A stretch of DNA of 40,158 nucleotides, from the IMG/VR virus record IMGVR_UViG_3300037093_000073, positions 1 through 40,158 of that record. The stretch is one strand, 5' to 3'. The number at the start of each line of letters is the position of its first letter. Within the stretch, counting starts at the first letter, position 1. This document shows positions 1-40,158 of this stretch, piece by piece. Under the pieces are notes generated by a model. The model saw only the letters and a program-made list of their open reading frames with translations. It did no database searches and had not been told where the DNA came from. This stretch comes from a virus. Made by a program: the position numbers and the translations under genes.

Positions 1-107
1 TTCCAACTATTCAGACCGACCCCAAAGTCAACGACAAAATCAAATCACTCGAACAAGCCATTGCGCAAATCTTTACGCTCCTGAAGAAACTCGAACCAGG
101 TTCTTAA
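1..107 (+). CDS. C-terminal fragment of a gene cut by the window start
   Basis: An open frame runs from base 3 to a TAA at 105-107 and encodes the last 34 residues of a protein that begins outside the window. The visible part is rich in Lys, Glu, Leu and Ile in a heptad-like pattern (KIKSLEQAIAQIF), so a short C-terminal coiled coil is likely. The next gene starts one base after the stop, which suggests the same transcript and a virion or tail role. No family can be named from so short a piece. Confidence 0.55.
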   Translation, partial: PTIQTDPKVNDKIKSLEQAIAQIFTLLKKLEPGS

Positions 108-108
108 G

Positions 109-1044
109 ATGTCACAAGGCGGTGTTATAAGCATTCCTTCAAATGTAGCTGAAAGCTTCGTTGCCAACATCGGATCTGCTGCGCCATCTGGCGGTATTTT
201 AAACATCGTAGGTGGCACGGGGATCACCACGTCGGCTACTGGCAATACAATTACTATCACCAACACCCAAACATCCACCCTTACATTTCAAACCGCTGGC
301 GGGAATGCTGTGTCCTCTGCTGGCGCTATTACGTTTACAGGTGCGGGCGGTCTTGCCTTTTCGGGTGCTGGTTCAACTGTAACAGGGACACTTTCGGCAA
401 TACCAAACGCATCGCTTTCTAATTCCGCTGTCACTATCAATGTATCCAATGGATTAACGGGAGGGGGAAGTGTTTCACTTGGCGGTTCGGTTAATATTGT
501 GGGTTCTGGAACACCAGCACCTACTAGCGGTAATCTTGTTTTGATTCAGTCTCAGACGGCTTCTTCAAGTTCTGCATTAAATTTCACAACCGGTCTTACA
601 GGTTTCAATAATTATTACTTAACATTCAATCAAGTCACTGGTAGTTCTAACGGCGGAAATTTATATATTCAATTTTCAACCAATGGAGGATCAAGTTATT
701 CATCTTCTGGTTATATCACCACGGGATGGACATCACTTGAGGGAACTGGTTTATCAAATATTGATGAAACGAATTTAGTAGGAAGCCTTTGTACATTTGG
801 CGCTGATTTTGAATTTGGTGCAGAATTTCCCTTTGATGGAAATGCGCAGTTATTTAATTTAAACTCAAGTGTTTACGCAAAAAATATGCTAATATCATCT
901 ATAGGTATAGCCTCAGGCCATGCGGTCTCAAATCAAATAAACACGCAATGGCAAGTTGCAACAGCTGCAAATGCGCTTCGAGTGTTTTTTGATGTAGGTA
1001 ATATTCTAACAGGTATCTTCAAACTTTATGGCGTGGTAAACTAA
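109..1044 (+). CDS. Tail fibre-like structural protein, 311 aa
   Basis: The protein is rich in Gly, Ser, Thr and Asn with few charged residues, which is typical of trimeric phage fibres. Residues 1-140 are low-complexity beta-type sequence (GGILNIVGGTGITT and similar). The last ~130 residues look like a globular tip of the kind found at the end of many phage fibres, finishing in ILTGIFKLYGVVN. It begins MSQGGVIS, resembling the first residues of the truncated gene at 40088, so the two are probably paralogous fibre modules. The stop overlaps the next ATG (TAATG), indicating translational coupling. The receptor is unknown. Confidence 0.75.
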   Translation: MSQGGVISIPSNVAESFVANIGSAAPSGGILNIVGGTGITTSATGNTITITNTQTSTLTFQTAGGNAVSSAGAITFTGAGGLAFSGAGSTVTGTLSAIPNASLSNSAVTINVSNGLTGGGSVSLGGSVNIVGSGTPAPTSGNLVLIQSQTASSSSALNFTTGLTGFNNYYLTFNQVTGSSNGGNLYIQFSTNGGSSYSSSGYITTGWTSLEGTGLSNIDETNLVGSLCTFGADFEFGAEFPFDGNAQLFNLNSSVYAKNMLISSIGIASGHAVSNQINTQWQVATAANALRVFFDVGNILTGIFKLYGVVN

Positions 1045-2381
1045 TGACATTCCCCAACTTTTCATTCACAGGTCAAGCCTATTCTCAAGGCCCAGGAACA
1101 ACTGGGTTATTCTGGCCAATCGTCTCCGATCGCAACCCTACCGTAAATGACGTTTATTATGGCCCGCAAACTTATAAAGTTGGTCAGATATGGTTTAACT
1201 CGGTTTTGGAAGAAATTTGGTACCTCGACAGTTTTAGCAATGCTCCTACCGCTTCCAATCCAACTGGTCAATTACAAGCGACATGGATTTCTGTAGTTAC
1301 CAATACTACCCAAATCCTTTCCCTGTCTGACAATGCAGGCACTCAAGTTTTCCCGTCCTCGATAAGCGCATCGCCACCAAGCAATATTCAGATTACTGGC
1401 CAACTCAATGAACAAGTCGGATTCTTTCCAACTGTTGTTGCTAATCCTGCTAGTCATATCATCGAAATCAACCCAATGTCACCAGCCCGTTGGATTGTTG
1501 ACCCATTAAGCACTGCGTCGGCCCCTAACGGCACACATACGTCTATTCAAGCGGCTATCAATGCGGCATCAGCTGGTGATACCATCATGGTGATGCCAGG
1601 AACCTATGGCGGATCAATAACACTCAAAACTGCTGTTAACATTACTGCTTTCAATGACGATATAATTGGTAACGTAATTATTACTGGACCTGTAACTTTA
1701 GACAATACGGCAACAGGTACACACTTTAGCTTTTCAGGGATTAGATTTCAGGCATCCTCTGGAACTTTGATAACCAGCACAGGAAATGCAACTCGGCAAC
1801 TCTTTTTTACAAGGTGCTCACTTATTGTATCTGGAACAGCAATAGGGGTATCATTTACAAATTCAGCAATTAATTCTTTAGTCGCATTTCTATATTGTTT
1901 AGGGGATGCTTCAGATGCAGGATCAAATATATTTGTCGCTTCTGGATTAAGTTCTTTTGGAGGATTGATTTCTTTCACAAACTGTAATTTTTCGAATGCT
2001 GCTGGAACTGGTGTTGCATCGACAACAGCAAATACAATTTCGGCAGGAACAGTTTCTTTTACGAACTCTGTTTTTTCATCACCAACAACAACATCCGGCA
2101 CAGCTGCTTTAAGTGCCTTTTCAACTAATTTCCCAACAGGAAACTCGACTTGTTTGACAATTGGGGGATCAGGAACAAATACAGTTGAGGGATGTACATT
2201 AAATTCTGGAACAGCTCTAGCTGCATCCATCACAGCAACTTTGTTAATGACATTAACAACGATAACATCTTCCAATGCACCTGCATTATCAGGGGGTGGG
2301 ACTATTAACTTTGCCGGACTGGTGTTTACTTCTAACGCTACCAATAGCGTAAATACTAAGAACTTGCTTACGATGACCTAA
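1044..2381 (+). CDS. Tailspike with right-handed beta-helix, 445 aa
   Basis: Residues 1-80 form a Trp- and Tyr-rich N-terminal domain (VGQIWFN, EEIWYLD, ATW) that resembles the N-terminus of the fibre at 36827 and probably attaches the protein to the virion. Around residue 170 the sequence SIQAAINAASAGDTIMVMPG is the classic opening of a pectin-lyase-like right-handed beta-helix. The following ~250 residues have regular Ile/Val/Phe-Ser/Thr-Asn rungs. Such proteins bind or degrade surface polysaccharide. No catalytic residues can be identified, so enzymatic activity is not claimed. The gene is coupled to the one before it and ends convergently against a minus-strand gene. Confidence 0.8.
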   Translation: MTFPNFSFTGQAYSQGPGTTGLFWPIVSDRNPTVNDVYYGPQTYKVGQIWFNSVLEEIWYLDSFSNAPTASNPTGQLQATWISVVTNTTQILSLSDNAGTQVFPSSISASPPSNIQITGQLNEQVGFFPTVVANPASHIIEINPMSPARWIVDPLSTASAPNGTHTSIQAAINAASAGDTIMVMPGTYGGSITLKTAVNITAFNDDIIGNVIITGPVTLDNTATGTHFSFSGIRFQASSGTLITSTGNATRQLFFTRCSLIVSGTAIGVSFTNSAINSLVAFLYCLGDASDAGSNIFVASGLSSFGGLISFTNCNFSNAAGTGVASTTANTISAGTVSFTNSVFSSPTTTSGTAALSAFSTNFPTGNSTCLTIGGSGTNTVEGCTLNSGTALAASITATLLMTLTTITSSNAPALSGGGTINFAGLVFTSNATNSVNTKNLLTMT

Positions 2382-2605
2382 TTTTCTGATGGAATGTTAG
2401 AATTTAACAAGCTACAGCCGCAAGATTTTGATTTTCCACTTCGTAGCTTATTTGCTATCACAATACTTTTATGGCCACAGCTACAAAGACAAAGCCAGAA
2501 AGCACTTGTAGCATTTTCATTCCAATGCTCGGGGCGAGGAACTTGCTCGATAACAGTCCATTCCCCAAAAGCTTGACCCGTAAGATCAAAACATTCGCTA
2601 ATCAT
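2378..2605 (-). CDS. Small AP2/zinc-ribbon-like protein, homing-endonuclease accessory domain, 75 aa
   Basis: The sequence LTGQAFGEWTVIEQ followed by WLCLCSCGHKSIV and KSKSCGC matches the domain often found at the N-terminus of phage HNH/AP2 homing endonucleases. The four Cys in CxCxCG...CGC probably bind zinc. Here the domain stands alone and no HNH nuclease follows. It starts inside the end of the 52-aa gene upstream (8-base overlap) and is last in the minus-strand recombination operon. It may be a remnant of a mobile endonuclease or a small DNA-binding protein. Confidence 0.6.
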   Translation of the reverse strand: MISECFDLTGQAFGEWTVIEQVPRPEHWNENATSAFWLCLCSCGHKSIVIANKLRSGKSKSCGCSLLNSNIPSEN

Positions 2606-2756
2606 CCTGAAGAATCCTTAAGATCTCATTATAGGCATAAACTTTGCCGTTGTAGAAGTAATAACTTTCATAATTTTCTGACTCATTCAGTTGGTCGATA
2701 TTGTCTTTTCGCTGCAAAAGAATATATTCAATCTTGGCTTGACAATCGGCTGTCAT
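2598..2756 (-). CDS. Hypothetical acidic protein, 52 aa
   Basis: This short gene starts with ATG at 2756 after a strong GAGGAAGGA ribosome site. Its start overlaps the stop of the upstream gene by four bases (ATGA), and its end overlaps the next gene. The product (MTADCQAKIEYILLQRKDN...) is rich in Tyr, Asn, Glu and Asp and looks helical. No family is recognised. The tight coupling on both sides is the main reason to call it real. Confidence 0.65.
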   Translation of the reverse strand: MTADCQAKIEYILLQRKDNIDQLNESENYESYYFYNGKVYAYNEILRILQDD

Positions 2757-2941
2757 ATAATCCTTCCTCTACAAATGTTAAGTTTAAGCATCTGTAGCTC
2801 ATGGGCAACTTCCGTATATTGCTTACGCAAATCCCCTTGCTGAGCAAAAAGGGACTTGCGTAGCTTTGTGAAGTCTTCTTTCATCTTGTCCATTTCTTTT
2901 TCATAATCAACCGCTTCTGGAAACATTTGCAACTGTCTCAT
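2753..2941 (-). CDS. Hypothetical coiled-coil protein, 62 aa
   Basis: I choose the ATG at 2941 because AAGGAT lies six bases upstream and the preceding exonuclease gene ends at 2944. The product (MRQLQMFPEAVDYEKEMDKM...) is mostly charged helix with a heptad pattern, so it is probably a coiled coil. It lies between the exonuclease and the 52-aa gene in a tightly coupled operon and may be a recombination accessory factor; that is inference from context only. Confidence 0.65.
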   Translation of the reverse strand: MRQLQMFPEAVDYEKEMDKMKEDFTKLRKSLFAQQGDLRKQYTEVAHELQMLKLNICRGRII

Positions 2942-2943
2942 AG

Positions 2944-3540
2944 TTAATCCTTGGGTGGTGTGTTTGTCTGAACACAATGCCAGAATTCCTTTATTTTTTC
3001 AATAAGAGTTTCAACAAATTCATAATCAAGGGTTACGGGAATGATTATTTTATCTTCCACAAATGAATGATCTGGTTTTATGATTTGGTTGTAAGAAAAA
3101 TAATCCATTTCCTGTACGCCAGCTACGTACATTTGTTGCTGCACTTGCGCCATGTAGTAACGTGGTAGCTCTCCGTGCTGTGCGAGTTTGTGGCTGGCTT
3201 TACCGCATTTGATTTCAACAATATTTTTAAAATCGTCGGAAACCCCATCAAAAGACGCCGAAATAAATGGATGAACCTCACATGTAGCCACCATAGGCAA
3301 AACCAATCTTCCCGTTTGTAGGATGTAAGCATTTCGCGCTTGCTCTTCCATTTCAGTCCCACGACGCATGGCATTATTGACCTCCTTCGTCCAGCCCAAG
3401 CACTTCTCCTGCCAGAGTTGTAGCTTCGTGTGCCAGGGATTCATTCCCATGATTGTAGCAGCATCGCTTGCTCCGACGTGCATCCGCCGAAATTCTAACC
3501 ACTCCGGCGATCCCTGAATCAGATCCTCGTAAATTTTCAT
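2944..3540 (-). CDS. YqaJ-type (lambda exonuclease family) recombination nuclease, 198 aa
   Basis: The start at 3540 has AAGGA six bases upstream; a longer frame to 3585 lacks a site. The protein begins with the YqaJ signature GSPEWLEFRRMHVGASD (residues 10-26). It has the catalytic acidic residue in SFDG (D98) and the ExK pair in VEIKCG (E109, K111) of the PD-(D/E)XK fold. RRGTEMEEQAR (59-69) matches the conserved acidic helix. These enzymes digest one strand from a DNA end to make single-stranded tails. The gene follows the Erf annealing gene, and the exonuclease-annealase pair is the standard phage recombination unit. Confidence 0.88.
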   Translation of the reverse strand: MKIYEDLIQGSPEWLEFRRMHVGASDAATIMGMNPWHTKLQLWQEKCLGWTKEVNNAMRRGTEMEEQARNAYILQTGRLVLPMVATCEVHPFISASFDGVSDDFKNIVEIKCGKASHKLAQHGELPRYYMAQVQQQMYVAGVQEMDYFSYNQIIKPDHSFVEDKIIIPVTLDYEFVETLIEKIKEFWHCVQTNTPPKD

Positions 3541-3560
3541 GTGTTTCCTTGAAATAAGTT

Positions 3561-4202
3561 TTAAACATTTTTTTCCTTTTGCCACTCTGCGTTTTTCTTC
3601 ATTCCGTTCATCACTTGGGGGTATATGTCTTGGGTTATTTGTGCGAAAGTTTCAAAGCCAAGAGTTTTCAAATGATTGTAGACTTTATTCATATAATCTT
3701 CAGAGCAATCAGAGCTAATTGACATCAAAGCAGATAGCTCCGTTGGCAAAATAGGCTGAGCTCTAGGCTTTTCTTTTCCCTTGGGCTTTTCCTTCTCGCC
3801 ATTGCGATTCATTGCCTTTTCTCCATCATCATCTTCATCGCCAGATACAACACCGCAGGCAGCGCAAAGAGCATATCTTTTTCCATAAGAAGTTGCCGAT
3901 CCGACAGATTGTGCATCCTTCTTAGAAATAGGAATTTCAAGGGGTCCAAACTCCATCCATTGACCACTGGAGTGAAGAAGAGTTGTAGAGATAGAAACAC
4001 CATTCTCAGTTGTACAAACGTCTTGTACGGCCGTTAATTCATTTTTACTGAGGGGTTCTCTGATCGCATCCCAAACTGCTTCTAAATTTGAGTAGCGCGA
4101 CTTAAAAAAAGGATTAGCGCTATCTTTTGAAGCTGGTTTCATTTGACCTTGAAAAGCAGACATTGCTTTAGCAATTTCATTTACATTTTCAGATTTATTC
4201 AT
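3561..4202 (-). CDS. erf: Erf-family single-strand annealing protein, 213 aa
   Basis: The start is ATG 4202, preceded by GGAGAGGATTCTT; longer in-frame extensions have no ribosome site. The N-terminal ~120 residues carry the Erf/ssDNA-annealing pattern: NPFFKSRYSNLEAVW (30-44), IREPLSKNEL and GSATSYGKRYALCAACG (101-117). A charged Lys/Glu linker (about 130-150) then leads to a small helical C-terminal domain, the usual two-part arrangement of Erf proteins. Its function is annealing of complementary single strands, working with the exonuclease encoded 20 bases downstream. The start lies within the end of the upstream 64-aa gene, so translation is probably coupled. Confidence 0.88.
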   Translation of the reverse strand: MNKSENVNEIAKAMSAFQGQMKPASKDSANPFFKSRYSNLEAVWDAIREPLSKNELTAVQDVCTTENGVSISTTLLHSSGQWMEFGPLEIPISKKDAQSVGSATSYGKRYALCAACGVVSGDEDDDGEKAMNRNGEKEKPKGKEKPRAQPILPTELSALMSISSDCSEDYMNKVYNHLKTLGFETFAQITQDIYPQVMNGMKKNAEWQKEKNV

Positions 4203-4389
4203 AAGAATCCTCTCCCCGTTTGATATCTTCCTGCTCTCTCCATCTGTAAATAAACTCTTTCGCATCCTCAAAGATAGCGGCTACCTCCAAAGGAGATAAC
4301 CGTTTTAAAACTTCTTCGCGAATTTTTTCCATGTAAGATTCCATAACTTCCCTCTCTTCTGCTATAGAGCATTCTGGGTCATAATTCAT
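4195..4389 (-). CDS. Hypothetical acidic helical protein, 64 aa
   Basis: The product (MNYDPECSIAEEREVMESY...) is strongly charged and predicted helical, with no recognised family. Its start overlaps the end of the upstream gene by four bases, and its end overlaps the Erf start by eight. This compact arrangement and the shared direction mark it as part of the recombination operon. Confidence 0.65.
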   Translation of the reverse strand: MNYDPECSIAEEREVMESYMEKIREEVLKRLSPLEVAAIFEDAKEFIYRWREQEDIKRGEDSYE

Positions 4390-4574
4390 GCGACACCTCC
4401 AACTAACATAGTGCTAATCTCTCTAAGATTATTGGCAACTATCAGTGTGTCGTAGCTTAACTGGTCTAACTGGTAACCTAAGTCAAAGCCAAACTTTAAC
4501 TCGTTGTTAGCCATGTATTCTAACGTCTGGCTCAACTGGTAAGCCATAGCTATTAAGTCATCTAGGTCTTTCAT
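4386..4574 (-). CDS. Hypothetical protein, 62 aa, first gene of the recombination operon
   Basis: The ATG at 4574 has AGGAG six bases upstream; a TTG two codons earlier is less likely. The product (MKDLDDLIAMAYQLSQTLEY...) looks like a small helical bundle. It is the first gene behind the minus-strand promoter at 4680-4708 and overlaps the next gene by four bases. No function can be assigned. Confidence 0.65.
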   Translation of the reverse strand: MKDLDDLIAMAYQLSQTLEYMANNELKFGFDLGYQLDQLSYDTLIVANNLREISTMLVGGVA

Positions 4575-4679
4575 TTTCAACTCCTATCTTGCGTTTAGGT
4601 TTTTTTATCTAAGCTTTCCAACTTTAGCAACGGTCTTCGAAAGTGTCCGTGTTAATCGCGTACTTGCTTTGATGGACTT

Positions 4680-4708
4680 ATCTTAGCATATGATTGAATT
4701 AAGTGCAA
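4680..4708 (-). promoter_or_regulatory. Predicted minus-strand promoter of the recombination operon
   Basis: Read on the minus strand: TTGCAC (4708-4703), 17 bases, then TAAGAT (4685-4680), about 106 bases before the first gene. The surrounding bases (CTTAATTC, ATCATATG, GATAAG) recur in the promoter of the second minus operon at 11519-11548, which supports a shared regulated promoter class. The hexamers alone are only a moderate match to consensus. Confidence 0.5.
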
Positions 4709-4722
4709 CAAGAAAAAACTCG

Positions 4723-4751
4723 TTGATCGTAATTAAGCGATCTGCTATTGT
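4723..4751 (+). promoter_or_regulatory. Predicted plus-strand early promoter with palindromic operator
   Basis: TTGATC (4723-4728), 17 bases, TATTGT (4746-4751), followed 22 bases later by the Cro-like gene. The palindrome GATCGTAATTAAGCGATC (4725-4742, arms GATCG/CGATC) fills the space between the hexamers, so a bound protein would block RNA polymerase. The Cro/YdaS-like protein encoded just downstream is the obvious candidate to bind here. The promoter diverges from the one at 4680-4708. Confidence 0.55.
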
Positions 4752-4773
4752 GTTTGTATATGGAGGTAAAAAT

Positions 4774-4965
4774 ATGACGATTCGCGAATATCTATTTAAA
4801 AACAGAATACCAGCCGCAAAAATGGCAAGAGATTTAGGCGTTAATGCCAACTATTTTAGAGTGATTACAAGAGATGGGGCGCGCCCTGGCTTTGAACTGG
4901 CAACTAAGATTGAACTTTATACGGGGGGAGAAGTTACCCTCAAGGAGCTTAGAAATGACAGATGA
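4774..4965 (+). CDS. Cro/YdaS-like helix-turn-helix regulator, 63 aa
   Basis: The start is ATG 4774, preceded by GGAGG; the frame extends further upstream but has no ribosome site there. The protein starts MTIREYLFKNRIPAAKMARD and continues with LGVNANYFRVITRDGARP, a helix-turn-helix in which residues 16-38 form the DNA-binding unit. It ends GGEVTLKELR, as many Cro/YdaS family members do. It sits just downstream of a promoter whose spacer is palindromic, so autorepression and control of the divergent recombination operon are likely. No CI-like partner was found in the window. Confidence 0.75.
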   Translation: MTIREYLFKNRIPAAKMARDLGVNANYFRVITRDGARPGFELATKIELYTGGEVTLKELRNDR

Positions 4966-5218
4966 GAACAAAGAAGATCTTAAAAGATCAGATGAGAATC
5001 AAGAAGAACTTATGAAAGTGGTTATTGTGATCTACAACATATTCCAAGAGCATAAAATAGATCCTGATGTTGCCTTATCGGCCATGATCTACATGATAGG
5101 CGCAACTGTTCAGCAATTGGCAAAAAAACCAAGAGAAATGTTGTGTTGTATTGCACAAGATTTTTTGAATCTTTCACAAGCTATTCCAAAAGACAAAACG
5201 CAACCTGAAGAAGGTTAG
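4955..5218 (+). CDS. Hypothetical protein, 87 aa
   Basis: It starts at ATG 4955 with AAGGAG eight bases upstream and overlaps the end of the regulator gene by 11 bases in another frame. The first ~20 residues are very acidic and charged (TDENKEDLKRSDENQEEL). The rest is a helical domain with two Cys (REMLCCIAQDF). No family is recognised. Its coupling to the regulator suggests an early or regulatory role. Confidence 0.65.
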   Translation: MTDENKEDLKRSDENQEELMKVVIVIYNIFQEHKIDPDVALSAMIYMIGATVQQLAKKPREMLCCIAQDFLNLSQAIPKDKTQPEEG

Positions 5219-5286
5219 ACGATTAGGAAAAGTTTTTAATTTGATAGTGAAAAAATATCATTTCGAGATAACTTGCTAAAGACAAA

Positions 5287-5308
5287 AGGCCCCGTGGTTG
5301 CGGGGCCT
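5287..5308. terminator. GC-rich perfect hairpin, possible terminator
   Basis: AGGCCCCG (5287-5294) and CGGGGCCT (5301-5308) form a perfect 8-bp stem with loop TGGTTG. Reading plus, the tail (CTATCG) has no T run. Reading minus, the stem is followed by TTTTGTC, closer to an intrinsic terminator. It lies in the 176-base gap between the regulator operon and the replication genes and may insulate the two. Confidence 0.5.
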
Positions 5309-5394
5309 CTATCGAAAGAAATAATTAAACGCAGTAGGATGCTTTAATTTTAGCTCTCTTGATAGTTTTAATCAACACAAACTATAGGAGAGTC

Positions 5395-6135
5395 ATGACC
5401 AATTCATGTTCAGATACTTACAATCCATTTAAATCTACCCATTCTTTCCCAATCGATCTGGCTACCGCGTTAAAAAGCGCTGATATGGCTATATTCCTTC
5501 ACCACATAAATTATTGGCTCGAACTTAACGAGAGGATGAAAAAGAATTTTCATGATGAGAGATATTGGACCTATGACACAATTGAGAATTTACATGCTCA
5601 TTTCCCTTTTTGGACTGTTAAACAATTGAGGTTAATTATTGATAAATTGGTTGCACGAGGTATTTTGATTAAAGGAAATTATAATGACACTACATATGAT
5701 AGAACAACCTGGTATTCAATAGATTGGAATAAAGTTACAAGCATTTGCCCAAATGGGCAAATGCATATTCCCAAAAAGGCAAATCGAATTGCGCAAAAGG
5801 GCAAACCTATACCAGATACTATACCTAATGCTTCTATAGAGAGTGTTAGGAAACCCTATGGTAATTTTGTAGAACTTTCAGATGAGGAATATGAAAATTT
5901 ATGTAAAAAGGAGCCAAAAGAAAAGGTTGATGAGATCATCGAAGAGATAAACGATCATTGTACCAACAATCGAAAGGAAGGGTACACTGATTACGTTGCT
6001 GCATTTAGAACATTTTTAAGAAATAAAAACAAAACTCAAGGAAAAATATATGGAAATAAGCATTCGGGGGGAATTGGTAAGGGGAAAGTTGAAAATCCAA
6101 CCGGTATCTTTGTTAATGGAAAGCGTGTCGAATAA
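5395..6135 (+). CDS. Phage replication initiator/replisome organiser, DnaD-like winged helix, 246 aa
   Basis: The ATG at 5395 follows TATAGGAG with five bases between. The N-terminal ~125 residues match the replication-protein winged-helix family: FLHHINYWLELN, then RYWTYDTIENLHAHFPFW, LRLIIDKLVARGIL and GNYNDTTYDRTTWYSID. A charged linker follows, and the last ~70 residues (DEEYENLCKKEP..., YVAAFRTFLRN) resemble a C-terminal helicase-loading region. Such proteins bind the phage origin and recruit the replicative helicase. An origin is often inside this gene; the internal palindrome TTTGCCCAAATGGGCAAA near 5744-5761 is a candidate. The gene overlaps the AAA+ loader gene. Confidence 0.75.
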   Translation: MTNSCSDTYNPFKSTHSFPIDLATALKSADMAIFLHHINYWLELNERMKKNFHDERYWTYDTIENLHAHFPFWTVKQLRLIIDKLVARGILIKGNYNDTTYDRTTWYSIDWNKVTSICPNGQMHIPKKANRIAQKGKPIPDTIPNASIESVRKPYGNFVELSDEEYENLCKKEPKEKVDEIIEEINDHCTNNRKEGYTDYVAAFRTFLRNKNKTQGKIYGNKHSGGIGKGKVENPTGIFVNGKRVE

Positions 6136-6880
6136 TAATATTTTGGGAGGAAAATGCACTAAAACATATCCAATACCTTGTTTTCGATGCAAAGGAATCT
6201 TTTATCATATTTGTAAAGATGGTGATGATTGGGTTTCATTCTGTGGAAATCAAGATTGCCTTAATGAAGATTCAAATGCTTCAAAATCAATAGCTAGAGA
6301 TGAATATCAAAAAAGAGTAGAAAAAAATGATCATGGTCAATCAATGACTGGAGCTGAGAAGTTTAATCTTGGCTCTTCTTATAAGCATGCTTGTCTTAGC
6401 AAGTGGATGGCTGATCGTGTAATTCAAAATATTGTCAACTCTTGGATTAAGGATTATAAACCTTTTCTTGTTCTTATGGGAAACCCTGGGACTGGTAAAA
6501 CTTATCTTTCTGCGTCTATTTTGAATCTGCTTTTTGAGAAAAAAGAAGAAGTTTTTTACACAACTCATAGAAGATTTATTGAAGAAATTCATAAAGCAAT
6601 CGAAGAGGGTAAAACTCAACATTCTGTCATTGATAGATTGTCTTACAAAAAATATCTTATTTTTGATGATTTAGGCTCTTCCAAATGCACTGAATGGCAA
6701 AATGAAATGGTTTTAGAATTGATTGATCGAAGATATTCTAATGAAAATAAGACCTTGATTACGACCAACTTAAATAAAAAACAAATTTCTGATATTTTAG
6801 GAGAACGCACAGCTTCTAGAATATTCGACAAAAAGAATGAAACATTAGAATTTTGGGCTAAAGATCAGAGACAAAATTAA
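6116..6880 (+). CDS. DnaC-like helicase loader, AAA+ ATPase, 254 aa
   Basis: Residues 22-48 contain two Cys pairs (CFRC, CGNQDC), probably a small zinc ribbon that binds DNA or a partner. The ATPase core has Walker A GNPGTGKT (122-129), Walker B YLIFDDL (180-186) and a sensor-1-like LITTN. ERTASRIF near the C-terminus fits the arginine finger/sensor-2 region of DnaC-type proteins. It should load the host DnaB-type helicase at the origin opened by the upstream initiator. The start is uncertain: ATG 6116 lies inside the previous gene without a clear ribosome site; TTG 6146 is an alternative. Confidence 0.82.
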   Translation: MESVSNNNILGGKCTKTYPIPCFRCKGIFYHICKDGDDWVSFCGNQDCLNEDSNASKSIARDEYQKRVEKNDHGQSMTGAEKFNLGSSYKHACLSKWMADRVIQNIVNSWIKDYKPFLVLMGNPGTGKTYLSASILNLLFEKKEEVFYTTHRRFIEEIHKAIEEGKTQHSVIDRLSYKKYLIFDDLGSSKCTEWQNEMVLELIDRRYSNENKTLITTNLNKKQISDILGERTASRIFDKKNETLEFWAKDQRQN

Positions 6881-6890
6881 AGGAGGAATC

Positions 6891-6992
6891 ATGATCCCAT
6901 ACGAGGACTTATGCTTAACGATCTTAGTATGTACGGCGATGTTTTGCCTAACGCTTGCTTACTCGGCTAGAGTTATTTTTAATAGGAGGTAA
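6891..6992 (+). CDS. Single-span membrane micropeptide, 33 aa
   Basis: ATG 6891 follows a strong AAAGGAGGAATC site. The peptide begins MIPYEDL and then has one hydrophobic span (CLTILVCTAMFCLTLAYSA) and a short basic tail (NRR), so N-out/C-in insertion is likely. Its last codons contain the AGGAGG that serves the next gene. The function is unknown. Confidence 0.6.
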   Translation: MIPYEDLCLTILVCTAMFCLTLAYSARVIFNRR

Positions 6993-6997
6993 GGACT

Positions 6998-7159
6998 ATG
7001 AATTTAGAGTGGATAATTATTTCCCTATTGGCATTGATTGTCTATTCGCAACATAGGAGGCTACTTGTTTTAGAGGATGGACAAAGGTTTTTTTACAAAG
7101 AAATTACAGAAATTTATGATACATTTAACGAAATTACAAGGAGATGGACAAATGATTGA
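6998..7159 (+). CDS. Small protein with N-terminal membrane span, 53 aa
   Basis: ATG 6998 has AGGAGGTAAGGACT upstream. Residues 5-16 (WIIISLLALIVY) form a short membrane segment, followed by a basic patch (QHRR) and a soluble, probably helical C-terminus. The stop overlaps the next gene's start (ATGATTGA). The function is unknown. It belongs to a run of very small coupled genes behind the replication genes. Confidence 0.6.
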   Translation: MNLEWIIISLLALIVYSQHRRLLVLEDGQRFFYKEITEIYDTFNEITRRWTND

Positions 7160-7478
7160 AATTATGAAATTCGAGCTAATCAACAAGGGACCATTGGTGG
7201 CTAGATTCACCTGCAAAATGCTGAAGTGGGGCGGTCTAAATATCCGCGAGTGTACGCTCTTTGACACCGGTACCAAGAGGTGGGTTAATCTACCTTCTCG
7301 CCAATATGACGACGCTGAAGGTAAAAAGAAATACTATCCCTACCTCGCTTATGAAGAAAGGAACCTGGACGATAAATTTAAAGAGATGATTATCAAGGCT
7401 GTTGATGAATATATGGCTAGGAATGTTTCTGAAAGTAAACCAGAAGCTCAAGAGGCTCAAGGTTCATTTCCATTTTAG
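7152..7478 (+). CDS. SpoVG-like small protein, 108 aa
   Basis: ATG 7152 has AAGGAG eight bases upstream. The pattern (CKMLKWGGLNIRECTLFDTG, then WVNLPSRQY, GKKKYYPYLAY and IIKAVDEYM) resembles the SpoVG/septation fold and related phage proteins, which are small nucleic-acid-binding beta proteins. The last ~20 residues are an acidic tail ending GSFPF, similar to the acidic C-termini of single-strand DNA-binding proteins. A DNA-binding role in replication is therefore plausible but not proven. A GC-rich hairpin follows the stop. Confidence 0.55.
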   Translation: MIEIMKFELINKGPLVARFTCKMLKWGGLNIRECTLFDTGTKRWVNLPSRQYDDAEGKKKYYPYLAYEERNLDDKFKEMIIKAVDEYMARNVSESKPEAQEAQGSFPF

Positions 7479-7487
7479 AAAAAAAAA

Positions 7488-7511
7488 CCCCCGAAACGCA
7501 AGTGACGGGGG
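7488..7511 (-). terminator. Hairpin with a T run on the minus strand
   Basis: CCCCCG (7488-7493) pairs with CGGGGG (7506-7511) around a 12-base loop. Immediately upstream is a run of A, so reading minus the stem is followed by a long T run, which is a convincing intrinsic terminator. On the plus strand the tail is A-rich. It could end an antisense transcript, or stop minus-strand transcription from entering the replication operon. Confidence 0.5.
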
Positions 7512-7618
7512 AAAAACTCTTCTACATTCAAGGAGTCAAAAGGTGAAAAGGCTTTTGACATCTAAGATTTAACAAAATGATGAAAATAGTGCAAGACAAA
7601 AAATATTTAGGCTGATAA

Positions 7619-7936
7619 ATGTTCAATATGATTAAGCACAAATACCGAGCCAAATCCTGTGAAGCTGATGGAAAGAAATTTCCCTCCAAGCTTGAGCGCT
7701 CTTATTACAATCAATTGAAGCTTCGCCAGCAAAACGGCGAAGTCTTGTTTTTCCTTTTGCAAACCCCTTTCATGCTACCAGGAAATATTAAATATGTCGT
7801 TGATTTTACCGTATTTTTATCCGACGGAACAGTAGAATTTATTGACTGTAAAGGTTTTATGACCCCTATGTCAGCGCTAAAAATTAAGCAAGTAGAAGAG
7901 CTTTATCCGGTAACTATTAAAATTGTGACGAAATAG
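7619..7936 (+). CDS. DUF1064-like phage nuclease-fold protein, 105 aa
   Basis: The product fits the DUF1064 pattern: HKYRAKSCEADGKKFPSKLE, then YYNQLKLRQ, a Q-x-PF segment, YVVDFTVFLSDG, FIDCKGFMTP and KIKQVEELYP. The order E...VDF...DxKG is the PD-(D/E)XK active-site layout (likely E26, D62 and D75/K77), so a Holliday-junction or other DNA-processing nuclease is plausible. The start at 7619 has TTTAGG upstream; ATG 7628 is possible. About 140 bases before it carry the hairpin and only very short frames. Confidence 0.75.
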   Translation: MFNMIKHKYRAKSCEADGKKFPSKLERSYYNQLKLRQQNGEVLFFLLQTPFMLPGNIKYVVDFTVFLSDGTVEFIDCKGFMTPMSALKIKQVEELYPVTIKIVTK

Positions 7937-7938
7937 CC

Positions 7939-8214
7939 ATGCATAATTGTAATAAGAGCTTCAAAGATGAGCCTTTGGAAAAAACTGCTGCTTTGCGAAT
8001 CAAATGGAAAAAACAGGACGTCAGGGAATTTAAGAAAATTAAAAGACGATGGCGTACTTTTATTGCTTATAGGACTCGCCTCGGATGGGCAAATTCCATA
8101 AGAATAAATAAAAAGTATTGGATAACTCCCTTAGAGCGTGAAGACTTGATGGACGACGTTATCCAATTTTGTGAAAATTTATTAAGAGAATATAAACGTG
8201 ATAGGAAATATTGA
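7939..8214 (+). CDS. Basic hypothetical protein, 91 aa, paralogue of the next gene
   Basis: The protein is strongly basic (KWKKQDVREFKKIKRRWRTF). Its end (KKYWITPLEREDLMDDVIQF) resembles the end of the next gene product (HWITMVKREEMIEKLFSY), so the two look like a tandem duplication. The basic charge and RLGWANSIRI segment suggest nucleic-acid binding. No family is recognised. It starts two bases after the DUF1064 gene stop. Confidence 0.6.
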   Translation: MHNCNKSFKDEPLEKTAALRIKWKKQDVREFKKIKRRWRTFIAYRTRLGWANSIRINKKYWITPLEREDLMDDVIQFCENLLREYKRDRKY

Positions 8215-8222
8215 GGTAGGGT

Positions 8223-8411
8223 ATGTTTAGCGAAATCGATGTAAAGAATATCAAGAAAATGAAAAATAACTGGTATAGTTTCAAATACGAAAGAAACATG
8301 CCTAAATACCAAGGAGTTATAAGCCCTCACTGGATTACAATGGTTAAGCGTGAAGAAATGATCGAAAAACTTTTTTCTTATTGTGAAAAACTCATAAAGG
8401 ACGTCGAATGA
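8223..8411 (+). CDS. Hypothetical protein, 62 aa, paralogue of the previous gene
   Basis: ATG 8223 follows GAGGTAGGGT. The C-terminal half (WITMVKREEMIEKLFSYCEK) aligns with the end of the 91-aa upstream protein, while the N-terminal basic part is shorter. It overlaps the next gene by four bases (ATGA). The function is unknown. Confidence 0.6.
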   Translation: MFSEIDVKNIKKMKNNWYSFKYERNMPKYQGVISPHWITMVKREEMIEKLFSYCEKLIKDVE

Positions 8412-8674
8412 ATGAAATACAACTTACTGATGACCAGATCATCGATTTAATATTTGAAAGAAAAATTGATTTAGGACAGACTAAAATTTCGTGTGATAAT
8501 TCTTTTCATGAGATTTTGGGCAAGCTCGAACAGAGGTTATGCTATGGAAAAATCCCTAGAAGTAAGAATTCAGCACTTTGCAGAAACGATGACAAATCGA
8601 ATACAGGAACTAGAGTCGAAGTTGTTGGTCGGCCAGTGTCAACAAGAAGAAAGAAAGTGTATGATCTTGTCTGA
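8408..8674 (+). CDS. Hypothetical protein, 88 aa, overlapping the next gene
   Basis: The first ~45 residues (MNEIQLTDDQIIDLIFERK..., SFHEILGKLEQRL) look like normal acidic helical coding sequence and start by ATGA coupling. From about residue 46 the composition changes (basic, Ser/Arg-rich) where the 8544 gene begins in another frame. Either two genes overlap by about 130 bases, or one ancestral gene suffered a frameshift near 8540. Confidence 0.45.
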   Translation: MNEIQLTDDQIIDLIFERKIDLGQTKISCDNSFHEILGKLEQRLCYGKIPRSKNSALCRNDDKSNTGTRVEVVGRPVSTRRKKVYDLV

Positions 8675-8741
8675 ATGTTGCGCCGAATTACTTGAAAAAT
8701 TTGAGTATATTTTTGAAGACATTTTATATACAGAAAATTAG
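8544..8741 (+). CDS. Hypothetical helical protein, 65 aa
   Basis: ATG 8544 has GAGG seven bases upstream and lies inside the previous gene in another frame. The product (MEKSLEVRIQHFAETMTNRI...) is a charged helix with three Cys in a row of helices (KCMILSECCAELL). It could also be the C-terminal part of the gene starting at 8408 if a frameshift occurs. The function is unknown. Confidence 0.5.
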   Translation: MEKSLEVRIQHFAETMTNRIQELESKLLVGQCQQEERKCMILSECCAELLEKFEYIFEDILYTEN

Positions 8742-8816
8742 ACTTATGATATGTTGCAGGTATTAGTAAAACGACCTGTCAATATGTTGTGAGCTATTAT
8801 AAACAAGGTTAAGTAA

Positions 8817-8918
8817 ATGGAAATACCCGTTTATTTTGCAATTTTTTTTGCTGGGTTTTTGTGTGGGCTCCTCGCCTCTTTGGTATGGGACTCCTCCGGA
8901 AACAAACCCGTAGCATAA
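8817..8918 (+). CDS. Single-span membrane micropeptide, 33 aa
   Basis: ATG 8817 follows AAGGTTAAGTA. The peptide has one hydrophobic segment (VYFAIFFAGFLCGLLASLVW) and a short polar tail (DSSGNKPVA). It lies just upstream of the outer-membrane protein gene. The 75 bases before it hold no longer frame and no clear promoter. The function is unknown. Confidence 0.55.
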   Translation: MEIPVYFAIFFAGFLCGLLASLVWDSSGNKPVA

Positions 8919-8936
8919 ACAACTTAAGGAAGATTT

Positions 8937-9515
8937 ATGAAAAAGATTATTTTTAGCTTATTATTTGCATTCCCGATTTTTTTATCTGCGTCTCAATATA
9001 TCGGTATTCACGGGGGGCCAGATCATGGACATGACACCGACCGATCAAATTCTGGTCAAAAAATGGGATTCGCAATTGGGGGTATTTACGGATATGATTT
9101 TAACAATCAATTCAGGGGAGAGGTTGAAGTTTCTTATAGACAAGCCCATAAACGAACCGTCTACAAAGACAAACTAATCGACCAACTTTTTTCCAGAACT
9201 TACGAATCTAAACATTCAACCGCCTTTATGGTTAATGCATGTTATGACATGTCTCAGCTGGCGATGTACAATCTAAACCCATTTATTGGCGGCGGAATAG
9301 GATTCACCAACAACGTAACTCAATACAAAGCTAAGTATGACGACCATGTTGATAGCGAAAAACGAAGAGATTCTGATTTTGCTTGGCAATTATTAGCAGG
9401 CGTGTCATATCCAATACAAGAAGGTGTCAAAGCAAATATTCGCTATTGTTATCATCAAGGGCAACAGCACACCAAAAGTCATGCTGTTACACTTGGTTTA
9501 GTAAAAGCGTTTTAA
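8937..9515 (+). CDS. Secreted outer-membrane beta-barrel protein, 192 aa
   Basis: The first ~19 residues (MKKIIFSLLFAFPIFLSAS) are a clear signal peptide with an AxA-like cleavage site. The mature part alternates hydrophobic and polar residues in strands ending in aromatics (FRGEVEVSYRQAH, LNPFIGGGIGFTNN, WQLLAGVSYPIQEG, VKANIRYCYHQG) and finishes LGLVKAF. A terminal Phe is the usual BAM recognition signal. This fits the OmpA/Opa-like eight-strand barrel group. A phage gene for a host outer-membrane protein could block receptors (superinfection exclusion) or alter the cell surface. AAGGAAG precedes the ATG. It is the strongest hint of a Gram-negative host. Confidence 0.8.
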   Translation: MKKIIFSLLFAFPIFLSASQYIGIHGGPDHGHDTDRSNSGQKMGFAIGGIYGYDFNNQFRGEVEVSYRQAHKRTVYKDKLIDQLFSRTYESKHSTAFMVNACYDMSQLAMYNLNPFIGGGIGFTNNVTQYKAKYDDHVDSEKRRDSDFAWQLLAGVSYPIQEGVKANIRYCYHQGQQHTKSHAVTLGLVKAF

Positions 9516-9634
9516 TTTTTGAGGGCAGGCGAAATTGACTTTATCGTACAGCGTTAATCTTAAAACTAACCTGTCCTTAATTTACGTCTCTAAATATGTT
9601 AGAAGATTATTTACCAGAATTTCAAGAGGGTTAC

Positions 9635-9769
9635 ATGGATAAAGAATATCAAAAGTTGGGCCGTGAGGCAAAGAAAATTGAAAAGGATACTAAAGAAGTC
9701 CTAAAGAAAGACAAGGGCCGTGACAAAATTATCGATAAAGCTAAAGAGAAGATGAAAGGCAAATGCTAA
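9635..9769 (+). CDS. Small highly charged Lys-rich protein, 44 aa
   Basis: ATG 9635 has AGAGGG four bases upstream; an ATG at 9596 in the same frame would add 13 residues but lacks a ribosome site. The product is a repeated Lys/Asp/Glu helix (EAKKIEKDTKEVLKKDKG) ending in Cys. Its stop overlaps the next ATG (TAATG). The function is unknown. Confidence 0.55.
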   Translation: MDKEYQKLGREAKKIEKDTKEVLKKDKGRDKIIDKAKEKMKGKC

Positions 9770-10041
9770 TGCAATGGGACCAATATAATTCAGAAAAAGC
9801 GATTATGCGAGCAGGTAAGCTTTTTCTGTTTAAAATATTCTCAAAATATTTAGTCGATGATGTTTTATCAGGTGATGATGCTTTAAAAATATTAGACACT
9901 CTAGGGATTCCTATTAACATCATAAAACTTTTAGCAAATTCCCATGGTTTGACTGTTGACCAAGAAGAATTTGAAAAACTTTACATTCATCGTGAAAGAT
10001 CGATTGCATGTGCGACGCCTAAATGCGAGGCTGAATGCTAA
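9769..10041 (+). CDS. Hypothetical protein, 90 aa
   Basis: The start is taken as ATG 9769, which overlaps the upstream stop (TAATG) with AAAGG at workable distance; ATG 9763 is the alternative. The protein is helical (FKIFSKYLVDDVLSGDDAL, ILDTLGIPINIIKLLA) and ends with two Cys pairs (CATPKCEAEC), which may bind metal. No family is recognised. Confidence 0.6.
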   Translation: MQWDQYNSEKAIMRAGKLFLFKIFSKYLVDDVLSGDDALKILDTLGIPINIIKLLANSHGLTVDQEEFEKLYIHRERSIACATPKCEAEC

Positions 10042-10151
10042 TAGATTATTCGAATGACGCATTATCTATGATTTTACTGATAGGTATCGCAACAGGATAC
10101 CTGTTTCATGTCCTATACATTCTCATTAAGAGTATAAAACCAGATGATTGA
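10035..10151 (+). CDS. Single-span membrane micropeptide, 38 aa
   Basis: ATG 10035 overlaps the end of the previous gene by seven bases and has GAGG four bases upstream. It encodes one hydrophobic span (LSMILLIGIATGYLFHVLYI) with a basic tail (KSIKPDD). It overlaps the next gene by eight bases. The function is unknown. Confidence 0.55.
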   Translation: MLIDYSNDALSMILLIGIATGYLFHVLYILIKSIKPDD

Positions 10152-10413
10152 TACAAGTGAATATCCTTTAGGTATTGATTATTTTCCTCCAATATCTTCA
10201 ACTTTTCCTAAAACTTTATCCGCAACATGCTCCGAACTTACTATAACAATTAGAGATAGTGAAAAGACTCAAAAAACTAAACACCTCGTTTATGATAACT
10301 ATTATCTAAACCCCGATGACCCCGTAATCAAAGCAATCATCTCTCAAGCCCTGGTTGAATTTAACGCAGAGCCTGAGAGTGTGAAGATACGTGTTAATCT
10401 TGAGGTTCTCTGA
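10144..10413 (+). CDS. Hypothetical protein, 89 aa
   Basis: It starts inside the end of the micropeptide gene. The product has beta-type stretches (SELTITIRDSEK) and ends SVKIRVNLEVL. No family is recognised. It ends convergently, overlapping the minus-strand gene at 10394 by 20 bases, and closes the plus-strand early cluster. Confidence 0.6.
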   Translation: MIDTSEYPLGIDYFPPISSTFPKTLSATCSELTITIRDSEKTQKTKHLVYDNYYLNPDDPVIKAIISQALVEFNAEPESVKIRVNLEVL

Positions 10414-10621
10414 GAATTGCATAGATTAACGCTAATGCTCCCTCTAGGTCTAAATATGTCACAAAGGATGATCTAACATGCGGGGGAAGATCTTCACTGT
10501 ATTTGATGGTATCAAGCAACATTGCAAGCAATTCATCTCTACGCCCGCCAATCTTAACTTTGTGTTCACTATCATGAGCCTTTTCTTGGTTTATTTCGTC
10601 CTTACTTTCTTGCCCTAACAT
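10394..10621 (-). CDS. Hypothetical protein, 75 aa
   Basis: This is the last gene of the 11421-10394 minus operon. The N-terminal 25 residues are charged and probably disordered; the rest is helical (RRDELLAMLLDTIKYSEDLP, LDLEGALALIYAILRE). Overlapping stops with the plus-strand gene suggest tight packing. No function is recognised. Confidence 0.55.
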   Translation of the reverse strand: MLGQESKDEINQEKAHDSEHKVKIGGRRDELLAMLLDTIKYSEDLPPHVRSSFVTYLDLEGALALIYAILREPQD

Positions 10622-10697
10622 AAAATCATCCTTATTTAAATTGTAAAGTTTTTATTTTACTCACTCGTGAAAATGAGGTTTGTTCATCGCAAAAACA

Positions 10698-10970
10698 TCA
10701 TGCTAGCACATAAATCTGATAATCTATCTCATCCCATAGCTCATTTTCATTTATTCGAAATATATCTCGTTCACCTGTTTTACTCCATCCTATGATCGTT
10801 AGCTCGTAATCATAAATTATAGCTTTAGATTTTTTATCATCTTCATTTATATCGTCAATCTCTCTCGTCCTATATAGTGAACGATCTATTATTTGAATTT
10901 CATCATACCCTAATGATGTTTGATATCCTTCGGGCATATTTGGATTTAATTTAAATGTTAACCCTATCAT
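10698..10970 (-). CDS. Hypothetical protein, 90 aa
   Basis: ATG 10970 has GGAGTCAAG directly upstream, a leader repeated before two other genes of this operon. The product mixes beta-like strands with acidic loops (DYELTIIGWSKTGERDIFRI). It overlaps the preceding gene by four bases. No family is recognised. The ~75 bases after it hold no gene. Confidence 0.6.
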   Translation of the reverse strand: MIGLTFKLNPNMPEGYQTSLGYDEIQIIDRSLYRTREIDDINEDDKKSKAIIYDYELTIIGWSKTGERDIFRINENELWDEIDYQIYVLA

Positions 10971-11179
10971 TTCTTGACTCCACTTTCATTAGGTTTTTTA
11001 AATCTGATTACCAATTCCTCAAAGCATATTTCATTTTCATATATTGCAAATGACTTGCTTGGAATTACTGTCTCTAGTCTTATCTTATTTTTGCCTTCAG
11101 GTAGATATCCGATAAATGCATTATAATCTGATTCATTCTCGAATTTTGTAATATTTCCTAGTTTAATTATCCTGAACAT
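10967..11179 (-). CDS. Hypothetical protein, 70 aa
   Basis: ATG 11179 follows AGGAGTCAAG. The product (MFRIIKLGNITKFENESDYN...) is a small mixed alpha-beta protein without recognised family. It lies in the minus-strand accessory operon between a hairpin (11198-11210) and the 90-aa gene. Confidence 0.6.
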   Translation of the reverse strand: MFRIIKLGNITKFENESDYNAFIGYLPEGKNKIRLETVIPSKSFAIYENEICFEELVIRFKKPNESGVKK

Positions 11180-11197
11180 TCCTTGACTCCTAATTAA

Positions 11198-11210
11198 GGG
11201 GGTCGCCCCC
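11198..11210 (-). terminator. Short GC hairpin between minus-strand genes, possible attenuator
   Basis: Reading minus, GGGGG-CGA-CCCCC is followed by TTAATTAGG. The stem is short and the U tract weak, so it probably reduces rather than ends transcription from the 11218 gene into the next. Confidence 0.35.
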
Positions 11211-11217
11211 CTGTTGT

Positions 11218-11421
11218 TTATTCAGCTCTTAATGCAAATGTTACGATATCATCTAGCGTTAATCCTGCTTTCTCTAGAGCGTTTAACTTGCCCTCCGCTT
11301 GATCATCATCAAACTTGCTGTTGATAAAGTCAAAGATCTCCTCTTTATCTAATTGCCTCTTAAACATTTCGCCTGTTTCCATGTTGATCATTAGCTCGTG
11401 TGTGTAATTTTGTACTATCAT
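11218..11421 (-). CDS. Hypothetical protein, 67 aa, first gene of the accessory operon
   Basis: ATG 11421 follows GGAGTCAAG. The product starts with a beta segment (YTHELMINMETGEMFKRQLD) and continues as acidic helices ending DIVTFALRAE. No family is recognised. It is the first gene behind the operator-containing promoter at 11519-11548. Confidence 0.6.
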   Translation of the reverse strand: MIVQNYTHELMINMETGEMFKRQLDKEEIFDFINSKFDDDQAEGKLNALEKAGLTLDDIVTFALRAE

Positions 11422-11518
11422 GTCTTGACTCCATTATCCGTTTATGTTATTTATTGACCTAAGTAGCTCAAACTTGGGGCTTTATACCCTAACAAGCGAA
11501 CTTGCTTTCTTACTTATC

Positions 11519-11548
11519 AATATATCATATGATCTGATTTAAGATCAA
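11519..11548 (-). promoter_or_regulatory. Predicted minus-strand promoter with GATC palindrome
   Basis: Read minus: TTGATC (11548-11543), 18 bases, TATATT (11524-11519). The palindrome GATCTGATTTAAGATC (11531-11546) covers the -35 and the spacer. The layout matches the plus promoter at 4723 (TTGATC overlapping a GATC palindrome), and the downstream bases match the minus promoter at 4680. The phage repressor may bind here. No clear plus-strand promoter for the terminase was found in 11422-11602. Confidence 0.55.
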
Positions 11549-11602
11549 GCGATATGTGTAGAAAGATAAAATAGATCATAAACCATTGATGTCACAGATA
11601 TT

Positions 11603-12010
11603 ATGTCAAGACCTGAAAAGATAATCGATTGGAATAGGGTAGATGATTTACTCAAAGCTGGATGTTTAGGCACTGAAATTGCAGCAACATTTGACGTGCA
11701 TCCACAGACCTTTTATAGCAGAGTGGAAGAAAAATATAACTGTAGTTTCACTCATTATTCTCAAGAAAGACGTGCACTTGGTGAGTCATTGATAAGAGAA
11801 AAGCAATTTCAAAAGGCTTTAGGACTCACGGACACAGGCGATAACACAATGCTAATATGGCTTGGAAAGAATAGACTCGGCCAACGCAATGAGGATAAAC
11901 TCTCCATAGTCACACAAGAGCAACAGACTACACTTGATAAGACTATGGATATGGTTGACTTTCTTCAGAATAAACAAGATGATATAGACCCAAAAGAGAA
12001 TGTTGAATGA
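11603..12010 (+). CDS. terS: Terminase small subunit, 135 aa
   Basis: The N-terminal helix-turn-helix (VDDLLKAGCLGTEIAATFDV followed by HPQTFYSRVEEKY) is the DNA-binding domain found in many terminase small subunits. The middle (MLIWLGKNRLGQR) is the usual hallmark before the oligomerisation part, and the C-terminus is acidic and flexible. The protein recognises the packaging site and delivers it to the large subunit, whose gene overlaps its end by four bases. The ATG has no strong ribosome site; a long untranslated leader precedes it. Confidence 0.85.
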   Translation: MSRPEKIIDWNRVDDLLKAGCLGTEIAATFDVHPQTFYSRVEEKYNCSFTHYSQERRALGESLIREKQFQKALGLTDTGDNTMLIWLGKNRLGQRNEDKLSIVTQEQQTTLDKTMDMVDFLQNKQDDIDPKENVE

Positions 12011-13308
12011 GAGAGCCTCTCTCCCCAAAACAACTTCAATTTATTATCAATTCAAAAGCTAAATGGAACCTTGCTCATGGTAGCGTTAGAACGGGTAAAA
12101 CCGTGGGTACTACGTTCGCATTCATGCACAAGGTTGATAGGTGCGTCGACTCTAAGATATACATTGTCGGTCATACCTTTGACACGGCTTATCGTAACGT
12201 TGTCCGCTTGTTGCTGGAGTCTCCGGAGCTGGCTATATTTCGCCCGTTCTGTTCATGGTCCGGTAAAAAGCTATTGTACAAAGATAAAGTTATATCCGTG
12301 CTTGGCGCGAAGGATGAAGGAGCTATTGGCAACTTCCAAGGCTTGACTATGAGCCTGTGCTATTGCGATGAAATGACATTGTACCCTGAATCTATCATAG
12401 ACATGATCGATACTCGTTTGAGTGAACCCTGGTCGCAAGGCTTTGCAGCCATGAACCCTTCATATCCATCTCATAAGCTTAAAGCATGGATAGACCAGGC
12501 GGAAGCTGGCAATCCTGATTACTACGCGCTTCATTTCATACTTGAAGATAATCCTTATCTCGAGCAATCATATAAGGACAGGCTTAAGAACTCACTCACA
12601 GGAATCTTTTACAAACGGAATTACCTTGGTTTATGGTGCCTCGCTGAAGGGTCTATCTTTGATTTTTTCGACCCCAAAATCCATGTCGTACCCAAACCCC
12701 CTAGAGCTGCTGAATATTGGATTGCTGCTATTGATTACGGTGCTGTTAATCCTTTTGCTTGTTTACTTATTGGTGTAAGCACAGGCCGATATACACAGGA
12801 AGGAAAGAAACTATGGGTAGAAAAAGAATACTATTGGGACCCTGCAAAGCGTGAACGCCAAAAGACTAACAGCGAGTTTGCCGATGATGTGCAAGCTTTC
12901 CTTGAAGCTTACGATGTTAAAAACGTATATATTGACCCTTCAGCGGCAGCCTTTAAAGTCGAAATGAGAAAGAGGGGAATACATATGGTTGATGCGAACA
13001 ACGAGGTTCTCGATGGAATTACAATGATGACATCTGAAATGAAGCGCGGAACCATTGTTATCTGTGATGAGTGCAAGAATCTAATCAGAGAAATAGAAAC
13101 ATACGTGTGGGACCAAAAGGCAGCTATAAAGGGTTGGGATGAGCCTTTAAAGAAGGATGACCATGCTGTAGATGCATTACGCTACGCCATAGCCACCCAC
13201 CATGTTTCGGTATATGACCCATACAAACACAAAGACATTAATCCGGGCCGAATGGTCAATACTTTCGACAACGGAAGGGAAATAAGGCAGCCCCCCCGCT
13301 CATTTTAG
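12007..13308 (+). CDS. terL: Terminase large subunit (packaging ATPase/nuclease), 433 aa
   Basis: The N-terminal ATPase has Walker A GSVRTGKT (25-32) and Walker B MSLCYCDE (115-122, D121 and catalytic E122). The C-terminal RNase H-like nuclease shows three acidic motifs: IAAIDYGA (D243), VYIDPS (D310) and HAVDALRYA (D389). Length and motif spacing fit the PBSX/Terminase_3 type. The enzyme cuts concatemers and pumps DNA into the prohead through the portal. It starts by ATGA coupling to the small subunit. A minus-strand cassette separates it from the portal gene, an unusual gap in the late module. Confidence 0.93.
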   Translation: MREPLSPKQLQFIINSKAKWNLAHGSVRTGKTVGTTFAFMHKVDRCVDSKIYIVGHTFDTAYRNVVRLLLESPELAIFRPFCSWSGKKLLYKDKVISVLGAKDEGAIGNFQGLTMSLCYCDEMTLYPESIIDMIDTRLSEPWSQGFAAMNPSYPSHKLKAWIDQAEAGNPDYYALHFILEDNPYLEQSYKDRLKNSLTGIFYKRNYLGLWCLAEGSIFDFFDPKIHVVPKPPRAAEYWIAAIDYGAVNPFACLLIGVSTGRYTQEGKKLWVEKEYYWDPAKRERQKTNSEFADDVQAFLEAYDVKNVYIDPSAAAFKVEMRKRGIHMVDANNEVLDGITMMTSEMKRGTIVICDECKNLIREIETYVWDQKAAIKGWDEPLKKDDHAVDALRYAIATHHVSVYDPYKHKDINPGRMVNTFDNGREIRQPPRSF

Positions 13309-13610
13309 CTTTTCTTCTTAGATCTTAACTCATCCACAAACTTCATAATCTCCATTTGCACCTCAGTGGAATGACATTCGGGACAAGTTTCTTCTTCATC
13401 ATCTTGTTTATCCTCTATCATCTTGATAGCAAAAAGCATCTTTTCTTTTAAATCCGCTAAGAAAACAAACAATTCACCAATCACACTATCATGACCTTGA
13501 AAAGCGTGCTTCAACGCCTCAAGCTTGCAATCTCGCTCGTAAAACTTCTTATCAACTTCTTTCATGACCTCAGCCATTAACTCAGTCATTTTCATTAGTT
13601 GTGGCGCCAT
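13305..13610 (-). CDS. Hypothetical coiled-coil protein with zinc-ribbon-like Cys, 101 aa
   Basis: ATG 13610 follows GGGGATAAA. Residues 1-65 are helical with heptad character; CPECHSTEVQ (about 76-85) has one CxxC pair. The end is basic (RSKKKS). It ends in a four-base overlap with the terminase stop. It belongs to the minus-strand trio between terminase and portal. Confidence 0.6.
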   Translation of the reverse strand: MAPQLMKMTELMAEVMKEVDKKFYERDCKLEALKHAFQGHDSVIGELFVFLADLKEKMLFAIKMIEDKQDDEEETCPECHSTEVQMEIMKFVDELRSKKKS

Positions 13611-13618
13611 TTTATCCC

Positions 13619-13903
13619 CTATGGTACTCGAGCTTTTAATATCTCGAATTGATTTAGAATTTCTTTCAACTTATAATCGATTATATCGAGTCGAACTGCT
13701 AAGCCAGTGAAACCGAATGCTTCTCTTTCAGCTGTATAATTATCATCATCTTCATCTTCATCTTCTTTATCTTTAAGTTCAGCGCACACTCTATTTGCCA
13801 GTTCCAGATAATCTATGCGGTCACTAAGAGTATTTACCTTATCTATAAATATTTCTAGCAAATGTTGCACTGTGACATCAATCGTTTTTTTACCTTTTCC
13901 CAC
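13619..13903 (-). CDS. Hypothetical coiled-coil protein, 94 aa
   Basis: The start is taken as GTG 13903, five bases after AAGGAG; the frame opens earlier at a TTG (13939) without a ribosome site. The product has a heptad helix (HLLEIFIDKVNTLSDRIDYL), a very acidic loop (DKEDEDEDDDNY) and a second helix. The function is unknown. It resembles its two neighbours in general character. Confidence 0.55.
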   Translation of the reverse strand: MGKGKKTIDVTVQHLLEIFIDKVNTLSDRIDYLELANRVCAELKDKEDEDEDDDNYTAEREAFGFTGLAVRLDIIDYKLKEILNQFEILKARVP

Positions 13904-13999
13904 TTTATCTCCTTGTGTATCTATTGTTTTAGTTCGCAACTGTATGTTGCCTCGTTGCCATTCTAGGCATTCGTTTAAGTTTCATGACTTCTGATGGAC

Positions 14000-14482
14000 C
14001 TATATTATATTATGGATTTTAAGACCTAATTTTCTTAGGTGATATTCGTAAAGTTCATTAAAATGTTTTTTTGCTTTATCATCATTTTTTAATAAAAAAG
14101 CATAGGTATGTTCAAATTTATTCTGATCATCTTCAAAATATTCATTCCATTGAGATAAATCGTCAAGAAGCTTACACAAAGGAACAATCTCTGGATCTTT
14201 TTCGTCAAAAAATTCTGTGATGTTTTCCCATTTTATTTCGTCTGTTTTCTTTTCCATACTTGCATCAATTGTTTCTTTGGTTACAGTCTCATCATTTTCA
14301 GGTAATTCCTTAATAATCAATCCGATTAACTCATTCATTTTTGTAAATCTTTCCGAGAGTGATTCAACGTCCGTTCTTAATTCATTATGTTCTTCCTTTA
14401 ATTTGTTAATTTCTTTAGCACTCATCTCATAACTTGCACCTATCATTTTAGCTAAATCCTTAGATATCTTTTCATTTTTCAT
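14000..14482 (-). CDS. Hypothetical acidic coiled-coil protein, 160 aa
   Basis: ATG 14482 follows GGGGATAAAAAAAC. Residues 1-55 are a charged coiled coil (KEINKLKEEHNELRTDVESL), followed by an acidic segment and a C-terminal helical domain with aromatic residues (WNEYFEDDQNKFEHTYAFLL). No family is recognised. It is the first gene of the minus trio, and its start sits opposite the region before the portal start. Confidence 0.6.
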   Translation of the reverse strand: MKNEKISKDLAKMIGASYEMSAKEINKLKEEHNELRTDVESLSERFTKMNELIGLIIKELPENDETVTKETIDASMEKKTDEIKWENITEFFDEKDPEIVPLCKLLDDLSQWNEYFEDDQNKFEHTYAFLLKNDDKAKKHFNELYEYHLRKLGLKIHNII

Positions 14483-14561
14483 GTTTTTTTATCCCCTTGT
14501 GATAATAATTACTTTCTTGTATCTTCTTATTTTACAGTACTTTACGTCAAAAGGTCTTCCC

Positions 14562-16694
14562 TTGGGTATTTATCTTGCACCTTGGAATAATAATCTAGAG
14601 CCTTCACAGGGTAACGTGAGGCAATGGCTAGATAATCTATACTCCAAATTCCAGCCTGTAGAGCAATCTAGATGGAATCAAAGTAATATTGATACCATGT
14701 TTTATGCAGGCGCTCAAGATTACGTAAATCGTTATTTTAACACAAGCTATCAAAGTTCAGCACAAAAATTCTACTTTAATATCAGCCAACAGCCAATAAA
14801 CATGGTCACAGGCTATGAGAGACAGCACAGGAAAAACTTCTCTTACATTCCTACAGAAGGTGCTGACCCTCAAACTACCGATCAATACACTAAACTAATC
14901 ACGGCGGAATGCAATAGGGGCGATATACATGAGCAAAAGTCTAAAGCCAAGGAATTAGCTGCGATAGCTGGCATGTGCTTAATGCAACCCTATTTAGACT
15001 ATAAAGAGGACGCGGCACAGGGGAGTCTTAAGGTCAAAATTTGGGAATACAATTCATTCCTAGTTGACCCTTATTTCAGATCACCTGATATGTCTGATGC
15101 TAATTTCGTATGGTGTCAAGAATATATCTCTAAGCAAGAAGCCGAAGATCGATTTGAGGATAAAGTTGAGATGATTAGGCCAATGTCCGGTGCGCCGCAA
15201 CGATATGGTAGTTTTTATTTCCTCCCGGAAAACTATAATATGGCCCGCAATGACCTAATGGTATTGTCCTATGTATGGTACAAGTGGCGAGGCACAAAGA
15301 AACGACTATATAGCAAGTCTCGCAATCAATTTTTCGATTTCGCGCAAGGAATGGAGAATATAGATGAAGTACTATATAATATCCCTGACATGGAACTGGT
15401 CACTGTCAAGCAACCAGTTTGGAAGCTTGCAGTGGTTCTTAATGATCAATTGATGTATCAGGGCGAGAATCCTATGGGATTCAGTGCATGTCCGTTTGTT
15501 CCATATTTCTGGAACTACGAGCCTCATATCAATCATTATGACTTACGAGTACGTAGTCTAATGAGGACTATGCGCGACCCTCAATTCCTCTTTAATCATA
15601 AGGTAATTCAAAACAATGATATCACCGAAGCGACGATTAACGCTGGATGGAAAAGAAAGGTTGGAGCGGTTGCGAACGAGGATAATCTCAAGAAATCGGG
15701 TCAAGGTCATGACATTATCATCAACGAAGGCTATATGCTGGAGGACTGTGAGAAGATCGTACCTTCCGGCGTTCCTGAGTCTGATTTGGCACTCGCCCAA
15801 CAAATGGCCGATCTTGTTTTCAAAACCAGTGGGATTGATCTCGAGAACTGGTCGGGCCAGAATGATAAACAAATTAGCTCGCTTACGGCTCTTATCAAAC
15901 AGGCTGCTAATCTCATGGTATTTCAAAAATACTTTGACCAGTGGGACTACTCAGACAAACTCTTAGGTGATTTACTCCTTCAGATCGTTTTAAACAATTG
16001 GAATGCTGCAAAGGTTGGATTGATTATAGGCGAGGAGCCTACACCTCACTTCTTCTCTCGTATCTTTGCAAAGTACCAAGTGATCGTTGAAGAGGCCGAC
16101 CTGACACCTACTCAACAGAATTTGCAGGCTCAGCAAATGTTAGATATAAATCAAGTTTTTGGGAGGGAAGTGTTCCCGCCTTCCATGATTATTCCAAAGT
16201 TAAACATCACCGGCAAAGGCGAAATTGTTCCATACCTACAAGAACAAGAAGAAAAGGCAGCTGCAGCCGAATCCGAGATGATGAACATCCAGCATGCATT
16301 TGAAGAAGCTAAACTCAAAGACCTCATGTCTAAAGCTGTCTCCAACCTAGCCACAGCTAGGGAAAAACATGGAAGGGCTGATTCAAATATTGGTTTGTTT
16401 GAAGAGAGAATTTCGATGGTAGAAAAGAACCGTGCACTCGCAACTAAAGAGAAAATGGCAGCCTTAGAACAGCTTGTAGAGACTATCGCAAAATTCGGTG
16501 AAGTTGAAACTGCAATGAGAATGGCTGACATAAATCAGGAAGAACACAATCAAGTTGCTATAGAAGACCGTGAGAAAGAGGACGCTAAAAGAACATCTGA
16601 ATCTAACAAGTTTGTTGAAAACCTATTAGCTGGAATGGGTTCCATTCAAGGTGATCAACAACAACCAATCCAAAATAACGAACAACCTATGTAA
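14562..16694 (+). CDS. P22-like portal protein, about 710 aa
   Basis: The long protein shows features of P22-type portals: QWLDNLYSKFQPVEQSRWNQ near the N-terminus, then NMVTGYERQHRKNF, a central wing and stem region, and a long helical C-terminal barrel (about 580-700: EEKAAAAESEMMNIQHAFEE onward). The ring forms the DNA channel and binds terminase and adaptor. The frame is open back to ATG 14481, but that stretch is hydrophobic and not portal-like. TTG 14562, with AAAGG seven bases upstream, gives a more typical start. The C-terminus is polar and Gln-rich. Confidence 0.88.
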   Translation: MGIYLAPWNNNLEPSQGNVRQWLDNLYSKFQPVEQSRWNQSNIDTMFYAGAQDYVNRYFNTSYQSSAQKFYFNISQQPINMVTGYERQHRKNFSYIPTEGADPQTTDQYTKLITAECNRGDIHEQKSKAKELAAIAGMCLMQPYLDYKEDAAQGSLKVKIWEYNSFLVDPYFRSPDMSDANFVWCQEYISKQEAEDRFEDKVEMIRPMSGAPQRYGSFYFLPENYNMARNDLMVLSYVWYKWRGTKKRLYSKSRNQFFDFAQGMENIDEVLYNIPDMELVTVKQPVWKLAVVLNDQLMYQGENPMGFSACPFVPYFWNYEPHINHYDLRVRSLMRTMRDPQFLFNHKVIQNNDITEATINAGWKRKVGAVANEDNLKKSGQGHDIIINEGYMLEDCEKIVPSGVPESDLALAQQMADLVFKTSGIDLENWSGQNDKQISSLTALIKQAANLMVFQKYFDQWDYSDKLLGDLLLQIVLNNWNAAKVGLIIGEEPTPHFFSRIFAKYQVIVEEADLTPTQQNLQAQQMLDINQVFGREVFPPSMIIPKLNITGKGEIVPYLQEQEEKAAAAESEMMNIQHAFEEAKLKDLMSKAVSNLATAREKHGRADSNIGLFEERISMVEKNRALATKEKMAALEQLVETIAKFGEVETAMRMADINQEEHNQVAIEDREKEDAKRTSESNKFVENLLAGMGSIQGDQQQPIQNNEQPM

Positions 16695-16700
16695 TTATTA

Positions 16701-16729
16701 TTGATTTTGGGTAGGTGATATTATATAAT
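16701..16729 (+). promoter_or_regulatory. Sigma70-like promoter of the HNH endonuclease gene
   Basis: TTGATT (16701-16706), 17 bases, TATAAT (16724-16729), a near-consensus promoter. The predicted transcription start (about 16736) falls in the loop of the hairpin 16725-16750. RNA made here therefore lacks the left arm and keeps the ribosome site free. Confidence 0.65.
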
Positions 16730-16750
16730 GACTCCAACAGGAGTTATTAT
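16725..16750 (+). promoter_or_regulatory. Hairpin that hides the HNH gene's ribosome binding site
   Basis: ATAATGACTCC (16725-16735) and GGAGTTATTAT (16740-16750) form an 11-bp stem with one G-U pair and loop AACA. The GGAG site and the AU of the AUG at 16749 are inside the stem. In read-through RNA from the portal gene, translation should be blocked. This is the same logic known for T4 intron endonuclease genes. Confidence 0.7.
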
Positions 16751-17324
16751 GAAAATTTGCAAAGAATGTGAGAAAGAATTTCAGGAAAAAGTTAGTTTTG
16801 AAAAATATTGCAGTCGCCTTTGTTGTAGTAAAAATAATCAAAGGAAAATATCAGAAAAGTTTAAAAATGACCCTGAATTAAGAAAAAAGAAGACTGAATA
16901 CGAACGTCAGAGAAATGCTAAAGTAGGAAGAAGAAGAGATCGAATAAAACATAATGCAGAAGAAAAAGAAAGATATCGAAAGAAAAATGGTATCAATTCT
17001 GATTCTGATTTAAGATGTGCTCCTAAAGGATCAGGTACATTAACTAAACATGGATATAGACAAATAATAAAACACGGACATCCAAATTGTAGAAAAAATG
17101 GAGACATGTTCGAACATGTTTTTATAATGTCAGAGCATATTGGAAGGCCATTAATAAAAGGTGAAACTGTCCATCATAAAAATGGAATTCGTGATGATAA
17201 TAGGATTGAAAATTTAGAAATATGGCACAGATCACAACCACCAGGACAACGATTAAATGAAAAAATCGAGTGGTGTAAAGAATTCTTAGCTAATTATGGC
17301 TATGATGTGGTACAAAGAAAGTAA
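16749..17324 (+). CDS. HNH homing endonuclease, free-standing, 191 aa
   Basis: I place the start at ATG 16749 behind GGAG; an upstream in-frame ATG at 16728 lies in the hairpin arm and has no site. The N-terminus has a zinc-finger-like Cys set (CKEC at 4-7, CSRLCC at 21-26), followed by a very basic helix. The nuclease part carries the HNH motif: EHVFIMSEHIGRPL, VHHKNGIRDDNRIENLEIW (H142, H143, N155). Such enzymes cut DNA at a specific site and spread their own gene. It is inserted between the portal and small late genes with its own promoter. The target is unknown. Confidence 0.85.
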   Translation: MKICKECEKEFQEKVSFEKYCSRLCCSKNNQRKISEKFKNDPELRKKKTEYERQRNAKVGRRRDRIKHNAEEKERYRKKNGINSDSDLRCAPKGSGTLTKHGYRQIIKHGHPNCRKNGDMFEHVFIMSEHIGRPLIKGETVHHKNGIRDDNRIENLEIWHRSQPPGQRLNEKIEWCKEFLANYGYDVVQRK

Positions 17325-17360
17325 CAATAAACAGCCTAAATAAGGCTAAAAGGGGTATAT

Positions 17361-17585
17361 ATGGCCGGGGGTCAGCTCATAAATAATCATTCCTTCTGGG
17401 GTGGTTCTAAGGGCAAAACTAGTGTGTTTCCAGATGGACCACACAAAGAAAAATTAGAGTCTAGTGCTGAAGGTGCTGGACATCTTGGCTATTATGAAGA
17501 TACTACAGAGGCTATTAAAAAAGTCCAAATGGTATCTGAAAGAAAAGCTAAAGCTCGCAAAATGGGCGAGGCAGAATTCCATTAA
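17361..17585 (+). CDS. Small late protein, 74 aa
   Basis: ATG 17361 follows AGGGGTATAT. The first half is Gly/Asn/Ser-rich (MAGGQLINNHSFWGGSKGKT) and the second half a charged helix (EAIKKVQMVSERKAKARKMG). No family is recognised. It lies between the portal region and scaffold and is followed by a clear terminator, so a minor virion or assembly role is plausible. Confidence 0.6.
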   Translation: MAGGQLINNHSFWGGSKGKTSVFPDGPHKEKLESSAEGAGHLGYYEDTTEAIKKVQMVSERKAKARKMGEAEFH

Positions 17586-17603
17586 TCCTCCTTTCAGGGA
17601 TTG

Positions 17604-17634
17604 TGAGGGGGAGTGTTAACCCCCTCAATTTTTT
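17604..17634 (+). terminator. Rho-independent terminator
   Basis: TGAGGGGG (17604-17611) and CCCCCTCA (17620-17627) form an 8-bp stem with loop AGTGTTAA, followed by ATTTTTT. It is correctly oriented for the plus strand just after the 74-aa gene, and is the best terminator in the window. Confidence 0.85.
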
Positions 17635-17649
17635 AACTTTAGAGGCAAC

Positions 17650-17976
17650 ATGAAGAGCACAAAGACTGTCCAGTCTGTCAAAAACACAGCTGCAGAGAAG
17701 AATCGTTCTACTCTTAAGAATACGAAGAATGGATTCGAAGACCCCGATCGTATCAAAGAGCAGAATAAAGAATTCCAGCCTAAAGATGGTGTAAGGTCAC
17801 CATGGGATTTCCGTTGCCCTCAATACGATCAGCGATCATCTAACTTTATCAATGCTGGCACACATTATGGTTTAGGTATCATTCAGCCAATTGGTCATGA
17901 AGGCAATCCTAAAGATGTAGTTGCAGCGCTTCCCCGAACACGCCGAGATACGACACAAGACGATGACAAAGGTTAA
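17650..17976 (+). CDS. Basic hypothetical late protein, 108 aa
   Basis: ATG 17650 has AGAGGCAAC upstream. The first half is Lys/Asn/Thr-rich and probably disordered. The second half has aromatic motifs (SPWDFRCPQYDQRSS, AGTHYGLGIIQPIGH). Short proteins of this look occur beside portal and scaffold genes in other phages, but no family is named. It overlaps the next start by 14 bases. Confidence 0.6.
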   Translation: MKSTKTVQSVKNTAAEKNRSTLKNTKNGFEDPDRIKEQNKEFQPKDGVRSPWDFRCPQYDQRSSNFINAGTHYGLGIIQPIGHEGNPKDVVAALPRTRRDTTQDDDKG

Positions 17977-18148
17977 ACCCGGTTCTAAAGTTAAATACAA
18001 ACAAGCCCATACGGACAATGTTAAGTATGGAATGGGTGATTATTACGGAACAGGTCTACCCAATAAGATTGGCAAGATTCGCGATGTAATGGGTTATGAA
18101 GCGCCTAAAAACGTTAATCTGAAGAATCCTCCGAAGTCTGTTGCATAA
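17963..18148 (+). CDS. Basic hypothetical protein, 61 aa
   Basis: The start is taken as ATG 17963, inside the end of the previous gene; no strong ribosome site is visible, so coupling is assumed. The product is basic and Gly/Tyr-rich (KYGMGDYYGTGLPNKIGKIR). It overlaps the minus-strand gene at 18114 by 35 bases at the 3' ends. The function is unknown. Confidence 0.5.
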   Translation: MTKVKPGSKVKYKQAHTDNVKYGMGDYYGTGLPNKIGKIRDVMGYEAPKNVNLKNPPKSVA

Positions 18149-18374
18149 GTGAATAACCCATCATTCTTTCTTTAACCTTTGCAAATTCTTCTGCTTGATT
18201 TTCAGTTGGTATTTGAGGGTCTAAATCAACACGTGGATATCCTTCAATAAATATTTTCCCATTAAAGTTAAACCACTTGTTTGCCAACAATTTGTTGAAT
18301 CGTTCTTCGCTTGGATTAGCTCCAAATGTAGTTTTATTGTCTTCAAATATGAAGGCTCTTTTATCATTTGTCAT
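18114..18374 (-). CDS. Hypothetical protein, 86 aa
   Basis: ATG 18374 follows TTTGAGGATAAAA. The product has beta-type and aromatic segments (KWFNFNGKIFIEGYPRVDLD) and an acidic C-terminus with helix (NQAEEFAKVKERMMGY). No family is recognised. It is the last gene of the minus cassette 19697-18114. Confidence 0.6.
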   Translation of the reverse strand: MTNDKRAFIFEDNKTTFGANPSEERFNKLLANKWFNFNGKIFIEGYPRVDLDPQIPTENQAEEFAKVKERMMGYSLMQQTSEDSSD

Positions 18375-18564
18375 TTTTATCCTCAAATAGTTTTAAAGCT
18401 TCATGTGGGTTTTCTTTTTCCCTGATAATTCTTAAATCTTCCAATAGGCAATCACAAATTTCATAAACAAGATATTGTTGTCTTTTTTGAAACTCAATAG
18501 GGTCACATACCCCTAAGGCCCTATTATAAGTCTTTTCTAATTTTTCCATAACTTCCCTACGCAT
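18364..18564 (-). CDS. Hypothetical helical protein, 66 aa
   Basis: The start is ATG 18564, five bases after GGAGG, which lies inside the end of the 184-aa gene. The product is a charged helical protein (MRREVMEKLEKTYNRALG, CDCLLEDLRIIREKEN). It overlaps the next gene's start. No family is recognised. Confidence 0.6.
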   Translation of the reverse strand: MRREVMEKLEKTYNRALGVCDPIEFQKRQQYLVYEICDCLLEDLRIIREKENPHEALKLFEDKNDK

Positions 18565-19111
18565 AGAATCCTCCATTGATATCACTAGATTTTAACATAA
18601 GATTTCCATTATATTTATATAATTTATTCATCATTTTATCTTGTTTTTTCAAAGCAATCAATTCCATCACAATCTCTCGAGATCTTTCCTCTGAAAGGTC
18701 ATCAGGATCTTTTGCTTCAATTTTGTTTTTATTGCTTAAGAACATCTGTACGCTATAATTCACAAACTCATGTTCAGTTACATTGCCAGTCTTATATTGA
18801 TTCCATGTCTCAGGAGGCGGTATGAACCATATTGGTTCTACTATATCAGTATTGGAAATAGCACGTACCAAATAAGAATTGATTTGAGCCTCTGGTTTCT
18901 GCAATCTTGGTTGCCATAGCATACGTTTAGTAACACCGTCCTCACCAGTACGAGGATGGCCAAAAATATAAACATATGGTGATCTCGATTGATAAAATAA
19001 TGAATCAGGGTTTTTCTTTAGGCAATCTTCAATACCTTGATTGATCGTTGCTTCCTGATCTTTTTTGAAGTGAAGTAACCTATCGTGTGCTTCTAAAATG
19101 TTAACTTTCAT
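18557..19111 (-). CDS. Hypothetical protein, 184 aa
   Basis: An AAAGGAG lies 12 bases before ATG 19111. The N-terminal half is mixed alpha-beta with VYIFGHPRTGEDGVTKRMLW and MLWQPRLQKPEAQINS; the second half is helical with an acidic part (KDPDDLSEERSREIVMELIA). No nucleotide-binding or catalytic motif is clear. It is the largest gene of this minus-strand cassette. Confidence 0.65.
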   Translation of the reverse strand: MKVNILEAHDRLLHFKKDQEATINQGIEDCLKKNPDSLFYQSRSPYVYIFGHPRTGEDGVTKRMLWQPRLQKPEAQINSYLVRAISNTDIVEPIWFIPPPETWNQYKTGNVTEHEFVNYSVQMFLSNKNKIEAKDPDDLSEERSREIVMELIALKKQDKMMNKLYKYNGNLMLKSSDINGGFYA

Positions 19112-19195
19112 AACATTATATCTCCTTTATAGCGATAAAAGCATATTTACTTTGAAGCTATAAAGAAGTCAATCGCAAACCTCGATTGCTAATAA

Positions 19196-19372
19196 TTAAG
19201 TTTTTGTTAAATCTCTTAATTCATAACGATCATCTAAAGCACATTCCCAATGATAATATCCTTGAAATCCCCATTTGTCTAATATTGTTTTAGGCATGCA
19301 AAATAAATTTTTACACGACTGATTGCAATATTCGCATTCTACATCAGCTAATTCTTTATAAGGAGCATTCAT
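19196..19372 (-). CDS. Small zinc-finger-like protein, 58 aa
   Basis: ATG 19372 has GTAGG seven bases upstream and begins just after the stop of the DUF551 gene. The product contains CEYCNQSCKNLFC (13-25) and later HWEC (41-44), a plausible zinc-binding set. The remainder is acidic. It may be a small DNA- or protein-binding factor. About 85 bases between this gene and the one at 19111 hold no gene. Confidence 0.6.
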   Translation of the reverse strand: MNAPYKELADVECEYCNQSCKNLFCMPKTILDKWGFQGYYHWECALDDRYELRDLTKT

Positions 19373-19373
19373 G

Positions 19374-19697
19374 TCAAAACCTACTAATTGCTACTAAATT
19401 AGTAATCATATGCGTGTCTATATAGTCATAGGGTTGAGTGGGAGGTTTTGGTAGAGACATCCAACTAACTTCCATTTCTATCATTCTTTTTTCATCCCAC
19501 TGAAAAGGCTCACCATCATTTTCAGAAATATCCATAGGTGTAAGTACTAAGAAATAAGTTTGATGGGTTCTTTCGGAGTTTCCATTGATGGTAGTATAAG
19601 CCTGTCCCCAACATCCTAAACCTATTCCGCAATGATAAGAGAAAAGGAACTTCTTATCCTTAGGTGCAGGTTTATCGCTGCATTTAATCCATTCCAT
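19374..19697 (-). CDS. DUF551-like phage protein, 107 aa
   Basis: It begins MEWIKCSDKPAPKDKKFLF and ends with VSWMSLPKPPTQPY, the two ends of the DUF551 pattern (WI.C....P......L; W-M-x-L-P-x-P-P). The family is common in phage accessory regions and has no known function. ATG 19697 follows AGAGGAAAA. It is the first gene of the left half of the minus cassette. Confidence 0.7.
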   Translation of the reverse strand: MEWIKCSDKPAPKDKKFLFSYHCGIGLGCWGQAYTTINGNSERTHQTYFLVLTPMDISENDGEPFQWDEKRMIEMEVSWMSLPKPPTQPYDYIDTHMITNLVAISRF

Positions 19698-19783
19698 TTT
19701 TCCTCTTACGTCTGATAACCATCATTATGTTTTCGAAACTGCCAAATTTACCCTATAATTCGTTTTTCATTTAGACGATTTGT

Positions 19784-20248
19784 CTAAGGAAGCTTTTCAA
19801 TCGTTCCAATCACTTCAAGATAATCAAACGATTCTTTATTTTCCCATTCAGGACGAGGAATATGTCTACTTGGTAAGGTTTTTATGATTTCGGGTGTAAT
19901 CAAAGAAAAAGTAAATCCATGTTTCCCTTTCCGTCCAACTCCAAAATAATCTTTATCAGTTCCCAAAACTTTAGGTAATTTGACAAGAATCAAGTCATTT
20001 TCATAATCATTTAATTTATTTATAAAAGCTTGATTACAGTCTTCAGAAATAGGCATAAATACCTGCGCATTAAATCTTCTTTGACAAGTGAAATTAGAAA
20101 AGTCTAACCATAGTTTGTCATTATATTCAGAAGGATATTTTTCTTGTTTTGCTTTCATTAATTTAAGGATACGATCCTCACAGTTTCTTATTTCATCTTC
20201 AATCCAAGTGTCAAAAAGGAATTTACTTATATTTTCATCATCCATCAT
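19784..20248 (-). CDS. Hypothetical protein, 154 aa
   Basis: It starts with ATGATG at 20248 after GAGAGGATTAA, immediately behind the stop of the 53-aa gene. The N-terminal helical, charged part (DTWIEDEIRNCEDRILKLMK) is followed by a mixed domain (FSNFTCQRRFNAQVFMPISE, GVGRKGKHGFTFSLI). No family is recognised. The stop lies within a small palindrome (TTAGAC...GTCTAA, 19771-19787). Confidence 0.6.
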   Translation of the reverse strand: MMDDENISKFLFDTWIEDEIRNCEDRILKLMKAKQEKYPSEYNDKLWLDFSNFTCQRRFNAQVFMPISEDCNQAFINKLNDYENDLILVKLPKVLGTDKDYFGVGRKGKHGFTFSLITPEIIKTLPSRHIPRPEWENKESFDYLEVIGTIEKLP

Positions 20249-20410
20249 TTAATCCTCTCCAATATATGTCACAGAGAGCCAATGATCAGGAACAAACATA
20301 GCGATTACCTCATGATTTAAAATAAATCGCAAATAAAAATCATCATAATCAAACACGTCACACACAATATTTTGATATCCATTTTTTGTTTCAACAGTAT
20401 ATCTTTTCAT
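20249..20410 (-). CDS. Hypothetical protein, 53 aa
   Basis: ATG 20410 follows GAGAGGATTAA, the same leader as the next gene. The product is acidic and aromatic (CDVFDYDDFYLRFILNHEV) with a beta-like start. The stop is adjacent to the next ATG and the start overlaps the previous gene by four bases, so it is clearly part of the operon. The function is unknown. Confidence 0.65.
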   Translation of the reverse strand: MKRYTVETKNGYQNIVCDVFDYDDFYLRFILNHEVIAMFVPDHWLSVTYIGED

Positions 20411-20598
20411 TTAATCCTCTCATACTTCTTCCTCTTTGGTGGTGCCAACAATTCCTTTTCCCTCTCACGTATATCTAGCAACTCGTCGCGGATCTCCTCG
20501 CAATCTTCCCAATGAAACTTTGTATACCTACGCACAAGCGCAGGAGTGATATGAGTGTATGGTCTAAAGCGTTCGTGGAGGTCTTTTAGGATGTTCAT
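20407..20598 (-). CDS. Basic hypothetical protein, 63 aa
   Basis: The product (MNILKDLHERFRPYTHITPA...) is helical with a basic C-terminus (LLAPPKRKKYERIK). It overlaps both neighbours by four bases. No family is recognised, although size and charge would fit a small nucleic-acid-binding protein. Confidence 0.6.
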   Translation of the reverse strand: MNILKDLHERFRPYTHITPALVRRYTKFHWEDCEEIRDELLDIREREKELLAPPKRKKYERIK

Positions 20599-20822
20599 TT
20601 TAAAGATATCATAGATTGAATATTTTCGTTAGATAGCCTACCATAACAGTAGTAAACAGGCCTATCTAAATGAATCCTCTCAAATACTATCCTGATTTTC
20701 TGTTCGGTAATTACCTGTTCTTTAACAGGCTTCCAGCCTAGACCTTGATATCTTAAACAGCATTCAATCACGTTATTATCGTAGGTATCCACGATTTTTA
20801 CATCTTTTAACGGTGTCATCAT
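20595..20822 (-). CDS. Hypothetical protein, 75 aa, first gene of the 20822-19784 operon
   Basis: It starts with ATGATG; the first ATG is at 20822. The product is beta-rich (VKIVDTYDNNVIECCLRYQG, QKIRIVFERIHLDRPVYYCY). No family is recognised. The 180 bases between it and the scaffold gene hold divergent promoter sequence but no gene. Confidence 0.6.
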   Translation of the reverse strand: MMTPLKDVKIVDTYDNNVIECCLRYQGLGWKPVKEQVITEQKIRIVFERIHLDRPVYYCYGRLSNENIQSMISLK

Positions 20823-21002
20823 TCCAGAATCCTTTGCAATATCGTAAAAAGGGGTGTGGCCGCTACGTCACGAACCACAGCAAACCGCTTGCTCGACCCC
20901 AAAATAACAAATTTCTCATTTAAACTCTTGCGATAATATAAACCTTTCAGTTTAATGACGTTACATCCAACCGCAACCCAGCGTTAAGGGAAAGGATATT
21001 AT

Positions 21003-21644
21003 ATGTCAAGTCCAGATAATCAAGCACCAGAAAGTGCTCAAAAACAAAATGATAAAGAGCATAATTTTAGAGCTCTTGAAGCTAGATATGAGCGAAAACT
21101 TGCTGAAGAAAGACAGGCAAGACTCGAACTTGAAAATAGAATTAAAAGTGCCTCACAAGAGGATGACGACACTAGCGATGAACCTTATGTCGATCATAAA
21201 AAACTAGATAAAAAGTTAGCCAGATTTGGCGAGAAAACTAAACATGAAACTCAAAACGAAATTAAATATGCTGTCAATGCTGCTCTCTATGAAGAAAGAA
21301 AGAAATCCTGGTTAGATAACAATGGAGATTTCTACGATGTCATGGAAAAAGCTGAACAATTTGCGCAGCAAGATCCCCATCTCGCAAATACAATCCTTGA
21401 GATGCCGGAAGGGTTTGAAAGGCAAAAGCTGGTCTATTATAATATTAAGTCGCGTGGGCTTGACAAACCTCAACAAAAAGCACCCAGCATACAAGAAAAG
21501 ATTGATGCTAACCGTAAATCTCCATACTATCAACCTTCGGGCCAGGCGAGTGCTCCATATGCTTCACAAGGAGACTTTAGCCCAACTGGACAAAAGCAAG
21601 CCTATGATAAATTGCAGGAACTTAAACGCAATCTTAGGATATGA
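21003..21644 (+). CDS. Scaffolding protein, 213 aa
   Basis: The protein is highly charged and helical: an N-terminal coiled coil (RALEARYERKLAEERQARLE), an acidic linker, a helical middle and a basic C-terminal helix (QAYDKLQELKRNLRI). A basic C-terminal end that binds the coat protein is typical for P22-type scaffolds. Its place between portal and capsid genes and its length fit. A good ribosome site (GGAAAGGATATTAT) precedes ATG 21003. Confidence 0.75.
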   Translation: MSSPDNQAPESAQKQNDKEHNFRALEARYERKLAEERQARLELENRIKSASQEDDDTSDEPYVDHKKLDKKLARFGEKTKHETQNEIKYAVNAALYEERKKSWLDNNGDFYDVMEKAEQFAQQDPHLANTILEMPEGFERQKLVYYNIKSRGLDKPQQKAPSIQEKIDANRKSPYYQPSGQASAPYASQGDFSPTGQKQAYDKLQELKRNLRI

Positions 21645-21645
21645 G

Positions 21646-21873
21646 ATGAAAGAATCAGTGAAGAAAGCAATGAAGCATCCCGATAAACTCGGTGCTGGAG
21701 CAAAGAAGAGAAAAGAATTGCCTGCCAAAGAAAAGATACCTGTTGTTATGAAGGAATTCGCAAGAGGTACTCTTAATAGCGGTTCAGGAGCAAAAGTGAC
21801 AGATAAATCCCAGGCACTTGCAATAGGGTATAGTGAAGCGGGAAAAAGTAAACCAAAAAAGAAAGGTAAGTAA
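21646..21873 (+). CDS. DUF6496-like basic protein, 75 aa
   Basis: ATG 21646 follows TTAGGATATGAG. The pattern VVMKEFARGTLNSGSGAKVT followed by KSQALAIGYSEAGKSKPKKK matches the small DUF6496 family seen in phages and bacteria. It is very basic (many Lys). Its position between scaffold and capsid suggests a virion- or DNA-associated role; this is inference. Confidence 0.7.
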   Translation: MKESVKKAMKHPDKLGAGAKKRKELPAKEKIPVVMKEFARGTLNSGSGAKVTDKSQALAIGYSEAGKSKPKKKGK

Positions 21874-21874
21874 T

Positions 21875-21997
21875 ATGGCTGCTAAGAAAAGTTTTATGGG
21901 TGAAAGAGAACCTGAAGCTCATGAAAATAAGAAAGGTGCTAAAAAAGAAATGCCTAAGAAAGAAATGAAAAAAGATATGCCTAAGAAGAAGAAATAG
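21875..21997 (+). CDS. Lys-rich small protein, 40 aa
   Basis: ATG 21875 begins two bases after the upstream stop, with AAAGG upstream. The product is low-complexity with a repeated KKEMPKKEMKKDMPKKKK tail. It may bind DNA in the head, or be a degenerate partner of the DUF6496 protein. A hairpin terminator follows it. Confidence 0.55.
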   Translation: MAAKKSFMGEREPEAHENKKGAKKEMPKKEMKKDMPKKKK

Positions 21998-22006
21998 TCC
22001 AATTTC

Positions 22007-22046
22007 GAGGATGTAAAGCGGTTTTACATCCTCTATCTTTCCTCTT
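22007..22046 (+). terminator. Hairpin terminator before the capsid gene
   Basis: GAGGATGTAAA (22007-22017) pairs perfectly with TTTACATCCTC (22023-22033), followed by a pyrimidine-rich tail (TATCTTTCCTCTTTTC). It separates scaffold and small basic genes from the capsid gene, which therefore probably has its own promoter. Confidence 0.65.
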
Positions 22047-22089
22047 TTCAAAAAATCAATTTTGTCGTAACTTGAAGATTCGCAGTCAC

Positions 22090-22117
22090 TTGCGTCAATG
22101 TGGCATTCATATATATT
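22090..22117 (+). promoter_or_regulatory. Possible capsid gene promoter
   Basis: TTGCGT (22090-22095), 16 bases, TATATT (22112-22117), about 100 bases before the capsid ATG. It is only a fair match to consensus. A separate promoter is expected because a terminator-like hairpin lies just upstream. The ~100-base leader up to 22225 shows no gene. Confidence 0.35.
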
Positions 22118-22225
22118 ACGCGTAAGAGACTCGCAATCTCACTAGATATGACCGAGAATAGATGTAGTTAGGTTCGTCTACCGATCATCATATCATATTA
22201 ATTCACTCAATTTTGGAGTGAAATA

Positions 22226-24565
22226 ATGATTACGAATACATCCAATTTGGGACCAATGATCCTCCAGAGCTTAGCTCCGGCCATGTTAAAATTTGTATGA
22301 CTTGGTAAAACCCGCTCTGATTGACTTGGAAGGCTAAATCGAAAGACATGCTGACAAGGCGGAACCGTAAAAGGACCGTGAGAGACTAAGTGAGAGGGAT
22401 CCGAAAGGATATGCGATAGTCCGATCCACACGACGAAAGGTGTGGAGAGTAGCAGAAATGACTACTCCCAATCTTAAGTGATTGAGTAACAAGTAGGTAG
22501 ATACGTTCCTACGCCCACAATGAATTATATTACAGTCTGCGATAAGGTCTCGATGCCTACGCACGGTGGTACTACAATTAGATTTATGCGCCCACGCGCA
22601 TTACAACCACCAACTATACAGTTGGGGAACTCCGGTATTGATCCTCCGGCTCAAGTGCCTCAGAGAGATATCATAGACGCTCAAATGGCATTCTTCGGTA
22701 CTGGTTGCATAATTAACGAACAGGTAATTTTGCAAGATCAGGAAGGTGTTTTGGCTTGGGTGTCAGAACGTTTAGCCGTTGCAATGAGACAAGCAGAAGA
22801 CCTTAAAGAAACTCTTTTAGCAGCTTAAGTAAAGTAACAATTGTACTTCAATACGCACATGTGATATAATCCTGGTGAACCAGGAGTTTTACATGAAAAA
22901 TAAGGAAGATTTAATAATGGCCTATGTTGCTGGATTAATAGATGGAGACGGAAGCATATCTCTCATAAAAGAGAAACGTGCTAATGGATTTAAATATTAT
23001 CCATGCATACAACTTAGCAATGTATTTGAGGATATGGTTACATTTCTTCATGATACATTTGGAGGATGCAAAAAAATAAAGAGTCGTCAGGCACATTCTA
23101 AAAAGACTCAATATGTTTGGAATGTAAGAGGTTTGGAATCTTGCAAAAATGTTATTTCAAAGATTTTACCATTTCTTGTTTTAAAACAGAGACAAGGGAG
23201 AAAATTACTGAATTATATTTGCAACCCAACTGAAATAAATCCTGAGATAGAAAGATTAGAAATTCAAGGTTTTAATCTAGATTCTCATACATCAGATGGA
23301 AAAGTTTCAAAGCAAGCTAAGAAAAATACTGATGATGAATGTTTTTGGGCATACTTCGCTGGAATTATGGACACTGAAGGATCATTTTCTGTTAAGAAAA
23401 CATCACCTTCATGGGGATGTAAATCATATCGATTTACACCAATGATTCAGCTAACTATGGCTAGTTTTGATGCAATGAACCATATAAGAAAAAACTTTTG
23501 TTTTGGAAGAATTTGCTTTCCTAAAGCGAAGACAACCCAAAGAGGTTTTGCATATAAACTTATGGTCATTAAGTCCTTTGATTGCATTGAAATGATAAAA
23601 AGACTTACTCCTTATTTAAGATTCAAATGCATGGCTGCTGATGAACTTGTAAATTTTTGCCAAAATATGCAGCCAGTGAAGCACAAACAAAAAGGGGTTT
23701 CTGAATCTGAATTAAGATTCAGAGAAACTTGTTACGAAAATATTAAGCGTATAAATGAAGGTGAGGTCTATAAACCCACTCTGATTGACTTGGAAGCCCA
23801 TGATATGGGCGACAAGGCGGAAGCGCAAGCACCGTGAACGACTAAGTGAGAGGGCATCCGAAAGGATGGTGCGATAGTCTGAACACGACGAATAAATAAA
23901 TGTCGTGAGGGAGATCCGAAGAGGTTTCCCCGCCTGAGAAATCAGGTCATAAAAGTAACAGAAAGATCTTAAGAGATTACATCGTTTCAGCAGCATCTCA
24001 GATCAATGCTGGCGGTGGTTCAAACAACGACAACCCAACTAACCTCGGTATATCCGACTTCAGTTTGGTTGCGACTACTTTGGACACAAACAACGCTTAT
24101 AAGTTCATGTCAGGTATAGAAGGCATGGATCGCTTCGGCACAGGCCCGGTACGATCGGCCTATTTTATGCTTTCTAGCACTGAATTGCAGAGCGATTTTG
24201 ATGGTTTAGTTGGACAAGGATTCTTGTCACAATGGAACTATCCAACCAATGCAAGCGCGTTGCCAAGTGAGTATGGATCAGTTTTCAACACAAGAATTCT
24301 GACATCCTCTGAGGCTCCAGTTGCTCGTGGAGTATCTGCTAACGGTCAAGACGTGTATTACAACACAGTTCTCGGCAAACAGGCGATTACACACATCAAC
24401 CAAGATGGATTCTCAATGAATCTTATCTATAGAGACCCATACTATAGTGGTATGTTGGCCCAAAATGCAACTCTAGCTGTTAAGTTTGCTCAATCGCAAG
24501 CTTTGACACAAGATACTGCTATCAGAAACCTGTTAAGCACACGCTTAGCTAACTTAACACTATAA
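22226..24565 (+). CDS. Major capsid protein, N4-gp56 family, split by two group I introns, 321 aa
   Basis: Proposed coding join: 22226-22287, 22501-22804 and 23966-24565 (966 bases). ATG 22226 follows GGAG. The joined protein reads SLAPAML-YVPTPTMNY across the first junction and RQAEDL-ILRDYIVSAAS across the second. This gives the family's EDxLxRDxL-like segment and the usual GGTTIRF motif near residue 45. Without splicing, stops occur at 22298-22300 and 22826-22828. The last exon contains GIEGMDRFG and the beta-rich core to the end. The protein forms the capsid shell around the scaffold. Family assignment rests on remembered pattern; the splice sites are structural deductions. Confidence 0.85.
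22288..22500 (+). ncRNA. Group I intron 1 (213 nt, no ORF) in the capsid gene
   Basis: P1: exon CCATGTT (22281-22287) pairs with guide GACTTGG (22299-22305), with U-G at the splice site and one U-U mismatch. P10: TGTAT (22294-22298) pairs with exon 2 ATACG (22501-22505). P3: CCC-G-CTC (22311-22317) with GAG-A-GGG (22392-22398). P6: GCGG/CCGT. P7: GACTA (22384-22388) with TAGTC (22417-22421). P8: ATCC-GAAA-GGAT (22399-22410). P9: CCACAC/GTGTGG (22426-22445). The last intron base is G 22500. The P1 loop is only 11 bases. The core closely resembles that of intron 2. Confidence 0.85.
22841..22884 (+). promoter_or_regulatory. Promoter and RBS-masking hairpin of the intron endonuclease gene
   Basis: TTGTAC (22841-22846), 18 bases, TATAAT (22865-22870) with an extended TG, a strong sigma70-like promoter inside the intron. 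The stem CCTGG (22871-22875)/CCAGG (22880-22884) overlaps the AGGAG ribosome site (22882-22886). The predicted start (about 22877) lies after the left arm, so only RNA from this promoter has a free ribosome site. Confidence 0.65.
22893..23837 (+). CDS. LAGLIDADG homing endonuclease, intron-encoded, 314 aa
   Basis: ATG 22893 follows CAGGAG; an in-frame GTG at 22875 lies in the hairpin. There are two LAGLIDADG helices: AYVAGLIDGDGS (about 10-21) and AYFAGIMDTEGS (about 152-163), each with the catalytic acidic residue, so this is a single-chain two-domain enzyme of normal length. It should cut intron-less capsid genes at the exon 2/exon 3 junction and start homing. The last ~25 residues are encoded by the guide sequence and by P3 to P6 of the ribozyme, so gene and intron core overlap. 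It is transcribed from its own promoter. Confidence 0.9.
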   Translation: MKNKEDLIMAYVAGLIDGDGSISLIKEKRANGFKYYPCIQLSNVFEDMVTFLHDTFGGCKKIKSRQAHSKKTQYVWNVRGLESCKNVISKILPFLVLKQRQGRKLLNYICNPTEINPEIERLEIQGFNLDSHTSDGKVSKQAKKNTDDECFWAYFAGIMDTEGSFSVKKTSPSWGCKSYRFTPMIQLTMASFDAMNHIRKNFCFGRICFPKAKTTQRGFAYKLMVIKSFDCIEMIKRLTPYLRFKCMAADELVNFCQNMQPVKHKQKGVSESELRFRETCYENIKRINEGEVYKPTLIDLEAHDMGDKAEAQAP

Positions 24566-24575
24566 GGGGGTTTCT

Positions 24576-25730
24576 ATGGCTGAATATTCAAGACTTGCAA
24601 AAGGTCACTTCACATCTACAGGAAACGCACAGTTCGTTAACTTGCCATTTCTACCAGATCGTGTTGAAATACTTAACTATACCCAAGTAGTTGCTGGTGT
24701 TACCAATAGTACATCTGTTGAAGCTAAATGGGATATATCAATGGGTCAAGGCGTTGCAATGATGCAGGCTTACTCCAGTGCTGGTGCTCTTATATGGGAT
24801 AACGTTGTAACTAACGGTATTTCTACATTCCAAGCTGGCCAAATGCTTCAGTATGGACCATTAGTCCTGCTTGGCACAACTGGTGGTGCTGGGATTGCTA
24901 AAACTAGCGGAACTGTATTGACAGTTACGACAGCGGCAGCACACGGATTATCACCTGGTCAATGGGTTGTATTCCAAAACCTATATGAGACTGCAACAAC
25001 TGGTATGCAGCAATTAGCTGGTATTCCTTTCCAAGTCCAATCTGCTAACTTCACCACTACGGTGTTTCAAGTAGCATGGCTTGGAAACGCATCCAACTTG
25101 ACTGCTATTGATACAGCAGCAACTGGAGCAGCTGGATTTAGACAGATTCTTTATCCGACTCTTTATGAGCCAGGTGTCTGTTACCCATATACAATTACTG
25201 TAACTAACGGAGTTGGAACTGTTACTACAACAGCTCCTCATAACTTCCAAGTTGGACAGGAAATTATGTTTAAGATTCCGCTTTCGTATGGTGCTCAAAA
25301 CCTTAACGAATTGCCGAACGTCTTAATTCCTGGATCTCCACAGTATTTCTATGTGTCTGCTGTTACTAGTGCAACAGTATTTACATTTGCTAATGCTCCT
25401 GTTCTCAGTACAGCATATTCCGTAAACAACACGTTTGCTTCATTCCCTGGATTGAAGTTTGCTCAGTGTGTTGCGGTAGGTGATATCAATACTGGTGGAA
25501 CCCTGTATTCAGGAACCCAACTGTATCCATCTCCACAGATATATACAGGTTTGGCAAGTGCACCAACAATCAACGGCCCTGCTATTTTAGGCGCCTATGT
25601 AAACAATACAAGCATGGGCTTTGTTATTGGCGCAGGTACAGGACGAGTAGTTACTGGTGCTGTATTGGTTGGAGCTAATACCAATGTCATATATTGGACT
25701 GCCTATCAGGATGACCTGATTGTCAACTAG
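24576..25730 (+). CDS. Virion structural protein, possibly head decoration or fibre-like, 384 aa
   Basis: ATG 24576 follows AAGGGGGTTTCT directly behind the capsid gene. The protein is Gly/Thr/Val/Asn-rich and beta-type. It contains a repeated module: HGLSPGQWVVFQN..., HNFQVGQEIMFKIP, NLNELPNV and CVAVGDINTGG. The same module occurs in the next gene (VVGQLCRLLIP, QLNEQVGYV, ILAIGDINSG). Its place fits a decoration or head-completion protein. The function is inferred from context. Confidence 0.65.
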   Translation: MAEYSRLAKGHFTSTGNAQFVNLPFLPDRVEILNYTQVVAGVTNSTSVEAKWDISMGQGVAMMQAYSSAGALIWDNVVTNGISTFQAGQMLQYGPLVLLGTTGGAGIAKTSGTVLTVTTAAAHGLSPGQWVVFQNLYETATTGMQQLAGIPFQVQSANFTTTVFQVAWLGNASNLTAIDTAATGAAGFRQILYPTLYEPGVCYPYTITVTNGVGTVTTTAPHNFQVGQEIMFKIPLSYGAQNLNELPNVLIPGSPQYFYVSAVTSATVFTFANAPVLSTAYSVNNTFASFPGLKFAQCVAVGDINTGGTLYSGTQLYPSPQIYTGLASAPTINGPAILGAYVNNTSMGFVIGAGTGRVVTGAVLVGANTNVIYWTAYQDDLIVN

Positions 25731-25750
25731 TTATGAATAATTAATGCATT

Positions 25751-25772
25751 GGGAGGGGTTAAAATCCCTCCC
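25751..25772 (+). terminator. Hairpin after the decoration-like gene, weak terminator
   Basis: GGGAGGG (25751-25757) pairs with CCCTCCC (25766-25772) around an 8-base loop; the tail is TTCATG with no long T run. It may slow or partly stop transcription, or protect the 3' end of the very abundant capsid mRNA. Confidence 0.5.
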
Positions 25773-25785
25773 TTCATGAGGTAAT

Positions 25786-26217
25786 ATGTCCCTTCCCTAT
25801 TATCCAATAATCACTGGCCCCATAGCCCCTTATAGTAATGTCGCAATAAATCCAGAATATTATCAACCATCCCAATATTTCATAACTGCTATTGCCCTTG
25901 GCCAGACAACCACGATTACGACCTCCTTAAACAATAATTATGTGGTTGGGCAACTCTGCCGCCTTCTCATACCAAGAGTCAATGGCACAAGGCAATTAAA
26001 CGAGCAAGTAGGCTATGTCATTAGCATTCCTAATCCCAATCAAGTTGTTTTAGGGATAGATTCGTCTTTTTACGACGTTTTTGTGACTTCGACACAACCA
26101 ACTCAGCCCCAAATCCTTGCAATTGGAGATATTAATAGTGGAAATATCAACGCTTCTGGTAATTTGAATACAAGTACCACAATTCCAGGTAGTTACCAAA
26201 ACATTAGCCCATTATAG
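25786..26217 (+). CDS. Small virion structural protein, 143 aa
   Basis: ATG 25786 follows GAGGTAAT. The protein is Pro/Ile/Asn-rich and carries the module also seen in the upstream 384-aa protein (NNYVVGQLCRLLIP, TRQLNEQVGYVISI, QILAIGDINSGN). It is probably a shortened relative of that protein and part of the head or neck. Confidence 0.6.
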   Translation: MSLPYYPIITGPIAPYSNVAINPEYYQPSQYFITAIALGQTTTITTSLNNNYVVGQLCRLLIPRVNGTRQLNEQVGYVISIPNPNQVVLGIDSSFYDVFVTSTQPTQPQILAIGDINSGNINASGNLNTSTTIPGSYQNISPL

Positions 26218-26224
26218 GTATAAC

Positions 26225-26794
26225 ATGGTCGATAAGCCAAAAATTAAAGAGACAGAATTAGATAAATTGGAAAAGCAATTTGATGCATTTAACGATAATG
26301 TGCAGCAATTGACACAGGATAGAATGAATCAAGCTCCTAAATTAGAAACGGAGCCACAAAACCCACTTTCAGCTTATGAGATCGAAAAGTCTCGAGAAAT
26401 TCATCTAAAACCTGACCGTTCCATTGGCACAAGCCAAAAGTTTAATGAAAGGTTCAGAGATGCTTGGACTCACGACAAAGAATATGTTCAATTTATCGCA
26501 GAAAATCTTGAATGCAAGGGCGATATGATTGAGATATGGACAAGACCATATGGCGGAGTTCCAGCCGAATTCTGGAAAGTTCCAGTAAATAAGCCCATAT
26601 GGGGTCCAAGGCATCTAGCCGAACAGATCAAACGTTGCTCATATCATAGATTAAGTATGCAAAACACCACTACAAACTCTGACGGAGTTGGTCAATACTA
26701 TGGTTCATTAGCAGTCGATTCGACGATCCAACGGCTGGATGCTAGACCTGTATCAACTAGAAAATCAATCTTTATGGGGTCTAAGAACTTCTAA
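26225..26794 (+). CDS. Hypothetical neck-region protein, 189 aa
   Basis: ATG 26225 follows TATAGGTATAAC. The N-terminal ~60 residues are charged and helical with coiled-coil character; the middle (ERFRDAWTHDKEYVQFIAEN) is followed by WTRPYGGVPAEFWKVPVNKP and a Ser/Thr/Gln-rich end. Its location between decoration and adaptor genes, and the one-base overlap with the next gene (TAATG), suggest a structural or assembly role. No family is recognised. Confidence 0.6.
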   Translation: MVDKPKIKETELDKLEKQFDAFNDNVQQLTQDRMNQAPKLETEPQNPLSAYEIEKSREIHLKPDRSIGTSQKFNERFRDAWTHDKEYVQFIAENLECKGDMIEIWTRPYGGVPAEFWKVPVNKPIWGPRHLAEQIKRCSYHRLSMQNTTTNSDGVGQYYGSLAVDSTIQRLDARPVSTRKSIFMGSKNF

Positions 26795-28047
26795 TGGATC
26801 TTCTAAGTGATGTCATTACCTATGTTAGACGGCTCGTTAAAACGCCGTCTAACGCTGTTCTAACCGATAGTCTGATAGTCGATTATATCAATCGATTTTG
26901 GATTATGGATGTAGACGCTCGGATTCAACTGTTTGATTTAAAGACTAAATATCAGTTTCAGACAGCTCCTGGCGTTGATCAATATAACATGCCTTTATAT
27001 GATATTCAGCCAACCCTTCTCCCTCCCCCGAATAATAACACCCTTCAAGCGCCAATTGCTTCATTGCCTGTTTATCAAGGATTTGTAGGTCCATGTTTTA
27101 TCAATGGCATTGCAGTGCCTTTCTACACCGAAAGAAGAGTTTTCAATAATATCTATCCCAACTATGTTCAACAGCAATTACAAGTAGGAACAGGAAATGG
27201 CACGGCTGGCCCTTATAATTTACAAATACCCTTTCTTTCTTCTATACCTCCCACACCTCCTACAGCAATAAACTCAACTATTATCAGGGGTCATGTTGAT
27301 CTAATTGGGATTATCTCCATGATCAATAATGGCGGGTCAAATATCGATCCTCCAGTTGTTGCAAGCGGTGCGACCTTTATTACAAAAATTCCAACTACAA
27401 GCGTTTATTCAAGTGTTTATATCACAAGTACAGATGGAACAGGCGCAAATGTGATTGTCCAGGATAGTGGTGAGTTTCTGAAAGGTAATGTTAATTATGG
27501 ACTATTGATGAAGCCAGGGAATGCTCCTTTTGGCAATACTGAATTAAGCCTAGCAAGTTTCCCTAATAACTACACAACTACTCTTAACACTGTAAATTAT
27601 CAGACAGGTGTTATAAATGTTGAATTTCCGGTTGCAATACCAGCCGGTAACCCTATCAATGTTCAATGTATCTTTTATCAGCTTGGCATTCCCAGAGGAA
27701 TTCTTTATTTCAATAACACTCTTACGCTGCGGGCGCCTCCAAACACTCAGTATCTTGTTGAACTCGATGCTTATTTGACTCCGGCAGCGTTTTTAACTAC
27801 GACAGCCGCTCTTCCATTTGCTTACATGGCCGAATACATTGCAAGAGGAGCAGCTAGAAAGATTCTATCCGATACTGGTGATTGGGAGCAATTCAATCAA
27901 TATGAACCTCTATTTCTTGAGCAAGAGAGTCTTGTTCATATTAGAAGTCAAAGACAGTTTACAGCTACTCGTACACAAACATTATATTCCCAAGGTTCAT
28001 TTGGACAAACAGGTTCATCTGGCGCGAGTGGCTTTGGCATAACTTAA
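26794..28047 (+). CDS. Head-tail adaptor, P22 gp4-like, 417 aa
   Basis: The N-terminus (VITYVRRLVKTPSNAVLTDS, IVDYINRFWIMDVDARIQLF) is the helical start typical of gp4/adaptor proteins, followed by FQTAPGVDQYNMP. A large beta-rich insertion (about 130-310) is unusual compared with the ~170 residues of P22 gp4. The C-terminal ~110 residues (FAYMAEYIARGAARKILSDT) return to helices and end in a Gly/Ser tail. It would bind below the portal. A perfect 10-bp inverted repeat lies in codons 11-20. Confidence 0.65.
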   Translation: MDLLSDVITYVRRLVKTPSNAVLTDSLIVDYINRFWIMDVDARIQLFDLKTKYQFQTAPGVDQYNMPLYDIQPTLLPPPNNNTLQAPIASLPVYQGFVGPCFINGIAVPFYTERRVFNNIYPNYVQQQLQVGTGNGTAGPYNLQIPFLSSIPPTPPTAINSTIIRGHVDLIGIISMINNGGSNIDPPVVASGATFITKIPTTSVYSSVYITSTDGTGANVIVQDSGEFLKGNVNYGLLMKPGNAPFGNTELSLASFPNNYTTTLNTVNYQTGVINVEFPVAIPAGNPINVQCIFYQLGIPRGILYFNNTLTLRAPPNTQYLVELDAYLTPAAFLTTTAALPFAYMAEYIARGAARKILSDTGDWEQFNQYEPLFLEQESLVHIRSQRQFTATRTQTLYSQGSFGQTGSSGASGFGIT

Positions 28048-28058
28048 AAAGGTTTTCT

Positions 28059-28658
28059 ATGGGATTCTTTCCGTATATTGATAATATTCCGTTCCCCACT
28101 AATAGTCCTTCGGCCGATCAACCCAACATGCTTATTAACACTAATTCGATTGAAAATTTAATAGCCATTGACCATTTAGGATTTTCAACTGCTAATGGGG
28201 GATATCACAATGACATTCACTTTAACCCTCAAATTACAGATCCCGGTAAAATTTTAAATATTGGTCAACTTTACACTAAGTCAGTGACATTCAATTCAGT
28301 AACCGATGTAGGGTTGTTTTATGAAAATGGTGCAGGTGTTGTCGTTCAATTAGATTCTCCAGCAAATACAAGCGCATTGCCTAATGGATATACATTTCTG
28401 CCTGGCGGGATAATTCTTCAATGGGGATTTGCAACAATTGATCCTCCTAATCCTGGAAAAAGTTCAACTCCTGTTATTTTTCCCACTCCGTTTCTTTTAA
28501 ATATTTTTGCAGTTATTGCTCAGCCCTATACGGGAGCATTAGGAAATGTACCTCTTACGACTTATACAACTAATTCACAATCACTAAGCGGATTTAATTT
28601 TTTCATCAACAATCCAAATGGCATAAGTAGCTTCAATTGGATCGCGATAGGTAACTAA
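28059..28658 (+). CDS. Tail fibre-like protein with gp53-like tip, 199 aa
   Basis: The C-terminal ~100 residues (GYTFLPGGIILQWGFATIDP, VIFPTPFLLNIFAVI, LSGFNFFINN, WIAIGN) match the gp53-like/putative fibre-tip domain that ends in W-I-A-I-G. The N-terminal part (NTNSIENLIAIDHLGFST) is typical for small fibres placed near tail hubs. It may bind a receptor or form a short appendage. A good ribosome site is not obvious (AAAAAGGTTTTCT). Confidence 0.7.
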   Translation: MGFFPYIDNIPFPTNSPSADQPNMLINTNSIENLIAIDHLGFSTANGGYHNDIHFNPQITDPGKILNIGQLYTKSVTFNSVTDVGLFYENGAGVVVQLDSPANTSALPNGYTFLPGGIILQWGFATIDPPNPGKSSTPVIFPTPFLLNIFAVIAQPYTGALGNVPLTTYTTNSQSLSGFNFFINNPNGISSFNWIAIGN

Positions 28659-28659
28659 T

Positions 28660-31470
28660 ATGTCCCAAAATCTAGTTGTCGGTCCGTTAAATAAAGGTAG
28701 GTCTACTGACCGTTTACCTTTTAACATCGACAAAGATTCATTTCCTATCCTCCAAAATGCTTATCAATGGCGCGGTCGCGTAAAGAGAAAACGTGGAACT
28801 TCAGCACTTGGCAGACTGCTTCGTTCGATCAATACGGCAACTATTCAAACAAGTGGTGCTGGAACTTTTGATGGAAATCTCCTGACAGGTCTTGAAACCA
28901 ATGCAAGTTTAGCGAATACGCCAATAACGATTGGTGCTGATATCTTCACTCTTACAAACACTTTAACGGGCGGTTTAACAGGATCAACGGGAGGTAGTGG
29001 AACAATTAACTTTACAACTGGCGCGCTTACCATAACTGGAGCACCTGCATCGACTAACATTCAATTCAATTACTTTCCTGATCTTCCAGTCATGGGCATT
29101 GAAGATTTGACTTTGGTTTCCACCCAATTCTCTAGCAATCTAGCCTTTGATACAACTTACTCTTACAACATTTCTCCTCTTTATCCCTTTACCATTTATG
29201 ACGTAAGTTACTACAAAAACCCTACATCTTTCGGATCTTATGTTCAAAAGACCGTTGTAACGCCTTTAACCTGGAATGGACAAGATTATCAGCAGTTCTG
29301 GTCTACAAACTATGAGGGCGCATTTTGGGTTACAAATGGAATAAAAATAACCAATGGTAATGCCGATTTAACAGGAGTAGGAATGCAGTTTGCAAATGCT
29401 GCTTCTATTACCTATATTTCCAATACTGCAACAACCTTGACTGTTGAGATAACAGGCGGACCATTAGTGATCGGTGATTACGTATATGCGAATGAATGGG
29501 GTGTGAGTATTGGTGTGGGTACTGGTTTAAATAATCAAACTGGTTATGTCACAACTGCAACTGCAAATACTCCTATTCCTGGAACTGAAACAGTGATCAT
29601 TACATTTCCCAATGCAACGATTAGCGTAAGTGCATGGGTTCCTGGCATATTGCAATATCTAACCAATCGTTCAGCTCCTACAAAAGATTGTATTCGTTGG
29701 TATGACGGCGATCCGACTAGTGGTGTTTTACCACCTACAATAGTTGCTGGATTTGGTTGGGTCAATTTCATGCCGCCTTTATCGAATCTAAACTATTCAA
29801 TTGCAGATGCTCCTCCAGCAGTTTATTATTTAGTCGGGTGCAAATTATTGCTTGAATTCCAAGACAGGCTTTTGTGTTTTGGTCCTGTCATTCAATCTGC
29901 CACAGGATCACCCATTTACCTGCAAGATACTGTTATCTTTAGCGAAAATGGAACGCCTTATTACACTAATTCTTATACGAATAGCCCATTGGCGACAAAA
30001 GATAATCCAACAGGCCCATTCTATACAAACCTCATACCTTTGCTCGTCCCCAATAATCAAGTCGCATTACCAAGTGCCTGGTTTGAAGATTCAACGGGTT
30101 TCGGGGGTTATAAATCAGCTGGTATCGCGCAACCGATAAACTTAGTCGCTCGAAATCGAGATGCTTTAATGGTGGAATTTGATAAATCAGTTTCTAGGTT
30201 GATTTACACAGGTGATGACATTTCACCCTTTAACTTTTATCAAACTAATGCTGAATATGGTTGTGGAAGCACATTCTCAGGAATTGACATGGATCAATAT
30301 GTTTTGTCAAGAGGCAAGAGGGGATTCATTGCTGCTAATCAGTCAGAAGTGAAACGGTTTGATCTTGACATTCCAGAAGCTGCCTTCCAGGTAAACCTTA
30401 GAAATAACGGTTCGGAGAGAGTGACGGCTGTCAGGGACTACATTAATGAATGGATTTATTTCACTTATTGCTCTGTTCAAGCGGGAGTTACCTATCCTAA
30501 TCAAACTCTATTCTACAATTATCAAGATGAATCATGGGGTGTTTTTAATGAGAGTTACACCACTTATGGACTATTTAGACCTCAAAGCGGGTTTACCTGG
30601 GCTACATTGATTAATACTGTGCTTACTTGGGATACTTGGAATGACACTTGGACAACTGGTTCAGATAATCTTTTCCAAACACAAGTTCTTGCTGGCAATC
30701 AGCAGGGGTTTATTGTCATTCGTGAAGATGAACTGACTTCAGAGGCTCCGTCTCTTTATATCCAAAGTATGACAACAAACATCATTACTTCGCCAAGTCA
30801 TAATTTAAACCAGGATGATTATATTGTAATCAATGGAATGACAGGGACATCAGGCGCAATTTTCAATGGGAATGTCTTTCAAATCTCAATTAAAGATGCT
30901 AATAGTTTCAAAATTGAAACAAGCATCGGTGCTGCAACATATCTCGGACTTGGAACGATCACTAGAGTTTACAATCCTTTGATTCAGACTAAACAGTTTA
31001 ACGAAGCTTGGTCAATCAGCAGAAAGACTCGCATTGGTCCTCAAATTTATCTATTATCTGCGACTAATAATAGCCAGATCACTCTTCAAATTTATCTTAG
31101 TCAAGATTCTGCAAATGTCTGGAACGCTGGAACTGTTGTTCCTGCAAACAATCCCCCTCCTTTAAACAATGGATTAATTTATAGCCAAGTCCTCTTCACT
31201 TGTGCTGAGAGTACTAATTTAGGGCTAACACCTGCTAATACAAACTTGCAGATGCTCGCAATTCCTGGAAATGCGCCAAATGTTGGCGGCTCTTCGCAAT
31301 CTGGTCAGATATTCCACCGTGTGAATACTTCATTAATTGGCGACACTATTCAATTTGGTTTTACAATGTCAGATGCCCAATTGAAAGATCCGACACTTGC
31401 TAACCAGTTTGCAGAGATAGAATTGCATGGATTCATTGTAGATATATCACAGAGTGGTTTATTAGCATGA
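28660..31470 (+). CDS. Tail hub/stabilisation protein, P22 gp10-like, 936 aa
   Basis: It begins NLVVGPLNKGRSTDRLPFNI and DKDSFPILQNAYQWRGRVKR, the signature of the gp10-like 'stabilisation' family. A long beta-propeller-like body follows with repeated W/Y strand motifs (DECFYN-type: LFYNYQDESWGVF, WDTWNDTWTTG). It is about twice the length of P22 gp10 (472 residues), with extra Gly/Thr-rich insertions near 80-130 and 220-310. It forms the tail nozzle that plugs the portal and holds spikes. It overlaps the next gene by four bases. Confidence 0.75.
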   Translation: MSQNLVVGPLNKGRSTDRLPFNIDKDSFPILQNAYQWRGRVKRKRGTSALGRLLRSINTATIQTSGAGTFDGNLLTGLETNASLANTPITIGADIFTLTNTLTGGLTGSTGGSGTINFTTGALTITGAPASTNIQFNYFPDLPVMGIEDLTLVSTQFSSNLAFDTTYSYNISPLYPFTIYDVSYYKNPTSFGSYVQKTVVTPLTWNGQDYQQFWSTNYEGAFWVTNGIKITNGNADLTGVGMQFANAASITYISNTATTLTVEITGGPLVIGDYVYANEWGVSIGVGTGLNNQTGYVTTATANTPIPGTETVIITFPNATISVSAWVPGILQYLTNRSAPTKDCIRWYDGDPTSGVLPPTIVAGFGWVNFMPPLSNLNYSIADAPPAVYYLVGCKLLLEFQDRLLCFGPVIQSATGSPIYLQDTVIFSENGTPYYTNSYTNSPLATKDNPTGPFYTNLIPLLVPNNQVALPSAWFEDSTGFGGYKSAGIAQPINLVARNRDALMVEFDKSVSRLIYTGDDISPFNFYQTNAEYGCGSTFSGIDMDQYVLSRGKRGFIAANQSEVKRFDLDIPEAAFQVNLRNNGSERVTAVRDYINEWIYFTYCSVQAGVTYPNQTLFYNYQDESWGVFNESYTTYGLFRPQSGFTWATLINTVLTWDTWNDTWTTGSDNLFQTQVLAGNQQGFIVIREDELTSEAPSLYIQSMTTNIITSPSHNLNQDDYIVINGMTGTSGAIFNGNVFQISIKDANSFKIETSIGAATYLGLGTITRVYNPLIQTKQFNEAWSISRKTRIGPQIYLLSATNNSQITLQIYLSQDSANVWNAGTVVPANNPPPLNNGLIYSQVLFTCAESTNLGLTPANTNLQMLAIPGNAPNVGGSSQSGQIFHRVNTSLIGDTIQFGFTMSDAQLKDPTLANQFAEIELHGFIVDISQSGLLA

Positions 31471-31958
31471 ATGTTAATTTACGTACAACTTCTCCTTTTC
31501 TTAGAACTTCTCGAAGGTTTCCTATGGAACCCGATAAGTTGCAAGTTGAACTTGAGCATGCATATATCGAAATAGCAAATGCTGTAAATGCTCGGACTAA
31601 TGGTATTTTCCCTGCTAATCGACCAATAGTGACAGGGGAAGCCTGGTATATTACAAGTTCGAAACAGCAAACGTTGAGAAAGATTTATAGTTTTGGAGCG
31701 ATTCCGACAGGAACCGAATTAGATATTCCCTTGAACTATACAGACTTTATAACTTTGACAAAGATAACAGCTACGGTAAACACAACTGTTCCAGACTTTA
31801 GGCCCATTCCTTTTGTTGATCCGGTGGTTTCTACAAATGGGATGGAGATCTTAGTTGCAACGGTAGCAAACGTTTTGCAGATTAGAATAACTGTAGGTTC
31901 AACAGCTCCTTCAGTTGTATCGGGAATCGCTGTAATAGAATTCCTTTCATCGGTATAG
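31467..31958 (+). CDS. Virion-associated protein, 163 aa
   Basis: The start (PFLRTSRRFPMEPDKLQVEL, AYIEIANAVNARTNGIFPAN, VTGEAWYI, QQTLRKIYSF) follows a pattern common in small structural proteins located after the tail hub of podoviruses. The rest is a compact beta domain. It overlaps the hub gene by four bases (ATGA). The exact function is unknown. Confidence 0.6.
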   Translation: MNVNLRTTSPFLRTSRRFPMEPDKLQVELEHAYIEIANAVNARTNGIFPANRPIVTGEAWYITSSKQQTLRKIYSFGAIPTGTELDIPLNYTDFITLTKITATVNTTVPDFRPIPFVDPVVSTNGMEILVATVANVLQIRITVGSTAPSVVSGIAVIEFLSSV

Positions 31959-31978
31959 TAAAAAAAAAGAGGTGATAT

Positions 31979-32671
31979 ATGGTTGGCGCAGTCCCAATGA
32001 AGGATAAGAAAGGTAATTATGTTTCCAATGAGGAAATAAGAAATTATGTAAAGAAAGGTGTACACCAAAACTCAGATAAGGGAAGACAAGAGAAATATTC
32101 TAAAACAGGTGACTTGATTCCTCGAGGTTATGATCTAGCCGTAATGGGCAATTATCTTCCTGAACAGAAACAATTATTGGCCGATAGTTTTCAACATGTA
32201 GGTAATAATAGTCATACTTCAAGACTTGCTAGGGGTGATACAAGTTATTTTGCTGAGATGGAAGAGCCATCTATGCGTGAATTTAACGAACTGCAAGGGC
32301 AAACAGCATCACGTTTTAGCGGCATGGGTCAAGGTGGCAGACGATCAAGCGGTTTCCAGAACAAAATGTCACAGGCCAATAGTGACTTTGCTTCGCAACT
32401 GGCTTCTAGACGTAAAGAATTGCAGCGCCAAGCCACCCTTGATTTAATGGGAATGTCGCACACTCTTCTTAACGAAAAATACGAAGAGAAGGCACTTGTT
32501 GAAAGACCACAAGCAGAGAGAAAGAAAAAAAGAACAGATTATGTTTCCGCAACTGGTGGTTTAATGCTTGGCACAGCTACTGGCTTAGCAACTGGTGATT
32601 ATGTCGGTGGTGCTAAAGCTGGTTGGGACTGGGGCAATGAAATAAGAAGAGATGATGAAGGTAACTTCTAA
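31979..32671 (+). CDS. Ejection-type internal virion protein, 230 aa
   Basis: ATG 31979 follows AAGAGGTGATAT. The protein is helical and charged with a central Ser/Gly/Arg-rich part (RFSGMGQGGRRSSGFQNKMS) and ends with a Gly/Ala helix (GGLMLGTATGLATGDYVGGA) that may insert into membranes. The first of three such genes before the fibre region corresponds in position to the P22 gp7/gp20/gp16 group, which leaves the head with DNA. The assignment is by position and composition. Confidence 0.55.
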   Translation: MVGAVPMKDKKGNYVSNEEIRNYVKKGVHQNSDKGRQEKYSKTGDLIPRGYDLAVMGNYLPEQKQLLADSFQHVGNNSHTSRLARGDTSYFAEMEEPSMREFNELQGQTASRFSGMGQGGRRSSGFQNKMSQANSDFASQLASRRKELQRQATLDLMGMSHTLLNEKYEEKALVERPQAERKKKRTDYVSATGGLMLGTATGLATGDYVGGAKAGWDWGNEIRRDDEGNF

Positions 32672-32683
32672 AAGGAAATAATT

Positions 32684-33961
32684 ATGCCAATACAGATTAT
32701 TAAAAGAACTCCAGTAGAAGAAAAGAAGTCTCCATATGATAGAGATAGAGAGTTGATGGGGCATGCCTTTGATTTTGCTAAAAGTGCTCAGAGTAGTTAT
32801 CAGCAAATGGCTCGTCAAAAGGAAGCTGCAAAACAAGAAAAGCAAAAAGAAGAAGCGGAGAATAAATATTTAAAAAAAGTGACGGGTCAAGATTTCGAAG
32901 GAGCTACAGCCAAAGAAAGGCAAGCTGCTTATGAGAGTTTTCTAAAGAAAGAAGAGAAAACAAATGAATTTAATGAGAAGATGGAACGCTATAAAAAATA
33001 TGGGTTTTCTGATTACTTACAGGGCGGTGAGCAATCTGGAATGCCTGGGCAACAACAAAATGACCAAGGCTCCTTTTCAGATCAAATTAATCGGCCCGGA
33101 ACTCAGACTGCTGAAGGGAATATGGATTTAGGGGAAATAAAGTTAAAAACAGATCTTCCAAATCGAAAAGTTCCTGACAAAATGATATTTGATGCAGAAA
33201 TGATGGGAGATCATAATTTAGCCCAGCAATTAAAAGAACATAACAAATCTTTAGATACTCAAAAACATCATCAAGAAAACCTAGATTTTAAAAAATCTAA
33301 AGAAACTCCAGAACATAAAAGAGATACTGCAATGGCTGCTCAGCAAGCAAAGGCAGATACCGATTATAATACACAACTTCAACAATCCGCAGGCCTAGCA
33401 CATATAAAAACAAAAACATTGACCGATCTTGAGAAATTGAACGAGAAGGGTGTAACTGGTAAACCTTATGAAAAACTTCTTGAGAAGGCAGGCTTAGTTA
33501 ATCTTACCTCTGAAGGCCGTAGAGAATTTGCTGCTGATGTAAAACATATGATTACAGACATTCGATCAATTTTAGGTGGTCAGTTTAGTAATTTTGAGTT
33601 CCAGACAATACTTAACGCTTATCCTAGCGCTGATTTTAGCCAAGGAGCAAATAGAGCTATCATAAATAACCTCAAAGAATTTCAGGATATAAAAAATAAA
33701 GAAATTGAATTCGCCAATGAGATAAAGAAAAATAATGGTGGTAAAATCCCTGAAGATTATCAATCATTGGTTAATAAAAAAGTTACTGAATATGCAAATG
33801 ATAAAGTTCCATCAATCAAGGCCAATATGAGAAAAGTTCTTCATGAAGAATATGGAATACCAGATGGAAATTATTTGATGTTTGATAATAATGGAGAACC
33901 TTTAAATGTGCCTGAAGAAATGTTAGATCATTACATGGAACTTGGAGCCACATTACCATGA
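32684..33961 (+). CDS. Ejection-type internal virion protein, 425 aa
   Basis: ATG 32684 follows AAAAGGAAATAATT. The protein is almost fully helical and rich in Lys, Glu and Gln, with long coiled coils (about 40-110 and 200-300) and no recognisable enzyme motif. It is the second gene in the ejection-like trio and overlaps the third by four bases. Such proteins form the ejected channel in P22-type phages; this is an inference by position. Confidence 0.55.
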   Translation: MPIQIIKRTPVEEKKSPYDRDRELMGHAFDFAKSAQSSYQQMARQKEAAKQEKQKEEAENKYLKKVTGQDFEGATAKERQAAYESFLKKEEKTNEFNEKMERYKKYGFSDYLQGGEQSGMPGQQQNDQGSFSDQINRPGTQTAEGNMDLGEIKLKTDLPNRKVPDKMIFDAEMMGDHNLAQQLKEHNKSLDTQKHHQENLDFKKSKETPEHKRDTAMAAQQAKADTDYNTQLQQSAGLAHIKTKTLTDLEKLNEKGVTGKPYEKLLEKAGLVNLTSEGRREFAADVKHMITDIRSILGGQFSNFEFQTILNAYPSADFSQGANRAIINNLKEFQDIKNKEIEFANEIKKNNGGKIPEDYQSLVNKKVTEYANDKVPSIKANMRKVLHEEYGIPDGNYLMFDNNGEPLNVPEEMLDHYMELGATLP

Positions 33962-35283
33962 ACCAAGATCCTTTTGCATCGGTTAGATTAAGCCAACCTC
34001 AGCAACAGCAAGCACCACAGCAACAGGAACAAGAACAGGAACAAGAAGATCCTTTTGAATCTGTTCGCATTAAAAAAGCAGATGAGAATTCTGGTCTTTT
34101 AGAAGTTGGTCGTCATGCTGCAAGAATTGGTTCAAGAATTGCCGAAACAATTGGAGGAATACCAGGAGATGTAAATTCTCTTATTCAAAGTGGTCTCATT
34201 ACAGGATTAGATAAACTGGGAGTTAAACCACTTTCTGAAGAACAAGAAGAATTATATCGAGAACAAGGATTACCAAGTTCTGCAAAACTTAAGAAATTAT
34301 CAGAAGAAAAAACTAAAGGTTTTACTGCTCCACAAGATGAATATGAAAGATTTGGGGATGAAATTGCCACAACTGCTGCAAGTTTGCTTGGACCAATGAA
34401 ATTTAGGACCATGCTTGGAGCATCTGCAGGTGCTGTTGCTGCAAAAGAAGGAGTTAAACTTTTAGGACTTGGAGAAGGGCCTCAAGAAGCAGCAAAATTA
34501 GGAACTATGTTATTGATTACAGCTATGAATCCTGGTGGGGCAATGAAATATGCTGGTAATCAATATGAAGTAGCTAATAAGTTGTCTAAAGGTGTCAAGT
34601 TGAATGTAACACCAATGACAAAAGAATTAGGTAATAAATTAATTGAATTGGAAAAAGGTTTTGAAACATCTGCAAAAAATGCAGTAAAAAATCCTATTGA
34701 AGCAATACTTAAGAAAGTAGATCAATCTGGAAAAATGCCTTTACAAGATTTGATGGCCTCAAAAAGAGATCTTAACACAGTTATGAAAGATCCTATCCTT
34801 TTAAAAAGGGAAAGGAAACTTCTTAAAGGAGTTGCAAAAGATATTGATAATGCTATTAAACCCTATGAGAAAATAAATCCTGCCTTTGCGAAGGCTTATA
34901 GACCTGCTAATGAAATATATAGTGCTGTCATGCAAGGAACTAAAGCTAATGATTTTATTGTGAAAAATCTAGGTGGAAAATCTATTTTAGGAGCTGCGTT
35001 AGCTGAAGTTGCGTTAGGACATCCAGAATTAGCCCCTTATACATTAGCAGGAGGAGCAGCAATTCATGGAGCTGCAAAAGCAGGAGATTTCTTTGTTAGA
35101 GTTGCGAAAAGCCCTGAATTACAAAAGTTCTATGCATTAGCAACGGCAGCAGCTATAAAAGAAGACTTGCCTGCACTTAGACTTTATGCAGACAAGATTG
35201 AAGAGAATATTTCTAAAAATCGTAACCGTCCCGATCGCGCTCTTCCCAATAACAGATTAAAAAGTAAATCGGTAAACCGATAA
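33958..35283 (+). CDS. Ejection-type internal virion protein, 441 aa
   Basis: The N-terminus has two similar short motifs, DPFASVRL and DPFESVRI, separated by a Gln/Glu-rich run; these may be packaging or docking signals. An Ala/Gly-rich amphipathic middle (RTMLGASAGAVAAKEGVKLL, ILGAALAEVALGH) could enter membranes. The rest is charged helix with a basic C-terminus. It is the third gene of the ejection-like trio and the last before the minus-strand cassette. Confidence 0.6.
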   Translation: MNQDPFASVRLSQPQQQQAPQQQEQEQEQEDPFESVRIKKADENSGLLEVGRHAARIGSRIAETIGGIPGDVNSLIQSGLITGLDKLGVKPLSEEQEELYREQGLPSSAKLKKLSEEKTKGFTAPQDEYERFGDEIATTAASLLGPMKFRTMLGASAGAVAAKEGVKLLGLGEGPQEAAKLGTMLLITAMNPGGAMKYAGNQYEVANKLSKGVKLNVTPMTKELGNKLIELEKGFETSAKNAVKNPIEAILKKVDQSGKMPLQDLMASKRDLNTVMKDPILLKRERKLLKGVAKDIDNAIKPYEKINPAFAKAYRPANEIYSAVMQGTKANDFIVKNLGGKSILGAALAEVALGHPELAPYTLAGGAAIHGAAKAGDFFVRVAKSPELQKFYALATAAAIKEDLPALRLYADKIEENISKNRNRPDRALPNNRLKSKSVNR

Positions 35284-35295
35284 AAAATAATTGCA

Positions 35296-35781
35296 TCATA
35301 CATGACCCCAAGTTTTCTTATTTACAATGTAACATATGGTTGAAGATTGAAGATTAAAAATATTACCTATTTCTCTCATTGTAAACCCGTTTTCATGAAG
35401 ACGTCTGATTTTTGAAACATCATTATCATTTGTCTTCGATTTATGATTTTTAATTCCCTTCACCTTTTTCTCTCTACCAGCATCTTTCATCTCTTGTAGA
35501 TTCTCTCTTTGAGTACCTAGATGAAGATGATCAGGATTTACACATAAAGAATTGTGACATGAATGAAGAACATTCATTTCATCTTGGATATTTCCTTTCC
35601 ATAATATATATGACGCACGATGAGCTAAAATCATCTTATAAGGTCGCTTTATTGCCAAAGAAATGAATCCATATTGTTTCTTTGGATTACATTTATATCC
35701 CATCCATTCCCAACAGCCATTCATATGAAGTTTTACATATTTCAAAAGTCTAATTTTTGAATCTTCAATATATTTTGTCAT
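35296..35781 (-). CDS. HNH homing endonuclease with helix-turn-helix, 161 aa
   Basis: ATG 35781 follows GAAGGAAATTAA. Residues 23-60 (CWEWMGYK..., GFISL, LAHRASYILWKG) and HSCHNSLCVNPDHLHLGT (73-90) form an HNH_3-type nuclease with structural Cys. The C-terminal ~45 residues (SKIRRLHENGFTMREIGNIF, LQSSTICYIVNKK) form a helix-turn-helix for site recognition. It is free-standing, between ejection proteins and the membrane-peptide cassette, and lacks the promoter/hairpin control seen at the other two endonuclease genes. Confidence 0.85.
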   Translation of the reverse strand: MTKYIEDSKIRLLKYVKLHMNGCWEWMGYKCNPKKQYGFISLAIKRPYKMILAHRASYILWKGNIQDEMNVLHSCHNSLCVNPDHLHLGTQRENLQEMKDAGREKKVKGIKNHKSKTNDNDVSKIRRLHENGFTMREIGNIFNLQSSTICYIVNKKTWGHV

Positions 35782-35791
35782 TTAATTTCCT

Positions 35792-35857
35792 TCACTCAAA
35801 GTCAAAAAAAAGCTGAGCAAGAATAAGGCATAAAGCTATAAATAATCCGTGCATCAT
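35792..35857 (-). CDS. Hydrophobic micropeptide, 21 aa
   Basis: The frame (MMHGLFIALCLILAQLFFDFE) has AGAGGTTAG before its double ATG. It is almost one membrane span. It sits between the HNH gene and three small membrane proteins in the same direction, so it may belong to a lysis-type or membrane-active set. At this length chance is possible. Confidence 0.4.
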   Translation of the reverse strand: MMHGLFIALCLILAQLFFDFE

Positions 35858-35859
35858 AT

Positions 35860-36063
35860 CTAACCTCTACTTTCAATAACTGAAATTCTAGCATGATGAT
35901 CTTTCACACAATGATGAAGAGCAGAAATTTCTTTTCTAATCTCAACGATTTCTTTTCTAGTTTCAGCATTTGCGTTAGAAGATTGAATCATAAAGAATAT
36001 GCACAATCCCCATGTACCGCCGAAACCTCCTCCTAAAATCCAAAGTAATACTGTAAGTTCCAT
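35860..36063 (-). CDS. Single-span membrane plus coiled-coil protein, 67 aa
   Basis: An N-terminal membrane span (LTVLLWILGGGFGGTWGLCI, continuing FFMI) is followed by a helical, heptad-like tail (ETRKEIVEIRKEISALHHCV). The arrangement matches its two upstream neighbours. Such proteins could be holins or holin-like regulators; no family is confirmed. It overlaps the preceding gene by one base. Confidence 0.6.
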   Translation of the reverse strand: MELTVLLWILGGGFGGTWGLCIFFMIQSSNANAETRKEIVEIRKEISALHHCVKDHHARISVIESRG

Positions 36064-36263
36064 TATTTCCTAACCTTCTCTTCCAATATGCTAAGTCTAC
36101 CATGAAATTGCATACTCTCATTATGCATCAGAGTAATCACTTGATCAATTCGGTTGTTGCAGTTATCAATTCTCGTGTTTACGCTGTAAAATCCGCCAAG
36201 TAAAGTCACAAATAATACGACCCATTCTAAATGGGATATCCATGTTGATTTTTGATCATTCAT
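36063..36263 (-). CDS. Single-span membrane plus coiled-coil protein, 66 aa
   Basis: The span (LEWVVLFVTLLGGFYSV) is followed by a coiled-coil tail (RIDNCNNRIDQVITLMHNES, LSILEEKVRK). It is in the same class as its neighbours and may assemble with them in the inner membrane. Its function is inferred only from topology. Confidence 0.6.
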   Translation of the reverse strand: MNDQKSTWISHLEWVVLFVTLLGGFYSVNTRIDNCNNRIDQVITLMHNESMQFHGRLSILEEKVRK

Positions 36264-36266
36264 TTT

Positions 36267-36488
36267 CTATTCCTCCTTAATCCTCTTCAAAAGAACGTGA
36301 TAAACACCATCCATTCTTTTGTTGGTTTCTATCCATTTCTGGTCTTGCTGTTCAAATTTCTTATCTTGAGCATCAAATCTTAAGTCGAAATCCAATCTAA
36401 AGTTTCTTATTAAAGTGTAGAGTAATGTACCTATTCCGGTGCTTATTCCTACTCCTGTTCCTATAATTGTCCATATTTCTGCGTTCAT
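36267..36488 (-). CDS. Single-span membrane plus coiled-coil protein, 73 aa
   Basis: The first ~25 residues are hydrophobic (IWTIIGTGVGISTGIGTLLY), followed by a charged coiled coil (FDAQDKKFEQQDQKWIETNK). It overlaps the upstream gene by four bases. With the next two genes it forms a set of three membrane/coil proteins, a plausible lysis or superinfection module. Confidence 0.6.
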   Translation of the reverse strand: MNAEIWTIIGTGVGISTGIGTLLYTLIRNFRLDFDLRFDAQDKKFEQQDQKWIETNKRMDGVYHVLLKRIKEE

Positions 36489-36664
36489 TTTTCCATCCTG
36501 TTAATCATTTTCTTAATGTTCAAATTATCCTTCTGCACCTGTAAAAACTGCTCAATCAATTGAGTCATCGTTTTAGGAGCAGACAGTTCCAACTCAATAC
36601 AGAGTTTTCTAAATTCTATGAGAAGTTTTCTCGGAAGTTTAAGTCTAAGCTCTTTTGTATCCAT
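36485..36664 (-). CDS. Small helical protein, possibly ribbon-helix-helix, 59 aa
   Basis: The start is uncertain: ATG 36664 (MDTKELRLKLPRKLLIEFRK) or ATG 36682, six codons upstream; neither has an ideal ribosome site. The N-terminal LRLKLPRKLLIEFRKLCIEL resembles a ribbon-helix-helix strand and helix, which would make it a small DNA-binding regulator of the membrane cassette. This is a weak assignment. Confidence 0.5.
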   Translation of the reverse strand: MDTKELRLKLPRKLLIEFRKLCIELELSAPKTMTQLIEQFLQVQKDNLNIKKMINRMEK

Positions 36665-36826
36665 GTCTCCATTATTCCCCATTGAGGATTTGAAGTCAAC
36701 TATTTTCACAAATAGTAACCTAACACTCAGCAACTTAATTGTTTACATCTAACATTGACGTATACACATAATCCTTAAAGACTTACATTAAAATTTTAAA
36801 AGAACAACCTTAAATGAGGAAAATTT

Positions 36827-39442
36827 ATGGCAACCAATACATATGCTCAACCATCATCAATGAATTATTGCGTAGCATTCGGTGCTAATAGTTCAGCGAA
36901 CCCTAGCGGAATAATTTATCAAACAAGAGCACCAACTTCAGCGGATACCTCATATCCAATTGGGACGCAATGGATCTATGTAGGTGTTGCCTCATATGAC
37001 CTTCTTGGTCTCACATCAGCTAACAACGTTCTTACAGCAACTTGGTCAACTCCTGAAGGATCAGCTGCTTCAACAACTCAAGCTGGTGTTGTTTTCTTAA
37101 GTACATTGGCTCAGTTAGAAGGTGGTACAGCTCCAGCTGGCTCTTATGTTCCATTAGCTAACGACGTATTCACCTTTGTTCAATCTGTTGTTTTAGGAGG
37201 CGCTGCCATAGCTCAAACAGGAGTTACTGGTATTACGAACCTAGCAACTAACGCACAAGCAGTTGCCGGAACAGCAACCGTTCCAGGTGTTACTGCTCTA
37301 GCAGTTCAGCCGTCTAACTTAGCAGCTGTATTCGCAGCTGCTCCTGCAATTGGAACAACTACACCAGCTGCCGGAACATTCACAGCATTAACCGCTGTCG
37401 GAACTGTATTACTTAACGCAACTGGAACAGCAGCAACCACAATCGGTGGTTCTTCTGGTGCAGTTACGATTGCAACTGGTGCTGGTAACTTTAGTTTAAC
37501 CGGTGGTGGTAACACTATTGGTATCGGTAATGATGCAGCAGCGAACGTGATAACTGTCGGTTCCTTAACTGGTGCTGCTTCATTAAATCTACAAGCAGGA
37601 ACTGGTAACTTTGTTATCACAACTGCTGCTACGACAACTATCACAGTTGGAGCAGCTTTAACAACCGGTACAATTACAATCGGTGGTACTGCTCAAACAG
37701 GAACAACCATTCTGGGATCTTCTTCTGGAACCAATATTATAGCGATCGGTAATGGTGCAGGTGCTACGACTCTTAATCTAGTTAATAACCAAATCGCTGG
37801 CGCTTTAAACGTTGGTGCTGCAATGACAACTGGAACAATCGTTCTTGGTGGTACAGCCCAGACAGGCACAATCACACTCGGTTCTTCATCTGGTACAAAT
37901 ACTATTATAATCGCTGGAGGCGCTGGTGCATCAACAGTCAATATAGCAAACTCACAAGTTGCAGGCGCTGTAAATATCGGTGCTGGTATGACAACTGGTG
38001 CAGTCACAATAGGCGGTACAGGCGCTCAAACTGGTACGCTTGGACTAGGTGTTGGAACTGGAGCACAAACGATTAACTTAGGTACTGGCGGAACTGGTAT
38101 TAAAACTATTAACCTAGGTACTGGAGCTATCGGTAACGTCATAACGATCGGTACTTTAACAGGCGCTGCTTCTCTATCTCTATTAGTCGGCACTGGTAAT
38201 TTCAGTTTAAACGGTGCAGCAACTTCAACTTATGCAGTGGGTGGTTCAACTACTACAGGCACAATATTGATCGGAGGTATTGCTCAAACTGGAACAATAA
38301 CCTTGGGATCTTCTTCTGGAACAAACATAGTAGCAATTGGTGCAGGTACTGGGGCAACTACTGTGTCAATTGCAAACGTCGGTACAGCAGGTAATGCTGT
38401 GAATCTGGCAACTTCAGCGGGAGCTAACGTAATTACTATAGGCTCAGTATCTGGTGCTTCCAGTATCTCAATGTTGGTCGGTACAGGTAACTTTGCAATC
38501 AATGGTGCAGCTACATCAACATACAACGTTGGTGCTTCAACAACAACAGGAACAATCTTGATTGGTGGTACTGCTCAAACAGGTACAATAACTCTAGGTT
38601 CTTCTTCAGGTACGAATATTGTAGCAATCGGTGCAGGTACAGGAGCAACTACAGTTTCCATCGCTAACGTTGGAACTTCCGGCAATGCTGTTAACCTGGC
38701 CACATCTGCTGGAGCTAACGTTATTACGATCGGTTCTGTTACTGGTGCTTCAAGTATATCTATGTTAGTCGGAACTGGTAACTTCGCCCTTAATGGAGCT
38801 GCAACTTCTACATATAATATTGGTGCTTCAACAACAACAGGAACAATCTTGATTGGTGGTACTGCACAAACGGCTGCAATTACAATTGGCTCTTCTTCAG
38901 GTACTAATACAATTCTTATTGGTAACGGCGCAGGAGCAGGAACAGTTTCGATAGCGAACGCAACAACTGCTGGAGCTACTGTTAATATAGCAACGGCTGC
39001 TGGTATAAACGCTGTGACGATTGCAAACGGAGCATCAGCTAATACAGTCATTATCGGTTCGACCAATACAACTTCGACCACAACGATCAATGCAGGATCT
39101 GGAAAGATCAACCTAAACGGTAACTTGAACTTTGCAACAGCCGGTAATAAGATCCTAAGTGCTAACGTTGGAACAACAATAGCAGCTGGTGCAAATAGCT
39201 TTGGTTCGGTAACTTTAGTTGGAGGGACTGCAACAGTTAGTACAACTGCTGTTACATCAAGCTCTTTGATTTTCTTAAGTAGATTGTCAATTGGCGCGAC
39301 TGGAGCTGCTCCTTTAGGTATGTTATCTGTCGGAACAATCACTAACGGTTCATCATTCATCATCAACGCTGCAACAACAGCCGTTGGTAATACAAACGTC
39401 GCAACAGACGTTTCAGTAATCGCTTGGTTTATTGTAAACTAA
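36827..39442 (+). CDS. Giant repeat tail fibre, 871 aa
   Basis: ATG 36827 follows ATGAGGAAAATTT. The N-terminal ~100 residues (PTSADTSYPIGTQWIYVGVA, NVLTATWSTPEG) form a virion-attachment domain shared in outline with the 445-aa spike. Residues ~180-780 are a Gly/Thr/Ala/Ile repeat shaft (GGTAQTGTITLGSSSGTNI and variants) with at least two exact-length 97-residue units. The C-terminal ~75 residues (VSTTAVTSSSLIFLSRLSIG, VIAWFIVN) look like a receptor-binding tip. The protein is almost free of Lys and Arg. Long antisense frames in this gene are composition artefacts. Confidence 0.85.
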   Translation: MATNTYAQPSSMNYCVAFGANSSANPSGIIYQTRAPTSADTSYPIGTQWIYVGVASYDLLGLTSANNVLTATWSTPEGSAASTTQAGVVFLSTLAQLEGGTAPAGSYVPLANDVFTFVQSVVLGGAAIAQTGVTGITNLATNAQAVAGTATVPGVTALAVQPSNLAAVFAAAPAIGTTTPAAGTFTALTAVGTVLLNATGTAATTIGGSSGAVTIATGAGNFSLTGGGNTIGIGNDAAANVITVGSLTGAASLNLQAGTGNFVITTAATTTITVGAALTTGTITIGGTAQTGTTILGSSSGTNIIAIGNGAGATTLNLVNNQIAGALNVGAAMTTGTIVLGGTAQTGTITLGSSSGTNTIIIAGGAGASTVNIANSQVAGAVNIGAGMTTGAVTIGGTGAQTGTLGLGVGTGAQTINLGTGGTGIKTINLGTGAIGNVITIGTLTGAASLSLLVGTGNFSLNGAATSTYAVGGSTTTGTILIGGIAQTGTITLGSSSGTNIVAIGAGTGATTVSIANVGTAGNAVNLATSAGANVITIGSVSGASSISMLVGTGNFAINGAATSTYNVGASTTTGTILIGGTAQTGTITLGSSSGTNIVAIGAGTGATTVSIANVGTSGNAVNLATSAGANVITIGSVTGASSISMLVGTGNFALNGAATSTYNIGASTTTGTILIGGTAQTAAITIGSSSGTNTILIGNGAGAGTVSIANATTAGATVNIATAAGINAVTIANGASANTVIIGSTNTTSTTTINAGSGKINLNGNLNFATAGNKILSANVGTTIAAGANSFGSVTLVGGTATVSTTAVTSSSLIFLSRLSIGATGAAPLGMLSVGTITNGSSFIINAATTAVGNTNVATDVSVIAWFIVN
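38222..38880 (+). repeat. Tandem 291-bp units in the fibre gene
   Basis: Units start at 38222, 38513 and (partial) 38804, each opening with a TSTY codon set and coding 97 residues. The proteins are nearly identical, while the DNA differs at most third positions. An exception is a 46-base stretch identical between units two and three (38529-38574 and 38820-38865), which points to recent local gene conversion. Confidence 0.8.
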
Positions 39443-39453
39443 AGTTTGCATTA

Positions 39454-39491
39454 TTTATGGTTCATCGGATATATAAACGATGAACCATAAA
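39454..39491. repeat. Perfect 14-bp inverted repeat after the fibre gene
   Basis: TTTATGGTTCATCG (39454-39467) and CGATGAACCATAAA (39478-39491) are perfect inverted copies around a 10-base A/T-rich loop. No T run follows, so it is not a classic terminator. It could be an RNA processing or stability hairpin, or a protein-binding site. Confidence 0.75.
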
Positions 39492-39506
39492 CCCTATAGG
39501 TATTAC

Positions 39507-39740
39507 ATGTTAAAGAACATCTCACAACTCGAATTTGTAGCCGGCGGAAAGATCTATCATTTCAATTGCGATAGTGATGCACCGCTTCCAAACGTTAAAG
39601 AAGCTTTGAATAAATTCATCCATTTTGTTTGTCAGATCGAAGACAATATTGCAGCAGCTCAAAAAGATGCTGAGGAAAAAGCTAAGGCTGAACAGCCTCA
39701 AGTAGAAACAACAGAAAACATCGTACCAATTGAGGGATAA
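39507..39740 (+). CDS. Small virion-associated protein, 77 aa
   Basis: The start is taken as ATG 39507 with AGG seven bases upstream; an earlier ATG (39480) lies within the inverted repeat arm. The product (MLKNISQLEFVAGGKIYHFN...) begins with a beta hairpin, followed by a helix and a Glu/Lys/Ala tail. Small proteins of this type accompany fibre genes. It is coupled to the next gene by TAATG. Confidence 0.6.
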   Translation: MLKNISQLEFVAGGKIYHFNCDSDAPLPNVKEALNKFIHFVCQIEDNIAAAQKDAEEKAKAEQPQVETTENIVPIEG

Positions 39741-40075
39741 TGGGAGCTTACAGTAACAGACTTGCATGGGAAACTCTACGGACTTTTGATACTTCAACCC
39801 TAACTGGGTCTTATCAAACGATCGGTCTTCCCTTGGTATGGCCATCTTATATTTTAAAAATGGTCAATAACAGCAATGTTTTGGTCACTGTTTCCATCGA
39901 CGGGGCAACTGATATAGACGTTCTCCCGTCTAACTCTTTCTTTCTATACGATGAAGCTACATCCGTTAATCCTTTCCCCGAAGCTGTGCCCAAAGGGACT
40001 CAGTTCTTCATTAAGGGTGGCACTCCTGGCGTTGGCTTGATCTATCTAACAACACAGTATATTGTTCAAACATAA
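39740..40075 (+). CDS. Small tail-associated structural protein, 111 aa
   Basis: GAGGG lies just before ATG 39740. The sequence is a compact beta domain (SYQTIGLPLVWPSYILKMVN, NVLVTVSIDGATDIDVLPSN, FFLYDEATSV, GTQFFIKGG) common in phage tail regions between fibre genes. It may be an adaptor or chaperone for fibre attachment. The next gene lies 12 bases downstream in the same frame. Confidence 0.65.
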   Translation: MGAYSNRLAWETLRTFDTSTLTGSYQTIGLPLVWPSYILKMVNNSNVLVTVSIDGATDIDVLPSNSFFLYDEATSVNPFPEAVPKGTQFFIKGGTPGVGLIYLTTQYIVQT

Positions 40076-40087
40076 AGGTGGTGGGTT

Positions 40088-40158
40088 ATTTCTCAAGCAG
40101 GTGAAATCAATAGCGGTAACAGTATCATTCCTGGAACTGTTCCGATCATGTTTGTAAC
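40088..40158 (+). CDS. Start of a further tail fibre gene, apparently with an AUU start codon
   Basis: The frame ATT TCT CAA GCA GGT GAA reads (M)SQAGEINSGNSIIPGTVP and runs off the window. It resembles the start of the fibre at 109 (MSQGGVIS). AAGGTGG lies six bases before the ATT. No ATG, GTG or TTG exists in this frame after the upstream TAA, so AUU initiation is the simplest reading; stop-codon readthrough or a sequence error are alternatives. Confidence 0.6.
   Translation, partial: MSQAGEINSGNSIIPGTVPIMFV

Follow-up and report, generated by a model that had tools for sequence, protein, structure and literature searches.

Two group I introns of different subtypes in a phage major capsid gene, and a proposed degradation tag in the exon frame of one of them

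Several group I introns can lie in one phage gene, as in Twort, and the td intron of T4 contains the I-TevI gene, which is controlled by a hairpin covering its ribosome-binding site and by an internal promoter. In the ssrA/tmRNA system and in ClpXP degrons, a C-terminal LAA-type tail is carried by an incomplete protein. In mycobacteriophage LittleE, a likely group I intron that includes a putative homing endonuclease lies in the major capsid gene, and its splicing was demonstrated by RT-PCR and protein sequencing (PMC3706429). Polymerase, RNR and terminase genes of Bastillevirinae contain several group I introns per gene (PMC11878797), a paper in which a term search for ssrA found no occurrence.

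Here we analyzed a stretch of viral DNA of 40,158 nucleotides (the window), in which the major capsid gene is interrupted twice. As in T4 td, one intron holds an endonuclease gene with a hairpin over its ribosome-binding site and a possible internal promoter, whereas the window gene encodes a LAGLIDADG rather than a GIY-YIG enzyme, sits in the P1 loop and has only a partial promoter match. The same intron encodes an LAA-type tail as ssrA does, with the difference that this tail would be encoded by the intron in cis and not added by tmRNA. LittleE is alike in that its capsid gene contains a likely group I intron and a putative endonuclease; it differs in having one capsid intron and in phage type, and the part of its description available to us mentions no in-frame degron-like tail (PMC3706429). 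Bastillevirinae likewise have multi-intron genes, in other genes and other hosts (PMC11878797). A search of the open-licence literature for capsid introns or multiple phage introns retrieved only the LittleE and Bastillevirinae systems, and a search for intron-encoded tags retrieved nothing relevant, which is weak evidence of absence given the restriction to open-licence papers.

The interrupted capsid gene and its introns

The capsid exons (plus strand, as are all features of this locus) lie at 22226..22287 (exon 1, 62 nt), 22501..22804 (exon 2, 304 nt) and 23966..24565 (exon 3, 600 nt with the stop codon) and join into a 966-nt ORF of 321 amino acids. An earlier reading of the DNA, made without database searches (the sequence-only reading), had placed two breaks in the capsid frame at these boundaries, and the recomputed sum (62 + 304 + 600 = 966) was exact. 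The spliced protein matched the major head protein family phrog_1357 (4.9e-16); a tblastn search of the capsid against named phages gave no match. Both predicted junctions are uninterrupted in 73/73 intronless homologues (>80% identity), whose junction residues are of the types AP[AS][MI]LYVP and RQAED[LI]ILRD[YF], with few changes relative to the spliced window protein. The predicted splice product therefore restores a conserved capsid protein, as had been claimed, and the exact conservation of the junctions suggests that a normal 321-aa capsid protein would be made after splicing.

Intron 1 (22288..22500, 213 nt) is a group I intron of the alpha subtype (P9 region GCAGAAATGAC) without an ORF, and the exon frame meets a TGA within it at 22298-22300 (...AMLKFV*). 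P1 pairs 22281-22287 with 22299-22305 (CCAUGUU/GACUUGG; 6/7, U-G at the splice site), and P10 pairs 22295-22298 with 22501-22504 (4/4). The catalytic core (22311..22422), supported by covariation, consists of P3 (22311-22317/22392-22398), P4 (22325-22328/22355-22358), P6 (22359-22362/22376-22379), P7 (22382+22384-22388/22417-22422, with 22383 bulged) and P8 (22399-22402/22407-22410). The same insertion site is occupied in L076-L079, which come from other contigs. Intron 1 carries no endonuclease.

Intron 2 (22805..23965, 1161 nt) is a group I intron of the beta subtype (P9 region ...CCGAAGAGG...GGTCATAAAAGTAACAG). Its P1 pairs 22798-22804 with 23763-23769 (AGACCUU/GAGGUCU; 7/7, U-G at the splice site) and its P10 pairs 23758-23762 with 23966-23970 (5/5). 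Covariation again supports the core (23775..23880) and its P3 (23775-23781/23848-23854), P4 (23789-23792/23813-23816), P6 (23817-23820/23832-23835) and P7 (23838+23840-23844/23875-23880). The guide and P10 pairings proposed by the sequence-only reading were confirmed by script for both introns, and the terminal G is present in each. A scan of P1/P10 allowed other exon/guide combinations (3 solutions in total for intron 1 and 4 for intron 2), among which the noted choice is preferred because it restores the conserved protein.

A large intron family was reached through the motif CTGATTGACTTGGAAG. The core structure (P3, P4, P5, P6, P7, P8, the P3/P7 pseudoknot and the P7 bulge) was tested on an alignment of 47 sequences that included both window introns, and 98.0% of cells were paired; sliding the partners by 1-3 columns reduced pairing to 39-48%. 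Changes on both sides of a pair occurred in 282 cells versus 76 in shuffles and in 22/31 core pairs, P7 pairs 104-142 (AU/GC) and 98-147 (AU/GC/UA) covaried, and 0/500 shuffles reached the covariation score. A foldable group I core at both breaks, as originally seen, is thus backed by covariation over 47 relatives far beyond chance. The covariance-model search that had been suggested as a check (Rfam RF00028) matched neither window intron, a miss that reflects the library threshold rather than any structural trait expected of group I introns; with this model, whose cut-off is 50 bits, the score of a relative in L150 was 25.7 bits (E 0.014). These comparisons support two group I introns interrupting one major capsid gene, with splicing itself predicted.

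The P1 loop of intron 2 holds a LAGLIDADG homing endonuclease gene (22893..23837, 314 aa; PF00961 2.7e-11, PF14528 3.8e-8), whose 3' end overlaps the core (P3-P6) and whose two LAGLIDADG motifs contain acidic residues (VAGLIDGDGS and FAGIMDTEGS). A single close relative of the enzyme was found, in L081 (61% identical), where the intron occupies another position in the capsid gene. The enzyme of intron 2 probably makes that intron mobile. Upstream, a candidate extended -10 (TGATATAAT, 22862..22870) is a perfect match by sequence, and the promoter scan makes no call because the -35 is poor. A hairpin predicted over the Shine-Dalgarno sequence (22870..22885; region 22860-22905, -12.1 kcal/mol) disappears from a transcript that starts at 22876, so that a transcript from near this position would be without the 5' arm and its Shine-Dalgarno predicted to be free. 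The resemblance of hairpin and extended -10 to the control of T4 I-TevI is only suggestive.

Elsewhere in the window, HNH endonuclease-like genes or fragments lie outside the introns (16728-17324; 35296-35781 and 2378-2605, both minus strand), and a YqaJ exonuclease and ERF recombinase pair lies at 2944-4271 on the minus strand (PF09588 1.1e-29, PF04404 2.9e-27). An outer-membrane beta-barrel protein (8937-9515; PF13505, 2.5e-15) is perhaps derived from the host.

Tails encoded in the exon frame

In the frame of exon 2, translation would continue into intron 2 (22805..22828) through K-E-T-L-L-A-A to a stop (...EDL-KETLLAA*), giving an LAA-type, ssrA-like C-terminus that we propose as a degron. 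Within the window only intron 2 has such a tail; intron 1 (KFV*) does not. The sequence-only reading mentioned neither this tail nor the LAGLIDADG gene nor the size of the family. The intron of L081 ends in ...ENYLLAA*, with codons partly different from those of intron 2, and further exon-frame tails include ACDYALAA, AYDYAIAA, AYNYAKAA, AEQFALAA, AEMLLAA, ELLAA, SVIAA and similar sequences.

To count such tails, introns preceded by 60 or more open codons in the LIDLE frame were taken as in-frame and those with fewer than 30 as the out-of-frame control; near copies were removed, and in the first sample and the pooled count the endonuclease genes' own frames were excluded by hand. For replication, a criterion was fixed beforehand (Ala-Ala in at least 25% of in-frame versus less than 8% of control introns), only previously unseen introns were counted, and loci were fetched with two sequence patterns, of which one had been named. 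The pooled count additionally required a P7 motif downstream. Ala-Ala tails occurred in 25/60 in-frame versus 5/101 out-of-frame introns of the first sample (p = 1.3e-8), in 23/33 versus 2/27 at the new loci (p = 6.5e-7) and in 46/91 versus 5/126 in the pooled count (p = 3.4e-16), Fisher counts that overstate independence even after removal of near copies because the introns are related. The other two frames of the first-sample introns gave Ala-Ala in 0/120 and letter shuffles in 0.3%. Split by position of the stop, the pooled counts were 20/50 in-frame versus 0/41 for stops in P5 and 26/36 versus 4/58 for stops in the P6 region; tails ending in [LIVMF]AA made up 29/91 versus 2/126.

Among capsid introns whose exon was identified through homology to the capsid protein, Ala-Ala was found in 20/64 of those after residue 60 and in 0/9 of those before it, intron 1 included, compared with 2.2% of ordinary ORF C-termini on these contigs. 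The other late tails include endings in VAFS, VAYC or AYGVS, a second common type that is also nonpolar, and some tails without a clear degron. Tails of the Ala-Ala type recur at many capsid sites and in other gene families. For three intron-interrupted ORFs that do not belong to this capsid family, PHROGs provided no name, and the label "capsid" is therefore not supported for them. In SPbeta-like Bacillus prophages, taken as isolate genomes from their IMG record numbers, introns in the tape-measure gene have the tails VIAA, VMAA and VMVA. The gene is uninterrupted in phi3T, to which the exons of L465 align without an insert of roughly 223 nt. Introns in this gene, yomI, were seen in L465 (about 4115-4337), L474, L478, L481, L492 and L494, and further in L495, L501, L510, L516 and L526. 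A separate in-frame intron, at about 5400-6020 of L570, ends in EILL* and has no tag; the ORF upstream of it may encode an RtcB-like RNA ligase.

A proposed degradation tag and the stop-only alternative

We propose that a ribosome on the unspliced message would read from exon 2 into intron 2, add KETLLAA and stop at once, that this tail would direct the truncated fragment of capsid protein to proteolysis of the ClpXP type, and that with the fragment removed the intron would leave no harmful partial capsid subunit. The same marking role would fall to the tails of related introns that are inserted late, and a very short product, such as the 24 aa expected from intron 1, may need no tag. We consider it probable that the window holds two independently acquired introns of two subtypes and that the tail of intron 2 is a degradation mark on the capsid fragment of the unspliced message. 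The broader proposition, that one widespread phage group I intron family encodes ssrA-mimicking tags in the exon frame, inside ribozyme loops, appears fairly likely, with somewhat less assurance.

The principal competitor, which we judge unlikely, holds that the introns need only an early in-frame stop to keep ribosomes off P7, that this stop is supplied by RNA sequences (P6 GCAGCGTGA, P5 loops), and that Ala-rich tails are by-products. Consistent with it, a stop before P7 was commoner in-frame (86/91 versus 99/126), and work cited in PMC11878797 links splicing of a T4 intron to translation of the upstream exon. The P6 3' strand CAGC[CG]TGA is conserved RNA and gives AA* in one frame: roughly half of the Ala-Ala tails finish with the codons GCnGC[CG]TGA, and because this doubles as P6, AA* is partly forced by the RNA in those tails. 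The main weakness of the tag proposal is accordingly that part of the tail signal is structural.

Tails that end in P5 or in the P1 loop are free of the P6 sequence constraint, and the P5-ending ones, without any fixed sequence, still gave the excess of Ala-Ala reported above. Tail codons vary mostly synonymously (GCT/GCA/GCG/GCC), and this variation is real. For P5 tails of the LLAA class (8 distinct sequences) pN/pS was 0.11, against 1.12 for the same stretch of out-of-frame introns; DYAxAA tails gave 0.23 (0.48 for the 13-residue class with one outlier) and VAxS tails 0.48, all of these values coming from few short sequences in classes picked by amino-acid sequence, a choice that lowers pN. 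Even among P6-stop tails, the residue before Ala-Ala was L, I, M or F in 15/26 in-frame cases. We argue that the P5 and P1-loop tails, together with this preceding residue, speak against a purely structural signal. At the level of sequence, the enrichment of the tails, their coding-type constraint and their replication in new loci are established.

A separate suggestion, that the tails copy the tmRNA tag of the host, found no support: the tags of three chlamydial MAGs with capsid relatives in their bins end in AAA, MAA and VAI, which is no clear match, and the host is uncertain (4/11 genome-bin matches were chlamydial MAGs, the rest being scattered and perhaps misbinned).

Origin of the introns and implications

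The sequence-only reading described the cores of the two introns as nearly the same in bases and one intron as probably a copy of the other. Near-identity stood for the conserved core and failed for core plus P9 region, which is 57% identical, whereas the best matches in introns of other phages reach 73% and 76% for the two window introns. In a 42-intron tree, intron 1 grouped with introns of L112, L012 and L160 (11-row group, support 100/98) and intron 2 with those of L194 and L111; forcing both into one clade cost 58.9 log units (AU p = 1.6e-4). A quick 153-row tree, in which the constrained tree scored higher (p-AU 0.70), gave no decision on sisterhood because its free search was poor. That the window introns are recent copies of one another inside the capsid gene is thus highly improbable: they belong to the same family and share the near-identical core motif, but this motif is family-wide, and the differing P9 subtypes, the identities and the rejected clade all count against copying. 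By the tree and subtype evidence, the introns were acquired independently and represent two subtypes within a single large family of phage introns.

The supposed rarity of two introns in one capsid gene also did not survive: among 97 interrupted capsid genes mapped in the fetched loci, 18 have two and 4 have three recognized introns (22/97), at more than a dozen insertion sites whose positions, taken from tblastn ends, are approximate. Introns of the same family were observed in the portal genes of related phages, L160 (4759-5190, two introns close together) and L012 (503-627), at about portal residues 67/68 and 77/78, so that the family is seen to move from gene to gene. In L190 (1-201 and 1036-1203), capsid residues of about 120-186 match twice, like a duplicated exon piece beside introns. 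The least probable reading is that the capsid gene is broken by assembly error, frameshifts or decayed elements and not spliced, for which the missing Rfam calls can be cited, against a conserved junction restored exactly, twice, a covarying ribozyme core, the intron at the intron 1 site in L076-L079 and many other interrupted homologues.

Good splicing is usually regarded as the sole reason why group I introns are tolerated. If the tag proposal is true, a built-in degron would be a second, protein-level way of cutting the cost of an intron, which would help to explain an intron hotspot in a gene whose product is made in many copies for each virion and whose partial subunits could poison assembly. 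The Bacillus SPbeta-type tape-measure genes, with and without the intron, would make the tag testable in a standard host. Under the broader proposition, products of unspliced messages would be destroyed, a mobile element would deal at the level of protein with the errors of its own expression, and a single stretch of RNA would be selected twice over, for its ribozyme and for its degron function.
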